From Streptomyces sp. 549 (lineage in GTDB: Bacteria; Actinomycetota; Actinomycetes; Streptomycetales; Streptomycetaceae): 64,000 nt of DNA. The position numbers were made by a program, and so were the translations under genes. The DNA lies in contig NZ_JASKMT010000011.1 in NCBI RefSeq assembly GCF_030124175.1, positions 1-64,000 on the forward strand. The letters run 5' to 3'. Numbering within the stretch: the first letter of the stretch is position 1; each line of letters begins with the position of its first letter. Shown here in pieces: positions 1-64,000 of this stretch. Below the pieces are notes generated by a model. It did no database searches. It was not told the origin of the DNA and saw nothing but the letters and a program-made list of their open reading frames with translations.

Positions 1-265
1 CGGGGTCCGGCGGCGGTGGGGCCGGGGCGGGTGGTGGGGGAGTGGGGGAGGGGCTGGGCGGCGGCGGTGACGGCCGGGCGCAGACGTCGGTCATGGGTGC
101 ACCGCCGAGCGCCTTCTCCAGGGCGTCGTGCAGCGACCGGTCGGGGTCGGAGAACGCGCATGCGTCGGCGTGCGCCGGCGAGGCGTTGCCCACGGGCACA
201 CCGAGGACCAGTGCCGCAGCGGCTGCTGCTCCTGCGGTGGCCCGCACGAGGTGACCTGTCGTCAT
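1..265 (-). CDS. Secreted Pro-rich protein, N-terminal part (cut by window edge)
   Basis: The reverse strand opens with ATG at 265 and stays open to the window edge, giving at least 88 residues. The N-terminus has a basic start followed by an Ala/Leu-rich hydrophobic stretch (about residues 8-30) ending in SPAHADA, a good Sec signal peptide with cleavage after AHA. The mature part has two Cys (in DACAF and VCARP), then a low-complexity Pro/Ser/Thr/Ala tail running off the edge, typical of a linker in secreted or wall-associated Streptomyces proteins. No clear Shine-Dalgarno site is visible. The catalytic or binding domain, if any, lies outside the window, so no function can be given. Confidence 0.6.
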   Translation of the reverse strand, partial: MTTGHLVRATAGAAAAAALVLGVPVGNASPAHADACAFSDPDRSLHDALEKALGGAPMTDVCARPSPPPPSPSPTPPPPAPAPPPPDP

Positions 266-484
266 GATCGCGATGGTGGGGCACGCCGGGCGTGATACCC
301 ACCCGGAACGGGGGCCGTTCCCCGAATCGGGTGATAAGTGGGATCAGATGTCCGGCGTTCGGGCGGGTAAGTGGCCCTCCCGAACGGGCAGTTGTGCGCC
401 ACGAGCCACGAGCCACGTGCCAGGCGCCGACCGGGCGGCGGGCGGCCGAGATGGTGCGCGACGCGGAGCCTGGTGGGGCCGGGA

Positions 485-1711
485 TCAGCCGGGGCGGCCG
501 GGCGGGTGGTCGAGCACGGTGCGCACCACCGAGTGGGCCGCGCCCAGCAGCGGCCCGTCGGAACCCAGGCGGGACACCGCGAGCGCCGGCGGATGCGGCA
601 GCCGGCGCGCCAGTTCCGCCTCCGTGGCAGGCAGCAGCCACGGCGCGAGCTGCGCCAGCCCGCCGCCGAGCACCACCGTTGCCGGGTCGAGCAGGTTGAC
701 GGCGCCGCTCAGTGCCACGCCCAGCGCGGTGCCCGCCGAGGCGAGCGCGAGCCGGACGGGCTGCTCGCCGGACGCCGCCCGCGCGGCCAGAGCGGCGGTA
801 CGCGCACCTGGCCCCTCGCTCCCGGGCCCATCGCTCCCGGGCCGGGCGTCCCTGTCCGTGGTCGCGGGTCCCGCGGCGCGCAGCACCGCTTCCTCGCCTG
901 CGTACTGCTCCAGGCAGCCGCGCGAGCCGCAGCCGCAGGGGCGGCCCTCCGGCTGGACCGGTACGTGGCCCAGCTCGCCTGCGAACCCCCGGGCGCCGCG
1001 CAGGAGTTCACCCTCCACCAGGATCGCGGCGCCGATCCCGATGGCGGCCGACACGTGCAGCGCGTCGCGCGGCTCGGGGTCGTGACCGCCCAGCCACAGC
1101 TCGGCCAGTGCCCCGAGGTTGGCCTCGTTGTCCGCGCACAGCGGGCTGCCCGCCTCCCTGGGCAGGTGGCGGGCCAGGTCGACGTCCCGCCAGCCCAGGT
1201 TGGGAGCGCGCACCACGGTGACGCGGTCCCGGGCGACCAGGCCGGGCACCGCCACGCAGACGCCCGCGGGTTCCAGGCCGGCCTCCCGGGCCTCTGCGGC
1301 CACCTGCGCCACGAGGCCCGCGAGCCGGGCCAGGACCGGGCCCGGCTCGCTGTCCCGGCTGTCGGCGGCCACGACGGCCCTCGCCCGGACGGCGCCGCGC
1401 AGGTCCACCGCGCACACCTGGAGGCGGTCCACGCCGATCTCCGCGCCGATACCGCAGGGCCCGCGGTCGTTCAGCGCCAGGTCGGTGCCCGGCCGGCCGA
1501 CGGCACCGGAACGTCCCGGGCCCTGCTCGACCAGCAGTCCGGTGGTGAGCAGTTCGTCCACCAGGGTCGACACTGCGGCCCTGGTCAGGCCTATGCGGGC
1601 GGCCACCGACGCCCGGGAGAGCGGCCCGGCGTCGGCCACCACGTGCAGGACGGCGGCGAGGTTGCGCCGCCGCACGTCCTGCTGGTTACGCGGCCGGGCT
1701 GCGGTGGCCAT
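485..1711 (-). CDS. xylR: ROK-family transcriptional repressor, XylR type
   Basis: A 408-residue ROK protein. The first 80 residues form a winged helix-turn-helix (RASVAARIGLTRAAVSTLVDEL, split here as RASVAARIGL and TRAAVSTLVDEL), followed by a ROK sugar-kinase-like domain with a Gly-rich phosphate loop region and the metal-binding cluster CGCGSRGCLEQY around residue 255. The HTH plus ROK arrangement marks a regulator rather than a sugar kinase. It lies 99 nt downstream of xylulokinase on the same strand and divergent xylA follows, so by position it is the xylose-responsive repressor of this locus. ATG at 1711 is used. The ligand (xylose) is inferred from context, not from residues. Confidence 0.88.
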   Translation of the reverse strand: MATAARPRNQQDVRRRNLAAVLHVVADAGPLSRASVAARIGLTRAAVSTLVDELLTTGLLVEQGPGRSGAVGRPGTDLALNDRGPCGIGAEIGVDRLQVCAVDLRGAVRARAVVAADSRDSEPGPVLARLAGLVAQVAAEAREAGLEPAGVCVAVPGLVARDRVTVVRAPNLGWRDVDLARHLPREAGSPLCADNEANLGALAELWLGGHDPEPRDALHVSAAIGIGAAILVEGELLRGARGFAGELGHVPVQPEGRPCGCGSRGCLEQYAGEEAVLRAAGPATTDRDARPGSDGPGSEGPGARTAALAARAASGEQPVRLALASAGTALGVALSGAVNLLDPATVVLGGGLAQLAPWLLPATEAELARRLPHPPALAVSRLGSDGPLLGAAHSVVRTVLDHPPGRPG

Positions 1712-1810
1712 GCGGTCCGTCCTTGCTGGTCGGTGGGTGCGGAGAGCGGGTCGCCGGGCGGGGCGCCGGACCGGCGGTCAGCCGGGTCCGGCTGCCCGCC
1801 CGGCTGCCGG

Positions 1811-3238
1811 TCACGACTGACGCAGCAGGGTATCCGCCGCGTCCAGGGTGTGGCTCAGCCGGTCCAGCGCCGCCTCGTCGCGCGGCACCGCGTCGTGGTC
1901 CTGGCCCTCTGAGGTGCCCCACCGCCGCGCCACTTCCGCCGGGTCCTCGCCCAGCAGCAGCCCGGCCGCCTGCGCCGCCGCGCCCAGGGCCACCAGCTCC
2001 TGCGCCCGGGGCACCCGGACCGGGCGCCCCGACAGCCGGCGCACGGTCTCCCGCCAGGCGGCCCCCTTGGCGCCGCCGCCGATCAGCAGGATCGGCGTCC
2101 GCGGGTCGCTGTCGGCCTCCAGCACCAGGTCAAGCGCCCGCAACAGCGCGTACACCGCCCCGTCGTAGGCGGCCTGGAGCAGCTGGCCGCCGCTGGTGTC
2201 GTGGCGTAGCCCGTACACCAGGCCCGAGGCGTAGGGCAGGTGGGGCGTGCGCTCCCCGTCCAGGAACGGCAGGACGACGGCCTCGCCACCCCCTGCCACC
2301 GCTTCCCGGTCGAGTCCGAGCAGGCCCGCCAACCGGTCGACGGCCAGCGTGCAGTTGAGGGTGCAGGCCAGCGGCAGCCAGGCGCTGCCGGCGTCCGCGA
2401 AGCCGGACACGGTCCCGGTCGGGTCGGCGGGCCGGGTGCGGGAGACGGCGTAGACGGTGCCGGAGGTGCCCAGGCTCAGCACGGGCTGGCCGGGGCGCAG
2501 CCCCAGGCCGAGCGCCGCCGCCATGTTGTCGCCGGTGCCGGTGGCGACCAGCGCGCCGGCCGGCAGGCCGGCCGAGGCACCCGGCCGGACCGTGCCGGCG
2601 GCCTCGCCGGGTGTGGGGACGCGGGGCAGCAGGGCCGGGTCGAGGCCGATCAGCTCCAGTACCTCCGGGTCGTACGCCTCGGTGGCTGACGCCCACCAGC
2701 CGGTGCCGGAGGCGTCGCCGCGGTCGGTGACGGCCTCGCCGGTGAGCCGCTCGGTGAGGTAGTCGTGCGGGAGCCGCACAGCCCGGGTCGCCGCGACCGC
2801 GTCCGGTTCGTTCTCGGCCAGCCACATCCACTTGGGTGCGGTGAAGGACGGCGCCGGCACGCTGCCGGTGCGCTCGGCCCACGCCTTGGGCCCGCCGAGC
2901 CGCCCGACCAGCCGGTCGCGCTGCGGCGCGGAGCGCACGTCGTTCCACAGCAGAGCGGGACGCACCGGGCGGCCGTCCGCGCCGAGCGTGACCAGGCCGT
3001 GCTGCTGGCCGCCGACGGATACTGCGGACGCGCGGCGGGCGGCGGCCCCGCACTGCGCCAGGGCCTCCCGGAGTGCCTGCCACCACTGCTCGGGGTCGCT
3101 CTCGTGCTGGGCGCTGACGGTGTGCGGCGCCTGTCCCCGGGCGACGACCTCGCCGGTCGCGGTGTCGACGACCAGTGCCTTCGTCGACTGGGTGGAGCTG
3201 TCCACCCCGACAACGAGCGGACCTTCGGGTGCGGCCAT
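1811..3238 (-). CDS. xylB: Xylulokinase
   Basis: A 475-residue FGGY-family carbohydrate kinase; it phosphorylates D-xylulose to xylulose 5-phosphate using ATP, in the cytoplasm. The N-terminus has the phosphate-1 motif GVDSSTQSTKAL; the middle has the SVGGQQHGLV substrate loop; the C-terminal ATPase half has GTSGTVYAVS, FLDGERTPH and the adenosine motif LIGGGAKGAAWR. Length is normal for XylB. Start ATG at 3238 is preceded by GAGGAGGAA at a good distance. It is divergent from xylA across a 96-bp control region and is followed by the ROK regulator, so the three form one xylose-catabolic locus. Confidence 0.95.
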   Translation of the reverse strand: MAAPEGPLVVGVDSSTQSTKALVVDTATGEVVARGQAPHTVSAQHESDPEQWWQALREALAQCGAAARRASAVSVGGQQHGLVTLGADGRPVRPALLWNDVRSAPQRDRLVGRLGGPKAWAERTGSVPAPSFTAPKWMWLAENEPDAVAATRAVRLPHDYLTERLTGEAVTDRGDASGTGWWASATEAYDPEVLELIGLDPALLPRVPTPGEAAGTVRPGASAGLPAGALVATGTGDNMAAALGLGLRPGQPVLSLGTSGTVYAVSRTRPADPTGTVSGFADAGSAWLPLACTLNCTLAVDRLAGLLGLDREAVAGGGEAVVLPFLDGERTPHLPYASGLVYGLRHDTSGGQLLQAAYDGAVYALLRALDLVLEADSDPRTPILLIGGGAKGAAWRETVRRLSGRPVRVPRAQELVALGAAAQAAGLLLGEDPAEVARRWGTSEGQDHDAVPRDEAALDRLSHTLDAADTLLRQS

Positions 3239-3334
3239 GCCTTGTTCCTCCTCGCTGCTCGCCGGGGGGCTTCCCCCGCATGCTTGCGCATACTAATTTG
3301 TTAAGAGCGATGACGAAATACGGAAGGACATGGC
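3239..3334. promoter_or_regulatory. Divergent xylB/xylA control region with candidate ROK operator
   Basis: The 96 bp between the two start codons contains the only AT-rich patch of the locus. CTAATTTGTTAAG at 3293-3305 is an imperfect palindrome whose half resembles the TTAGTTTGTT half-site of the Bacillus XylR operator. On the minus strand a TAGTAT hexamer with TTTCGT 17 nt upstream could be the xylB promoter. A GGAAGGA ribosome-binding site for xylA is at 3322-3328. The control role is inferred from position; no spacing or footprint evidence exists. Confidence 0.5.
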
Positions 3335-4507
3335 ATGGACCCCCGACCGACACCGCAGGACAAGTTCAGCTTCGGTCTGTGGACCGTGGGCTGGCAGGGT
3401 CGCGACCCCTTCGGTGACGCGACCCGACCCCCGCTCGATCCCGCCGAGTCCGTGCGGCGCCTCGCCGACCTCGGCGCCTGGGGTGTGACGTTCCACGACG
3501 ACGACCTCATCCCCTTCGGCGCCTCCGAAAGTGAGCGGGCCGCCCACGTGGGCCGGTTCCGCCAGGCGCTGGACGAGACCGGCGTGGTCGTCCCGATGGC
3601 CACCACCAACCTGTTCACCCACCCCGTCTTCAAGGACGGCGCCTTCACCGCCAACGACCGCGGCGTACGCCGCTTCGCCCTGCGCAAGACCATGCGCAAC
3701 ATCGATCTCGCCGCCGAACTCGGCGCGCAGGTCTACGTCGCCTGGGGCGGGCGCGAGGGCGCCGAGTCCGGCGGGGCGAAGGACGTGCGGCTGGCCCTGG
3801 ACCGGATGAAGGAGGCCTTCGACCTGCTGGCGGACCACGTCACCGAGCAGGGCTACGACCTGCGCTTCGCCATCGAGCCCAAGCCCAACGAGCCGCGTGG
3901 CGACATCCTGCTGCCCACCGTCGGGCACGCGCTCGCCTTCATCGAGCGGCTGGAGCGGCCCGAGATGTTCGGCGTCAACCCCGAGACCGGCCACGAGCAG
4001 ATGGCCGGGCTGAACTTCCCGCACGGCGTCGCCCAGGCGCTGTGGGCCGGCAAGCTCTTCCACATCGACCTCAACGGGCAGTCCGGCATCAAGTACGACC
4101 AGGACCTGCGCTTCGGCGCGGGCGATCTGCGGGCCGCGTTCTGGCTCGTGGACCTGCTGGAGACCGCCGGCTACGAAGGCCCGCGGCACTTCGACTTCAA
4201 GCCGCCGCGCACCGAGGACATGGACGGTGTGTGGGAGTCCGCCGCCGGGTGCATGCGCAACTACCTGCTGCTCAAGGAGCGGGCGGCGGCGTTCCGGGCC
4301 GACCCCGACGTCCGGCAGGCACTGCGCGACTCCAGGCTGGACGAACTCGCCCTGCCCACGCTGGAGCCCGGCGAGAGCGCAGCGGACCTGCTCGCCGACG
4401 CCACGGCCTTCGAGAAGTTCGACCTCGACGGGCACGCCGCCCGCGGCATGGCCTTCGAGCGGCTCGACCAGCTCGCCATGGACCACCTGCTGGGGGCCAG
4501 GGGCTGA
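3335..4507 (+). CDS. xylA: Xylose isomerase
   Basis: A 390-residue cytoplasmic enzyme that interconverts D-xylose and D-xylulose (and glucose and fructose) using two divalent metals. It has all family hallmarks in order: the catalytic His in [12 protein letters not shown], metal ligands in [26 protein letters not shown] and KYDQDLRFG, and FDFKPPR near residue 290. Its length and motif spacing fit the short (group I) Streptomyces/Actinoplanes isomerases. ATG at 3335 follows GGAAGGA. It is transcribed away from xylB and is closed by a strong hairpin at 4531-4570. Confidence 0.97.
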
Positions 4508-4530
4508 CCACCGGAAGCGAGCGGCCGACT

Positions 4531-4570
4531 CCGCGCGGGGCCCGGGACCCAGGTCCCGGGCCCCGCGCGG
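4531..4570. terminator. Perfect 19-bp hairpin between convergent genes
   Basis: Left arm 4531-4549 and right arm 4552-4570 are perfect reverse complements with only two unpaired bases between them. It sits between the xylA stop and the stop of the convergent small gene at 4584. No U-tract follows, as usual for Streptomyces hairpin terminators. It should act in both directions. Confidence 0.8.
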
Positions 4571-4583
4571 AGCGGATCGGCGG

Positions 4584-4844
4584 TCAGTCGTCCTTCTTGC
4601 GCCGCCAGCGCTTGCGTTCCTTGCGCTCCTGGCGCCTGCTCCGGCTGAAGAACCAGCCCGCGGGCGGAGCGTCGGCCCGCCACGGCTGGGGCTCCGGCGG
4701 GGCGTGGCGCCAGCGCTCCTGCAGCATCCTGGTGCGGGCGGCGGGCTCGTTCACCTCCGCGTCCCGGATGAACTCCTCGTCGAGGACCAGCTCGTCCCAG
4801 TCCCGGCTCTCGTCCTTGCCCCGGTCCTGCGGGTCGGTGCTCAC
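4584..4844 (-). CDS. Small charged protein of unknown function
   Basis: An 86-residue protein if the GTG at 4844 is used, which is favoured by GGGAGG seven bases upstream; a longer frame reaches 4961 but lacks a good ribosome-binding site. The sequence is acidic in the first half (DWDELVLDEEFIRDAEVNEP), then has a segment with PPEPQPWRADAPPAGWFF, and ends in a strongly basic tail (RRQERKERKRWRRKKDD). There is no signal peptide or membrane segment. The basic tail suggests nucleic-acid or ribosome contact, but this is only a guess. I do not recognise a family. It is convergent with xylA. Confidence 0.65.
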   Translation of the reverse strand: MSTDPQDRGKDESRDWDELVLDEEFIRDAEVNEPAARTRMLQERWRHAPPEPQPWRADAPPAGWFFSRSRRQERKERKRWRRKKDD

Positions 4845-5076
4845 GTCCAGCCTCCCGTCCGGCGGTACGGCCTCTGTTCCCCCATGAACGTTCCTGGCCC
4901 GACGGGTGTTCCCGGCAGCCCCTCCGAGGGGGTTCTCCCGGATCACCTCACGGCCTGTCACTACCGCGCTACCCTGGCGTCACGCTACGCCGACTCCGAG
5001 CCGCCACCCCAGCGGACTCGGGCACTCAACCGCCAGTCAGCCGCGGCGCGGACGGTGCCGTGCCGGAGGGGAACGC

Positions 5077-7806
5077 GTGGGTTCCGAGCAGTTCGACACG
5101 AACGAGGCAGAACACCACCGGCATCCCGGTGGCGGCTACCGCGGTCCGCTGGAGCGCGAGGCCGAACTTGTCAGCGCGCAGATCGCCGTGGACGGCCTGT
5201 ACGGTCGCGGCGGCACCGGCCCGGCCGGGGTGCCGCGCGGCGGCCGGCTGTCGTTCACCGGCCCGGCCGGAGCGGGCAAGTCCACGGTGCTCGACGAGGT
5301 GCGCCGGATCGCGGCGGACCGCCAGTGCACCGTGCTCGCCGCCAGGGGCGGCGAACGCGAGCAGGCCATCGCGTTCCACCTCGTGCGGCAGCTGCTGCTT
5401 CCGCTGCTCGCCACCTTCTCCGAGCGCGAACTGCACGACGTGCTGGGCGACTGGTACGCCATCGTCGGCCCCTGCGTGGGGCTCTGCCCCGCCGAGGAGG
5501 GCGCGACCCCCGACCAGCAGGGCGTGCGGGACGGGCTGGACCTGGTGGTGACCCGGCTCGCCGCCCGGCGCGGGCCCCTGGTCCTGCTGGTGGACGACGC
5601 CCACTGGGCCGACCACGAGTCCCTGCAGTGGCTCACCGCGTTCGCCACCCGCATCGAAACGCTGCCCGTGCTGCTCGCCACCGCCTACCGGACGGACGAA
5701 CTCCCCGCGGACGCAGCGGCGTTGAACGCTCCGGACCGGGACGCGGGCCGCCCGCTGGAACTCGCCCCGCTGACTCCCACCGCCGTCGCCGGTCTGTTGC
5801 GCGAGACGCTCGGTGCCCACGCGGACGATGCCTTCTGCCACGAGGCGTGGCTCGCCACCGGCGGCAACCCCTTCCGCACGGTCGAACTGGCTGCCAAGGC
5901 CGCGGACCGCGGCCTGTCGCCGACCCGGGAGAACGCGCTCCGGCTGAGGGAACTGGCCGACTCCGACACCGGCATCGGGCTCGTCGAGCGCCTGGACGAG
6001 CTGGGCTCCTCATCGGTCCGCCTGGCCTGGGCGGTGGCCGTGCTCGGCTCCGAGGCGACGCTGCCGCTGGCGGCGTCGATGGCGGCGCTCACTCCGCTGG
6101 AGGCCGCGCAGGGCCGTGAGCGGCTGCGGCGGGCCCGCATTCTCAAGGCCGAGGAGCCCGTCGAGTTCGTGCACCCGCTGGTCGCCACCGCCGTCTACCG
6201 TGAGGTGCCCGCGGCTGTGCGGGTCGCGCTGCACGGCAAGGCCGCCTGGGAACTGGTGGAGTCGGGGCAGGGCGCCACCGCCGCCGCCCGCCACCTCCAG
6301 GAGACGCACCCGGACGGTGACCACTGGGTGGTGGAGCACCTGCGGGCCGCGGCGCGCGAGTACCTGAGGACGGGAGCGCCGGACGCCGCCCGCCGGGCCC
6401 TGGAACGCGCCCTGCGGGAGCCGCCCATCGGGCAGGCCCGTGCCGACGTGCTCTACGAGCTGGGCAGCCCCGCGCTCATGCACGATCCGGTGGCCTCGGC
6501 CCGGCACCTGCGCTCGGCACTGGAGGAGCCGGAGGCCACGGTCGGGCTGCGGCAGAACGCCACCATGCGGCTCGCCCGGGCCCTGACCTACAGCGACCGG
6601 CTGCCCGAGGCGGTCACCGTGATGGAGGAGGAGGCCGCCCGCGCCACCGACTCCCGGGCCCGGCTGCGTCTGCTCGCCGAGCACTTCATGATGGCGGCCT
6701 TCACCGCCGAGGACGGCGGCGCCCCGGCCAGGTCGCGCCGTCTGGCACGCATCACCGAACGGCTCACCGGCCGTGACCGCACCGAGCGCTACCTCTTCGG
6801 GCTGCGGGCCTGGGACGCGATGGTCCGCGGCGAGCCGATGGCGGTGGCCCTGGAACACGCCGAACGCTCCCTCGCGCTGGGCGACATGCGGTGGACCGAC
6901 GAGGACTGGGGCTTCGAGGTCCCCACTCTGGTCGCGCTCACCTTCCTGCACTGCGACCGGCCCGACCGCGCGGACGAACTGTTCGCACGCGGCGTGGGCG
7001 AGTTCGAGCGGCAGGGTTGGCGCGGCGTGCCGCTCGCGCTCGGCTACACCTTCCTCGGCCACGTCCGCTACCGCAGCGGCCGCCTCACCGACGCCGAGGA
7101 CTTCGTCCGCGCCGGACTGCGCCTGGCGGACCGGGTCGGCCCGGCGACTCCGGTGCACTGCTCCGCGACGGCCAGCCTGCTGCAGATCCTGCTGGCCCGC
7201 GGGCGGACCGCCGCCGCCGCGGAACTCGCCGCCGAGCACGGCTTCGCCGAGCCCTTCCCCTCAGGGGTGTTCCCCGACGCCCAGGCAGTGCGCGGTGAAC
7301 TGCTACTGGCCCGCGGCATGGCCAAGGAGGCGGCCACCGACCTCGCCGAGGTCGGGCGCCGCTTCGACGCACGCGGCATGCGCAACCCCGGCTGGTGCCC
7401 GTGGCTGCCGCATCTGGCCCTCGCCACCGAGGCCACCGATCCGCAGCGCGCCCGGGACCTGGTGGCGGAGGCGGTGCGCCGCGCCGAGCGCTTCGGCGCT
7501 CCCTCCGTGCTCGGCCAGACGCTGCGGGTCGCCTCCCGGCTGAGCGAGCCCGCCCGGCGCGTCGAGACGCTCCAGCGGGCGGTCCACTGCCTGGAGCGCT
7601 CGCCGGCCGCGTCCGAACGCGCCTCCGCACTGGTGGAGTTGGGCGCCCTGCTGCGCAGGGCCGGGCGGACGCGGGAGGCTGCGGAGTGCCTCTACCGCGG
7701 TGTGGACGAGGCCGCGCAGTGCGGGGCTGAAGCCGTCGTCAGCCAGGCCCGGGAGGAGCTGGACGCCGCGGCGCTGCGCCCGCGCCGCCTCGACCCGCCC
7801 GGCTGA
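5077..7806 (+). CDS. Large LuxR-like (LAL-type) ATPase lacking the HTH domain
   Basis: A 909-residue STAND-type ATPase. Residues 60-180 hold an AAA-16 module with Walker A GPAGAGKST (62-70) and Walker B LVLLVDDAHWAD (about 168-179). The rest is a long helical, TPR-like region rich in Ala, Leu and Arg. This is the architecture of LAL regulators, but the protein stops after AALRPRRLDPPG, exactly where such proteins normally continue into a C-terminal LuxR helix-turn-helix; nothing like an HTH is readable downstream in any frame. GTG at 5077 is chosen because GGAGGGGAA precedes it. The terpene locus starts about 300 bp downstream on the same strand, so a regulatory link is possible. It may act through protein contacts or be a truncated regulator. 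Confidence 0.8.
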   Translation: MGSEQFDTNEAEHHRHPGGGYRGPLEREAELVSAQIAVDGLYGRGGTGPAGVPRGGRLSFTGPAGAGKSTVLDEVRRIAADRQCTVLAARGGEREQAIAFHLVRQLLLPLLATFSERELHDVLGDWYAIVGPCVGLCPAEEGATPDQQGVRDGLDLVVTRLAARRGPLVLLVDDAHWADHESLQWLTAFATRIETLPVLLATAYRTDELPADAAALNAPDRDAGRPLELAPLTPTAVAGLLRETLGAHADDAFCHEAWLATGGNPFRTVELAAKAADRGLSPTRENALRLRELADSDTGIGLVERLDELGSSSVRLAWAVAVLGSEATLPLAASMAALTPLEAAQGRERLRRARILKAEEPVEFVHPLVATAVYREVPAAVRVALHGKAAWELVESGQGATAAARHLQETHPDGDHWVVEHLRAAAREYLRTGAPDAARRALERALREPPIGQARADVLYELGSPALMHDPVASARHLRSALEEPEATVGLRQNATMRLARALTYSDRLPEAVTVMEEEAARATDSRARLRLLAEHFMMAAFTAEDGGAPARSRRLARITERLTGRDRTERYLFGLRAWDAMVRGEPMAVALEHAERSLALGDMRWTDEDWGFEVPTLVALTFLHCDRPDRADELFARGVGEFERQGWRGVPLALGYTFLGHVRYRSGRLTDAEDFVRAGLRLADRVGPATPVHCSATASLLQILLARGRTAAAAELAAEHGFAEPFPSGVFPDAQAVRGELLLARGMAKEAATDLAEVGRRFDARGMRNPGWCPWLPHLALATEATDPQRARDLVAEAVRRAERFGAPSVLGQTLRVASRLSEPARRVETLQRAVHCLERSPAASERASALVELGALLRRAGRTREAAECLYRGVDEAAQCGAEAVVSQAREELDAAALRPRRLDPPG

Positions 7807-8113
7807 GCCGAGCGCGCCCCTGCGCCGTGCCCCTGGCCGCTCACCGCGAGGGCTTGAGCAGGAACGATTCGCCAGTGACTGCCGGAGACGGCGCGCGGGC
7901 GGCTGCCGCGCGCCGCCCCGCGCACCACCGTGAGAGGGGTGGGGTGCCAGAGGCACATCCACCGGTTTCCGAGCCGTGGAGGCGGTGAAGGATAGCGTTC
8001 AACCGTTCGGGCCCCAGCCCCTTGAGCAGGAGCCCCCGGCACGGCACACGGCACACGGCAGCACGGCAGAGCGCGGCACGGGCTCGGCGAGCGGTGACGG
8101 AGGCGACCGCGTC
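7807..8113. other. Gap without a gene ahead of the terpene locus
   Basis: About 300 bp between the ATPase stop and the first codon of the broken prenyl synthase. I see no credible coding frame. It must hold the promoter of the terpene locus, but no convincing -35/-10 pair can be pointed out. The segment just before 8114 contains repeats of CACGGCA. Confidence 0.6.
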
Positions 8114-8783
8114 ATGACCACCACTCTCACTGACGGACAGCTCGAACCCGCTGCGATACGCGAGGCGGTCGACGTCGTACTGACCCGGTTCCTCACCTCC
8201 CGCCACGGCCGACTGGCCGCCCCGCCGCCGGCCGACGCCGTGGGCGCGCTGCGCGATCTGGTACTGGCCGGCGGCAAGCGCATCCGGCCGCTGATGTGCC
8301 TGTGCGGCTGGCACGCCGCCGGCGCCCACGGCGATCGGGAGGCGGTGCTCAACGCCGCCGCCCTGGAGCTCTTCCATGGTTTCGCCCTCGTGCAGGACGA
8401 CGTCATGGACGACAGCGCCACCCGCCGCGGCCGTCCCACCGTGTACCGCGATACCGCGAACTGGCCGAGCGGCACCGCGCCGAGCAGGTCAACGGCGACC
8501 TCCGGGACGGCAAGTGCACCGTCCTCATGGCCGTCGCGCACCAGCCGGCCGGGCCCCGGCAGCGTGCCCTGCTGCCGGGGCCGTGGGCCGGCCGACACTC
8601 ACCGCACAGGAGGCAGACGAGGTGCGCGGCGTGCTCCGCGACACCGGAGCCCTGGCGGAGGTCGAGCGCATGATCGAGGACCGGCTGCGCACGGCGCTGC
8701 TGGCCCTGGACGCGGCGCCGTTCCCCGACCACGTCCGCGTGCCGCTGCGCACCCTGGCCAGATCCTCCTACCGCAACTCCTGA
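8114..8783 (+). pseudogene. Polyprenyl (geranylgeranyl-type) diphosphate synthase, disrupted
   Basis: Three reading frames must be joined to recover a short-chain prenyl transferase. From ATG 8114 the N-terminal part is intact through GGKRIRPLM and the first Asp-rich motif LVQDDVMDDS up to RRGRPTVY. There an 8-bp tandem duplication, TACCGCGA at 8444-8451 and again at 8452-8459, shifts the frame. The next frame gives YRELAERHRAEQ, joined directly to VNGDLRDGKCTVLMAVAHQ, so roughly 100 codons of the core that normally carry the middle helices and the second Asp-rich motif are missing. A further one-base shift near 8580 leads to the normal C-terminus (PTLTAQEADEVRGVL through ARSSYRNS, stop at 8783). 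The product cannot be active. Confidence 0.88.
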
Positions 8784-8889
8784 GGTCCCGTCTCACCCGC
8801 CTCACCCGGCTCCCGCATGCCCTCAGGCCCGTCCGATGCTCAGGTCCGTCCGGATCCTCCGGTCCGCAACCGTCCCTCCAGGAGTACCG

Positions 8890-9948
8890 GTGCACCACAC
8901 CACGCAGTCGCCCACCGCAGCCCCCACAGCAACCGGCACGGCCGACCGCTACTTCCTGCCCGAACTGCCCCGCCTGCTGCCGGTGGCCTACCACCCCCAG
9001 GCCGCGCAGACGGAGTTCCGCTCCAACGCCTGGGTGCGCAGGCACCTGGGCGCCTGCTTCGACGGGGAGGCGCACCTGCTCAGACTGCTGCGCGAGCGAG
9101 TCGGCCTGTACGGGCCGCTGACTGCGCCCCTCGCCGACGACCAGCGGGTGCTCGACCTCGCCGACTTCTACCACTTCGTCGGCCTCATCGACGACCTCGC
9201 CGTCGACCACTCCGCCCTGGGAGCCAACAGCAGCGGCGCCCGGGAGGTCTTCGGCCGTGTCCTGTCCGGCTTCGGCGCGGACACCGACCCGGCGTTACCA
9301 CTGGGCCGTGCCGCCGCAGACCTGTGGCGGCGCGTCAGCCCCGGCCTCAGCCCGCGCCAGACCGACCGGTTCCGTGCCGCACTGGCGGTCTTCCTCGACG
9401 GCATCGCCGCCGAACTGCCCTTCCAGCTGGGCGGCGGCGTCCCCGACTACCGGACCTACACGGAGTTGCGGCTGGACAGCTTCGGCTGCGACTTCATACT
9501 GCTGCTCAACGAGTACGCCATGGCCGTGGACATGTCCGGGCTGCGGGAGACGGCGGCCTTCGCGGAGCTGCACGGGCACGGCATGCGGCAGATGATCCTC
9601 GTCAACGACCTGCTGTCCCTGCGCAAGGAGCAGGGCGATCCGATGAACGCCGTCCGCGTCCTGGAGCACCACGACCGCATTCCGCTGCAGCAGGCCGTCG
9701 ACCGGCTCTGCGGCCTCGTCGAACGCCACGAACGCGGTTACGTGGCCGCCCGTGACGCCCTGCTGCGCACCGCGCCGGGAAGACGGGCCGACGTCCGCGC
9801 CTACCTCACCGGACTCGACCACCTGCTGGGCGGAGCCCAGGAGTTCGAGTACCTGACACCGCGCTACTTCGGCGACGGATCGGTGTGGGACGGCACCACC
9901 TCCGGCTGGGTCGACCTGTCCGGCGGACCGGCGAGGCTGGTGCCGTGA
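8890..9948 (+). CDS. Class I terpene cyclase, probable diterpene synthase
   Basis: A 352-residue class I terpene synthase that ionises a prenyl diphosphate and cyclises the cation. Residues seen: Asp-rich motif DDLAVD (101-106, a DDxxxD variant), pyrophosphate-sensor Arg194 45 residues before the NSE triad, NSE motif NDLLSLRKE (Asn239, Ser243, Glu247), and a C-terminal RY pair in TPRYF. All catalytic elements are present, so this gene, unlike its neighbour, looks functional. GTG at 8890 is chosen because AGGAG lies five bases upstream. Codon 136 (9295-9297) is TTA, which in Streptomyces needs the bldA tRNA. The substrate is uncertain; the adjacent GGPP-synthase remnant suggests C20. The stop overlaps the P450 start (GTGA). 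Confidence 0.88.
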   Translation: MHHTTQSPTAAPTATGTADRYFLPELPRLLPVAYHPQAAQTEFRSNAWVRRHLGACFDGEAHLLRLLRERVGLYGPLTAPLADDQRVLDLADFYHFVGLIDDLAVDHSALGANSSGAREVFGRVLSGFGADTDPALPLGRAAADLWRRVSPGLSPRQTDRFRAALAVFLDGIAAELPFQLGGGVPDYRTYTELRLDSFGCDFILLLNEYAMAVDMSGLRETAAFAELHGHGMRQMILVNDLLSLRKEQGDPMNAVRVLEHHDRIPLQQAVDRLCGLVERHERGYVAARDALLRTAPGRRADVRAYLTGLDHLLGGAQEFEYLTPRYFGDGSVWDGTTSGWVDLSGGPARLVP

Positions 9949-11306
9949 GCGCCGCCCCGGCCGTGCGCCGCCCGGTGGCCGCCGCCCCGGGCGCCCTGCC
10001 CCTGCTCGGTCACGCGCTGCCGCTTCGCCGCTCCCCGCTGGCGTTCCTCGCCGCGCTGCCCGCCTGCGGCGACCTGGTCGAGGTCCGCCTGGGTCCGCGC
10101 CGCGCCCATCTGGTGTGCGATCCCGACCTCGTGCAGCAGGTACTGCGGGACTCGCGCACCTACGACAAGGGCGGGCCGCTGTTCGACAAGGTCCGGCTGC
10201 TCACCGGCGACGGGCTGGCCACCTCCGACTGGGAGGTGCACCGGCGCCAGCGGCGACTGATGCAACCGGCCTTCCAGGTCTCCCGGATGGCCGGCTACGC
10301 GGAGGTGATGAACGAGGAGATCGCCGCCGTGCTCGCCGGCTGGACACCCGGCCGGACCTTCGACGTCAACGCCGCCATGCAGGCCATGACGGCCCGCATC
10401 ATCGTGCGCACGCTCTTCGCCGCCCAGATCGACGAGCGGGCCGTCACCGAGATCCAGCAGTGCCTGCCGGTGTTCACCCGCGGCGTGTACCGCCGCATGG
10501 TGGCGCCCTTCGGGTTGATGGAGAGGCTGCCCACGCCCGCCAACCGCCGCTTCGACCAGGCACTCGCCCGGCTGCACTCGGTCATCGAGCGGACGATAAC
10601 GGCCTACCGGGCGGACGCCGACCACGGCGACCTGATGTCCACGCTGGTCAACGCCACCGACTCCGGCACGGGCGAGCGGCTGACCCCCGACGAGATCCAC
10701 GAGCAGGTGGTGAGCCTGCTGCTGGGCGGGACGGAGACCACCGGCAACGTGCTGTCCTGGTCCTTCCACCTGCTGGACGAGAACCCGCAGGCCCGTGAGC
10801 GGTTGTTCGCCGAGGTCGACGAGGTGCTGGACGGCCGGCTGCCGGTCTTCACCGACCTGTCGCGGATGCCGTACGCCCGGCGGGTGCTCACCGAGTCCCT
10901 GCGCCTGTACCCGTCGACGTGGCTGCTCTCACGCAGCACGACCGCCCCCGCCACGCTCGGCGGGCTGGAGCTGCCTGCCGGGAGCATCGTGCTGTTCAGC
11001 TTCTACGCGATCGGACGCGACGCCCGCCACTTCACCGACCCCGAACGGTTCGACCCCGACCGGTGGCTGCCCGAGCGGGCCGCCGGCGTGCCGCGCAGCG
11101 CGCAGCTCTCCTTCGGAGCCGGGAGCCGCAAGTGCATCGGCGACCAGTTCGCGCTGGTGGAGGCCCTGCTGCTGCTCACCGCCGTCAGCAGCCGCTGGCG
11201 ACTGCGCGGCGCACCCGGCTTCCGTGCGGTGCCCGAGCCCAAGGCCAGCCTCAGCACCGGCCCGCTGCCGATGACCGGCGAGCCACGCTCACCGGGCGAA
11301 CGGTGA
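9945..11306 (+). CDS. Cytochrome P450, terpene-tailoring
   Basis: A 453-residue P450. Motifs in order: WEVHRRQRRLMQPAF in the C-helix, I-helix GGTETT around residue 258, ExxR as ESLR near 316, PERF region in DPERFDPDRW, and the heme loop FGAGSRKCIG with the axial Cys near residue 397. The fold is of the longer, CYP4/CYP102-like bacterial class seen with terpene oxidations such as CYP170 and CYP183. It starts with GTG overlapping the cyclase stop by four bases, so the two are translationally coupled and the likely substrate is the cyclase product. No ferredoxin or reductase gene is adjacent, so redox partners must come from elsewhere. Confidence 0.92.
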   Translation: MSAAPAVRRPVAAAPGALPLLGHALPLRRSPLAFLAALPACGDLVEVRLGPRRAHLVCDPDLVQQVLRDSRTYDKGGPLFDKVRLLTGDGLATSDWEVHRRQRRLMQPAFQVSRMAGYAEVMNEEIAAVLAGWTPGRTFDVNAAMQAMTARIIVRTLFAAQIDERAVTEIQQCLPVFTRGVYRRMVAPFGLMERLPTPANRRFDQALARLHSVIERTITAYRADADHGDLMSTLVNATDSGTGERLTPDEIHEQVVSLLLGGTETTGNVLSWSFHLLDENPQARERLFAEVDEVLDGRLPVFTDLSRMPYARRVLTESLRLYPSTWLLSRSTTAPATLGGLELPAGSIVLFSFYAIGRDARHFTDPERFDPDRWLPERAAGVPRSAQLSFGAGSRKCIGDQFALVEALLLLTAVSSRWRLRGAPGFRAVPEPKASLSTGPLPMTGEPRSPGER

Positions 11307-11337
11307 CCCGCCGCCCGCGGTCCCTGCGGTCGGCGGG
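11307..11337. terminator. Hairpin between P450 and convergent hydrolase
   Basis: CCCGCCG at 11307-11313 pairs with CGGCGGG at 11331-11337, and an inner CCGC/GCGG pair extends the stem. It lies immediately after the P450 stop and before the stop of the convergent gene at 11369. Confidence 0.5.
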
Positions 11338-11368
11338 GGCGAGCGGGTGGGCGAGCGGGAGGAGTGGG

Positions 11369-12478
11369 TCAGCGGGGACGTGCGCCGGTGGTGCCGGAGG
11401 AGGCGGCGCCTGCCGGGTCGCCCTGCCGCCACCAGCGGTCCGTCGGCAGGGCGTCGGCGGCAGGCTCGAAGGGCAGCCCCGGCGGAGGGACGGCGATGCG
11501 CACGCCGGCTGCGACTGCCCCGGTCAGCGAGCGCTCGGCCGGTTCGTCCCACGGGTGCGGGGCCAGGTTGAAGGTACCCCAGTGGATGGGCAGCAGCACC
11601 CCGCCGCCGAGGTCGCGGTGGGCGTGCAGCCCTTCCTCGGGGGTCATGTGGATGTCGGGCCAGTGCGGGCTGTAGGCCCCGATCTGGATCATCGACGCGT
11701 CGAAGGGCCCGTGCTCACGGCCGATGTCGGCGAACCCGGGGAAGTAGCCGGTGTCGCCGCTGTGGAAGACGCGGTGCCGCGGACCGGCGACACTCCACGA
11801 CGCCCACAGGGTCTGCTGCCTGTTGCGCAGGCCGCGTCCGCAGAAGTGGCGCGCAGGGGTGGCGGTCAGCGTCAGGGAGCCGACGGTGGTGGACTCGTGC
11901 CAGTCGAGTTCGGCGATCCGCTCGGGCCGCACGCCCCAGCGCTCAAGGTGGGCGCCCACCCCGAGGGGCACGGCGAAGCGCACGTCGCTGCGGGCCAGTG
12001 CGCGGATCGACGGCATGTCGAGGTGGTCGTAGTGGTCGTGGGAGACGACCACCACGTCCAGCGGCCCGACCTCGGGCAGCGCGAGCGGGGGGCGGTGGAA
12101 GCGGCGGGGCCCGGCGAAGCTGAACGGCGAGCAGCGCTCGCCCCACACCGGATCGAACAGCACCCGGTGGCCGTCGATCTCGGCGAGCACCGTCGAGTGG
12201 CCGCACCAGGTGAGCCGGAGTCCCGAGGCGGGCCGCGCGGACAGGTCGGGCGTCTGCACCGGCACGGGCGAGACCGGCCGGCGGCCGTCCCGCCGCAGCA
12301 GGGCGCGCAGCATCTCCGCGCGTCCGCCCGCCGGCTCCGCCGCGAGCGGCGGGGTCGCCGGGCCGCCAGGGTTGCGGAAGGCGCCGGCCGCGGTGTCGAA
12401 GTGCGGGGACGCGAGGATGCGCCGCAGCCGCTCGCCCTCCGGTCGGGCGCCGAAGGACGCCGGTCTCAGGCCGCGCAT
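11369..12478 (-). CDS. Metallo-beta-lactamase-fold hydrolase (NAPE-PLD-like)
   Basis: A 369-residue MBL-fold protein. The metal-binding motif is VVVVSHDHYDHLD (HxHxDH), with further ligands in ARHFCGRG, FHSGDTGYF and PIHWGTFNL. The N-terminal half carries LTWCGHSTVLAEI and LFDPVWGERCSPFSFAGPRR, the pattern of the UlaG/NAPE-PLD-like group of cytoplasmic or membrane-associated phosphodiesterases. ATG at 12478 follows GGGAGG. It is convergent with the terpene locus and probably independent of it. The real substrate is unknown; phospholipase D activity on N-acyl lipids is only the family precedent. Confidence 0.85.
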   Translation of the reverse strand: MRGLRPASFGARPEGERLRRILASPHFDTAAGAFRNPGGPATPPLAAEPAGGRAEMLRALLRRDGRRPVSPVPVQTPDLSARPASGLRLTWCGHSTVLAEIDGHRVLFDPVWGERCSPFSFAGPRRFHRPPLALPEVGPLDVVVVSHDHYDHLDMPSIRALARSDVRFAVPLGVGAHLERWGVRPERIAELDWHESTTVGSLTLTATPARHFCGRGLRNRQQTLWASWSVAGPRHRVFHSGDTGYFPGFADIGREHGPFDASMIQIGAYSPHWPDIHMTPEEGLHAHRDLGGGVLLPIHWGTFNLAPHPWDEPAERSLTGAVAAGVRIAVPPPGLPFEPAADALPTDRWWRQGDPAGAASSGTTGARPR

Positions 12479-12735
12479 GGAACCTCCCGTGTACAGATGC
12501 AAGGGCAACGCCGCTGCCGGCGATTTTAGTTCCCCCGGTCCCCGCGACCGCGTAGCCGAGGCGGCGCTGCCACTGCGCACGCCGGACGTGCGGCCGTCCG
12601 CCGTCGCCGTCGTGCCCGCCCCGTGCCCGCCCCGCCCTCAGCGCCCTTGCCACCCGGAGCGGAGGGCGGGTTGCGGACTGTGAAGGTGGTGCACCTGCCG
12701 GTCCGCAGCTGTTCCAGGCATGTCAGAGTGGGCGT

Positions 12736-13617
12736 ATGACGATACCGCCGCCGCCCGGGCACCAGCCTTCCCACCAGCCGCCGCAGGGGGCCGGGTTCGG
12801 TCCGCCGGCACCCGGTGCCTACGGCTACCCCGGTGTGCCCGGCAGCCCCGGCGGCGAGGCGGGTTACGGCTACCCGGCGGGGCCGGGCGGCTCCGGCGGC
12901 TTCGGTCAGCCCGGTCCGCCCGGTCCGCCGGGCCCGCCCGGGCCCGGCGGCTGGCCGCCGCCCCCGCCGCCTCCGGGCGGTGGCAATCGCAAGGCCCTGG
13001 TGATCACGCTTGTGTCGGTGGTGGCGGCCGGCGTGTTGATCGTGGGAGCCGCCCTGGCGTTCACCGGCGGCGACAAGGGTGAGGAAGCGCAGCCCAGCCC
13101 CTCGCCCACGACACCAGGTGCCGCACCCTCCCCGTCGCCGACCCCGGAGGACGGCGCGGACCGCTTCGACGACTCCGAGGACGACCCCTACGACGGCGGC
13201 GACCGCTTCGACGACCCGTCGAACAGCCCGTCGGCGTTCGACTGGGAGTCGAGCATGCCGACTCCCACCAGCGGTCCGCGTGCCGCCTACCAGCTGCGCC
13301 CGGGCGACTGCTTCGACATCTCGAAGGAGAAGGAGGGCTTCAACGAGAAGCAGCCCTGCTCCGTCGCCCATGACGCGGAGGTCGTCCACCAGGAGAAGCT
13401 GACCGGCGACTACACGACGGATGAGGAGGTCAGCTCCAAGGCGGACTCGCTGTGCAAGGCCAAGCTGGAGCCCAAGGCCCGCCAGCAGCCCGCGGGCAGG
13501 CAGTTCCGCACGCTCGCCCAGTTCCCGAAGGTGACGGGGTACCGGCTCGGGATGAAGACCGTCACCTGCAGCCTGGTCGCGGCCGAGGGCAGCAAGCTCA
13601 CCGGCACGCTCAGCTGA
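12736..13617 (+). CDS. Single-pass membrane protein with Pro/Gly-rich cytoplasmic tail
   Basis: A 293-residue protein. Residues 1-83 are low-complexity Pro/Gly/Tyr sequence with short GPPGPP repeats, followed by one membrane helix (about 87-110, ALVITLVSVVAAGVLIVGAA). Outside is a Pro/Ser/Thr- and Asp-rich spacer and a C-terminal domain of about 110 residues with four Cys (GDCFDIS, QPCSV, DSLCKA, VTCSL) and the AHDAEVV motif, which resembles the septum-formation-like extracytoplasmic domain seen in many actinobacterial membrane proteins. The spaced Cys probably form disulfides. Function is unknown. It stands alone on plus, divergent from the MBL gene. Confidence 0.8.
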   Translation: MTIPPPPGHQPSHQPPQGAGFGPPAPGAYGYPGVPGSPGGEAGYGYPAGPGGSGGFGQPGPPGPPGPPGPGGWPPPPPPPGGGNRKALVITLVSVVAAGVLIVGAALAFTGGDKGEEAQPSPSPTTPGAAPSPSPTPEDGADRFDDSEDDPYDGGDRFDDPSNSPSAFDWESSMPTPTSGPRAAYQLRPGDCFDISKEKEGFNEKQPCSVAHDAEVVHQEKLTGDYTTDEEVSSKADSLCKAKLEPKARQQPAGRQFRTLAQFPKVTGYRLGMKTVTCSLVAAEGSKLTGTLS

Positions 13618-13852
13618 GCCGGAGGCGCGGCGTCTCGTTGGCCGTCGCGCTTCTCTGACGCCCCCTCACCAGGTCGTACTTCTGGGCCTGCTGCTCACCT
13701 GTTCGGCCCAACCACCGTCACCGGCACCTCCCTTCGTTCGTTCCGCAGCGCGGAAATGAACGAAATCTTTGGCATGGACACTTCTCGAACGGGTTGTGCG
13801 CTGCTACGACAGATGTCACAGGCGTTCCTCCATGTCCCCCACGGGAGGTTCC

Positions 13853-14653
13853 ATGCATCTGCCCCGATTCCTGACGGTTTTCGCCGCTCTGGCGGCCCTC
13901 ATCGCACTCCCCGCGCTGCACGGCGCGGGCGCCGCCGCGACACCGCAGGCAGCGGTCTCCTACGTAGCACTCGGTGACTCCTACTCCTCCGGCGCGGGCG
14001 CCGGCAGCTACCAGAGCGGCAGCGGAGACTGCCGTCGCAGTAACCGGGCCTACCCGCAGCTGTGGAGCAACGCGAACTCGCCCTCCTCCTTCCACTTCAC
14101 CGCGTGCTCCGGGGCACGCACCACCGACGTCATCAACAACCAACTCGGACCGCTCAGTTCGGCCACCACGCTGGTGAGCGTCAGCATCGGCGGCAACGAC
14201 GCCGGATTCGCCGACGTCATGACCACCTGCGTGCTGCAGGGCGAGAGCGCCTGCCTCAGCCGGGTCGCCGTCGCCCGGAACTACATCTCCGGCACCCTGC
14301 CGGGCCGCCTCGACGCCGTCTACGGTGCGATCCGCGGCAAGGCACCGGCCGCCCAGGTCGTGGTGCTCGGCTATCCGCGCATGTACAAGCTGGGCACCGC
14401 CTGCGTGGGCATCAGCGAGCGGTCGCGGGCCGCGCTCAACGAGGCGTCCGACGCGCTGAACGAGGTCACCGCCAAGCGGGCCGCCGACCACGGGTTCCGG
14501 TTCGGTGACGTGCGCTCCACCTTCACCGGGCACGAACTGTGCTCGGGAGCCGCCTGGTTGCACGGCCTGACCTGGCCGGTCGGTGACTCCTACCACCCCA
14601 CTGCCGCCGGACAGTCCGGCGGCTACCACCCGGTGCTGAGCCGCAACGCGTGA
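13853..14653 (+). CDS. Secreted SGNH-family lipase/esterase
   Basis: A 266-residue secreted hydrolase. A signal peptide covers about residues 1-28 and ends AGAAA. Block I is LGDSYSSGAGAG with the nucleophile Ser; block III is SIGGNDAGF; the C-terminus has DSYHPTAAGQ with the catalytic Asp/His. Cys positions (DCRRS, TACSG, TTCVL, SACLS, TACVG, ELCSG) are arranged in pairs as in the Streptomyces extracellular lipase SCO7513 type, with three disulfides. ATG at 13853 follows GGGAGG. An upstream in-frame start at 13769 is less likely because it would bury the signal peptide. The 3' end overlaps the convergent SWIM gene by 31 bp. Confidence 0.93.
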   Translation: MHLPRFLTVFAALAALIALPALHGAGAAATPQAAVSYVALGDSYSSGAGAGSYQSGSGDCRRSNRAYPQLWSNANSPSSFHFTACSGARTTDVINNQLGPLSSATTLVSVSIGGNDAGFADVMTTCVLQGESACLSRVAVARNYISGTLPGRLDAVYGAIRGKAPAAQVVVLGYPRMYKLGTACVGISERSRAALNEASDALNEVTAKRAADHGFRFGDVRSTFTGHELCSGAAWLHGLTWPVGDSYHPTAAGQSGGYHPVLSRNA

Positions 14654-16002
14654 GCCGTCGGCACCGCTGACCGCGGGACGGCCAGTGACTCGGCCACGGC
14701 CGCCGCCGGATCCTTGGACGGCGGCCCGGCCGGCCACCACTGCCCGTCCCGGCTGCGGTACGGCCACCACAATCCGCGGGGGCCGTACCGCAGTTGCACT
14801 CCCGCCTCCGCCTCCGCCTCCCCGGCCGCCCCCACAAGCGCGCCCGCTGCGGCAGCCGTCCACACGCTGCCGGACCGGTTCCACACCGGCTGCTCCTCCT
14901 CGTCCCGCCAGGCGCCGGCCAGTTGTGCGCCGGCCCGTCCGAGGGCTGCCGGTTCCGGCTGCCACGTCCCGTCCAGCACGGCCAGTGCCTCGGCCCCGCC
15001 GAGCTGCCAGGCCTCAACCGCGCGCCGCAGTTCGAGCGTGCCCCGCCTGCCGGCGGCGGCCAGCCGGTGCTCGACGCGTTCGCCCGGTCCGCCCGCGGCC
15101 AGCCGTACCGCGTCCGCGTCCTCTGCGAGCGGCTCCGCCACCGGTGCCGACGCGTGGCCAGGCGCCCGCGCCTCCGCCAGCAGGCGCGCCGCCCGCCGTG
15201 CGGTGTCGGCGACCAGGTACGCCAGCGCCTCGACGTCCACCTCCGGCGGCGGTGGCACGTCGGTGTCCCAGCCCGCGGTGCCGCCGGGCTCTGATACCGG
15301 CGGGACGTCCGGCCAGTCGGCGGCCGGCGCCGCTCGCGCGTACACCCGGGCTGCCTCCTCCCCGGGCCCCGACGGGTCGTGGGACGCCGGGCCGGCGGGC
15401 ACGGCCGACCGCCGCTGCACGTCGGCGCACACCTCGTCGGCGGTCCGCCCCCGCAGGAGCAGCAGCGCGAAGGGGTCCTGGTCCAGCAGTCGGGCGAACT
15501 GCCGGCCCAGCGCGGCGGTGTGCGCGCAGGACTCCCAGGCGCCGCAGCCGCACTCCGCCTCCGTGTCGCCGATGCCGGGCAGCAGTTCCACCCCCGCCGC
15601 CTGCGCGTCCTCCGCGAGGGTGGCGGGAAGCACGCCGTCGAGCAGCGCGGCGAAGTGCCCGGCCTCGCCCGCCACCACGTCCAGCAGCCGCTCCCAGTCG
15701 CCGTCCGGCAGCGGGGGCAGCAGCACGTCCGCCCGGTGCCCGGTGCCGTCCCGGTCGTGGACCACGGCCGTGACGCGGCCCGGCCGCACCGACACCGCGC
15801 CCACCGCGCCCGATCGGGCGAGCCGGCGTCCGGCGCGCAGCGCGGCGGTGTCCAGGGTGCTCGCCTCCCACGCGGTCAGCCAGCCGACGCCCCACCAGCT
15901 GCGGGCGAACGCGCGTCCCGGTGGCGGCGGCAGCGCCGGATAGGTGCGCACGCGCTCCTGCGGCGGGCTCTCGTGGCTGGGGGAGCGGTCCTCGGCGTTC
16001 AA
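14623..16002 (-). CDS. SWIM zinc-finger protein
   Basis: A 459-residue protein with a SWIM zinc-binding motif CGC(x5)CAH at residues 151-161 after an alpha/beta N-terminal part starting with SWWGVGWLTAWE; the C-terminal half is Ala/Glu-rich and probably helical. SWIM domains bind DNA or proteins, and in actinobacteria this type is nearly always next to an SNF2 helicase. The start is TTG at 16002: AAGGAG lies six bases upstream, inside the helicase end, and TTGA overlaps the helicase stop by four bases, so the two are translationally coupled. The pair probably works together in DNA repair or remodelling. Confidence 0.87.
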   Translation of the reverse strand: MNAEDRSPSHESPPQERVRTYPALPPPPGRAFARSWWGVGWLTAWEASTLDTAALRAGRRLARSGAVGAVSVRPGRVTAVVHDRDGTGHRADVLLPPLPDGDWERLLDVVAGEAGHFAALLDGVLPATLAEDAQAAGVELLPGIGDTEAECGCGAWESCAHTAALGRQFARLLDQDPFALLLLRGRTADEVCADVQRRSAVPAGPASHDPSGPGEEAARVYARAAPAADWPDVPPVSEPGGTAGWDTDVPPPPEVDVEALAYLVADTARRAARLLAEARAPGHASAPVAEPLAEDADAVRLAAGGPGERVEHRLAAAGRRGTLELRRAVEAWQLGGAEALAVLDGTWQPEPAALGRAGAQLAGAWRDEEEQPVWNRSGSVWTAAAAGALVGAAGEAEAEAGVQLRYGPRGLWWPYRSRDGQWWPAGPPSKDPAAAVAESLAVPRSAVPTAHALRLSTGW

Positions 16003-19000
16003 CGACTGCTCCTTCCGGTCCGGGCGGTAGTGGGTTGGCCGGCCGGTTCCCCGGCTGCCGGTCCGTGCAGGGCCACCAGTTCGGCCAGTTCACCGTCGGT
16101 CAGCTCCGTCAGCGCTGCTGTGCCCGAGTCGAGCACGGCTTCGGCCAGCGCCGCCTTGCGGGCGAGCAGCCGGGCGATGCGGTCCTCCACCGTCCCCTCC
16201 GCGACCAACCGGTGCACCTGGACCGGCCGCGACTGGCCGATGCGGTGCGCCCGGTCGGTCGCCTGGGCCTCCACGGCCGGGTTCCACCAGCGGTCGAAGT
16301 GCACGACGTGCTCGGCCCGGGTCAGGTTGAGGCCGGTGCCCGCGGCCTTCAGGGACAGCAGGAACACCGGCACCTCACCCGCCTGGAAGCGGGCGACCAT
16401 CTGCTCACGGGCCCGCACCGGTGTTCCGCCGTGCAGCAGCATCGTGGGCACCCCGCGCGCGGCGAGATGGCCCTCCAGCAGCCGGGCCATGCGCACGTAC
16501 TGGGTGAAGACCAGGGTGCCGGCGCCCTCCGCGAGCAGGGTCTCCAGCAGCTCGTCGAACAGCTCCAACTTGCCTGAACGGCCCGCCAGGTCGGGGGAGG
16601 ACTCCTTCAGGTACTGCGCGGGGTGGTTGCAGATCTGCTTGAGGGAGGTGAGCAGCTTCACCACCAGGCCGCGACGGGCCGGGCCGTCGGCGTCCGACAC
16701 GGCGGCCAGGCCCTCGCGGACCACCGCCTCGTACAGGCCGGCCTGCTCGGCGGTGAGCGCCACCGGATGGTCGGTCTCGGTCTTGGCGGGCAGCTCCGGG
16801 GCGATGCCCGGATCCACCTTGCGGCGGCGCAGCAGGAACGGCCTGACGAGGCGGGCCAGTTGCTCGGCGGCCGGGCCACCGCCCGCGGCCTGCTCGGCCT
16901 CGACGGGGTCGGCGTGCCGACGGCGGAACGCGGGAAGCGTGCCGAGCAGCCCGGGAGTCGTCCAGTCCAGGATGGCCCACAGCTCGGTGAGCCGGTTCTC
17001 CACCGGCGTGCCGGTGAGTGCGACGCGGGCCCGCCCCGGAACGGCGCGGAGCCGTCGGGCGGTCGCGGCGTACGGGTTCTTGACGTGCTGGGCCTCGTCT
17101 GCCACCACCAGACCCCAGTCAGCCGCAGAGGCCAGGGCGTCGGCGTCCCGCCGCATCGTGCCGTAGGTGGTGAGCACGAACCCGTCGTCGGCCACCGCGT
17201 CCAGGGTGCGGGCGCCGCCGTGGTAGCGGCGTACCGGTGTGCCGGGGGCGAACCGCTCGATCTCGCGCTGCCAGTTGCCGAGCAGCGACGCAGGGCACAC
17301 CACCAGCGTCGGGCCGGCCGTCGCCGGGGTGTGCTGCCTGCGTAGGTGCAGCGCGATCAGGGTGACCGTCTTTCCCAGGCCCATGTCGTCGGCCAGGCAG
17401 CCGCCCAGGCCGAGCGAGGTGAGCCGGTCCAGCCAGCCCAGTCCGCGCAACTGGTAGTCGCGCAGCGTCGCGTCCAGTCCTTCCGGCGGCTCGACGACGG
17501 TGCCGCCCCCGTCGGCGCCCGACTCCAGCAGGTCCCGGACCGCGGCGAGCCGTCCGGCGGCCCGGACCTCGACCTGCTCGCCGTCCTCCTCCCACGTGCC
17601 GGACAGCGCACCCCGCAGCGCCTCGGCGGCGCCGACCTCGCGGTCCCGGCGGGCACGTGCCCGCCGCACCGCCTCGGGGTCCAGCAGAATCCAGCGGTCC
17701 CTGAGCCGCACCAGCGCCCGGCCCGCCTCAGCCAGCCGGTCCAGTTCGGCGCGGGACACCTCCTCGCCGTCCACGGCGAACCGCCAGCTGAACGCCAGCA
17801 GGGACTTCGGCGACAGCAGCCCGCTGCCACCGCCGGGCTGCCCGTCCCAGGTGCCGTCCCGGTCCAGGTCCGCGCCGACGTCGAGCCGGCGGACGAGGTC
17901 CCTTGGCCAGTGCACCTGCACCCCGGCGGTGTCCAGGCGCCCGGCGGTCGCCGGGCTGAGCAGTTCGCCCACCTCCTCGTCGGCGAGTTCGACGGAGTCG
18001 GGCACGGACGCGGTCAGCAGCGCCCGCAGCGGCTCCCACGCGGCGGCTGCGCGGCGCAGGGCGAGCAGGGTCGCGGTGCGGGTCTCCGGGCCCATGCCGG
18101 GCGGGGCGTCACCCCGCCACAGCGCCGCCGCGTCGGTGACGAGGGAGGCACGTGCGGTGCTGTGCACCTGGAGCACGGCACGGAAGCGCACGTCGTCGGC
18201 GGGCTCGTGGTCGCCTGCGGCGGCCTCCTGCTCGATCCGCAGCGAGAGCCGCACCCCGGAGTGGTGCTCCGCCGCCACCGCCGAGGTCCAGGCGCGCAAC
18301 TGCGGCACCTTCTGCGGCACCGGCGACGCGAAGGCGGGTCTGCCCGCGGCCAGCGCCGCAGCCGGGGTGCGGGGCAGGCCGTCGGCGACGGCGTCCAGGA
18401 ACGCGTACAGCAGCCCGTCCGCCTCCGGCAGCAGTACCGGGCCGTCGCCGGGCAGCGGCACGGCGCGCGCGTCGGCCGGCATCGCCCCGGCGAGCGCGCC
18501 GACGCGTTCGGCGTCGCCCGGATCGAGCGGGCCGAGCCGCCAGGCGTCGTGGTCACCGTCCGTCAGGCCCGGCAGCAGCCGCCCGCGGGCGGCGAGTTGC
18601 AGTGCCAGCAGCGCGGCGGCACCCCAGAATCCGGCGGCGGTCCCGGTGCCCGAGGCGCGGGCCCTGGTGAGAACGGGGATCGCCTCCGCCACGGGCAGCT
18701 CGAAGGCCGGCACGCTCCGCAGCTCCACGCCGCTCCCCGCGGAAGCCCCGTCATCGCCACGGTCGCCGGTGCCGCTCCTGCCGCCGTCATTGGCGCCGCC
18801 GCCTCCGCTGCCGCCGTCCGCAGGCAGGGCGACGGTGAGAGTGGTGCCGCCGTGCGGGTCAGCGTCCGCCTGCGGGTCCGCAGCGGAGGCGCTGTCCGGC
18901 AGGGGCGGGCCGCCGTGCGGATGCCAGAAGGCGACGGTGGACTCGCGTGGCGGGTCGGCGGGTAGGAAGACGGCCGCGCAGGCGGCGAGCGCGGAGGTCT

Positions 19001-19031
19001 GGGCGGGGCTGAGAGGCGTGGTCGGGGGCAC
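15999..19031 (-). CDS. SNF2-family DNA helicase/translocase
   Basis: About 1010 residues. The N-terminal 500 residues are an actinobacterial SNF2-associated region. The ATPase core has motif I DDMGLGKTVTL, motif II DEAQH in VVADEAQHVKN, motif III ALTGTPVENRL, then the helicase C lobe with VFTQYVRMA and the QATDRAHRIGQ motif VI. It is a dsDNA translocase in the Rad54/HepA line. The start is uncertain; GTG at 19031 gives the family-like N-terminus, while the frame is open to 19166. It forms an operon with the SWIM protein, overlapping by four bases. Confidence 0.9.
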   Translation of the reverse strand: MPPTTPLSPAQTSALAACAAVFLPADPPRESTVAFWHPHGGPPLPDSASAADPQADADPHGGTTLTVALPADGGSGGGGANDGGRSGTGDRGDDGASAGSGVELRSVPAFELPVAEAIPVLTRARASGTGTAAGFWGAAALLALQLAARGRLLPGLTDGDHDAWRLGPLDPGDAERVGALAGAMPADARAVPLPGDGPVLLPEADGLLYAFLDAVADGLPRTPAAALAAGRPAFASPVPQKVPQLRAWTSAVAAEHHSGVRLSLRIEQEAAAGDHEPADDVRFRAVLQVHSTARASLVTDAAALWRGDAPPGMGPETRTATLLALRRAAAAWEPLRALLTASVPDSVELADEEVGELLSPATAGRLDTAGVQVHWPRDLVRRLDVGADLDRDGTWDGQPGGGSGLLSPKSLLAFSWRFAVDGEEVSRAELDRLAEAGRALVRLRDRWILLDPEAVRRARARRDREVGAAEALRGALSGTWEEDGEQVEVRAAGRLAAVRDLLESGADGGGTVVEPPEGLDATLRDYQLRGLGWLDRLTSLGLGGCLADDMGLGKTVTLIALHLRRQHTPATAGPTLVVCPASLLGNWQREIERFAPGTPVRRYHGGARTLDAVADDGFVLTTYGTMRRDADALASAADWGLVVADEAQHVKNPYAATARRLRAVPGRARVALTGTPVENRLTELWAILDWTTPGLLGTLPAFRRRHADPVEAEQAAGGGPAAEQLARLVRPFLLRRRKVDPGIAPELPAKTETDHPVALTAEQAGLYEAVVREGLAAVSDADGPARRGLVVKLLTSLKQICNHPAQYLKESSPDLAGRSGKLELFDELLETLLAEGAGTLVFTQYVRMARLLEGHLAARGVPTMLLHGGTPVRAREQMVARFQAGEVPVFLLSLKAAGTGLNLTRAEHVVHFDRWWNPAVEAQATDRAHRIGQSRPVQVHRLVAEGTVEDRIARLLARKAALAEAVLDSGTAALTELTDGELAELVALHGPAAGEPAGQPTTARTGRSSR

Positions 19032-19210
19032 GGCGCTGACGCATTCCTCAAACTTGACTACTGGGGGCGGAGGTCGCCGAGGGTACCCCACGGCCGGGAC
19101 CGACCGGAAACGGTTCAGCACTCGCGGGCAGCGGAACGGAACGGTCCGCGGGTGCGGGGCGTTCAATGGAGGGGAGCGGCACGCGCCGCCTACGGAGGAG
19201 GCAGGATTCC

Positions 19211-19396
19211 ATGAGCACTCAGGGGAAGATCGCGGTCGGCGGCGTGGCAGTGGGGCTGCTGCTGCTGATCTGGCTGCCGTTGTGGGCCGTCATGCTCATC
19301 GTGTTCGGTGTGCCGGCGGTGGCGTACCTGACGCTGGACCCCTCCCAGCGCAGGCGGCTGCGCCGGGTCTCGCGCCGCCGCGAGCTGGGCCGCTGA
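19211..19396 (+). CDS. Small single- or two-pass membrane protein
   Basis: A 61-residue protein. ATG at 19211 follows GGAGGCAGG. Almost the whole first half is hydrophobic (IAVGGVAVGLLLLIWLPL then WAVMLIVFGVPAVAYL, two possible helices or a hairpin), and the end is strongly basic (RRRLRRVSRRREL). The positive-inside rule puts the C-terminus in the cytoplasm. No family recognised. It is transcribed away from the helicase gene and closed by a hairpin. Confidence 0.7.
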   Translation: MSTQGKIAVGGVAVGLLLLIWLPLWAVMLIVFGVPAVAYLTLDPSQRRRLRRVSRRRELGR

Positions 19397-19423
19397 CCGG
19401 CTGAGCCGTCCCGCACACGACAA

Positions 19424-19457
19424 GCAGGGCCTCCCGCCTCGTGACGGGAGGCCCTGC
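19424..19457. terminator. Bidirectional hairpin terminator
   Basis: GCAGGGCCTCCCG at 19424-19436 pairs perfectly with CGGGAGGCCCTGC at 19445-19457 around an 8-base loop. It separates the small membrane protein on plus from the FMN reductase on minus. Confidence 0.8.
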
Positions 19458-19475
19458 CGGTGCGTGGTGTGCCGC

Positions 19476-20138
19476 TCAGGCTGCCGGACGGCCGGTGCCC
19501 TCGCCGGGCGGACGGGCGCCGACGGCCGCCAGCTGCTGGGCGAACGGAGTCACCTGCTCCGGCGTCGCGTCGACGTCCGGGCGGTGGCCGACCATGGCGG
19601 CCAGCTCGCCGGCCGCCCGTTCGACGCGCTCACCCAGCGGGTCGGTGTGTCGGCCGCCGCCCTGCCCCCAGTCCTCGGACGCCGCGTGCACGGCGGTCGG
19701 TGCGACCTGCGCGCGCAGGAACGAGAACAGCGGCCGCACCGCGTGCTCCAGCGCGAGCGAGTGCCGCGCGGAGCCTCCGGTGGCGGCGATCAGCACCGGC
19801 TTCCCGGTCAGCGCGTCGGCATTCAGCACGTCGAAGAAGGACTTGAACAGTCCGCTGTAGGACGCGTTGAACATCGGCGTGGCGACGATCAGCGCGTCCG
19901 CCTGCGAGACGGCCTCCAGGGCGTCGCGCAGTGCGGTTCCGGTGAAGCCGGAGACCGTGCGGTGGGCGATCTCCGTAGCCAGGTCGCGCAGCTCCACCAC
20001 GACGACCTCGACCGGGCGGTCGGGCCGGTCCTGTTCCATCCGGGTACGGGCCGCCGCCGCCAGCCGGTCTGCCAGCAGCCGCGTCGAGGACGGGACGCCG
20101 AGCCCGGCGGACACGACGACAAGGGTGCGGGTGGTCAT
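19476..20138 (-). CDS. NAD(P)H-dependent FMN reductase (CE1759-type)
   Basis: A 220-residue flavodoxin-like reductase. The FMN phosphate loop SAGLGVPSSTRLLADRL is at the N-terminus and the second flavin-binding loop is ATPMFNASYSGLFKSF near residue 92; GGSARHSLALEHAVRP follows. It supplies reduced FMN. The gene lies 79 bp downstream of the LLM monooxygenase on the same strand; the CE1758/CE1759 pair recurs in actinobacteria, so the two probably form a two-component flavin monooxygenase. The organic substrate is not known. Confidence 0.9.
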   Translation of the reverse strand: MTTRTLVVVSAGLGVPSSTRLLADRLAAAARTRMEQDRPDRPVEVVVVELRDLATEIAHRTVSGFTGTALRDALEAVSQADALIVATPMFNASYSGLFKSFFDVLNADALTGKPVLIAATGGSARHSLALEHAVRPLFSFLRAQVAPTAVHAASEDWGQGGGRHTDPLGERVERAAGELAAMVGHRPDVDATPEQVTPFAQQLAAVGARPPGEGTGRPAA

Positions 20139-20217
20139 ACGTGCTCCGATTCTGTACGGGGTCCGGTGGGCGGGGTCCCGTACCGGGTACCGGCCGACGG
20201 GGGCCTGCGGACTCCGG

Positions 20218-21327
20218 TCAGCGGGTGTCGGCGGGGGCAGGGTCGGCCTGCGCGGACCGGCGTTCCGCGAGCAGGGCGGCGTGGGTAGGGCCGGTGGGCA
20301 CCTCGGCGGGGCGGTTGCGCGCGAACTCCTTGCGCAGCACGGGCACGACCTCCTCGCCGAGCAGGTCCAGCTGCTCCAGCACGGTCTTCAGCGGCAGTCC
20401 GGCGTGGTCCATCAGGAACAACTGGCGCTGGTAGTCGCCGAAGCTCTCCCGGAACGCCAGCGTCTTCTCGACGACCTGCTGCGGGCTGCCGACGGTGAGC
20501 GGGGTCTGCTCGGTGAACTCCTCCAGGGACGGCCCGTGTCCGTAGACCGGGGCGTTGTCGAAGTAGGGCCGGAACTCGCGCACCGCGTCCTGGGAGTTGC
20601 GGCGCATGAACGCCTGGCCGCCGAGCCCGACGACCGCCTGCTCGGCGGTGCCGTGCCCGTAGTGGGCGTAGCGCTGCCGGTAGAGGTCGATGAGCCGCTG
20701 GAAGTGCTCCTTGGGCCAGAAGATGTTGTTGGCGAAGAAGCCGTCCCCGTAGAAGGCGGCCTGCTCGGCGATCTCCGGGCTGCGGATCGAGCCGTGCCAG
20801 ACGAAGGGCGGCACGCCGTCCAGCGGGCGCGGTGTGGAGGTGAAGCCCTGGAGCGGCGTGCGGAAGCTGCCCTCCCAGTCCACCACGTCCTCCCGCCACA
20901 GCCGGTGCAGCAGGGCGTAGTTCTCGATCGCCAGCGGGATGCCCTGCCGGATGTCCTGGCCGAACCACGGGTACACCGGTCCGGTGTTGCCGCGGCCCAG
21001 CATCAGGTCCACCCGTCCGTCCGCGAGGTGCTGCAGCATCGCGAAGTCCTCGGCGATCTTCACCGGGTCGTTCGTGGTGATCAGCGTGGTGGACGTGGAC
21101 AGGATCAGGCGTTCGGTGCGGGCGGCGATCCAGCCGAGCATCGTGGTGGGGGAGGAGGGCACGAACGGGGGGTTGTGGTGCTCCCCGGTGGCGAACACGT
21201 CCAGCCCGACATCCTCCGCCTTCACGGCGATGGCGGTCATGGCCTTGATGCGCTCGTGCTCACTGGGCGCCCGGCCGGTGGTGGGGTCGGTGGTGACGTC
21301 TCCGACGGTGAAGATTCCGAACTGCAC
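20218..21327 (-). CDS. LLM-class flavin-dependent monooxygenase (CE1758-type)
   Basis: A 369-residue luciferase-like TIM-barrel protein. Typical parts are MQFGIFTVGDVT at the start, GEHHNPPF, ASTTLITT-like STSTTLITTNDPVKIAEDFAML (split as STSTTLITT and NDPVKIAEDF), GRVDLMLGRG and the flavin-site WHGS. It oxidises an unknown organic substrate with O2 and reduced FMN delivered by the reductase gene downstream. The start is GTG at 21327, with GGAGGG about nine bases upstream. Confidence 0.9.
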   Translation of the reverse strand: MQFGIFTVGDVTTDPTTGRAPSEHERIKAMTAIAVKAEDVGLDVFATGEHHNPPFVPSSPTTMLGWIAARTERLILSTSTTLITTNDPVKIAEDFAMLQHLADGRVDLMLGRGNTGPVYPWFGQDIRQGIPLAIENYALLHRLWREDVVDWEGSFRTPLQGFTSTPRPLDGVPPFVWHGSIRSPEIAEQAAFYGDGFFANNIFWPKEHFQRLIDLYRQRYAHYGHGTAEQAVVGLGGQAFMRRNSQDAVREFRPYFDNAPVYGHGPSLEEFTEQTPLTVGSPQQVVEKTLAFRESFGDYQRQLFLMDHAGLPLKTVLEQLDLLGEEVVPVLRKEFARNRPAEVPTGPTHAALLAERRSAQADPAPADTR

Positions 21328-21515
21328 GGGGCTCGCCCTCCAGCTGATTGAAGCCTCAACTATACGGCTGAACGTCGCACCCCCGAAAGTTGTTCCCCGC
21401 CCGGGTACCCCTCGGGTGCGGCCTGACCCGCCGCCCCGGCCTGCCCTGTAGTCCCTGAACGCGGGCCCGGGCTGCTCCCAGGCGCGGAGGTCGTCCAGTC
21501 GCTGGTGGGGGCCGT

Positions 21516-22115
21516 TCAGCCAAGGGCCGCGAGCGCGAGGAAGCAGTCGTCGCGGTCGGTGTAGGAGGTCAGCCGCCAGCCCGAGGCTGCCAGCAGTGGA
21601 CGCAGCCGCGGTTCGGCGCGCAGGTCGTGCTCGTCCGTCCGGCGCCCCTGATGCGCGGCCAGCGCGGCACGGCCGATCGGGTGGAACAGCGCCAGCGTGC
21701 CGCCGGGACGCACCACCCGCCCCAGTTCCCGCAGTCCCACCCGAGGGTCGGGAAGGTGGCTCACCAGGCCGGCTGCGAACACCGCGTCCAACACCCCGTC
21801 GCGCAGCGGCAGCCGCCCCACGTCGGCCAGTACCAGCAGGCCGTCGCGGTCCCGACCGGCGAGCGCTGCGCTCCGCAGCATGGCCGGGGTCAGGTCCACG
21901 CCGATCACCGTGCCTTCGGGGCCGACGGCCTGCCGCAGTGCCGGCAGCGCCCGCCCGGTCCCGCAGCCGGCGTCCAGTACCCGGGAACCGGGGGGCAGCC
22001 CCAGCCGCGCCACGCCGGTCGCGTAGGCGGGGCCGTCGTCGGGGAAACGCGCGTCCCAGCCGGCTGCCCTGGGGGTGAAGAAGTCGCGCACCCGGTCGGG
22101 ATCATCGGTAGCCAT
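21516..22115 (-). CDS. Class I SAM-dependent methyltransferase
   Basis: A 199-residue Rossmann methyltransferase of the Methyltransf_11 type. Motif I is VLDAGCGTGRALPAL, motif II VIGVDLTPAML, followed by VLADVGRLPLRDG and the helix after FAAGLVSHLPDP; HPIGRAALAAHQGR near residue 150 is a less usual segment. The substrate cannot be read from the sequence. ATG at 22115 is preferred over an in-frame start at 22142; neither has a strong ribosome-binding site. It stands alone, divergent from the conservon. Confidence 0.82.
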   Translation of the reverse strand: MATDDPDRVRDFFTPRAAGWDARFPDDGPAYATGVARLGLPPGSRVLDAGCGTGRALPALRQAVGPEGTVIGVDLTPAMLRSAALAGRDRDGLLVLADVGRLPLRDGVLDAVFAAGLVSHLPDPRVGLRELGRVVRPGGTLALFHPIGRAALAAHQGRRTDEHDLRAEPRLRPLLAASGWRLTSYTDRDDCFLALAALG

Positions 22116-22420
22116 GCGGACATGATGGCGCACGGCTCGCACACGTTCCCGAACACGCCTGGTCGTTCGAGAACGCGAATGGGTGTCTGAGGGTCACATA
22201 TCTGTCGGCTTGGCTCATCCGCCCTGGCACGCCGCCGCACGGTCTAGCGTCCCGGACCCATGGGAACCCAGGACCACCCCACCCCGCCGCCGGGCCGCGC
22301 CGCACCCGGCGCCGCCGTGCCGGCGCACGCCGTCGCCGGGCTGTCCGCGCCCCGCTGCGGTCCCCGCGCCGGGCGCAGCCCCCGCGCGCCGGGTGGCGCC
22401 CCGGCGGGCGGACCGGTCCG
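22116..22420. other. Intergenic region upstream of the conservon, with a possible leader ORF
   Basis: The region between the methyltransferase start and cvnA. An AT-richer patch near 22180-22215 is the likeliest promoter area. A short frame from ATG 22260 runs 54 codons (Pro/Ala/Gly/Arg-rich) and stops at 22422-22424, overlapping the cvnA GTG by four bases. It has no clear ribosome-binding site, so it may be chance or a coupled leader peptide. Confidence 0.35.
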
Positions 22421-24616
22421 GTGACGGAAACCGGGCGGGTACCGCGCACGGTCGGCTGCCGGACACTGCTGCTCCTTGCCCTGCTGCCCGTCCTCGCCCT
22501 GCTGCCCGTCGTCGCTCTGCCGGTCCTGGCACTGCCCGTACTCGCCCCCGGCGCCGTCCCCCGTGCGGCAGCGGACGCCGACGAGCCGGGGCGGGCGGTG
22601 GTGGCGGAGCTGCTGGACGCGGTGGCACGGGAACGCCGGGCCGCCGCGCGGTACGCGGACCGCCCGAGCGCCGACCGTGCCGGGACGCTCACCGCCGCCG
22701 GAACCGTGACCGACCGGACGGCCGCCCTGCTCGCCGCCCCCGAACTCCGCGACGCCGCCGGTCGGGCCGCTCCTGCGCGGGACACGACGCGGCGCGCACT
22801 CCACCACCTGCGCGGCGTCGCGGCGCTGCGCCCGCGCCTCACCACCGGAGCAGCCGGCTGGCCCGAGGCCCACCGGCGGTACGCCGCCGCCACCGACCGG
22901 CTGCTGGAGACCCCCGGCGGCGAGCGGAGACCGTTCCTGCGGGCCCGTGAACTCCTCGCCCGCGAGGACGCGCTGCTGACCGCCGCGCGCCGGGCCGGGA
23001 CGCTCGCCGACGCCCAGCGGGACGCCTTCGCGGCAGCCGCGCTCGACCGCCGCCTCGCCCTGGTCCCCGCCGTCGCCGCACTGCCGGACGCCGGGCAGCG
23101 GCGAAGGTTGAGCGCCGCACCCGGTTCCGCGGTGCACCGCCTCACCGAGGCGGAGGACGCCGTGCTGGCAGCCCCCTCCGCGACCCGGGCCGCCCACGCC
23201 GTCCCGGCCGCGGAGTGGCAGCGGGCCTGGGGGGAGGTCCGGGCCCGGCTCGCCGACGCGGACCGGGCCGGCGGCCCGGACGCACTCCCGGTCCCCGCTC
23301 TGCTGCTCGTCCTGGCGCTGGCGGCCCTGGCAGGCGCCGTCCTGGCGGCGGCAACCGTCGGGGTCGTCCTGACCCGCGAGGTCCGCTCGCTGCACCGCCG
23401 TGCCCGGCCGCCCACCGGGGGACCCGGGGGAGCCAAGGGCGCTGTGCGGTACCGAGTCCGAGAACTGGACGAGGTGCACAAGGCCCTGGAGCGGAACGGG
23501 GGTCCCGGCCAGGCGCCGCCCGGTGGGCCGAGCGGACCGGACCACCGCCGCACGGAGCTCTGCGCGGTGGTGGCCCGCCGCAGCCGGACCCTGCTCCATC
23601 GCCAGCTGGCCCTGCTGGACACCATGGAACGGAGGGCCGGTACCGGGGACCTGCGCGCGGAACGCGACCGGCTGCACCAGCTCACGACCCGCCTGCGGCG
23701 GCACGCCGACGTGCTTCTGGTGCTGTGCGGGGCCGGGCGGCCGGCGCCCGGCTGGCGCAGGCCGGTGCCGCTGGCCGCACTGCTGCGCGCCGCCGCGGAC
23801 GACAGCGACCGGCCGGTGCCGCCCGTGCTCGGACCGCTGCCGCCGCTGGCCGTCTCCGGTACGGCCGCGCACGACGTGGCGCACCTCTTCGCCGAGCTGC
23901 TCGACGACCTCGGGACCCGGGACCTGGCCGGCGGCGGTGTGCGGATCAACACCGAGGAGGCGGCCGGAGGCTGCGTGGTGGAGCTGCGGTGTGCCGCCGC
24001 CGTGCCCCGGCAGGTAGGCGCGGGGACCTCCGGAGCGTCCGAAGCCGCCCCCTCCAGCGGCGACGCGGACGGGCCTGCGGGCGCGGACGGGCCTGCCGAC
24101 GGGGACGCGGGGGGCCGTGCCGACGGCGAAGGTGATCCGGTGTGGCGCGTGGTGTCCGCGCTGGCGGAGAGGCACGCGGTCCGCGTGTCCCGGCGGACGT
24201 CGGACGGCGGCCCGGTGGCCGAGGTGCTGCTGCCCGGTGCGCTGCTGGTGCCCTGCCCGGCGGCATCGCCCCGGCGCCGCGCGACGACACCGCCCGTACC
24301 CCCATCCGTACCCCCGGCCGGGCGGCTGCCCCGACGGGTACGCGGGGCGACCCGTCCGGTGCCCGACCCCGGGCGCCGACCCGCGTCCGGCTTCGAGCAC
24401 GCTCCGGCTCGCGCGCCCCTGCCGGCCGCCGCCCGCGAACGCGCCGAGGCCCTGCGCGACGGACGCCGGCGCGGCCGCGCCGGCGCCCCGCCTCCGCGCC
24501 CCGCAGAGGCCGCGGGGACTGCCGAGGCCCCGGCGGCCGCGAAGCCCGACAAGGCCGCGAGGCCCACCGGGGCCGCGAAGACCGCACAGGGGGCAGCAGA
24601 AGGAGAGCCCCGGTGA
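22421..24616 (+). CDS. cvnA: Conservon sensor-like protein CvnA with degenerate kinase domain
   Basis: A 731-residue membrane protein. A membrane segment lies at about 14-44, an Ala/Arg-rich extracellular helical region at 55-280, a second membrane segment near 290-313 and a cytoplasmic kinase-like part from about 380 (RSRTLLHRQLALLDTMERR, as in other CvnA proteins). In typical CvnA the ATPase N-box reads HLLAELLENA; here residues 488-498 are HLFAELLDDLG, and the Gly-rich DxGxG box that should follow is absent and replaced by an Ala/Gly/Ser-rich insert. The C-terminal 130 residues are disordered, Pro/Arg-rich. It is followed by overlapping cvnB. It probably acts as a scaffold or sensor rather than a working kinase. 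Confidence 0.82.
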   Translation: MTETGRVPRTVGCRTLLLLALLPVLALLPVVALPVLALPVLAPGAVPRAAADADEPGRAVVAELLDAVARERRAAARYADRPSADRAGTLTAAGTVTDRTAALLAAPELRDAAGRAAPARDTTRRALHHLRGVAALRPRLTTGAAGWPEAHRRYAAATDRLLETPGGERRPFLRARELLAREDALLTAARRAGTLADAQRDAFAAAALDRRLALVPAVAALPDAGQRRRLSAAPGSAVHRLTEAEDAVLAAPSATRAAHAVPAAEWQRAWGEVRARLADADRAGGPDALPVPALLLVLALAALAGAVLAAATVGVVLTREVRSLHRRARPPTGGPGGAKGAVRYRVRELDEVHKALERNGGPGQAPPGGPSGPDHRRTELCAVVARRSRTLLHRQLALLDTMERRAGTGDLRAERDRLHQLTTRLRRHADVLLVLCGAGRPAPGWRRPVPLAALLRAAADDSDRPVPPVLGPLPPLAVSGTAAHDVAHLFAELLDDLGTRDLAGGGVRINTEEAAGGCVVELRCAAAVPRQVGAGTSGASEAAPSSGDADGPAGADGPADGDAGGRADGEGDPVWRVVSALAERHAVRVSRRTSDGGPVAEVLLPGALLVPCPAASPRRRATTPPVPPSVPPAGRLPRRVRGATRPVPDPGRRPASGFEHAPARAPLPAAARERAEALRDGRRRGRAGAPPPRPAEAAGTAEAPAAAKPDKAARPTGAAKTAQGAAEGEPR

Positions 24617-25011
24617 CAGCGACCGCGTCCGACCGGCCCGGCGGCCCGCTCGACGAAATGCTCGACCGGGCACCGCAGGTGCTGCACGCCGTGGTGCTCG
24701 CCGACGACGGCACGCCCGCGGTGGGCGCCGGCCGCCTCGACCGGGCCGGGGCGGAGCATCTGGCGGGTGTGGCGTGCTGCCTGCACGGCCTCGCCCGCGG
24801 CGCCGGACGTTCGTTCCGCACCGGCGAGGTCCGGCAGACGCTGGTGGAGATGGACGCCGGGCTGCTCCTGGTCGCCGCCACCGGCGACGGATCGGCACTC
24901 GCGGTCCTGGCCGACGCCGCCGCGGACATCGGGACCGTCGCCTACGAGACCGCCCGGCTCGTCCACCGGTTGCACGACCCGCCCGGGGAGGCGCCGCCCG
25001 CCGACCGCTGA
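24613..25011 (+). CDS. cvnB: Roadblock/LC7 protein CvnB
   Basis: A 132-residue Roadblock/LC7 protein. The core holds VLADDGTPAV, HLAGVACCLHGLARGAG, VRQTLVEMDAGLLLVAATGDGSALAVLAD and AYETARLVHRL, the pattern of CvnB/MglB-like regulators of small GTPases. The GTG start overlaps the cvnA stop (GTGA), so it is translationally coupled. In other conservons CvnB works with the GTPase CvnD at the membrane near CvnA. It is one of two Roadblock proteins here and is the more diverged (more Arg and Cys). Confidence 0.87.
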   Translation: MTATASDRPGGPLDEMLDRAPQVLHAVVLADDGTPAVGAGRLDRAGAEHLAGVACCLHGLARGAGRSFRTGEVRQTLVEMDAGLLLVAATGDGSALAVLADAAADIGTVAYETARLVHRLHDPPGEAPPADR

Positions 25012-25161
25012 GCCGCGACCCCCGCCGTACCGGCAGGGCGTTCGGGCACGGCGTTCCGGTGCCCCGCCCGCCGTCTCCCGACACTGCTCGCCCCGCCCGG
25101 TTCCGACCCCGCGGGCAACCTCCCGACCGCCCACCCCTCCATCAACCGAAAGAGACCACCG

Positions 25162-25749
25162 ATGTCCGTACAGCACGGCACGCGCAACGACTCCGACCTC
25201 GCACTGAAGATCGTCATCGCGGGCGGGTTCGGCGCCGGGAAGACCACTCTGGTGGGCGCGGTGAGCGAGATCGAGCCCCTGACGACCGAGGCGCGGCTGA
25301 GCGACGCCGGATCGGCGGTGGACGACCTGTTCGGGGTGGACCGCAAGACCACCACGACTGTGGCGATGGACTTCGGCCGAATCACCCTCCGCGAAGGACT
25401 GTCGCTGTACCTGTTCGGGACGCCCGGACAGGACCGGTTCCGCTTTCTGTGGGAGGAGTTGACGCTGGGCGCGCTGGGCGCGGTGGTGCTCGCCGACACC
25501 CGCAGGCTGGCCGACTGCTTCGCCGCCGTCGACTGGTTCGAGCACCGCGGGCTGCCCTTCGCCGTCGCGGTGAACCGTTTCCCCGGTGAACGGATTGTCA
25601 GCGTCGAGGAGGTGGCGCAGGCCCTCGACCTGCAGGACGGTACCCCGGTGCTGCTCTGCGACGCCCGGGATCGGGAGTCGGGCCGGGCGGTCCTGCTGCG
25701 GCTCGTGGAGCACGCCGCACGGGCCCGGACCGCACGCCTGCTCGCCTGA
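25162..25749 (+). CDS. cvnD: Conservon GTP-binding protein CvnD
   Basis: A 195-residue MglA/CvnD-like small GTPase. P-loop GGFGAGKT at 21-28, the switch region RKTTTTVAMDFGRI, G3 as FGTPGQDRF, and G4 as AVAVNRF (NRF in place of NKxD, usual for CvnD). The length is family-normal. ATG at 25162 follows GAAAGAG. The 150 bp between cvnB and this gene is too short for a DUF742 (CvnC) gene and contains no trace of one, so the usual A-B-C-D order is reduced to A-B-D. The second Roadblock gene follows after 194 bp. Confidence 0.93.
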   Translation: MSVQHGTRNDSDLALKIVIAGGFGAGKTTLVGAVSEIEPLTTEARLSDAGSAVDDLFGVDRKTTTTVAMDFGRITLREGLSLYLFGTPGQDRFRFLWEELTLGALGAVVLADTRRLADCFAAVDWFEHRGLPFAVAVNRFPGERIVSVEEVAQALDLQDGTPVLLCDARDRESGRAVLLRLVEHAARARTARLLA

Positions 25750-25943
25750 GGACGGTCGCCCGCCCGGGTCCGGGCCCGGCAACCGCCGCCGGCGGGCGGC
25801 GGATGGCCGGATCTGACGGGTGGTCACCCATGGGTTCCGGCCGCCTACACACGGTGGCTGAAATCCGACCGGTCGGTGTTGCGGAGGTACCGGGTGGGGT
25901 AGGGGAGGCTCGGCGGGCGCCACTGTGAAGGGGGAAATAGGGA

Positions 25944-26336
25944 ATGGCACTGAGCCCTGGGCTCGACTGGCTGCTCGACGACTTGAAGAAGCGCATGCCC
26001 GGTGTGCGGTACGGGCTGGTCCTGTCGACGGACGGACTGGTGACGGGCGCGAGTGAGGAACTGACCGGCTCGGACGCCGAACGCCTGGCGGCGGTCAGCG
26101 CGGGACTGCACAGCCTGGCGAAGGGGTCGGGGCGCCACTTCGGCGCCGGCGGCGTGCGCCAGACGATGATCGAGTTCGAGGGTGGCGCGCTCTTCGTGAC
26201 CGCCGCCGGGGACGGCAGCTGCCTGGCGGTCCTGGCCGGACCGGAGGTGGAGGCCGAGCAGATCGCCTACGAGATGACCCTGCTGGTGAAGAAGGTAGGC
26301 GAGCACCTCGCCGTCGCGGCACGCGACCGGGGGTGA
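25944..26336 (+). CDS. Second Roadblock/LC7 protein
   Basis: A 130-residue Roadblock/LC7 protein, closer to the canonical CvnB than the first one: PGLDWLLDDLKKRMPGV, LVLSTDGLVTGAS, AAVSAGLHSLAKGSGRHF, VRQTMIEFEGGALFVTAAGDGSCLAVL (in two parts) and EMTLLVKKVGEHL. ATG at 25944 with GGGGGAAATAGGGA upstream. It lies after the GTPase in the same direction but with a 194-bp gap, so it may have its own promoter. It could be a duplicate of cvnB or a replacement partner for the GTPase. A strong hairpin follows. Confidence 0.92.
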   Translation: MALSPGLDWLLDDLKKRMPGVRYGLVLSTDGLVTGASEELTGSDAERLAAVSAGLHSLAKGSGRHFGAGGVRQTMIEFEGGALFVTAAGDGSCLAVLAGPEVEAEQIAYEMTLLVKKVGEHLAVAARDRG

Positions 26337-26340
26337 ACCG

Positions 26341-26388
26341 CTCCCGTACGGCGGCCGGTGCGCGGGGGCACCGGCCGCCGTACGGGAG
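26341..26388. terminator. 21-bp hairpin terminator after the conservon
   Basis: The arms 26341-26361 and 26368-26388 are perfect reverse complements around a 6-base loop, between convergent stops of the Roadblock gene and the thioesterase gene. Confidence 0.88.
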
Positions 26389-26391
26389 TGG

Positions 26392-27261
26392 TCACGGCTG
26401 GTGCGGCCGGAACAGCCCTTCCTGCACCACCGACACCAGCAGCCGGCCGTCCCGGTCGTAGATCCGGCCGCGGGCGAGGCCCCGGCCACCGGTCGCGATC
26501 GGCGACTCCTGGTCGTAGAGGAACCACTCGTCGGTGCGGAACGGCCGGTGGAACCACATGGCGTGGTCCAGCGAGGCCATGTCGAAGCCGCGCGGGCCCC
26601 ACAGCGGTTCCACCGGCACCCGGACGGCGTCCAGCAGCATCATGTCGCTGGCGTAGGCCAGCGCGCAGGTGTGCACCAACGGGTCGTCCCCCAACGGTCC
26701 GACCGCGCGCATCCACACCGCGCTGCGCGGCTCGGCGTCCTTGACCTCCTCCGGCGTCCAGCGCAGCCGCTCGACGTAGCGGATGTCGAACGGCTGACGC
26801 CGCGCCATCCGCTCCAGGCTCTCCGGAAGGGTGCCCAGATGGTCGCGGATCTCCTCCGCCAGGCTCGGCAGGTCCTCCGGGCCGGGCACCTCGCGCATCG
26901 GCAGCTGGTGCTCGATGCCCGGTTCAGGGGAGTGGAAGGAGGCGGTCAGGTTGAAGATGGTGCGACCCTGCTGCACGGCGACCACCCGTCGGGTGGTGAA
27001 GGAGCGGCCGTCCCGCACCCGTTCCACCTGGTACACGATGGGCACGCCCGGGACCCCGGGCCGCAGGAAGTACGCGTGCAGCGAGTGCACCGGGCGGGTG
27101 CCGTCGGTGGTGCGTCCCGCGGCGACGAGCGCCTGGCCGGCGACCTGGCCGCCGAACACCCGCTGGAGGTGCTCCTGCGGGCTGTCGCCGCGGAAGATGT
27201 TGACGTCGATCTGCTCCAGGTTCAGCAGGTCGATGAGCCGCTCGGCGGGGCTGTCGGACAT
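26392..27261 (-). CDS. tesB: Acyl-CoA thioesterase II
   Basis: A 289-residue double hot-dog thioesterase. It contains QRVFGGQVAGQAL and HSLHAYFLRPG in the first hot-dog and ASLDHAMWFHRPFRTDEW with GRGLARGRIYDRDGRLL in the second. The catalytic Asp is in ASLDHAMW. It hydrolyses medium- and long-chain acyl-CoA in the cytoplasm. It starts 16 bp after the helicase stop on the same strand and is probably cotranscribed with it, without an obvious functional link. Confidence 0.95.
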   Translation of the reverse strand: MSDSPAERLIDLLNLEQIDVNIFRGDSPQEHLQRVFGGQVAGQALVAAGRTTDGTRPVHSLHAYFLRPGVPGVPIVYQVERVRDGRSFTTRRVVAVQQGRTIFNLTASFHSPEPGIEHQLPMREVPGPEDLPSLAEEIRDHLGTLPESLERMARRQPFDIRYVERLRWTPEEVKDAEPRSAVWMRAVGPLGDDPLVHTCALAYASDMMLLDAVRVPVEPLWGPRGFDMASLDHAMWFHRPFRTDEWFLYDQESPIATGGRGLARGRIYDRDGRLLVSVVQEGLFRPHQP

Positions 27262-27277
27262 CGGTGGTGCTCCTTCT

Positions 27278-29791
27278 TCACTGCGGGCCGACAGCGGTGA
27301 CCTTCACCACCGCCCGGCCCTCCTCGTCGGACGCGGTGAGGTCCACCTCGGCCGAGATGCCCCAGTCGTGGTCGTCGCGCGGGTCGGCGAACGTCTGCCG
27401 CACCCGCCACAGCCGGTCCTCGGGAACCTGCTCGATCTGCAGCAGCTTCGGCCCGCGGGCGTCCGGGCCCGTACCCAGCTCTTCGTACTCCTCCCAGTAC
27501 GCGTCGAGCGCCGCCGCCCACGCGTCGGCGTCCCAGCCGGAGTCGGAGTCCAGCTCGCCCAGCTCGCGGACGTTGTCCAGCGCGGCCAGCTCCACCCGCC
27601 GGAACATGGCGTTGCGCACCAGGACCCGGAACGCCCGGGAGTTGGAGGTCACCGGGCGGACGTGGTCGGCGCGCTCCTGGGCCTCCTCCGCGGTCTCCTC
27701 GGCCGGGTTGGCCAGCTGCTCCCACTCGTCCAGCAGGCTGGAGTCGACCTGGCGGACCATCTCGCCGAGCCACTCGACGATGTCCTGGTAGTCCTCCGAC
27801 TTCAGGTCGTCGGGCACGGTGTTCTCCAGCGCCTTGTAGGCACTGGCCAGGTAGCGCAGCACGATGCCCTCGGTGCGGGCCAGCTCGTAGTGGGAGACCA
27901 TCTCGCCGAACGTCATCGCCCGCTCGTACATGTCGCGGATGACGGACTTCGGCGACAGCGGGTGGTCGCCGACCCACGGGTGCGAGGTGCGGTACACGCC
28001 GAAGGCGTGGAACAGCAGCTCCTCCAGCGGCTTGGGGTAGCTGATGTCCATCAGCCGCTCCATGCGCTCCTCGTACTCGATCCCGTCGGCCTTCATCTCC
28101 GCGACGGCCTCGCCCCTGGCCTTGTTCTGCTGGGCGGCGAGGATCTGCCGTGGGTCGTCCAGGGTCGACTCCACCACCGAGACCATGTCGAGCGCGTACG
28201 AGGGGGAGTCCTTGTCGAGCAGCTCGAACGCGGCCAGCGCGAAGGTGGACAGCGGCTGGTTGAGTGCGAAGTTCTCCTGCAGGTCGACCGTCAGCCTGAT
28301 CGACCGGCCCTGCGCGTCGGGCTCCGGCAGGCGCTCCACCACACCGCCGTCCAGCAGCGAGCGGTAGATGGCGATGGCCCGGCGGATGTGCCGCAGCTGG
28401 GACCGGCGGTCCTCGTGGTTGTCCTCCAGCAGGTGCCGCATCGCGGCGAACGCGTCGCCGGGCCGGGCGATGACCGACAGGAGCATGGTGTGGGTCACCC
28501 GGAACCGGGAGGTCAGCGGTTCCGGGTCGGCGGCGATCAGCTTCTCGAAGGTGTTCTCACCCCAGCTGACAAAGCCCTCCGGCGCCTTCTTCCGGACCAC
28601 CTTGCGCCGCTTCTTGGGATCGTCGCCCGCCTTGGCCAGCGCCTTCTCGTTCTCCACCACGTGCTCGGGCGCCTGCGCCACCACCAGGCCGGCCGTGTCG
28701 TAGCCGGCCCGGCCGGCCCGGCCGGCGATCTGGTGGAACTCCCTGGCCCGCAGGGTCCGCACCCGGGTGCCGTCGTACTTGGTGAGCGCCGTGAACAGCA
28801 CCGTGCGGATGGGCACGTTGACGCCCACGCCGAGGGTGTCGGTACCGCAGATGACCTTCAGCAGCCCGGCCTGCGCCAGCCGCTCGACCAGCCGCCGGTA
28901 CTTGGGCAGCATGCCCGCGTGGTGCACGCCGATGCCGTGGCGGACGTAGCGGGACAGGTTGCGGCCGAACGCGGTGGTGAAGCGGAAGTTGCCGATGAGC
29001 GAGGCGATCTCGTCCTTCTCGGCGCGGGTGCACATGTTGATGCTCATCAGCGCCTGGGCCCGCTCCACCGCCTGCGCCTGGGTGAAGTGCACGATGTACA
29101 CCGGCGCCTGGCGGGTCTCCAGCAGCTCGGTCAGCGTCTCGGTGAGCGTGGTCGTGCGGTACTCGTAGCTCAGCGGCACCGGACGGGTGGCCGAGCGGAC
29201 CACGCTGGTCGGCCGCCCGGTGCGGCGGGTCAGGTCCTCCTCGAACCGCGTCATGTCGCCGAGCGTCGCCGACATCAGCACGAACTGCGCCTGCGGCAGT
29301 TCCAGCAGCGGGATCTGCCAGGCCCAACCGCGGTCCGGCTCCGCGTAGAAGTGGAACTCGTCCATGACGACCTGTCCGATGTCGGCGTGCCGCCCGTCGC
29401 GCAGCGCGATGGACGCCAGCACCTCGGCGGTGCAGCAGATGACGGGCGCGTCGGCGTTGACGGAGGCGTCGCCGGTGAGCATGCCGACGTTCTCGGTACC
29501 GAACAGCTTGCACAGGTCGAAGAACTTCTCCGACACCAGCGCCTTGATGGGCGCGGTGTAGAAGGTGACCTTGTCGTGGGCGAGCGCGGCGAAGTGCGCA
29601 CCCGCCGCCACCAGCGACTTCCCCGAGCCGGTGGGCGTCGACAGGATGACGTTCGCCCCCGACACCACCTCGATCAGCGCCTCCTCCTGCGCGGGGTACA
29701 GGGTGATGCCGCGCTCCTCCGCCCAGGAGGAGAAGGCGTCGAAGAGGGCGTCGGGGTCGGGGGCTGCCGGCAGCTGATCGATAAGCGTCAC
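27278..29791 (-). CDS. Ski2-like DExH helicase with DUF3516 tail
   Basis: About 837 residues. Motif I STPTGSGKS, Ia TAPIKALVSEKF, motif II MDEFHFYAEPDRG (DEFH), III LMSATLGDM, V GTDTLGVGVNVP and VI HQIAGRAGRAGYD give an SF2 Ski2-like core in the first half. The C-terminal part (SYPKPLEELLFHAFGVYR, HPWVGDHPLSPKSV, LRYLASAYKALEN, then VELAALDNVRELGELD) is the actinobacterial DUF3516 type. GTG at 29791 gives the family-like start TLIDQLP; the ribosome-binding site is weak. Cytoplasmic; probably RNA metabolism, but the substrate is unknown. Confidence 0.93.
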   Translation of the reverse strand: MTLIDQLPAAPDPDALFDAFSSWAEERGITLYPAQEEALIEVVSGANVILSTPTGSGKSLVAAGAHFAALAHDKVTFYTAPIKALVSEKFFDLCKLFGTENVGMLTGDASVNADAPVICCTAEVLASIALRDGRHADIGQVVMDEFHFYAEPDRGWAWQIPLLELPQAQFVLMSATLGDMTRFEEDLTRRTGRPTSVVRSATRPVPLSYEYRTTTLTETLTELLETRQAPVYIVHFTQAQAVERAQALMSINMCTRAEKDEIASLIGNFRFTTAFGRNLSRYVRHGIGVHHAGMLPKYRRLVERLAQAGLLKVICGTDTLGVGVNVPIRTVLFTALTKYDGTRVRTLRAREFHQIAGRAGRAGYDTAGLVVAQAPEHVVENEKALAKAGDDPKKRRKVVRKKAPEGFVSWGENTFEKLIAADPEPLTSRFRVTHTMLLSVIARPGDAFAAMRHLLEDNHEDRRSQLRHIRRAIAIYRSLLDGGVVERLPEPDAQGRSIRLTVDLQENFALNQPLSTFALAAFELLDKDSPSYALDMVSVVESTLDDPRQILAAQQNKARGEAVAEMKADGIEYEERMERLMDISYPKPLEELLFHAFGVYRTSHPWVGDHPLSPKSVIRDMYERAMTFGEMVSHYELARTEGIVLRYLASAYKALENTVPDDLKSEDYQDIVEWLGEMVRQVDSSLLDEWEQLANPAEETAEEAQERADHVRPVTSNSRAFRVLVRNAMFRRVELAALDNVRELGELDSDSGWDADAWAAALDAYWEEYEELGTGPDARGPKLLQIEQVPEDRLWRVRQTFADPRDDHDWGISAEVDLTASDEEGRAVVKVTAVGPQ

Positions 29792-29921
29792 GCCCCCATA
29801 CTGCCCTCCCCGGACGGCAACGGGGGAACCGACCGCCACGGGCAAGATCATGTGGGGCTACGCTGTGCCGCCTGGCGGGCGAGCGCCGGACCGAACTGCA
29901 CAGCGATGGGGTGGGGCACAC

Positions 29922-30716
29922 ATGATGGGACCGGCGCATTCACTGTCGGGGGCCGCGGCCTGGCTGGGGGTGGGCGCGGGAGCCGCGGCCCTCGGCCACG
30001 CGATGCCCTGGCCGGTGCTGGCGGCGGGCGCGCTGATCTGCGCCGGGGCGGCGCTCGCCCCCGACCTGGACCACAAGTCGGCGACCATCTCCCGTGCGTT
30101 CGGCCCGTTCTCCCGCGCCCTGTGCGGAGTGATCGACAAGCTGTCGACGGCCGTGTTCAACGCGACCCGCGCCAAGGGCGAGCGCAAGCGCTCCGGCGGT
30201 CACCGCACACTCACCCACACCTGGCTGTGGGCGCTGATGGTCGGCGCGGGTTTCTCCGCGGCCGCCGTCGCCGGAGGCCGCTGGGCGGTGCTGGCGATCC
30301 TCTTCGTGCACATGGTGCTCGCCGTCGAAGGACTGCTGTGGCGTATGGCCCGGGTCTCCAGCGACGTCCTGGTGTGGCTGCTCGGCGCGACCAGCGCCTG
30401 GATCCTGGCGGGCATCCTCGACCAGCCGGGCAACGGCGCCGACTGGCTGTTCACCGCTCCGGGCCAGGAGTACCTGTGGCTGGGCCTGCCCATCGTGCTG
30501 GGTGCGCTGGTCCACGACATCGGGGACTCGATCACCATCTCCGGCTGCCCGGTGCTGTGGCCCGTCCCCATAGCGGGCAAGCGGTGGTACCCGCTGGGCA
30601 CGCCGCGCTTCATGCGGTTCCGGGCGGGGGCCTGGGTGGAGATGAAGCTGCTGATGCCGCTGTTCGCGCTGGCCGGCACGGCCAGCACCCTGTACGCCCT
30701 CGGCGTCGTCGGCTGA
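29922..30716 (+). CDS. YdjM-like membrane-bound metal-dependent hydrolase
   Basis: A 264-residue polytopic membrane protein. Metal-ligand motifs are LAPDLDHKSAT near residue 45, GHRTLTHTWLW near 93 and VHDIGDSIT near 200, the YdjM/LexA-regulated DUF457 pattern. Hydrophobic segments occupy most of residues 5-45 and 95-190. ATG at 29922 is chosen; there is only a weak GGGG upstream. It is divergent from the Ski2-like helicase. The physiological substrate is unknown. Confidence 0.88.
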   Translation: MMGPAHSLSGAAAWLGVGAGAAALGHAMPWPVLAAGALICAGAALAPDLDHKSATISRAFGPFSRALCGVIDKLSTAVFNATRAKGERKRSGGHRTLTHTWLWALMVGAGFSAAAVAGGRWAVLAILFVHMVLAVEGLLWRMARVSSDVLVWLLGATSAWILAGILDQPGNGADWLFTAPGQEYLWLGLPIVLGALVHDIGDSITISGCPVLWPVPIAGKRWYPLGTPRFMRFRAGAWVEMKLLMPLFALAGTASTLYALGVVG

Positions 30717-30746
30717 CTCCCGGACCGGCGGCCCCGTCCCGGGCAG

Positions 30747-30805
30747 CCCGGCCGGCCCCGGCACCCCGTACCCGCGGGTGCGGGCCGGGGGCCGGGCCGG
30801 CCGGG
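30747..30805. terminator. Nested hairpin between convergent genes
   Basis: CCCGGCCGGCCC at 30747-30758 pairs with GGGCCGGCCGGG at 30794-30805; an inner GCACCC/GGGTGC pair (30761-30766 and 30776-30781) strengthens it. It lies between the YdjM-like gene and the ABC exporter gene. Confidence 0.7.
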
Positions 30806-30809
30806 TGTG

Positions 30810-32590
30810 TCATCCGTGCCAGGACCGCCACAGGGCCGCGTAGGCGCCGTCGGCCGCCACCAGCTCGTCGTGGCTGCCGAGTTCGGTGATGCGGCCGTCC
30901 TCCACCACGGCGATCACGTCGGCGTCGTGCGCGGTGTGCAGGCGGTGGGCGATCGCCACCACCGTGCGCCCTTCCAGCACCTGGCCCAGTGACCGCTCCA
31001 GGTGCCGGGCCGCCCGCGGATCGAGCAGCGACGTCGCCTCGTCCAGCACCAGGGTGTGCGGGTCGGCCAGCACGAGCCGGGCCAGGGCGATCTGCTGGGC
31101 CTGGGCGGGGCTGACCACCAGCCCGCCCGAGCCGACCTCGCTGTCCAGGCCGTCGTCCAGCGTCCGCGCCCAGCTGTCGGCGTCCACCGCGGCGAGTGCC
31201 GCCCACAGCTCGGCGTCCGTCGCGTCCGAACGGGCCAGCAGCAGGTTGTCGCGCAGCGCGCCCACGAACACGTGGTGCTCCTGGTTGACCAGTGCCACAT
31301 GCTCGCGGACCCGCTCGGTCGGCATTCGGCCCAGGTCCGCGCCGCCCAGCGTCACGCTGCCGCGCCGCGGCGAGTAGATGCCGGCGAGCAGCCTGCCCAG
31401 AGTCGACTTGCCCGCGCCCGACGGGCCGACGAGGGCCACCCGGGACCCCGGGCGCACCGCGAGCGTCACGCCGTGCAGGACGTCGGTGCCCTCCAGGTAG
31501 CCGAACCGGACCGCGTCGGCGTCCAGATGCAGCCCGTCCGGCGACAGCCCGCTCTCGCCGCTGTCCGGCTCGATCTCCCGCACGCCCACGAGCCGGGCCA
31601 AAGACACGTGGGCCACCTGGAGTTCGTCGTACCAGCGCAGGATCAGACCGAGCGGCTCCACCAGCATCTGCGCGAGCAGCGCGCCCGTCGTCAGCTGCCC
31701 CACGCTGATCCAGCCCTGGAGCACGAAGACCCCGCCGAGCACCAGCACCGCGCCCAGGATCAGCACGTGGGTGGCGTTGATGACCGGGAAGATGACGCTG
31801 CGCAGCCACAGCGTGTACCGCTCCCAGGCCACCCACTCGGTGATCCGCCGCTCCGACAACTCCACCCGGCGCGGGCCCAGCCGGTGTACCTCGACGGTGC
31901 GTCCGGCGTCGACGGTCTCGGCCAGCGCGGCGGCGACCGCCGCGTAGCCGGCGGCCTCGGAGCGGTACGCGGACGGGGCCCGCCGGTAGTACCAGCGGCA
32001 GCCGATCACCAGCACCGGCGCGGCGACCACCACGGCCAGCGCGAGCGGCGGCGCGGTGAGGGTGAGCGCGCCGATCAGCAGCCCGGCCCACACCACACCG
32101 ATCGCCAGCTGCGGCACCGCCTCGCGCATGGCGCCGGCGAGCCGGTCGATGTCGGTGGTGATGCGCGACAGCAGGTCGCCGGTTCCGGCGCGTTCCAGAA
32201 CGCCGGGCGGCAGGCCGACCGAGCGGACCAGGAAGTCCTCCCGCAGGTCGGCCAGCATGCGCTCGCCCAGCATCGCCCCGCGCAGCCGGACCAGCCTGAC
32301 GAAGAATGTCTGCACGACCAGGGCGGCGGCGAACAGCACGAGGACCCTGGCCAGCGGCAGGTCCTCACCGGCGCCGTCGGCGAGGTCCTGCACCAACCCG
32401 CCCAGCAGGTAGGGGCCGACCATCGACGCCAGTACGGCGACGGTGTTCACCGCGACCAGCACGGTGAACGCCCGGCGGTGCCGCCTGACGAGCTGCCGCA
32501 CGTACGTGCGCACCGTCGCCGGGGAGCCCACGGGCAGGGTGGTGGCGGACTCCGGCGCGGCCGGGTCGTACGCCGGAGGTGCGACGCCGA

Positions 32591-32594
<4 letters not shown>
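30810..32594 (-). CDS. ABC exporter half-transporter, subunit with intact Walker A
   Basis: A 594-residue type IV ABC exporter half (six-helix membrane domain, residues 30-320, then ATPase). Walker A is VGPSGAGKST; Walker B is LVLDEATSLLD; H-loop IAHRLHT. The signature is degenerate: VVSPAQAQQIALAR in place of LSGGQ. It pairs with the upstream subunit, which has the opposite defects, so the dimer should have one canonical and one dead ATP site. The ATG overlaps the upstream stop by four bases (ATGA). Substrate unknown; typical for drug, lipid or peptide export. Confidence 0.93.
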
Positions 32595-34465
<1,871 letters not shown>

Positions 34466-34634
34466 GACGTCCAGAGCGGTCTCGATGGCGGACGGGGGGA
34501 GCGGCCGGTGGCCGGGAGAGGGCGCAGATCGGCCAGCCAAGGCTTTCCGGACGCGGCGAATAAGGCAACGGGTTTTTGCCGGTCGGGGGCAGGTTCCGGC
34601 CGCCTGTCCGGGCCCGCGGTGCGAGGATGGCGCA

Positions 34635-35387
34635 ATGGCCATGGGCAGGCTCGTCCTCCGGCGCCGGGCGGCGGTCGCCCCGGCCTCCCTGCTTGTCCTG
34701 CTCTTCGCCGGCTGCGCGTCACCGCCGCCCGCCGGGCCCGCCCCGCCCGCGACCGCCTCCCCGTCCGCTGCCGGCGGTCGGTCCCCGCAGCGGACGGCCG
34801 GGCTCACCGGTGTGGGTGAACGACTCGCCGCGCGCATCCCCGCCTCCACCCGGCAGGTGGTCCTGGTGCGCGGGCAGGACACGGACTCGGCGCGGGCGGT
34901 GGCCGAGCTGTGGCAGCGGGTCGACGACGGCGGCGCGCCGCGGTGGTGGCGTGCGGAGCGCTGGCCCGCGCACAACGGCAGACGCGGCTGGACCGAGCAC
35001 CACCGGGAGGGCGACCGGCGCAGCCCCGCGGGGGTGTTCACGCTCTCCGACGCGGGCGGTCTGCTGCCCGACCCGGGCGCGCGGCTGCCGTACACCGAGT
35101 CGGCGGCCTTCACCACACCGCCGTACTGGCCGAAGACCCACCGCCATGACTTCGACCATGTGATCGCCGTCGACTACAACCGGGTCCGCGGCACCTCGCC
35201 GGCCGATCCCACCCGCCCGGAGGGCCGGGCCGCGGGCGGCGGCATCTGGCTGCATCTCGACCATGTAAGCGGGACGTCCGGCTGCGTGGGTCTGCCGAAG
35301 TCGGCGATGCGCACCCTGCTCACCACCCTTGACCCGGCACGGCACCCGGTGGCGGTGATGGGGGACCGAACGTTCCTCCGCCGCTGA
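34635..35387 (+). CDS. Lipoprotein with L,D-transpeptidase-like (YkuD) domain
   Basis: A 250-residue lipoprotein. The signal peptide ends in lipobox LFAGC near residue 27, then comes a Pro/Ala linker. The C-terminal half has the YkuD signature: HRHDFDHVIAVDYN, then GGGIWLHLD and SGTSGCVGLPKSAM with the catalytic Cys in SGCVG. YkuD enzymes make 3-3 cross-links in peptidoglycan or anchor proteins; the extended N-terminal spacing and GVFTLSDAGG segment fit a YafK-like or L,D-transpeptidase-like branch. ATG at 34635 follows GAGGA; a second in-frame ATG is at 34641. Divergent from the ABC exporter pair. Confidence 0.85.
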   Translation: MAMGRLVLRRRAAVAPASLLVLLFAGCASPPPAGPAPPATASPSAAGGRSPQRTAGLTGVGERLAARIPASTRQVVLVRGQDTDSARAVAELWQRVDDGGAPRWWRAERWPAHNGRRGWTEHHREGDRRSPAGVFTLSDAGGLLPDPGARLPYTESAAFTTPPYWPKTHRHDFDHVIAVDYNRVRGTSPADPTRPEGRAAGGGIWLHLDHVSGTSGCVGLPKSAMRTLLTTLDPARHPVAVMGDRTFLRR

Positions 35388-35426
35388 CCCCGACGCGTCG
35401 GGGCGCGGGCCGCGTCGAGCACCGCG

Positions 35427-35885
35427 TCAGCGGGTCCGGCCCCCGGGCGGGTCGGGGTGGCCGGGCGGGGCCAAGGGGGCGAGGAGTGCGCCCAGTTGGG
35501 TGCGCTGCTCCTCGGTGAGCGGTGCCAGTAGTTCCTCGGCGGCCTCGCGGCGGGCCCGGCGCAGCCGGCCGAGCAGCGCGCGGCCGTCCTCGGTCAGCTC
35601 GATGCGCGTCACCCGCCGGCTGGCCGGGTCGGCCACCCGGCGTACCGCGTCCCGCTGCTCCAGGCCGTCGACGAGTGTGGTCACCGCGCGCGGCACGACG
35701 TCCAGGCGCTGTGCGAGGTCCGCCATGCGCGGGGGCTCCGGGCAGTGCGAGAGGGTGCGCAGCAGCCGGGCCTGCGCCGGGGTGACGCCGATCGGCTCCA
35801 ACTGCCGGCGCTGGGCGCGGTGCAGCCGCCGCGTCAGGTGGATGAGCTGGTCGGCGAGGGAACCGGAGGGATCGGCGGGAACCAT
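35427..35885 (-). CDS. MarR-family transcriptional regulator
   Basis: A 152-residue winged-helix protein: dimerisation helix LADQLIHLTRRLHRAQRR, recognition part MADLAQRLDVVPRAVTTLVDGLEQ and wing DPASRRVTRIELTEDGRALL. It is divergent from an ABC exporter gene with a 126-bp shared region, the usual layout for a repressor that controls a drug exporter. The ligand is unknown. ATG at 35885. Confidence 0.93.
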   Translation of the reverse strand: MVPADPSGSLADQLIHLTRRLHRAQRRQLEPIGVTPAQARLLRTLSHCPEPPRMADLAQRLDVVPRAVTTLVDGLEQRDAVRRVADPASRRVTRIELTEDGRALLGRLRRARREAAEELLAPLTEEQRTQLGALLAPLAPPGHPDPPGGRTR

Positions 35886-36011
35886 GGGGCCGAGCGTAAC
35901 AGGACAAGGTTCATTGTGAGTATAGGTAACAGTCGGCTACCCTTGCCGACGAGCCGTCCGTCCACCGGGCCGCCCACCACCGCCGGATCCCGTCCCGAAC
36001 CGCAGGAGCCC
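35886..36011. promoter_or_regulatory. Divergent marR/ABC exporter control region
   Basis: The most AT-rich part is 35892-35945. TTGTGA (35914-35919) and TACCCT (35938-35943) 18 bases apart could be the exporter promoter. GTAACAG occurs twice (35896-35902 and 35926-35932), 30 bp apart, flanking the -35 region, and could be regulator contacts. Function is inferred from position only. Confidence 0.35.
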
Positions 36012-37862
36012 ATGCATTCCGACGAACCACGCTGGACACCACCCGCCCCCCGCCCCACCGAGCCCGTCGAGCTGCGCCGCATCGTGCGGCTGTTCCGCCC
36101 CTACCGGGGGCGGCTGCTCGTGGTCGGGCTGCTGGTGGCCGCGGCGTCACTGGTCGGTGTCGCCTCGCCGTTCCTGCTGCGCGAGATCCTCGACGTGGCG
36201 ATCCCCGAGCAGCGCACCGGCCTGCTGACCCTGCTGGCACTCGGCATGATCGCCACCGCCGTGCTCACCAGCGTATTCGGCGTGCTCCAGACGCTGATCT
36301 CGACCACCGTCGGCCAGCGGGTCATGCACGACCTGCGCACCGGCGTCTACGCGCGCCTCCAGCAGATGCCGCTGGCCTTCTTCACCCGGACCCGCACCGG
36401 CGAGGTGCAGTCCCGCATCGCCAACGACATCGGCAGCATGCAGGCCACCGTCACCTCCACCGCCACCTCGCTCGTCTCCAACAGCACCAGCGTGGTGGCG
36501 ACCGTCGTGGCCATGCTGGCGCTGGACTGGCGGCTGACACTCGTCTCCCTGGCGCTGCTGCCGCTGTTCGTGTGGATCAGCCGCCGGGTCGGTCGGGAAC
36601 GCAAGCGCATCACCGGCGAACGGCAGAGGCAGATGGCCTCGATGGCGGCGATGGTCACCGAGTCGCTGTCCGTCAGCGGCATCCTGCTGGGCCGCACCAT
36701 GGGGCGGGCCGACTCGCTCACCGCCGACTTCAGCGGCGAGTCGGAGCGGCTGGCCGGTCTGGAGATCCGCTCCAGCATGGCCGGGCGCTGGCGGATGGCG
36801 ACCATCGGCATCATCATGGCGGCCATCCCGGCCGTGCTGTACTGGGCGGCCGGACTCATGCTCCAGGTGGGCGGCCCGGCCCTGTCGATCGGCACGCTCG
36901 TCGCGTTCGTCACCCTCCAGCAGGGCCTGCTGCGGCCCGCGGTGTCGCTGCTCAACACCGGCGTCGACATCCAGGCGTCCCTGGCCCTGTTCCAGCGCAT
37001 CTTCGAGTACCTCGACCTTCGCGTGGACATCACCGAACGGACCGACCCGGTCCGCCTGGAGAAGGTGCGCGGTGAGGTCCGCTTCGAGAACGTCACCTTC
37101 TCCTACGAGCCGGGCGGACCGCCCGCGCTCAGCGGCATCGACCTGACCGTGCCCGCGGGCTCCAGCCTGGCCGTGGTGGGCGCGACCGGCTCCGGCAAGA
37201 GCACCCTCAGCTACCTCGTTCCGCGGCTGTACGACGTCACCGGGGGCCGCGTCACGCTGGACGGCGTCGACGTGCGGGACCTCGGCTTCGACTCGCTGGC
37301 GGCAGCGGTGGGTGTCGTCTCCCAGGAGACCTACCTCTTCCACGCCTCGGTGGCGGACAACCTGCGGTTCGCCAAGCCGGGTGCCGACGACGAGGAGATC
37401 ATCGCCGCCGCCAGGACGGCGCAGATCCACGACCACATCCAGTCGCTGCCAGAGGGCTACGACACCCTGGTCGGGGAACGCGGCTACCGGTTCTCCGGTG
37501 GCGAGAAGCAGCGCCTGGCCATCGCCCGCACCATCCTGCGCGACCCGCCGGTGCTCATTCTCGACGAGGCGACCAGCGCCCTGGACACCCGCACCGAGCA
37601 GGCCGTGCAGCGCGCGGTGGACGAGCTCTCCGCCGGCCGCACCACACTCACCATCGCGCACCGCCTCTCCACCGTGCGCGACGCCGACCAGATCGTGGTG
37701 CTCGACGGCGGGCAGATCGCCGAACGCGGCACCCACAGCGCGCTGCTGGCCCTGGACGGCCGTTACGCGGCGCTGATCCGCCGCGACGCCGTCAGCGGCC
37801 CGGACGCCGGCTCCGAACCGCGCGGCGACCGGCTGTGGAAGCCGGCCGACGTCCCCTCCTGA
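36012..37862 (+). CDS. ABC exporter half-transporter (multidrug type)
   Basis: A 616-residue full-length half-exporter. Six membrane helices lie within residues 30-320; the ATPase has Walker A VGATGSGKST, Q-loop VSQETYLF, signature FSGGEKQRLAIAR, Walker B VLILDEATSALD and H-loop IAHRLST. All ATPase motifs are intact, so it can act as a homodimer, unlike the split exporter upstream. ATG at 36012 follows CAGGAG. Divergent from the MarR gene, which probably represses it. Substrate unknown. Confidence 0.93.
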   Translation: MHSDEPRWTPPAPRPTEPVELRRIVRLFRPYRGRLLVVGLLVAAASLVGVASPFLLREILDVAIPEQRTGLLTLLALGMIATAVLTSVFGVLQTLISTTVGQRVMHDLRTGVYARLQQMPLAFFTRTRTGEVQSRIANDIGSMQATVTSTATSLVSNSTSVVATVVAMLALDWRLTLVSLALLPLFVWISRRVGRERKRITGERQRQMASMAAMVTESLSVSGILLGRTMGRADSLTADFSGESERLAGLEIRSSMAGRWRMATIGIIMAAIPAVLYWAAGLMLQVGGPALSIGTLVAFVTLQQGLLRPAVSLLNTGVDIQASLALFQRIFEYLDLRVDITERTDPVRLEKVRGEVRFENVTFSYEPGGPPALSGIDLTVPAGSSLAVVGATGSGKSTLSYLVPRLYDVTGGRVTLDGVDVRDLGFDSLAAAVGVVSQETYLFHASVADNLRFAKPGADDEEIIAAARTAQIHDHIQSLPEGYDTLVGERGYRFSGGEKQRLAIARTILRDPPVLILDEATSALDTRTEQAVQRAVDELSAGRTTLTIAHRLSTVRDADQIVVLDGGQIAERGTHSALLALDGRYAALIRRDAVSGPDAGSEPRGDRLWKPADVPS

Positions 37863-37920
37863 CGGCATCGCCCGGCCGCCGCCGGGACGGGCTGCCCGGG
37901 TGCGCCCCAGCAGGGGCCCG

Positions 37921-38322
37921 TCACCGCAGCACGCCCTCCGCGCGCAGGTCGTCGAAGACCAGCCGGTCGACGGGCGCGGTGCGGTCGCGGTCCGCGTAGC
38001 CCAGCCAGCGGACCTCCTCGATCTCACCGCTGGGCACCGGCACGCCGCGGTGGTCGGCTGTGTAGCAGGCCATGCGCACCACGGCCCCGGCGCCGTGCCC
38101 GTCGGCGGGCGCCTCGTACGTGCCGTAGTGGCGGGCACTGAGCGGCCGCAGGGCCACTGCCAGCTCCTCCTCGGTCTCGCGCAGCAGCGTCTGCACGTCG
38201 CTCTCACCCGAGTGGCGCTTGCCGCCGGGGATGTAGAACAGCTCCCTGCCCCGGGTGCGCGTGCCCAGGATGCGCCCCTCGTGCAGCACGATCCACGCGA
38301 CCGTGTCGATGACCACCGGCAA
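37921..38322 (-). CDS. Nudix hydrolase
   Basis: A 133-residue Nudix protein. The Nudix box runs GGKRHSGESDVQTLLRETEEEL, fitting Gx5Ex7REUxEExGU with a final variation (EELAV instead of EExGU). The start is taken as TTG at 38322 because GGAG lies seven bases upstream; GTG two codons later is an alternative. Substrate class cannot be deduced. It is followed upstream by the VOC gene on the same strand, 41 bp away, so probably one operon. Confidence 0.9.
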   Translation of the reverse strand: MPVVIDTVAWIVLHEGRILGTRTRGRELFYIPGGKRHSGESDVQTLLRETEEELAVALRPLSARHYGTYEAPADGHGAGAVVRMACYTADHRGVPVPSGEIEEVRWLGYADRDRTAPVDRLVFDDLRAEGVLR

Positions 38323-38363
38323 AGCCGTGCTCCTTCACAGACGAACCGCCGCAGGCGGGCGGT

Positions 38364-38753
38364 TCAGCGGCGGCCGGGCAGGCTGTGCCCGGCGTGCGGG
38401 TCGGGGCGGAAGACGCAGAACTCGTTGCCCTCGGGGTCGGCCAGGACGTCCCACTCGGATTCCGCGGTGCGGCGCCGCACCAGGGTCGCGCCCAGCGCGA
38501 GCAGCTCGTCCACGTCGCCCCAGACGTCGAGATGCATGCGGTTCTTGACCGTCTTCGGCTCGGGCACCGGGTTGAGCCAGATGAGCGGCCCCTGGCCGCG
38601 CGGGTCGTGGATGGGCACCGGCCACTCGGGTGCCGGCGGAAGCGTGCCGGAGGGTGCGCCGCGCCGGGCGTACCCCAGTGCCGCGCACCACCAGTCGGCG
38701 AGCGACTGGTGGTCGACGGCGTCCAGCGCCAGGTCCTTGAAACGTGCGGCCAT
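38364..38753 (-). CDS. VOC (glyoxalase-like) superfamily protein
   Basis: A 129-residue protein of the glyoxalase/bleomycin-resistance fold: FKDLALDAVDHQSLADWWCAALGY at the start and the closing DPEGNEFCVFRP. NRMHLDVW holds a potential metal-ligand His and the terminal Glu in GNEFC is the usual second ligand. Function could be binding, resistance or lyase; nothing decides. ATG at 38753. Confidence 0.88.
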   Translation of the reverse strand: MAARFKDLALDAVDHQSLADWWCAALGYARRGAPSGTLPPAPEWPVPIHDPRGQGPLIWLNPVPEPKTVKNRMHLDVWGDVDELLALGATLVRRRTAESEWDVLADPEGNEFCVFRPDPHAGHSLPGRR

Positions 38754-38793
38754 GGGCGGATTTTACCGGCGCCGCCTGAGTGCCGCACCGGCG

Positions 38794-39084
38794 TCAGAGG
38801 GTCTTCACGTCGAACGGGTCGTGCTCGGTCAGCAGCTTGTCCATCCGGGCCTTGTCCACCCGGGTGGACACCTCCAGGAGCTCCTGCCGGTCCCGCACGC
38901 ACTTGGCGAGCGTGAACGAGGACGACACCAGGAAGAGCACACCGAGCCCCAGGAAGCCCCGCTCCCACGCGCCCAGCGGCATGTACACCACACCCAGGAC
39001 GACGGCGACGAGCGAGAGCGCGAAGGAAAGCACGGCCTGGACGTAGAACGCGGCGGTGGTGGGGCGCTGCACGGGATTTGTCAT
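38794..39084 (-). CDS. YiaA/YiaB-family inner membrane protein
   Basis: A 96-residue membrane protein with two helices (FYVQAVLSFALSLVAVVLGV and LGLGVLFLVSSSFTLAK) separated by YMPLGAWERGF, the YiaA/YiaB motif. The C-terminal third is charged and cytoplasmic. ATG at 39084 is preferred over the longer frame to 39189, which would add a polar N-terminus. Function unknown. Confidence 0.82.
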   Translation of the reverse strand: MTNPVQRPTTAAFYVQAVLSFALSLVAVVLGVVYMPLGAWERGFLGLGVLFLVSSSFTLAKCVRDRQELLEVSTRVDKARMDKLLTEHDPFDVKTL

Positions 39085-39331
39085 GACCCCAGCTTGGAGG
39101 GGTGTGTCACTGCTCACATGAGTAGCCGTACTCATCTGCGCACGGACGGCGCCGCACGCCAACCGCCTTGTCCGATACGTGAAAACCACTCCGGAGGCGC
39201 GCCCCCGCGGCCGGGCGTCTCCGACCCCTTACCGGATCCTGATCGTCTAGGCATTGACGTCCGTGTGACGCCTGGCGTTCACTCCTCCACACGCGGCCGA
39301 AACGTAAGGCCCACAAGGAAGTGACGCACTT
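39085..39331. other. Intergenic region upstream of the sugar-binding lipoprotein
   Basis: About 250 bp between divergent genes. It must hold promoters for both. I see an AGGAAG ribosome-binding site about ten bases before ATG 39332, but no convincing -35/-10 pair or operator. Confidence 0.4.
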
Positions 39332-40411
39332 ATGCGGTATCTCAGGCGTGCCCTGGTGGGCACGACCAGCTTGGCCATGGCCACCGCGCTCGCGGCGTGC
39401 GGACAGACCGACGGCGGCAGTGGCTCGGGCAAGACCATCGGGTTGCTGCTGCCGGAGAACGCCACCGCCCGGTACGAGGCTTTCGACCGCCCGGCCATGG
39501 AGGCGAAGGTCAAGGAGCTGTGCCCGGAGTGCGGCTTCGAGTACGCCAACGCCGAGGACGACGCCACCACGCAGAAGCAGCAGTTCGACGCCATGCTCGA
39601 CAAGGGCGTCGACGTGCTCGTACTGGACCCGGTGGACGCCACCGCCACCGCGCCGTGGGTCAAGCAGGCCAAGGAGCGCGGTGTGCCCGTCGTGGCCTAC
39701 GACCGGCTCGCCCAGGGCGACATCGTCGCCTACGTCTCCTACGACAACTTCCGTGTCGGCCACCTCCAGGGCCGCGCGGTCCTGGACGCGCTCGACGGCG
39801 AGACGGCCACCCCGCGGGTCGTCATGATCAACGGATCGCCCAGCGACCCCAACTCCGCCGACTTCAAGGCCGGTGCCCACGAGGCGCTCGACAAGGAGGT
39901 GGAGGTCGTCTTCGAGGAGGACATCGACGGCTGGGACCCCAAGCTCGCCGGCGAGAACATGGCCGACGCGATCAAGTCGCTCGGCCCGAGCGGGTTCGAC
40001 GCCGTCTACTCCGCCAACGACGGCATGGCCGCAGGCGTCATCGCCGCTCTGGACAACGCCGACGTGTCGGGGAAGCCGGTCGGCGGGCAGGACGCCGAAC
40101 TCGCCGGGCTGCAGCGCATCGTGGCAGGCGAGCAGGCCTTCACGGTCTACAAGCCGCTGGTGCCGCTGGCCGAGACCACCGCGGAGATCGCCGTGCGGCT
40201 GACGAACGACAAGTTCTTCCAGATCCTCACGCCGCACCTGGTGAACAGCCCCACCAACACCAACATCCCCGCCGCCCAGTTGGAACCGGTCACCGTCACC
40301 GGCGCCAACATCCGGGACACGGTCGTTGAGGACGGCGTCTACTCCGTGCAGCAGATCTGCACGAAGGACTACCGCAAGGACTGCGCCGAACTCGGCCTCG
40401 TCGCCGACTGA
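39332..40411 (+). CDS. Xylose-binding-type periplasmic sugar lipoprotein (orphan)
   Basis: A 359-residue substrate-binding protein of the type I (RbsB/XylF) fold. Lipoprotein signal with LAAC at residues 20-23. IGLLLPENATARYEAFDRP is the XylF-like start; EYANAEDDATTQKQQFDAML, LDPVDATATAPWV, YDRLAQGDIVAYVSYDN and SANDGMAAGVIAAL follow in family order. The protein lacks neighbouring permease and ATPase genes, so it must serve a transporter encoded elsewhere. Together with xylAB in the window it fits pentose use, though substrate is inferred from family likeness. Confidence 0.88.
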   Translation: MRYLRRALVGTTSLAMATALAACGQTDGGSGSGKTIGLLLPENATARYEAFDRPAMEAKVKELCPECGFEYANAEDDATTQKQQFDAMLDKGVDVLVLDPVDATATAPWVKQAKERGVPVVAYDRLAQGDIVAYVSYDNFRVGHLQGRAVLDALDGETATPRVVMINGSPSDPNSADFKAGAHEALDKEVEVVFEEDIDGWDPKLAGENMADAIKSLGPSGFDAVYSANDGMAAGVIAALDNADVSGKPVGGQDAELAGLQRIVAGEQAFTVYKPLVPLAETTAEIAVRLTNDKFFQILTPHLVNSPTNTNIPAAQLEPVTVTGANIRDTVVEDGVYSVQQICTKDYRKDCAELGLVAD

Positions 40412-40459
40412 CGCCCGCCGCGCCCGGGCGTCTGGACGCACCGGTGCCCGGGCCAGGGC

Positions 40460-40482
40460 CCGGGAGGACATCCGCCTCCCGG
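40460..40482. terminator. Hairpin between convergent genes
   Basis: CCGGGAGG (40460-40467) pairs with CCTCCCGG (40475-40482) around ACATCCG. It lies between the sugar-binding lipoprotein and the convergent protease gene. Confidence 0.65.
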
Positions 40483-40531
40483 ACCCGGGCCGATCACCTC
40501 ACCGGTACGCCGGCCGCCGGTCGGCCGCGGC

Positions 40532-41638
40532 TCAGCTGCCGTCGCCTATGCGGCCGTCGACGGCGGCGAGCGCCGTCGAGACGGGCTGGAAGAACGTGAC
40601 GCCTCCGTTGGTGCAGTCGCCGCTGCCGCCGGATGTCAGACCGACCGCCGCGTCACCGGAGAACATCGAGCCGCCGCTGTCGCCGGGTTCCGCACAGACG
40701 TCGGTCTGGATGAGGCCGTCGACGATGTCGCCGTTGCCGTAGTTGACGGTGGCGTTCAGACCGGTGACCGTGCCCTGGCTGAGCCCGGTGGTGCTGCCGC
40801 TGCGCTGCACCGGCATGCCCACCGACGCCTCCTCCACCCGGTTGATCGCCTGTACGTCGCCGTTCTTCAGGTCGACCGTGCTGGGTGCGTCGGCGTTCTG
40901 GTCGTCGTAGCCGACAAGCGCGAAGTCGGCGCCGGGGAACTGCGACACGACGGTGGTGCCCAGCGGTGCGTTGCCCGCCTGGTCGGCGGTCCACCTCTGG
41001 CCCACCTGCCCGCAGTGGCCGGCGGTCAGGAACGCCTTGGCGCCGTTCACCGTCACGTTGAAGCCCAGCGAACAGCGGGAGCCGCCACCGAAGATGGCGT
41101 CGCCGCCGTCGGCGAACGGTTTGAACTCGCCCTCGGAGCGCTTCACGGTGACGGAGTCGCCCATGCGGTCGGTGACGGCGGTGAGCGAGTTCCAGGTGTC
41201 GCCGGTGACGGTGCTGTCGGCGACGACCACCACCTTGTTGGTGCGCGGGTCGATGGACCAAGCGGTGCCGGGGATCCGGGCCTGCTGGCGCAGCGTCCCG
41301 GTGGCCGCGCGCAGCGACGCCATGCTGTTCTGCACGATTCTGGGCTCGGCGCCCTGCTCGCGGGCCTCGCGGGCGGCGTCCTCGTCGGTCACGTTCATCA
41401 CCAGGCGGCCCGAGTCACCGTCGAAGTACCACCCGGCGGCCGACTCGCCCAGTCCGTCGGCGAGTTCGGTACCCAGCTGGGCCGCGTCGGGCTGGCTCAG
41501 CGCCCGCGGCTCCGGTGGCTGGTCCTGTCCCGCCTGGGCGCTGGGGATCAGGATCGCCGCCCCCGCGATTGCCGCTGCGGCTGCTACGGCTGCGCCGGCC
41601 GTGACTCCGATGCGTGTGTTCACTCGTCGGTGACTCAA
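40532..41638 (-). CDS. Secreted S1-family serine protease (streptogrisin type)
   Basis: A 368-residue preproenzyme. A signal peptide with the Ala-rich core ends near SAQAG (36), a prodomain of the alpha-lytic protease type spans about 40-175, and the chymotrypsin-like domain follows. Catalytic triad: His208 in TAGHC, Asp238 in GADFAL and Ser321 in GDSGGS; Cys pairs CSLGF/GHC and VCAEP/GDCTN match streptogrisins. The start codon is TTG at 41638 with GGAGG eight bases upstream; GTG 15 bases later has no ribosome-binding site. The enzyme is secreted and self-activated by the prodomain. Confidence 0.93.
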   Translation of the reverse strand: MSHRRVNTRIGVTAGAAVAAAAAIAGAAILIPSAQAGQDQPPEPRALSQPDAAQLGTELADGLGESAAGWYFDGDSGRLVMNVTDEDAAREAREQGAEPRIVQNSMASLRAATGTLRQQARIPGTAWSIDPRTNKVVVVADSTVTGDTWNSLTAVTDRMGDSVTVKRSEGEFKPFADGGDAIFGGGSRCSLGFNVTVNGAKAFLTAGHCGQVGQRWTADQAGNAPLGTTVVSQFPGADFALVGYDDQNADAPSTVDLKNGDVQAINRVEEASVGMPVQRSGSTTGLSQGTVTGLNATVNYGNGDIVDGLIQTDVCAEPGDSGGSMFSGDAAVGLTSGGSGDCTNGGVTFFQPVSTALAAVDGRIGDGS

Positions 41639-41780
41639 GGATCTGACCTCCTGTGCGGAAGCGCACCCGCGCGCTCCCTCTCACCACGCATACGCGTGCA
41701 GGAGGCAGGTTGCTCAATCGGCCCGCCGATTCGCCGTGTCCGGACGCCGGTTGGGCGACCGTCCGGACACGGCGAAGGGT

Positions 41781-42875
41781 TCAGCCGGCGTCCGCGGGCA
41801 GCACCAGCACGGGCCGCTGCGCCAGGCCGACCGTCGCCGAGACACCCGGGGCGAGCGCGTCCGCGTCGTGCGACGGCAGGTCGGCCTTCACCGGGGTGCC
41901 GTCCGCCAGGTCCAGCAGGACCCGGGTGACCGAGCCGAAGAACGACGCCGACACCACCGTGGCGGTGCCCTGCGGGTCGGCGGTGACGGTGACGTGCTCC
42001 GGCCGCACCAGGACCTTCACGTCCGCCTGCGCCCCGGCGGGCTGCTCGCCGTCGACGGGCAGGGTGCTCCCGGCGACCTCCACCTGCCCAGTGCCCGCCA
42101 TCCGGCCCGGTAGCCGGTTCATCATGCCGACGAACTCGGCGACGAACGGCGTCGCCGGCCGCCGGTACAGGTCGGCGGGCGCGGCGCACTGCTCCAGCCG
42201 TCCCGCGCTGAGCACCGCGACCCGGTCGGCCATGGACAGCGCCTCCTCCTGGTCGTGCGTCACGAACACCGTGGTGATGCCGAGCGACAACTGGAGGCGG
42301 CGGATCTCCTCGCGCAGGGTCAGCCTGACCTTGGCGTCGAGAGCGGACAGCGGCTCGTCGAGCAGCAGCACCCGCGGCTGGAGGGCCAGCGCCCGCGCCA
42401 GCGCGACCCGCTGCTGCTGGCCGCCGGACATCTGGTGCGGGAAGCGGTCGCCGTGGTCCGGCAGTCCGACCAGTTCGAGCAGTTCCGCGGCGCGGGCGTG
42501 CCGCTTCGCGGTCGCCACCTTGCGCACCCGCAACCCGAACGCCACGTTGTCGCGGGCGCTCAGGTTGGGGAACAGGCTGTACGACTGGAAGACCATGCCG
42601 GCGTCGCGGCGGTTGGCCGGAACGCCGGTGATGTCGGCGCCGTCCACGAGGACTTCACCGGAGTCGGGCTGCTCGAACCCGGCGAGTACGCGCAGCGCGG
42701 TGGTCTTGCCGCAGCCCGACGGGCCGAGCAGCGCCAGCAGTTCACCCGGCTCGACGGTCAGGTCGAGGCCGTCGAGGGCGACGGTGTGCCCGAACGAGCG
42801 CCGCAGGTTGCGGAATTCGACCCGAGCTCCGGTGCCGGCAGCGGCTGCGGGCCGCTCCGTGGTGGCTGAGGTCAT
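41781..42875 (-). CDS. ABC importer ATPase (iron/phosphonate/polyamine type)
   Basis: A 364-residue ATPase of the CysA/FbpC/PotA class. Walker A GPSGCGKTT, Q-loop FQSYSLF, signature MSGGQQQRVALARAL, Walker B VLLLDEPLSALD, H-loop VTHDQEEAL. The C-terminal third is a TOBE domain (LVRPEHVTVT, SASFFGSVTRVLLDL). It is the last gene of an operon: binding protein, two permeases and this ATPase, with only three bases between permease stop and ATG. Substrate is not certain. Confidence 0.93.
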   Translation of the reverse strand: MTSATTERPAAAAGTGARVEFRNLRRSFGHTVALDGLDLTVEPGELLALLGPSGCGKTTALRVLAGFEQPDSGEVLVDGADITGVPANRRDAGMVFQSYSLFPNLSARDNVAFGLRVRKVATAKRHARAAELLELVGLPDHGDRFPHQMSGGQQQRVALARALALQPRVLLLDEPLSALDAKVRLTLREEIRRLQLSLGITTVFVTHDQEEALSMADRVAVLSAGRLEQCAAPADLYRRPATPFVAEFVGMMNRLPGRMAGTGQVEVAGSTLPVDGEQPAGAQADVKVLVRPEHVTVTADPQGTATVVSASFFGSVTRVLLDLADGTPVKADLPSHDADALAPGVSATVGLAQRPVLVLPADAG

Positions 42876-42878
42876 GGG

Positions 42879-43802
42879 TCACTTCTCCTTGCGGGACGAG
42901 GGGGCGGCCGGCGTGGCACCGGCGTTTCGCGGGGCGGCACCGGCGCGGGACAGCACCAGCAGCAGCGCCCAGGTGATGAGCAGGCTCAGCACGGAGACGG
43001 CCACCGACATGCGGGCCTGCGACCCGGATATCGAGACGATCCACACCGCGAAGGGCTGGTAACCCAGCAGCGAGGCGATGGTGAACTCGCCCAGGACCAG
43101 TGCCAGGGTGAGGAAGGCGGCGCCGGACAGTGCCGACCGCAGGTTGGGCAGCAGCACCCGGCCGATGACCTCCGGCCAGCTCGCCCCGCAGTTGCGGGCC
43201 GCCTCCACCAGGGTGGGTACGTCGATCGCTCGCAGGCCGGCGTCCAGAGACCGGTAGACGAACGGCAGCGCCAGGACCGTGTAGGCCAGCACCAGCACCA
43301 CGGGGAACGTCTCGTTCTGCACCGCCATGAAGGTCTGGTACAGCGGGGTCGTCGCCAACTGCTCCGGCCCCCAGCGCAGCACCGTGTTGATGCCGGCGAC
43401 GAGGGCGATCGGCGGGACGACCAGCGGCATCATGCACATCACCTCGACCACCGGCCGCAGCCGGGGTGCGCCCAGCCGCACCGCGACCAGCGCGGGCACC
43501 GCAAGCAGCAGCGACAGGGTGATGGTGGCGGCTGCGAGGCCGAGCGACAGCGTCAGACTGCTGATGAAGCCGGGTGCGCTGAGGATGCCGGTGTAGGCGT
43601 CGAAGGAGACGCCCTGCCCCGGCGTGTGCACGGTGAAGATGAACGAGGACAGCAGCGGCACCAGGAAGTACGCGCCGGCCAGCGCCAGCACCAGACCGCG
43701 CCACACCCTGGGCCGGCGCCGGGCCGGCCGTGCGGTGGACGGCTCGGGGGAGCCGGCGACCGGCCCGGCGGGTGCCGGGGCGGTGGGGGTCAGTGCAGCC
43801 AT
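42879..43802 (-). CDS. ABC importer permease 2
   Basis: A 307-residue BPD permease with six or seven helices. It keeps the EAA loop as VEAARNCGASWPEVIGRVLLP. Long Pro/Ala-rich cytoplasmic tails occur at both ends. The start ATG at 43802 overlaps the upstream permease stop by 13 bases. It forms the membrane channel with permease 1. Confidence 0.93.
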   Translation of the reverse strand: MAALTPTAPAPAGPVAGSPEPSTARPARRRPRVWRGLVLALAGAYFLVPLLSSFIFTVHTPGQGVSFDAYTGILSAPGFISSLTLSLGLAAATITLSLLLAVPALVAVRLGAPRLRPVVEVMCMMPLVVPPIALVAGINTVLRWGPEQLATTPLYQTFMAVQNETFPVVLVLAYTVLALPFVYRSLDAGLRAIDVPTLVEAARNCGASWPEVIGRVLLPNLRSALSGAAFLTLALVLGEFTIASLLGYQPFAVWIVSISGSQARMSVAVSVLSLLITWALLLVLSRAGAAPRNAGATPAAPSSRKEK

Positions 43803-44686
43803 CGGGCACTCCGTCGCTGGAGGGGGAGGTACACCGCCATGACAAGCGCGGCGATCACGATCATGTCGAGGCTGAGTGCGAGCGCCACGTTCTCCTGGCC
43901 GACCAGCACGTTGCCCGACAGCGCGTCAGCGATCTTGAGGGTGACCAGCGGCACCGAGCCGCCCACCAGGGCGGCGGCGGTGGCGTGAGCGGCGAACGCG
44001 CTGCCGAAGAGCAGCACGAACCCGCCCAGCAGCGAGGGCGCCAGTACCGGCAGGCCGACGTGCCGCCAGAACTGGCCGGTGGTCGCACCCGCGTTCTGCG
44101 CGGCCTCGCGCCACTGCGGGCGCAGACCGTCCAGGGCGGGAATGATGACCAGCACCATCAGCGGGGTCAGGAAGTAGAGGTACACCACGGCCAGGCCGGT
44201 GAAGGAGTACAGGTTCCAGCCCATGCTGCCGAGGTCGGCAAGCTGTGTCACCACGCCGGAGATGCCCAGCGTGGCGATGAACGCGAACGCCAGCGGCACC
44301 CCGCCGAAGTTGGCCAGCACCCCCGAGGCGGTCAGCACCGCCTCACGCAGCCGTCTGGACGGCGAGGTGACGACGGCCTGTGCGATGAGCAGGCCCAGGA
44401 CGGAGCCGATGACCGCGGTCAGCGCCGACAGCTGCACGCTGCCGGTGAGCGAGCCGAGGTAGGCGCCGTCCAGCGACCGCTGAAGGTGCTCGGTGGTGAA
44501 CGAGGTCGCGCCCGACGCCGGGTCGGTGGAGGTCACGGCCCCGTAGAGCAGGGCGGAGACCGGGACGCCGAAGCAGAGCCCGGTGAACAGCAGCAGCGGG
44601 AGCGCGGCGAGCCAGTGCGGCCGCCCCGCCCGCCGGCGGCTCGCGCCGCCGGCGGTCCCCGTGCCGGACAGGACGGGGGAAACCAT
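43790..44686 (-). CDS. ABC importer permease 1
   Basis: A 298-residue BPD permease; the EAA loop is REAAQNAGATTGQFWRHVGLP. The membrane segments begin with PHWLAALPLLLFTGLCFGV. ATG at 44686 shares its A with the stop of the substrate-binding protein gene (TGATG), a strong coupling signal. Confidence 0.93.
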   Translation of the reverse strand: MVSPVLSGTGTAGGASRRRAGRPHWLAALPLLLFTGLCFGVPVSALLYGAVTSTDPASGATSFTTEHLQRSLDGAYLGSLTGSVQLSALTAVIGSVLGLLIAQAVVTSPSRRLREAVLTASGVLANFGGVPLAFAFIATLGISGVVTQLADLGSMGWNLYSFTGLAVVYLYFLTPLMVLVIIPALDGLRPQWREAAQNAGATTGQFWRHVGLPVLAPSLLGGFVLLFGSAFAAHATAAALVGGSVPLVTLKIADALSGNVLVGQENVALALSLDMIVIAALVMAVYLPLQRRSARWLH

Positions 44687-45834
44687 CAGGAAACGGCCTT
44701 GTCCCAGTTGTCGGCCAGCGTCTTCTGCGCCTTGTCGTTCTCCTCGGAGGAGGGGAACTCAGGGGTGCCCTCGACCTGCGGAAGCTTCTCGACGAAGGTC
44801 TTGTCGGCCGTGCCGTCCTCGATCATCTGCGGCAGCAGCACGGGACGGGCGTAGCCCTTGAGCCACAGGTTCTGGCCCTCCGCGCTGTACAGGAACTCCA
44901 TCCACAGGCGGGCGGCGGCCGGGTTGGGGGCCTCCTTGTTGACGGCCTGGGAGTAGTACTGGGCGAAGACGCCGTCACTGGGGACGGTGGTCCGCCAGTC
45001 GACACCCTTGTCCTTGAACTGGTCGGCGTAACCGGCGTTCAGGTAGTCCCAGTCGATGCTGATGGGCGTCTCACCCTTCTCGACGGTTGCGGGCGTCGAC
45101 TCCACGGGGATGAAGTTGCCGCTCTTCTTCAGCTTGCCGAAGAAGTCGATGCCGGGCTTCATGTCGCCGAACGAGCCGCCGTTGGCAAGGGCCGCCGCGT
45201 AGACGCCGGCGAACGCCGATCCCGACTTGGTCGGGTTGCCGTTGAGGGCCACCTTGCCCTTGTACTCGGGCTTGAGCAGGTCGGCGAAGGTCTCCGGGCA
45301 GGTCTTGATGCGCTTGGCGTCGCACCCGATGGAGACGTAGCCGCCGTAGTCGTTGTACCAGCGCGCCTCCGGGTCCTTCTGGGTGTCGGCGATCTTGTCC
45401 CAGGCGGTCACCCGGTAGGGGGCGAACAAGCCCTCCTGGGCGCCGCTGCGGGCGAACGCGATACCCAGGTCGAGCACGTCAGGGGCGCGCTTCTGGCCCT
45501 TGCGGGCCTTGACCGCGGCGATCTCGTCGGAGCTTGAGGCATCCGGGTTCTCGCTGTTGATCTTGATCTTGTACTTGGCTTCGAAGGCCTTGATGACCTC
45601 GCCGTAGTTCGCCCAGTCCGGCGGCAGCGCGATGACGTTGAGCTTGCCCTCCTTCTCGGCAGCCGCCACGAGGTCCTTCATGCCGCCGAAGTCCTTGACG
45701 GATTCGGCAGTGGACGCCTTGGCCGCGTCGCCGGTCCCGGCCGACTCGGCAGGTGCGGCACCGCAGGCGGTGACGGCGGAGAGGACGGCAACGCCGAGCA
45801 CGGCGGCGGCGCTGCGGGCGGAAGGTCTGAACAC
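44686..45834 (-). CDS. ABC importer substrate-binding lipoprotein
   Basis: A 382-residue extracellular solute-binding protein, family 1 (iron/thiamin/spermidine/phosphonate class). Lipobox VTAC ends the signal. The domain has GGMKDLVAAAEKEGKLNVIA, WANYGEVIKAFEAKYKIKI, VLDLGIAFA and NGNPTKSGSAFAGVYAA, typical of AfuA/PotD-like proteins. GTG at 45834 is chosen because GGGAGA is four to five bases upstream; an ATG at 45846 in the same frame has no such site. The substrate cannot be decided between polyamine, phosphonate, thiamin and ferric iron. Confidence 0.9.
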   Translation of the reverse strand: MFRPSARSAAAVLGVAVLSAVTACGAAPAESAGTGDAAKASTAESVKDFGGMKDLVAAAEKEGKLNVIALPPDWANYGEVIKAFEAKYKIKINSENPDASSSDEIAAVKARKGQKRAPDVLDLGIAFARSGAQEGLFAPYRVTAWDKIADTQKDPEARWYNDYGGYVSIGCDAKRIKTCPETFADLLKPEYKGKVALNGNPTKSGSAFAGVYAAALANGGSFGDMKPGIDFFGKLKKSGNFIPVESTPATVEKGETPISIDWDYLNAGYADQFKDKGVDWRTTVPSDGVFAQYYSQAVNKEAPNPAAARLWMEFLYSAEGQNLWLKGYARPVLLPQMIEDGTADKTFVEKLPQVEGTPEFPSSEENDKAQKTLADNWDKAVS

Positions 45835-45860
45835 GGTATCTCCCATGAGCCAAAGTGAAC

Positions 45861-45899
45861 GACACTTGTCTGAACAAGTGTCCTCAGTTCGCACTGAGG
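45861..45899. promoter_or_regulatory. Two adjacent palindromes upstream of the ABC import operon
   Basis: GACACTTGT (45861-45869) and ACAAGTGTC (45874-45882) form a perfect 9-bp inverted repeat around CTGA. The next palindrome CCTCAGT/ACTGAGG (45882-45888 and 45893-45899) has loop TCGC. They begin about 25 bp upstream of the GTG, within the probable leader. Such symmetrical pairs look like operator sites for a homodimeric repressor (GntR or TetR type). No regulator gene is adjacent. Confidence 0.55.
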
Positions 45900-45967
45900 T
45901 GCTGTCCGGCACGTGAACGGAGCATGGCAGCAGAGACACGGCTGCGGGAAGAACACCGGGGTGTGAC

Positions 45968-45997
45968 TTCGTATTTCGTGTCCAAGATGCAGTACAA
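45968..45997 (-). promoter_or_regulatory. Candidate promoter of the ABC import operon
   Basis: On minus, TTGTAC (45997-45992) and TACGAA (45973-45968) are 18 bp apart in an AT-rich patch. Transcription would begin near 45960, so the palindromes at 45861-45899 would be in the leader, positioned for a roadblock. The match to consensus is only moderate. Confidence 0.35.
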
Positions 45998-46193
45998 GAG
46001 GTCCGTACCTGGGCAGTACGGCTGGCTGTCCGGGGGTGCCGCCTTGCGTGACCGGCTGCGCACACCCCCGGCCCCACCGCCCTCCGGGGGTGCCGGTCCG
46101 TCCTCCTGGGCCGGAGACCCGCGGTGCGGCTCCGCGGAGGGACCCACGGGGCGCTCCGTGGCCCCGGGGGTCCGGCTCGGCCCGGCGGTCCAC

Positions 46194-46535
46194 TCAGCAG
46201 GCTTCCACGCGCGGCGGGCGGTACTCGCCGGGTCCGTAGCCGGGGAACGTCGCCACCTGTCCCGGCTCGAGGACACGGCAGGCGGCGGTGTCCTGGTCGG
46301 CGTAGGCCACCCGGACCGTCATCGGGTAGGCGCAGCCGTTGGTGGCGAAGGCATAGCGCCATCCCGCGTTCACGGTCACGCACGACGTCTCGTGCTGGGT
46401 CTGCGGGTCGTGCTGAGCGTGCGGTGCGGACGCGGCGGGCGCCGCGGCTGCCGACGCGGGCAGACAGGGGGCGGCTGCGAGAGCGAGTCCGCCGATGAGG
46501 GCGAACGCGCGGCGGTGCAGGCGGCTGGTCGGCAT
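46194..46535 (-). CDS. Secreted alpha-amylase inhibitor, tendamistat family
   Basis: A 113-residue precursor. A signal peptide covers about 1-35, followed by a short linker and a domain starting TSCVTV. The four Cys (52, 68, 86, 113) have spacings 16, 18 and 27, against 16, 18 and 28 in tendamistat; the amylase-binding triplet WRY occurs at 59-61, seven residues after the first Cys exactly as in tendamistat (W18 R19 Y20). Further matches are NGCAYPMTVRVAYAD and LEPGQVATF. It should bind and block alpha-amylases, competing with other organisms or regulating own enzymes. ATG at 46535 follows GAGGAG. Confidence 0.92.
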   Translation of the reverse strand: MPTSRLHRRAFALIGGLALAAAPCLPASAAAAPAASAPHAQHDPQTQHETSCVTVNAGWRYAFATNGCAYPMTVRVAYADQDTAACRVLEPGQVATFPGYGPGEYRPPRVEAC

Positions 46536-46586
46536 GGCTTCTCCTCGGTTGCCTCGAAAGTGATGCGCTCTCACTCTCTCGCGTCT

Positions 46587-46621
46587 GCAAGAGAATTCAG
46601 AAACCTCCGCAAGAAACTTGC
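46587..46621. promoter_or_regulatory. GCAAGA boxes upstream of the amylase-inhibitor gene
   Basis: GCAAGA occurs at 46587-46592 and 46609-46614, 22 bp (two helical turns) apart; the second is part of the palindrome GCAAG-AAA-CTTGC (46609-46621). Repeats of this kind (TGCAAG/CTTGCA) are known in Streptomyces alpha-amylase promoters, where MalR/Reg1-type LacI regulators act. They are 50-90 bp upstream of the ATG. This links inhibitor expression to maltose/starch control, by inference. Confidence 0.5.
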
Positions 46622-46851
46622 GTCCCGTCGTCCAGATCCAGCCACCCGCACTGTTGTGCCTGGTGGGAGGGGTGGCAGGTCGAGGGATAACGAGGGGTGG
46701 GGCACCAAGGTGCCAACGTTCGTGCACTGCGCCCGTGTTCGTGCGGTCGCGTGGGCGGGTGATGTGGTGGCGAAATGTCCCGAACCGGCTGGGGCGCAGT
46801 CGCGGTCTGCGGGTCGTCGCTTGCACGCCGTGAACAGCACGTGTCCCGCAG

Positions 46852-47973
46852 CTACCGGACGGCCAGTTCCGTGTCCTCCTCGCGCTCGGGTGATCGCCCG
46901 CTCCGATGCTCGGAAGTCCGGGTGTCTCCGAGGAGTCGCCGGATCTCCCGGGCTGCTGCGCGGCCCGCCCGGTTGGCTCCGATGGTGCTTGCCGAAGGGC
47001 CGTACCCCACCAGGTGCACCCGTGGGTCGCGCACCGACCGGGTGCCGTCGAGTCGGACGCCGCCGCCCCGCTCCCGCAGCCGCAGCGGCGCGAGGTGGTC
47101 GATGGCGGCCCGGAAGCCGGTGGCCCACAGCAGGACGTCCGCCTCGGTACGTGTTCCGTCCGCCCACTCGACGCCCTCCGGGACCACCCGGGCGAACATG
47201 GGGCGCCGGTCCAGCACACCGCGCTCACGCGCCGCGCGCATGGCGTCCGTCATCGGCAGCCCCGTCACCGACACCACGCTCTGCGGCGGCAGGCCCTGGC
47301 GTACCCGGCGCTCGACCAGGGCCACGGCCTCCCGTCCCTGGTCCTGGCCGAATGGCTCCTCCCGGAAGACCGGCGGGCGTCGGGTCACCCACACCGTCTC
47401 TGAGGCCACATCGGAGATCTCCAGCAGGTGCTGCACCGCCGAGGTGCCTCCGCCGATCACCACCACCCGCTTCCCGGTGAACGCCTCCGGGCCCGGGTAG
47501 TGCGCCGTGTGCAGCTGCCGCCCCCGGAACGAGTCGCCTCCGGGTACCGCCGGCCAGAAGGGCCGGCCCCAGGTGCCGGTCGCGTTCACCAGTGCACGAG
47601 CCGACCAGGTGCCGGCCGAGGTCTCCGCCCGCAGCCTGCCGTCCGCCGCCGGGTGGACGCCGCGGACGTCCACCGGTCGCAGCACCGGCAGGCCGAAGGT
47701 GTGCTCGTACCGGGCGAAGTAGTCACCGATCACCTCGGACGACGGCCGGCTCTCGTCAGCACCGGCCAGCTCCATGCCGGGCAGCGCGTGCATGCCGTGG
47801 ACCTTGCCGTAGGTGAGGCTCGGCCAGCGGAACTGCCAGGCCCCGCCGGGTGCGGGGGAGTGGTCCAGCACCACGAAGCCGGGTCCGGGCTCAAGGCCGA
47901 TCCGGCGCAGGTGGTACGCACTGGACAGCCCTGCCTGGCCGGCGCCGACAACCAGCACCTCTACGTTGTTCAT
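46852..47973 (-). CDS. FAD-dependent monooxygenase (flavoprotein of the YUCCA/CzcO type)
   Basis: A 373-residue two-dinucleotide-binding flavoprotein. FAD Rossmann motif VVGAGQAGLSSAYHL at the start; PGGAWQFRWPSLTYGKVHG after it; NADPH motif VVIGGGTSAVQHLLEI around residue 175; WATGFR and GYGPSAST at the end. It resembles CzcO/trimethylamine monooxygenase-like enzymes; the substrate is not known. ATG at 47973 has a weak ribosome-binding site. The next gene is divergent. Confidence 0.9.
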   Translation of the reverse strand: MNNVEVLVVGAGQAGLSSAYHLRRIGLEPGPGFVVLDHSPAPGGAWQFRWPSLTYGKVHGMHALPGMELAGADESRPSSEVIGDYFARYEHTFGLPVLRPVDVRGVHPAADGRLRAETSAGTWSARALVNATGTWGRPFWPAVPGGDSFRGRQLHTAHYPGPEAFTGKRVVVIGGGTSAVQHLLEISDVASETVWVTRRPPVFREEPFGQDQGREAVALVERRVRQGLPPQSVVSVTGLPMTDAMRAARERGVLDRRPMFARVVPEGVEWADGTRTEADVLLWATGFRAAIDHLAPLRLRERGGGVRLDGTRSVRDPRVHLVGYGPSASTIGANRAGRAAAREIRRLLGDTRTSEHRSGRSPEREEDTELAVR

Positions 47974-48032
47974 GCTTCAAACAACCACGGGCCGCCCGTT
48001 GCGCTTCCCGCACACCGATGCAGGATGGAACC

Positions 48033-48455
48033 ATGAGCGATCGCTTCAGCACCCGTGTCATCGACCTCACCACCGGCTCCGACGAGACCGTGCTCGACGT
48101 CACCCGGCACTGCGTGTCCTTCCTCCGGGAGGTCGCCACCGGCCGGGACGGGCTGCTGAACGTCTTCGTCCCGCACGCCACGGCGGGTGTCGCGGTGCTG
48201 GAGACCGGTGCCGGAAGCGACAGCGACCTGCTCGCCGCACTGCGGGAACTGCTGCCCGCGGACGACCGCTGGGAGCACCAGCACGGCAGCCACGGCCACG
48301 GCCGTGACCACGTCCTGCCGGCCCTCGTCCCGCCGCACGCCACCCTCCCGGTGCTCGACGGCCGCCTCGAACTGGGCACCTGGCAGTCGGTCTGCCTGGT
48401 CGACACCAACCGCGACAACCCGGACCGCCGCCTGCGGCTGAGTTTTCTGGCATGA
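48033..48455 (+). CDS. YjbQ-family (UPF0047) protein
   Basis: A 140-residue protein with the YjbQ fold: NVFVPHATAGVAVLETG, then HGHGRDHVLPALVPPHATLPVLDG, LGTWQSVCLVDTNRDNPDRRLRL at the end (split: LGTWQSVCLVD and TNRDNPDRRLRL). The His/Asp cluster may bind a metal. Members have secondary thiamin-phosphate-synthase activity, but physiological function is unproved. ATG at 48033 follows AGGATGGA. A fragment of a second copy lies downstream of the fur-type gene at 51.7 kb. Confidence 0.93.
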   Translation: MSDRFSTRVIDLTTGSDETVLDVTRHCVSFLREVATGRDGLLNVFVPHATAGVAVLETGAGSDSDLLAALRELLPADDRWEHQHGSHGHGRDHVLPALVPPHATLPVLDGRLELGTWQSVCLVDTNRDNPDRRLRLSFLA

Positions 48456-48524
48456 CACAGGGAGGTCAGGATCGTCCTGCGGTGCGGTCGCCGGTTCCTC
48501 CCTCGCTCTGACAGAACCGGAGAA

Positions 48525-48562
48525 GCTGTGGGGTCGGTGCGCGCACGCACCGACCCCACAGC
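48525..48562. terminator. 17-bp hairpin between yjbQ and katG
   Basis: Arms 48525-48541 and 48546-48562 are perfect complements with loop CGCA. The genes on both sides converge on it. Confidence 0.88.
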
Positions 48563-48608
48563 CGCTATGTGCCGGCAACCCGTGTGGCGGACTGGTTGTC
48601 GGGTGCGG

Positions 48609-50888
<2,280 letters not shown>

Positions 50889-51111
50889 TCATGGGGGCGC
50901 TGAACGTGGGAGGAGGATTCAGGCCGTGCAGAAGGGGCACACCGTGTGCCAGGGCATCGCCGCAGGCCGCCCGTCACGTCTCACAGAGCACCGGACCGGA
51001 GGATCGGGGCGGTGCGACGAGCATGGCGCTCGGCCGGTGGGCGGCACTGCGCGGTTGACCGGCGGTGCCCCGTCACGTGTCTCTGCTGCCGTACCGGAGC
51101 CTTCCTGTCTC

Positions 51112-51163
51112 TTGGATGTCGCCGAGATCGATCCTACGATGGACTTCGTCCAAGTCAAGAAGT
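51112..51163. promoter_or_regulatory. Overlapping divergent katG and fur promoters with shared operator
   Basis: For fur on plus: TTGGAT (51112-51117), 17 bp, TACGAT (51135-51140). For katG on minus: TTGACT (51158-51153), 16 bp, TAGGAT (51136-51131). The two promoters face and overlap each other. An inverted repeat ACTTC (51143-51147)/GAAGT (51159-51163), 11 bp apart, covers the katG -35/spacer and the fur start point. Binding of the Fur-family protein here would repress both. Confidence 0.6.
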
Positions 51164-51203
51164 GCACTAAAAGCATACCGGCCGGGGCGCGGCGTCCTTG
51201 ATC

Positions 51204-51231
51204 CTTCGCGGGGGCGCGCGTCCCCGCGAAG
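51204..51231 (+). other. 10-bp hairpin in the fur leader
   Basis: CTTCGCGGGG (51204-51213) pairs perfectly with CCCCGCGAAG (51222-51231). It ends 18 bases before the fur ATG and just ahead of the only possible ribosome-binding site, so it could affect translation or act as an attenuator. Confidence 0.5.
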
Positions 51232-51249
51232 CGGAGCGGGTGAAACGGG

Positions 51250-51660
51250 ATGAGCGCCCTCCTTCAACGGCTACGGGGCCGTGGCTGGCGGTTGACCTCA
51301 CAGCGGCGCGTCGTCGCGGAGGTCCTCGACGGCGAGCACGTACATCTGACGGCCGACGAGGTACATCTGCGTGCCGCCGCGCGACTGCCCGAGATCTCCC
51401 GCGCAACCGTCTACAACACGCTGGGGGAACTCGTCGCCATCGGCGAGGTGCTGGAGGTCTCCACCGTGGGCCGGGCCAAACGCTACGACCCGAACGCGCG
51501 CCGCCCCCACCAGCACCTGGTGTGCTCCGGCTGCGGCACGGTCCGCGACGTCCACCCGGACGGCAGTGCCCTCGCCGACCTGCCCGAGGCAGAGCGGTTC
51601 GGGTTCACCGTCGGCTCGGTGGAGGTCACCTACCGCGGCTTGTGCCCGGCCTGCACGTGA
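51250..51660 (+). CDS. furA: Fur-family peroxide-responsive regulator (FurA/CatR type)
   Basis: A 136-residue Fur-family repressor. Winged HTH with LTSQRRVVAEVLDGEHVHLTADEVHL (two parts) and SRATVYNTLGELVAIGEVLEV; metal-site motifs RRPHQHLVCSGCGTVRDV and the closing GLCPACT (structural CxxC pairs). Located divergently to katG, it is the FurA/FurS type that senses redox or metal and represses katG. ATG at 51250. The gene's symbol is based on family and neighbour. Confidence 0.92.
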   Translation: MSALLQRLRGRGWRLTSQRRVVAEVLDGEHVHLTADEVHLRAAARLPEISRATVYNTLGELVAIGEVLEVSTVGRAKRYDPNARRPHQHLVCSGCGTVRDVHPDGSALADLPEAERFGFTVGSVEVTYRGLCPACT

Positions 51661-51709
51661 CCGCGGCGGGATCCACACAAGGGCGACCAGTGGCAGCCCG
51701 CCCCCGGTT

Positions 51710-51763
51710 CAGGTGGACATCAACCGCGACGATCCCATCCGCCGCCTGCGACTGAACTTCCCT
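51710..51763 (+). pseudogene. C-terminal fragment of a second yjbQ
   Basis: The frame from 51713 reads VDINRDDPIRRLRLNF, which aligns with VDTNRDNPDRRLRLSF, the C-terminus of the intact YjbQ protein at 48.0-48.5 kb. Upstream only a weak trace (GDQWQ in another frame, like GTWQS) can be seen; the rest is gone. No start codon or reading frame. It is in the same orientation as the intact gene and the katG-fur block lies between. Confidence 0.75.
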
Positions 51764-51800
51764 GTTCCAGTGGCCGCAACGACCCCTGGACGTAAGGGGG

Positions 51801-52160
51801 ATGGAGTGTAGGGGCCCCGCCGAGCTGGTGTCCCGCTGGGTCCACCAGGTGCTGCTGCGGCGCTACGAGGCGGAGTACGCGGACCGGCTGTGGTGGTGGC
51901 AGCGGGACTGGGACCGGACACCGCTCCAGGAACAAGTACGCCTGGCCGTGGACTCCTGCGTCGCCGAGGACATGGGACGTGACGCCGAGGAGTACCTGGT
52001 GTCGCTGTACGTGCCCTCCGCCCTGGCGGGGTACCCGCGTCCGCGCCGCCGCTACGACGCCGAGCGGATCCACTCCTCGCTCACCCTGCTTGCCCCGCAC
52101 CGGGAGATCGACGCATACCGCCTGGCGCGCCGGACTCCCTCGCTCTACACACTCCCGTAA
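51801..52160 (+). CDS. Unknown protein with Trp-rich helix
   Basis: A 119-residue protein. ATG at 51801 follows AAGGGGG. It contains RYEAEYADRLWWWQRDWDRT, an unusual Trp cluster, then an acidic/hydrophobic helical region and a basic end; no signal peptide or membrane segment. The codon third positions are GC-rich as expected for a real gene. No family recognised. It is downstream of the yjbQ fragment and may have arrived with it. Confidence 0.55.
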   Translation: MECRGPAELVSRWVHQVLLRRYEAEYADRLWWWQRDWDRTPLQEQVRLAVDSCVAEDMGRDAEEYLVSLYVPSALAGYPRPRRRYDAERIHSSLTLLAPHREIDAYRLARRTPSLYTLP

Positions 52161-52551
52161 CCCGTACCTCGTCAGTTCAGCCGGGTGACGTTCGGTGCGG
52201 GGCCGGCGGCGCCTACGGGCTGGCGGTGGGGTACTGCCTCGTAGGCATCGTAGGCCTCGAAGCGACCGAGCTGGCGGACGACCAGGCGCCGAACCGTCGG
52301 GCTGCGGCGCGGCGCATACGGCAGGGCGTCCGCGGATTCGGTGAGTGCCGCCAGGACCTGTTCCTGATCTGCCCGGGTGACGTCGACCGGCCCGGAACGC
52401 GCCGACCCAACAGCATGCGGACGATTGTGCGCAGCCCCGAGCAGACGGGGCGGACACTCCCGCGAGTGGCAGGCAGGGGCCTGGACTTCCTGGGCTTACG
52501 CAACATGCTGGACCTGCGCCTGTCCGGCCCCGGGGGAGTGGCCTGGCACCG
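52161..52551. other. Gap with a possible coding remnant on minus
   Basis: On minus, a frame ending with TGA at 52174-52172 reads back about 70 codons (VDVTRADQEQVLAALTES, APRRSPTVRRLVVRQLGR, FEAYDAYEAVPHRQPV) with plausible composition, but has no ATG or GTG and loses sense upstream near 52390. It could be the tail of a decayed gene. The plus strand has an open frame here as well but without family likeness. Confidence 0.3.
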
Positions 52552-53097
52552 CTACCCGCGCATGCCCGAACCGACGCGAACCAGCACCTCGTCGGCCAGG
52601 TCCCGGCAGGGGCGTTCACCGTCCAGGAAAACCGTGCCTGGCGGCATGAAGTCCGCGGCGGCCACACACCTTCCGACCTGCGCCCTGCACCACGCGCGGG
52701 CCGCCCGGTCGCGCTCGGGATCGTGCGGCGCGACGGTCCGGGCGTCGATCCGCCGGGCCAGGACGTCGGGCGGAACCCGGAGGAAGAAGTGGTGCAGGGG
52801 TGTACCGGCGTTCTCCAGTGCCGTGAAGATCTCCGCAAGGTGTCCGGCGTCGACGAGCGTCATGGGTACCAGAACCGGGCGGTTGTACTCCTGCCACAGA
52901 CCCGCGGCCAGGCCCGCCGTCTGCTGCCGCCACAACCGCAGGTCCTGGAAGTCCCCGGTCGGCACGTCGACAATGCCCCGCAGCAGGAAGCCGACCTGCT
53001 CCGGGTCGAGGACAAGAGCGGCAGGCAGGCGTCTGTGCAGCTCGGCAACAAGGGTGGTCTTGCCGCTCCCGAAGGCGCCGTTCACCCAGATGATCAT
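52552..53097 (-). CDS. TmrB-like ATP-binding protein
   Basis: A 181-residue P-loop protein. It starts IIWVNGAFGSGKTTLVAEL, then DPEQVGFLLRGIV, DFQDLRLWRQ and VPMTLVDAGHLAEIF, nearly the same order as TmrB, the tunicamycin-resistance protein of Bacillus subtilis (IIWINGAFGSGKT, DPEKMGF, VPMTIV). TmrB binds tunicamycin and ATP at the membrane. Whether this one gives resistance to a nucleoside antibiotic is inference. ATG at 53097 follows GGGGAG. It sits in the irregular 51.7-56 kb region. Confidence 0.82.
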   Translation of the reverse strand: MIIWVNGAFGSGKTTLVAELHRRLPAALVLDPEQVGFLLRGIVDVPTGDFQDLRLWRQQTAGLAAGLWQEYNRPVLVPMTLVDAGHLAEIFTALENAGTPLHHFFLRVPPDVLARRIDARTVAPHDPERDRAARAWCRAQVGRCVAAADFMPPGTVFLDGERPCRDLADEVLVRVGSGMRG

Positions 53098-53703
53098 CCA
53101 CGTCTCCCCGCGTCGGGTCCGCACCACATGGCGCACACGCCTTTCTCTAACGGCCGACGCTCGGGTTGCGTGCCGGACGTCGGTGTGAAGGCCGCTGCTG
53201 GTGGCCCGGCCGGGCCACCGAGGTCCGATACCGGGACAGGCGGACCGTGAGACGGGGCTCCGGCCGCGCAGCGTGAGGAGGCGCTGGGCGGAGTGATGCC
53301 CTGCTCTACGCGACCCGCACAGCACTCGACGTTCCAGAGAGCCTGTCGTTTCAGTACGGTGAAGCACTGCTGGTGGCGATGGTTGCTTTGTCCTTTTCAT
53401 TGCATTGCGGGTGGATTCTTGATCTCTTGCTTTGCTTTCCTTTGGGGCGTGCTTGCGTTGCTGCTAAGTGTTCGTCTATCTTCTGTGTCGCGCAGCCTGA
53501 CCGGCGCGGCAAACGGGGAAACGTAATACGGGGGAAGTTCTCAGAGGGTGGACGCTTTCTGTCCTTTTTGCGCCCTCTTTCTCGGGGTTCGATACCCCCT
53601 TCTGCTGTGCTTTCTCTTCGCGCTGGCCAGTGCGCAAAAACGCCCCGCGGCGGTGCGACGTCACGGGGCGGTGGCCTCACTGTCCACAGAGAAGGAGAAC
53701 AGG
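53098..53703. other. 606-bp gap with lower GC content
   Basis: No convincing gene. From about 53340 to 53640 the sequence is clearly less GC-rich than the rest of the window, with runs such as TTTGTCCTTTTCATTG, and none of the frames has the usual Streptomyces third-position bias. It precedes a secreted-protein gene and may be its promoter/leader. Nothing else recognisable. Confidence 0.5.
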
Positions 53704-54129
53704 GTGAGAACCAAGCGCATTGTAGCGAAGACCAAGCTGGCGGCCGCCGCGACCGCGGCACTCACAGGAGCGGTCCTGCTCGGCCCCCTCCCGTCGGCAC
53801 ATGCGGCAACGGCTCCGGTCTCCGGGTCGACTGCCTGGGGTCCGTGCTCCTGGTACACGTCCAACAATGTCAGGTACACCAGTACCGCCAACAAGCAGGT
53901 GCGGGTGAAGCTGTCCGACACGGGCAAGCTCGGCGTCAAGATGAGGACGAAGAACGAGAACACGGGAGGCACCTCGTCGGCCCGCTACTACCCTCCGCTT
54001 GACAAGTGGCAGAACATGGGCAAGTACTCGAAGAAGAACACTGCCTTCCGGGTGCAGTTCACTTGCGTGAATGAGCGGAAGGGGAGCGAGAGGCCGACCA
54101 CCGACTTCTCGGGCAGCCTGGACTACTGA
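53704..54129 (+). CDS. Secreted protein of unknown function
   Basis: A 141-residue protein. GTG at 53704 follows AAGGAG. A classical signal peptide (RTKRIVAKTKLAAAATAAL, hydrophobic core, AHA-A) is followed by a mature part of about 107 residues with two Cys (GPCSWYT and FTCVNE), many Lys, Asn and Thr (KVKMRTKNENTGG type) and few acidic residues. No family recognised. The composition is less Ala/Arg-heavy than neighbours, fitting the lower-GC setting. Confidence 0.75.
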   Translation: MRTKRIVAKTKLAAAATAALTGAVLLGPLPSAHAATAPVSGSTAWGPCSWYTSNNVRYTSTANKQVRVKLSDTGKLGVKMRTKNENTGGTSSARYYPPLDKWQNMGKYSKKNTAFRVQFTCVNERKGSERPTTDFSGSLDY

Positions 54130-54147
54130 CGGCGGGTAACTCATCGT

Positions 54148-54190
54148 GTTGGCTGCTGTGCGCAGGGTCTTCGTGTGCACAGCAGCCGAC
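54148..54190. terminator. Hairpin after the secreted-protein gene
   Basis: GTTGGCTGCTGTGC (54148-54161) pairs with GCACAGCAGCCGAC (54177-54190) with one G-U pair. It lies 20 bp after the stop and 18 bp ahead of the next ATG, so it may terminate the first gene or structure the next leader. Confidence 0.6.
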
Positions 54191-54207
54191 CCCGGAAAGG
54201 CAGCATT

Positions 54208-54711
54208 ATGACTTCCGTGGCGAGGCGGGCGTTTCTCGTGCTTGTTTCGGCGGGATCATTGACCGCCTGCGGCCTTACGAGTGCCGATACGGGTCACCCG
54301 GTTCTGTTGGACGAGAAGGAAATTCTGGCGGAGTACAGCACAGAGGCCGAGCGCCTGGAACTCGCTCCCGGGGACAACTGGGATCCTCGGCCCGGGCAGT
54401 TGGCCACCGACTCGGCCGGTCCCGAAGGGGCCATGAAGTTCGAGCAGGGGGTGGGGAAACAAACTGCGCAGTTTCAGTGGTACTGCTCGTGGGCCAGGCT
54501 GGCGCTGACCGATGGGCAGGCCGAGCAACGGGCGCTCGCCCAGCTCAAGAAGTTCCCGACCCTTGACGTGTGGGATGCCATTGACAAGAACGGCCACGCC
54601 CTCTTCAACGGAATCGCCGAGGAAGCGGCCGGCGGTGAGTTGGACGCACTCGCGGACTATGTGGCCGACAGCTGTGAGCACTCGGATGCGGATAGGGACA
54701 CGGCGGGCTGA
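54208..54711 (+). CDS. Lipoprotein of unknown function
   Basis: A 167-residue lipoprotein. Signal FLVLVSAGSLTACG with lipobox LTAC near residue 20. The mature part is acidic (DEKEILAEYSTEAERLEL) with WYCSWARLALTDGQAEQ in the middle. No recognised domain. ATG at 54208 follows GGAAAGG. Its stop shares an A with the VanZ-like ATG (TGATG), so the two are coupled and may act together at the membrane. Confidence 0.78.
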   Translation: MTSVARRAFLVLVSAGSLTACGLTSADTGHPVLLDEKEILAEYSTEAERLELAPGDNWDPRPGQLATDSAGPEGAMKFEQGVGKQTAQFQWYCSWARLALTDGQAEQRALAQLKKFPTLDVWDAIDKNGHALFNGIAEEAAGGELDALADYVADSCEHSDADRDTAG

Positions 54712-55613
54712 TGAGTTTTCGTGAGGTTGTCCACACCGTCTGGTCTCTGGCCGGCGAGGGCGTGGCGCTGCCGCTGCTGGTCCTGACCTTGACCTCGGCC
54801 GGCGTGGCGTGGGTGGTACGTCGCAGGGGGGCCGGTGACCGGCACGGCGGCCTGACCTTCGCCGCGCTCGCCTCCGTCGGCCTGATCCTCTCCGTGGCCC
54901 TGTTCCGTGGCGGGGGTCTGGCCTTCGCTCCGCAGGCACTGCTCCACTGGTCGACGAGCGGCTGGCAGCGGATCTCCTATGACCCGTTCTCAAGCACCGA
55001 AGTACTGCTGAACGTAGCGCTGTTCGTCCCGGCCGGCCTTTTCTGGACGCTGCTGACCGGCAGAGCGCTGCGGGTACTGGCGGCCATGGCAGGCCTGTCG
55101 TTCCTCGTCGAGTGCCTTCAGGGGGTGACCGGCCTCGGGGCCAACGACGTGGCCGACCTGTTCGCGAACAGTGCGGGCGGTGCGCTCGGCGTTCTCGCCG
55201 GGAGTCTTCTCCTGCGGCTGCGGCGGCCCACGGACGCGGCACCCCGGTTCTCCCGGAGGCAGACGGTGCTCGCTGCTGGTTCCGCCGCCGGCCTTGTCGT
55301 GGCTGTCGTGGCGGGAACGTACTTCGGCGCGCAGCTTCGTCAGGCGTCGCTCGAACAGGAACTGCACGACCGGTTTGCCGGGACCAGTCTGGAGACGTAC
55401 TCCGCCTGGGAGGCGGACGACGTCCTCTACGACGAGGTGTTCGACGCCGTCTCGGTCCTCGCGGACGGAACGCGATACCTGGACGATGATGTCCGGGTGC
55501 GCTATCCGGCGTCGTTCTTCGGCCTGCCCCGGTGCGTCTTCGTCGACTGGACTCCGGGAGACGTCGCTGTCCATCGCGGCTCGGGCAAGGAATGCTCCAC
55601 GTTCATGGGCTGA
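54711..55613 (+). CDS. VanZ-like membrane protein with extracytoplasmic C-terminal domain
   Basis: A 300-residue protein. Residues 1-175 form a VanZ-like domain of about five helices, with LLNVALFVPAGLFW, SFLVECLQG and NDVADLFANSAGGALG as its family motifs. A further membrane helix (about 187-205, VLAAGSAAGLVVAVVAG) is followed by about 95 extracellular residues with two Cys (RCVFVDW, KECSTF). VanZ domains confer low-level teicoplanin resistance in enterococci; the role here is unknown. It is coupled to the upstream lipoprotein gene. Confidence 0.85.
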   Translation: MSFREVVHTVWSLAGEGVALPLLVLTLTSAGVAWVVRRRGAGDRHGGLTFAALASVGLILSVALFRGGGLAFAPQALLHWSTSGWQRISYDPFSSTEVLLNVALFVPAGLFWTLLTGRALRVLAAMAGLSFLVECLQGVTGLGANDVADLFANSAGGALGVLAGSLLLRLRRPTDAAPRFSRRQTVLAAGSAAGLVVAVVAGTYFGAQLRQASLEQELHDRFAGTSLETYSAWEADDVLYDEVFDAVSVLADGTRYLDDDVRVRYPASFFGLPRCVFVDWTPGDVAVHRGSGKECSTFMG

Positions 55614-55625
55614 TCCTTCAGGGGC

Positions 55626-55677
55626 CCCGCCGACGCAGGCCCGGTGCCTGGCAGGGCGCCGGGCCTGCGTCGGCGGG
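55626..55677. terminator. Long hairpin terminator after the VanZ-like gene
   Basis: CCCGCCGACGCAGGCCCGG (55626-55644) pairs with CCGGGCCTGCGTCGGCGGG (55659-55677); the loop itself can form a small GCC/GGC stem. It closes the secreted-protein/lipoprotein/VanZ unit. Confidence 0.85.
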
Positions 55678-55742
55678 AGTCGGGATTCTCCAGATGGCTG
55701 CCGTGGTCTGACGACCAAGGCCCCCGGTACTGGTCTACTCGG

Positions 55743-55859
55743 TCATGACGCTGCCGGATCACCGCTGCCGTACGGGCGGGTGAGGACCTCCATGCCGTGT
55801 CCGGCGGGGTCCGTTCCAGGCAGCCAACGGCCTTTGCTCTCAGGGGATTCGGCGATCAC
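55743..55859 (-). CDS. Possible 38-residue small protein
   Basis: A frame from GTG 55859 (GGGAGG seven bases upstream) to TGA at 55743 encodes a 38-residue protein including SPESKGRWLPG and TDPAGHGMEVLTRPYG, with no long hydrophobic part. The composition and ribosome-binding site look genuine but the size gives weak evidence. No family recognised. It is antisense to nothing annotated. Confidence 0.3.
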   Translation of the reverse strand: MIAESPESKGRWLPGTDPAGHGMEVLTRPYGSGDPAAS

Positions 55860-55894
55860 TTCTCGGGCCTCCCTGAGCAGACGCGAGGAGCGTC

Positions 55895-56032
55895 ATGACC
55901 GGTCTGCCCGACCTCGCCTGGCGCAAGTCCAGCCGCAGCAGCGCTCAGGGCGACAGCTGTGTGAGGTTGCGTGAGCGGGGGTGCATATGCGGGCCTCCAA
56001 GGATGTCGTGCCTGGGTGCCTGGGTGCCCGGG
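55895..56032 (+). pseudogene. DUF397-domain protein remnant
   Basis: The frame from ATG 55895 (GAGGAG upstream) gives LAWRKSSRSSAQGDSCVRL, the standard beginning of a DUF397 protein. The continuation VHMRASKDVVPG (like VAVRDSKDPDGP) is in another frame, from about 55982, so a frameshift disrupts it, and the C-terminal WxxF part is lost. No XRE regulator is next to it, as would be normal. Confidence 0.65.
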
Positions 56033-56096
56033 TGCAGGTGCGGCGTCCGGCGCAGCCTGCCGGGCGGCTGTCGGGGAGGCGAGGTAGGAACGAGGT

Positions 56097-58951
<2,855 letters not shown>

Positions 58952-59153
58952 CGGTTGTTCAACTGACCGCTGCCAGAACAGCGGTCGCTGACGCGGCCGT
59001 TGCGGGAACGGGTCCTACGGGACGCTCCCGCAACGGCCGCCCCGCGCAGCCCCTCGTCCTGCCGGCCCGACGACCCGGAGCCGGTCCGGAGCGTGTCCGG
59101 CAGGCCGTCGGATCCGGGGGCAGTCAAGCAGCAGGTGGGCAGCGGTGGTTGCC

Positions 59154-59627
59154 TCAGTGCTGGAGCAGCCCGCCGGCCGGGACGGGGGCAACGTGACCGG
59201 TGGCCGGAAGGGTCCGGGCCAGGGCGAGGCCGATGTCGACCAGCGACGACCGGTGCAGACCGCGGACCTCGGGAAGCGGAGTCCAGACCGCCCCGGTGAT
59301 CTCGCCGTTCGGTTCAGGTCGGATGTGGCCCCCGGTGATGCGGACCTGGTAGAAGATGCCGACGTTCTGGTGCGGGTGCCCATCGGGGACGGTGCGTTCG
59401 GCTGCGGGAATGACTCTTGAGTCCACGCCCAGGAGGCGTTCGACCACCGCGTCCAGACCGGTCTCCTCGGCGACCTCCCGGACCACCGCGTCGAACGGAT
59501 CCTCCATGTGCTCGACCCCTCCTCCCGGAAGGGTCCAGTTGATCCGTCCCGCCGCCGTGTTGTGGCAGGCGAGCAGCACCCGTCCGTCCTCGATGCACAC
59601 CCCGTACGCCGCCAGCCGGAAACTCAT
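59154..59627 (-). CDS. Nudix hydrolase
   Basis: A 157-residue Nudix protein with the box GGGVEHMEDPFDAVVREVAEETGL (two parts: GGGVEHMEDPFDAVV and REVAEETGL). It binds and hydrolyses a nucleoside diphosphate-linked substrate with Mg. ATG at 59627 follows AGAGG; a GTG five codons upstream is possible. Stands alone between icd and the exporter gene. Confidence 0.92.
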   Translation of the reverse strand: MSFRLAAYGVCIEDGRVLLACHNTAAGRINWTLPGGGVEHMEDPFDAVVREVAEETGLDAVVERLLGVDSRVIPAAERTVPDGHPHQNVGIFYQVRITGGHIRPEPNGEITGAVWTPLPEVRGLHRSSLVDIGLALARTLPATGHVAPVPAGGLLQH

Positions 59628-59758
59628 CCCCGATCCTCTCACCAGACGCTGCCCTCACCACGTCCATGATGCGTGCCCCGCTCGCTCTGCCGGCCCGTCA
59701 CGGTGATTTCTCCCGCCGCCCACGCCCGCAGTGTGAGAGGGGGGAGGGGTGAGCTGCC

Positions 59759-61405
59759 TCAGGTCTCGGGGCGTCCGCCATCAACGGGGTCGTCCGCCGG
59801 GGCGGGGCCGGGCAGGAGGGGCGGGGCGCTGAGCGCGCAGTGCGTGCGGCACTCAGGCACCGGCTCGGCGACCGCGCGTCCGGTGCTTGTGCCGTCGGCG
59901 ACTGCTTCCCCGGCGTGCTCGTCGTGCCCGGCTGCTTCGGGGGCCTCGTCGTCCGCGAGCGTCTCCCGGCGCACGGTGAGGAAGGCGAGCGCCGCGCCCG
60001 CCACCAGCACACCCGCGCACCAGACCATGGCCCGCTGAAAGGCCGCATCGAACGCCGCCGGATCGCGATAGGCGTCCGGTGCCATGCCGACCAGCAGCGG
60101 CAGCGCCGCCACCGCCAGCAGCCCGGCGGCCCGGGCCACCGCGTTGTTGACGCCGCTGGCCAGCCCGGCGCGGGCCACCGGCACGGAGGCCAGCACCGTC
60201 GCGGTGAGCGGCGCCACCAGGGTGACCATGCCCATGCCGAGCACCACCAGCGCGGGCAGCACGTCCCGCACGTAGGAGGCCTGCGGGCCCACCCGCAGCA
60301 TCAGCAGCAGTCCCGCGGCGCACAGCAGCGGTCCCGCGGTCAGAGGCACCCGGGGGCCGATCCGCCGCCCCAGCGCGCCCGAGCGGGCCGACAGCGCCAG
60401 CATCAGCAGCGTCGTCGGCAGCAGGGCGGTACCGGCCTCCAGCGCCGAGTAGCCCACCACCACCTGCAGATGGACCACAGTGAGGAAGAAGAAGCCGCCG
60501 AACGCCGCGTAGACGCAGCCCGTGACCGCGTTCACGGCGGTGAACTGGCGGGACGCGAACAGACCCGGCGGCAGCATCGGAGCGGCCCGCCGCCGCTCCA
60601 CCAGGACGAAGGCCGCGCCCAGCAGCAAACCGCCCGCAGCCGATGCCAGCACCACCGGGCCGGTGCCCTGCTCCGGGGCGCCGATCAGCGCGTAGGTGAT
60701 CCCGCCGAGCGCCAGGGCCGCCAACAGCGCCCCGGCCACGTCGAAGCGGCCGGTGGCCGCCGGATCGCGGCTCTCGGGGACGTGCCGCAACGCCACCGGC
60801 ACGCAGACCAGCGCCAGCGGCACGTTCAGCAGGAACACCCAGCGCCAGCCGGGGCCGTCCACCAGCCAGCCGCCCAGGAACGGCCCCACGGCGGCTGCCA
60901 CCCCGCCCAGGCCTGACCAGGCCCCGACCGCACGGGCGCGGTCGTGCGGGTGGAACGACGCCTGGATCAGCGCCAGCGAGCCCGGTGTCAGCAGCGCCCC
61001 GCCCACCCCCTGGAGGGCGCGGGCGCCGATCAGAACACCCGCGTTCCACGCCACGCCGCACAGCAGCGAGGCCAGCGCGAACCAGACGACCCCGACCACG
61101 AAGACGCGGCGCCGCCCGTACCGGTCGCCCAGTGCGCCACCCAGCAGGATGAGTCCGGCGAGCGTCAACAGGTAGGCGTTGACCGTCCACTGGAGCACCG
61201 CGAGGTCGGCACCGAGTTCGGAGCCGATCTGCGGCAGGGCCACGTTGACCACGGTCCCGTCGAGCATGGCCATGCCGGAGCCCAGCACCGTGGTGAGCAG
61301 CACCCAGCGTCCGGCCCGGTCCGCCATCCTGACCCGTCCGGGCGCGACCGGCGCACCGGGCGGGCCGGGGGTGCTCGGCGCGGTCTCGCGCGGCTGATCG
61401 CTCAT
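59759..61405 (-). CDS. MFS multidrug exporter (DHA2 family)
   Basis: A 548-residue transporter with 14 predicted helices. It has TVVNVALPQIGSELG (DHA2 motif D1), GGALGDRYGRRRVF (motif A), WSGLGGVAAAVGPFLGGWL (motif C) and a 60-residue hydrophilic C-terminal tail with four Cys/His. It exports hydrophobic or cationic drugs by proton antiport. ATG at 61405. No regulator gene next to it. Confidence 0.93.
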   Translation of the reverse strand: MSDQPRETAPSTPGPPGAPVAPGRVRMADRAGRWVLLTTVLGSGMAMLDGTVVNVALPQIGSELGADLAVLQWTVNAYLLTLAGLILLGGALGDRYGRRRVFVVGVVWFALASLLCGVAWNAGVLIGARALQGVGGALLTPGSLALIQASFHPHDRARAVGAWSGLGGVAAAVGPFLGGWLVDGPGWRWVFLLNVPLALVCVPVALRHVPESRDPAATGRFDVAGALLAALALGGITYALIGAPEQGTGPVVLASAAGGLLLGAAFVLVERRRAAPMLPPGLFASRQFTAVNAVTGCVYAAFGGFFFLTVVHLQVVVGYSALEAGTALLPTTLLMLALSARSGALGRRIGPRVPLTAGPLLCAAGLLLMLRVGPQASYVRDVLPALVVLGMGMVTLVAPLTATVLASVPVARAGLASGVNNAVARAAGLLAVAALPLLVGMAPDAYRDPAAFDAAFQRAMVWCAGVLVAGAALAFLTVRRETLADDEAPEAAGHDEHAGEAVADGTSTGRAVAEPVPECRTHCALSAPPLLPGPAPADDPVDGGRPET

Positions 61406-61463
61406 GCTGCGATCATCCGGCCGTGCGACGCGGTCGGCCAGTCCCCGGGGGCAGGGGGAGTGC

Positions 61464-62153
61464 TCAGGCCCGGTCGCGGACCCAGGCGTAGGCGGCCGAG
61501 GCGTCGAAGCCCTCCTGGCCGTCGGGGAAGCAGAGCTGCGCCGCGGCGAACGCCGGATCGTCCGCCGCGCCGCCCGCGTACGGCACGGCGATGCAGGCCA
61601 TGCCGGCCGCCGCCGCGGCGCGCACGCCGGCCGGCGCGTCCTCGACGACCACGCAGGCCGCCGGATCGGCTCCCATCCGCCGGGCCGCCTCCAGGAACAC
61701 GTCGGGCTCCGGTTTGCCGCGCGCCACCTCCTCGGCGGACACCCACCGGGGCAGCCGGGAAGCCAGGCCGGTGCCGGTCAGTACGGCCTCGATGGCGGTC
61801 CGGGAGGATCCCGAGGCGACGATCAGGGGATGGCCGGCTTCGTGCAGCAGCCGTACGAAGTCCGCCATCCGTGGGAAGACCGGCATCGACCGGCGGGCCA
61901 GCGCGAGGTAGGCGGCGTTCTTCTCGTCGAGCAGCTGCTCGACGGGCGCCGCGAGGTGGTGGGTCCGGCGCAGCTCCTCCAGCGTCTCCCGGGTGCCGAC
62001 ACCGATGAAGCGGGTGTGCTCCTCCCAGGTGAAGCCGGGCACACCGTGCCGAGCCAGCACCTCGCGGCCCGCCCGGTAGTAGTGCGGCTCGCTGTCCACC
62101 AGGGTGCCGTCAAGATCGAAGATCACCGCGCGCCGCGGTGTGCCGGTGCTCAT
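61464..62153 (-). CDS. HAD-superfamily phosphatase, subclass IA
   Basis: A 229-residue HAD hydrolase. Motif I VIFDLDGTLVDSE, motif II VASGSS, motif III GKPEPDVFLEAARRM and motif IV VVEDAPAGVRAA. The cap is alpha-helical. Substrates are probably sugar phosphates as in YcjU/GS1-like enzymes. ATG at 62153. Its start region lies close to the next, divergent gene. Confidence 0.93.
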   Translation of the reverse strand: MSTGTPRRAVIFDLDGTLVDSEPHYYRAGREVLARHGVPGFTWEEHTRFIGVGTRETLEELRRTHHLAAPVEQLLDEKNAAYLALARRSMPVFPRMADFVRLLHEAGHPLIVASGSSRTAIEAVLTGTGLASRLPRWVSAEEVARGKPEPDVFLEAARRMGADPAACVVVEDAPAGVRAAAAAGMACIAVPYAGGAADDPAFAAAQLCFPDGQEGFDASAAYAWVRDRA

Positions 62154-62257
62154 GGCCCCAGCATCGCAAGACCGACGGGCCGATTTGGATGCAGGGGGCA
62201 ACAGATGCTTTCCTCATGGTCGTATCAGCATGCGGACAGCGGGAGCGGGGGCGAGCA

Positions 62258-63769
62258 GTGCGTCGGAGATTGATCGTGCCGGACCCGGGCCGTCTGCGGC
62301 TCCGCACCTCGCTTCGCGCGGTCCTCGGTGTGGGCCTCGCGGTCGCCGCGTCCGCACTCACCGGTGCGGGACTGCTCTCGGTCGTGCTCGGCGGGGTCGC
62401 GGCGCTGCTCGCACTGTTCACCGTCACCGACACGACCGTCCGCCGGCAGGCCGTCACCACCGCGCTGCTGCCCCTGGTCGGCCTGCCCGTCCTGGTGCTC
62501 GCCGCCCTGCTGCACGACCACGGTCCCGTACGCGACGGCGTCTTCCTGCTGATCGTCTTCCTCGGCGTGTACGCCAGGCGTTGGGGGCCGCGGGGCAACG
62601 CGCTGGGCATCTTCGCCTTCATGATGTTCTTCGTCGCCCAGTTCCTGCAGCCCGTCCCGGCGCAGGTCCCGGCGCTGGTGCTGTCGGTGCTGGCCGCGCT
62701 GGCCGCCTCCTCCGCCGTGCGGTTCGGCGTGTGGTGCGTCGAACGCCGCACCCCGCCGCCGGCCGCGCCCGCGCCGCTGGGCGGCCGGGGCCTGCGCAGG
62801 CCCACCACCCGGCAGGCATTCCAGGCCACCGCCGCCTGTGCCTTCGCGCTCGCCGCGGGGCAGGCGCTGTCCCACGAGCGCTGGTACTGGGCGGTCGGCG
62901 CGGCGTGGTGGATCTTCGTCAACACCGCCTCGCGCGGCGAGACGCTGGTGCGCGGATTCCGCCGGGTGCTCGGCACCGTCGTCGGCATCACCGCCGGCCT
63001 GCTCGTCGCCCTGCCCGTGGACGGGGCGCCGGCACCGACCGGGGTGATCGTCGCGGTGTGCGTGTTCGGCATCTTCTACACCGCGGCCGTCTCCTACAGC
63101 TGGATGATGTTCTTCGTGACGGTCCTCGTCGGGCTGCTCTACGGGCTGTTCGGCGTGCTGCACGCGGGGCTGCTCACCCTGCGGTTGGAGGAGACCGCGG
63201 TGGGCGCGCTGGGTGCGGCGCTCGCCGTCGCCCTGATCCTGCCCATCACCACGCACGCCACCACCCATGCCTGGATCCAGCGCTCCCTGGTGTGCCTGCG
63301 GCACTGCACGGCCGACGCGGCCCGCCGCCTCGCCGGTGACGCGACCGCCGACCCCGCGCCCCGGGTCGCCGAACTGGAGGTGCTGCTGGGCCGGGTGCGC
63401 ACGGCACTCGCCCCGCTGGTACACCCGCTGAGCCCGCTGCGGGCCCGCAAGGCCAGGGCCCGCCAGGTCATCGCCCTGCTGGACGACTGCGCCCGAGAGG
63501 TCCGCGGCCTGGCCGCCGTCGCCGCCGACCCGGACGCCTCCCACGACGCGCGCCTCGCTGCGGCCTGCCGCCGGGTCGAGACGGCCGTGCAGCGCCTGGT
63601 GCGCGAGGGAGCGGCGGACACCGCTCCCCAGGTCGCCGCCGTCGAGGTGCCGGAGCGGCATCCCGGAGCCGAACGTGCCCTCGCGCACCTGCACCGCATC
63701 GAAGCGGCCCTGCACCACCTCGCGGCCCCGCTGCACAGCGCGCCCAGGGCCCCGCTGGGTACCGCCTGA
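62258..63769 (+). CDS. FUSC-family membrane protein
   Basis: About 503 residues. Two sets of membrane helices (about 20-165 and 200-340) enclose a short cytoplasmic loop rich in Pro; WYWAVGAAWWIFVNTASRGETLVRGFRRVLGTVVG (in segments) is the FUSC/aromatic-acid-exporter-type motif. The C-terminal 150 residues are a helical, Ala/Arg-rich cytoplasmic region. The start is uncertain: GTG at 62258 or ATG at 62189 in the same frame. Probable exporter of aromatic acids or toxic organic anions. Confidence 0.82.
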   Translation: MRRRLIVPDPGRLRLRTSLRAVLGVGLAVAASALTGAGLLSVVLGGVAALLALFTVTDTTVRRQAVTTALLPLVGLPVLVLAALLHDHGPVRDGVFLLIVFLGVYARRWGPRGNALGIFAFMMFFVAQFLQPVPAQVPALVLSVLAALAASSAVRFGVWCVERRTPPPAAPAPLGGRGLRRPTTRQAFQATAACAFALAAGQALSHERWYWAVGAAWWIFVNTASRGETLVRGFRRVLGTVVGITAGLLVALPVDGAPAPTGVIVAVCVFGIFYTAAVSYSWMMFFVTVLVGLLYGLFGVLHAGLLTLRLEETAVGALGAALAVALILPITTHATTHAWIQRSLVCLRHCTADAARRLAGDATADPAPRVAELEVLLGRVRTALAPLVHPLSPLRARKARARQVIALLDDCAREVRGLAAVAADPDASHDARLAAACRRVETAVQRLVREGAADTAPQVAAVEVPERHPGAERALAHLHRIEAALHHLAAPLHSAPRAPLGTA

Positions 63770-63935
63770 CACCTCGCGAGCGGCCCGGGTACGGGAACGC
63801 CGCGGCTCCCCGGCTCCAGGGCGGGGCGGAAGCGGCTGGAAAGCCCCCACCCGCTCCCGCTGGTCCAGACCAACTGTTACCGTCGGGCCGACGGAGTGCG
63901 GGCGGCGCTACCAGGCGCAGGGAAGAGGCGGTTCC

Positions 63936-64000
63936 ATGGGAGTCACCGGAAGCGGGCAGCGGGCGTACATCGGGTCGTTCACCTCGGCGGGCGGGGCGGG
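63936..64000 (+). CDS. Lactonase-family protein, N-terminal end (cut by window edge)
   Basis: ATG at 63936 after AGGGAAGAGG opens a frame that runs off the window. The visible residues include QRAYIGSFTSAGG, the conserved first strand of the beta-propeller lactonase (6-phosphogluconolactonase-like) family in Streptomyces. Only 21 residues are visible. Confidence 0.6.
   Translation, partial: MGVTGSGQRAYIGSFTSAGGA

Follow-up and report, generated by a model that had tools for sequence, protein, structure and literature searches.

Gene content of the cluster and the breaks in its prenyl diphosphate synthase

The window (the whole 64,000-nt stretch of DNA analyzed here) is the start of contig C3 of the draft genome of Streptomyces sp. 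549 (6.0 Mb in 72 contigs; completeness, 99.89%; contamination, 0) and has a GC content of ~73%. Four genes stand on its plus strand between positions 4906 and 11306: an AAA/TPR ATPase (4906 to 7806; Pfam AAA_16, E = 9.6e-16, and TPR), a broken prenyl diphosphate synthase (8114 to 8783), a VenA-family class I terpene synthase (8890 to 9948; 352 amino acids [aa]), and a cytochrome P450 (9945 to 11306; 453 aa; PF00067, E = 5e-75), the start of which (9945) overlaps the stop of the cyclase (9948). On the minus strand, a metallo-beta-lactamase-fold hydrolase (11369 to 12580; Pfam Lactamase_B_2, E = 1.9e-54), which also flanks the locus in the relative G089 (75% identity), is probably not part of the terpene pathway.

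The synthase region runs from an ATG at 8114 to a stop at 8781 to 8783 and uses three frames, each with one piece of a single prenyl synthase. The N-terminal piece (8114 to 8449, plus strand) carries GGKRIRP and the first Asp-rich motif, DDVMDD. Its first 112 codons hold a PF00348 match (E = 9.8e-18; profile positions 8 to 77 of 251), and it is 59% identical to the G089 protein over 110 columns. TACCGCGATACCGCGA was found at 8444 to 8459, i.e., an 8-bp tandem repeat (TACCGCGA twice, plus strand) at which the frame changes. The middle piece (8460 to 8560, plus strand; boundaries approximate, set by comparing frames with the orthologues) is in the frame of 8440 and reads RELAERHRAE...QVNGDLRDGKCTVLMAVA. 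It contains the joint of a deletion, jumping from just past the first motif to a stretch that matches DLREGKCTVLMA of the orthologues. The deleted part, ~0.41 kb or ~136 to 138 codons relative to G089 (by arithmetic from the alignments), includes the second Asp-rich region, which is QLRDDLLGVFGD in the three orthologues, and this deletion alone would be expected to abolish synthase activity. A second frame change lies near 8560 to 8574, and the C-terminal piece (8574 to 8780, plus strand), in the frame of 8442, runs through to the stop. This last piece had no Pfam match at E = 0.01; it matches NCBIfam NF042416 (positions 287 to 345 of 350; E = 2.7e-5) and is 46 to 48% identical to three orthologues over 69 columns. 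All NCBIfam matches of the synthase pieces are under the cut-off. The comparison with orthologues thus bore out the initial annotation, which had read the gene as broken by an 8-bp duplication, a large deletion, and a further frameshift. No open frame holds a complete two-motif PF00348 domain, and by its frames the region 8114 to 8783 is a pseudogene of that family, with an intact orthologue at the same site in three relatives. It was probably once a GGPP synthase, as judged from the VenA-type cyclase that follows it.

The 8-bp repeat is not remarkable in itself, since four exact 8-bp tandem repeats occur in the window against 2.7 expected (50 first-order Markov simulations); the one at 8444 to 8459 is of interest solely because it coincides with a change of frame, as compared with the unbroken orthologues. 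A second such repeat, CACGGCAG twice, occupies 8054 to 8069 in the leader immediately ahead of the broken synthase. The frame of 8114 continues for 335 codons without a stop and ends at 9121, within the cyclase gene. It overlaps the first 232 bases of that gene and could affect its translation, the cyclase start at 8890 having its own AGGAG; long open frames are common at such GC, and we conclude nothing from this one. A DNA search with positions 7800 to 8900 against 21 genomes, the own genome included, gave matches in 18, none longer than ~200 bases outside the window (identities, 68 to 97%), and found no second copy of the pseudogene.

The neighboring genes are free of such damage. The ~1.07-kb synthase has all three lesions, and the ATPase, cyclase, and P450, 5.3 kb in total, have none. 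Once one lesion has fallen in the synthase, the chance of two further ones there is ~0.03, or ~0.09 if only the cyclase and P450 are taken as neighbors (independence assumed).

The cyclase starts with a GTG at 8890 and matches PF19086 (E = 7.4e-29). Its best solved relative is VenA (7y9g; E = 8.4e-115 over residues 20 to 349 of 352), with 56% identity in an alignment of the family. DDLAVD, NDLLSLRKE, and the RY pair are all present, as is ELRLDSFG, which we take to hold the pyrophosphate-sensor Arg; the motif names are likewise our own presumptive assignments. Its kinship (E value and tree) and its Asp-rich, NSE, and RY motifs place the product predicted from 8890 to 9948 among VenA-type class I diterpene synthases, and by analogy it would make a cyclic diterpene from GGPP. 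The P450 keeps GGTETT, ESLR, and FGAGSRKCIG, so that both the heme loop and the ExxR expected of PF00067 are present.

Conservation was compared by counting changes at positions invariant among relatives, each relative being left out in turn; the cyclase set was used without VenA and the near-duplicate G305, and the P450 and ATPase sets consisted, for the relatives, of match ranges rather than whole genes. The cyclase changes 3 of the 97 positions invariant in ten relatives and keeps 94 (relatives, 0 to 5 changes; 0 to 5.1%), whereas the P450 changes 4 of 109 and keeps 105 with eight relatives (2 to 15 changes; 1.9 to 12.5%). In the ATPase, 51 of the 432 positions invariant in four relatives are changed (11.8%; relatives, 13 to 69 changes; 3.3 to 15.3%). 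By this measure, conservation of the unbroken cyclase and P450 is similar to that seen in relatives. The motifs that the initial annotation had reported in both are present, together with family-level constraint.

The ATPase is the first (5′) gene of the conserved cluster, and its homologues stand at the same place in G089, G101, Streptomyces cupreus, and G058 (loci L030, L031, L007, and L032), with 60 to 68% identity and frames that end 0 to 6 residues from its own end point. We presume a likeness to the large ATP-binding regulators of the LuxR type; no HTH domain was detected in it by Pfam at E = 0.01, nor in any of these four homologues (0/4; Pfam, scanned from the alignment start).

Gene order in relatives and the timing of the loss

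Related cyclases were sought in four sets. Among 392 genomes of the genus, 12 matches reached 1e-40, the own gene included; 395 relatives gave 8 matches at 1e-70, one of them new (G423); contigs of other genomes contributed one (S. cupreus) of 63 candidate stretches; and plasmids yielded 39 records at E = 1e-5, with Streptomyces globisporus as the best (52%). A second sample of the genus, centered on G101, added no new relative with the cyclase. Neighborhoods were compared in 11 relatives, with S. globisporus alone representing the plasmid set and the weakest genus matches (G062, G152, and G285; 34 to 35%) outside the comparison.

In 3 of these 11 (G089, G101, and S. cupreus), the gene directly 5′ of the cyclase is an unbroken orthologous synthase, and five others (G128, G305, G268, G123, and G019) have another prenyl synthase within ~3.5 kb. 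The remaining three, G058, G423, and the S. globisporus plasmid, have no prenyl synthase near the cyclase: the nearest is ~266 kb away in G058 and, on the S. globisporus plasmid searched, ~439 kb away, while the two prenyl synthases of G423 lie on contigs other than its 38-kb cyclase contig. Neither a synthase nor a remnant was recognized between ATPase and cyclase in G058, an adjacency that reflects either an independent loss or an older state. Comparison with syntenic loci, which the initial annotation had put forward as a check, thus sets a dead synthase beside intact genes against three relatives with the same order and an intact synthase.

Two further features of the relatives deserve mention. 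In G423, locus L044:7966-10602 (minus strand) encodes a VenA-type cyclase and a P450 in one 879-aa open frame (Terpene_syn_C_2 at 91 to 283, p450 at 428 to 858), a natural cyclase-P450 fusion in another family of the class. As for the P450s, the window and G101 proteins share 67% identity, and each is less similar to that of G089 (L030:10483-11829; 61 to 63%), unlike the cyclases, a pattern that may reflect exchange or faster change in G089.

The remnants of the synthase still resemble coding sequence. The third-position GC of the three pieces is 0.875, 0.967, and 0.928 (own cyclase, 0.915; P450, 0.949). With the paralogue on contig C14 as the outgroup, the pieces have 13 and 6 unique changes against 11 and 4 in the unbroken G089 gene. 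Of the residues invariant in four unbroken homologues, the N-terminal piece keeps 36 of 45 and the C-terminal piece 20 of 25; when the unbroken synthases were left out in turn, they kept 45 of 48, 48, 50, and 57 in the N region and 25 of 26, 27, 31, and 33 in the C region. Drift since inactivation therefore looks modest, and the loss looks recent relative to the split from G089. If so, unbroken cyclase and P450 genes say little about selection since.

Other outgroups gave a less even picture. With G101 and S. cupreus, changes in the own lineage versus G089 were 15 versus 3 and 18 versus 7 in the N piece, 9 versus 7 and 11 versus 6 in the C piece, and 52 versus 21 and 49 versus 17 in the cyclase; these two may not be true outgroups, and the tests were not relied on. 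With G058 and G128, the differences were not significant for either the cyclase (33 versus 26 and 25 versus 23) or the P450 (48 versus 55 and 45 versus 36), and the own P450 compared with that of S. cupreus, with G128 as the outgroup, gave 46 versus 29 (P = 0.05). In the trees, the own branch is longer than that of G089 for both the cyclase (0.34 versus 0.16; node support, 0.23) and the synthase N piece (0.40 versus 0.14). There are two readings: G089 may be closer to G101 and S. cupreus than in the trees, or the own lineage may have been faster at both genes. Dating by synonymous change was abandoned, as fourfold-site differences in comparisons with the own genome (0.41 to 0.61) are near saturation.

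Precursor supply for the cyclase

The genome has five other genes whose PF00348 matches exceed the cut-off and are free of stops; by NCBIfam, all five fall below the cut-offs. That on contig C8, best matched by a nonaprenyl-type NCBIfam model and adjoined by what we take to be NADH dehydrogenase genes, probably serves menaquinone, to judge from its sequence and surroundings. By their neighbors, the synthase on C1, which adjoins HpnE, belongs with hopanoids, and that on C2, which adjoins crtI, with carotenoids; another of the five is on C67. The fifth lies on C14, in a locus (L038:6774-12071) that contains DXS, an IspG-like gene (a name we assumed from its translation), the prenyl synthase, unbroken, and a class I cyclase from a different subfamily; the synthase stands between the IspG-like gene, itself after DXS, and this cyclase. 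It is the closest paralogue of the broken gene (51% identical to the N piece), and a tree of 22 sequences places it with the cluster synthases (0.996), the pseudogene N piece grouping with the G089 orthologue (0.73). Its nearest solved sequences are 3lk5, named GGPP synthase (225.5 bits), and then 8f8f, a farnesyl synthase (213.5 bits); the NCBIfam farnesyl/geranyl diphosphate synthase model is the best match for the C2 protein and the second for that on C14.

We favor, with a fair degree of confidence, the reading that precursor is supplied in trans and that the cyclase and P450 are still used. It is preferred for the presence of five other synthases, the closest paralogue among them, and for the three relatives of 11 that have the cyclase without a nearby synthase. 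GGPP made by the synthase on C14, that on C2, or both would reach the cyclase in trans; the cyclase would bind it through its two metal motifs and cyclize it to a diterpene, which the P450 would then oxidize. Redundancy would have made the in-cluster synthase copy dispensable. G089, which kept its cluster synthase, has two further prenyl synthases only, grouping with those of C8 and C1, and so few spare enzymes fit redundancy as the cause of the loss. Redundancy is insufficient by itself, however, since G101 and S. cupreus kept the cluster synthase despite 10 and 7 PF00348 matches, respectively.

Alternatively, the whole cluster may be in early decay, being silent or useless, with the synthase the first gene to break and little time passed since. 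We consider this a minority possibility, albeit the most serious one. The coding-like third-position GC of the remnants and the small excess of change with the C14 outgroup, both pointing to recent inactivation, fit it, as does the longer cyclase branch of the own lineage. Decay of the whole would less readily explain why one gene has all three lesions and its 5.3 kb of neighbors have none, why conserved residues of the cyclase and P450 are kept at the rate of relatives, or why three relatives have the cyclase without a neighboring synthase. The initial annotation had held that the cyclase must use precursor from another enzyme or that the locus is decaying; supply in trans is the likelier of the two, "must" was too strong, and early decay does fit a recent loss.

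It is improbable that the cyclase mainly uses FPP (or GPP), with the in-cluster synthase either no longer needed or never a source of GGPP. According to PMC10325987, VenA takes FPP and GPP besides GGPP, and the best NCBIfam model for the C-terminal piece, good also for the C2 and C14 proteins, is named farnesyl/geranyl diphosphate synthase. Yet the chain-length pocket is not narrowed: at the positions given there, Y88 and V111 are unchanged and Gly replaces T112, whereas the FPP-only variant of VenA has Trp at 112 and the GPP-only variant has Trp at 88. The solved sequence nearest the C14 synthase, moreover, is named GGPP synthase, though the next is named farnesyl synthase.

A sequencing or assembly artefact that hides an intact synthase is very improbable even for a draft in 72 contigs, given three different lesions (one of ~0.41 kb) in a single gene, a genome 99.89% complete with 0 contamination, and 10 of 10 other window genes matched by Pfam in one frame, the last a weak test in that these were chosen from 48 as long open frames. 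On that same weak count, assembly-wide frame errors are unlikely.

Within supply in trans, a more specific and decidedly tentative scheme would be a two-site pathway, in which the C14 module (DXS, IspG, and GGPP synthase) supplies the cyclase at its own locus and also, in trans, the C3 pair of VenA-type cyclase and P450, the C3 synthase having been shed as redundant. The product would be an uncharacterized diterpene of a subclade in which position 107 is Phe and position 112 is Gly or Ala.

The case is ordinary gene loss in a known family. It is also a clear instance of a terpene cluster that lost its precursor gene and kept the later genes, with intact orthologues and a natural synthase-less locus as flanking states; no account of this case was found among titles and abstract openings of the literature on pseudogenes, missing synthases, and cyclase-P450 fusions. 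For genome mining, clusters with a lost synthase should not be discarded as dead, and heterologous expression of such a cluster would need an added precursor source.

Comparison with VenA and related loci

According to PMC10325987, VenA of Streptomyces venezuelae (PDB 7y9g) makes venezuelaene A from GGPP and also accepts FPP and GPP; residues of its pocket, W107, T112, and F185 among them, influence which product forms or which substrate is used. The window cyclase shares with it the NSE triad, the RY pair, and Y88, Y108, V111, F185, F215, F219, and F338. Unlike VenA, it has DDLAVD in place of DSFVSD and the changes Q83E, W107F, T112G, and L220I; among the positions named in the same paper, it differs at Q83, W107, T112, S116, and L220. 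Positions 107, 112, and 185 are Phe, Gly, and Phe in the window cyclase, G089, and G101, with Ala at 112 in S. cupreus. Except at 116, the pattern is common or nearly so to these three relatives and is thus a trait of the clade, not of the broken gene. From these residues, a product other than venezuelaene A is likely and its identity is not predictable. The "unknown terpene" of the initial annotation is plausible as a VenA-family product, and only as that. A VenA homologue gives the same product according to PMC12015392; being 97% identical, it is uninformative for cyclases at 56%.

The subclass described in PMC10325987 is marked by D(S/T/N)XX(X)D/E plus an upstream Glu/Gln. The window cyclase has the upstream residue (~30 residues away), a Glu at the position of Gln83, but DD where the second Asp should be absent. 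DD at this place (window positions ~9190 to 9210) also occurs in G058, G019, and S. globisporus, and the second Asp is replaced by N, T, or S in G089, G101, S. cupreus, G128, G423, G123, G305, G268, and VenA (DN in G089 and G101, DT in S. cupreus, and DS in VenA and G128). Glu or Gln stands at the Gln83 position in the cyclases of the window, G058, G089, G101, S. cupreus, and G128 and in VenA. At the second position of the Asp-rich motif, the clade offers naturally occurring alternatives to Asp in loci whose gene order is almost the same.

Among whole loci, those of G305 and G268 have cyclases ~98% identical to VenA and, like the window locus, an adjoining P450. They have two P450s and then a prenyl synthase of another clade (of these two synthases, the tree includes that of G268), whereas the window, with a single P450 and a broken synthase that belongs to a different clade, departs from the venezuelaene A cluster type. 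The C14 locus of the own genome differs in its unbroken synthase and in its cyclase of another subfamily, for which the nearest solved entries are SVS variants (133 bits) and 4okm (123 bits). The G058 locus shares the ATPase-cyclase-P450 order and the DD motif with the window, but no synthase or remnant is recognized in it. Closest in layout are the loci of G089, G101, and S. cupreus, with orthologous genes in the same ATPase-synthase-cyclase-P450 order; they differ from the window locus in their unbroken synthase and in an Asp-rich motif that is DN, DN, and DT, respectively, instead of DD.
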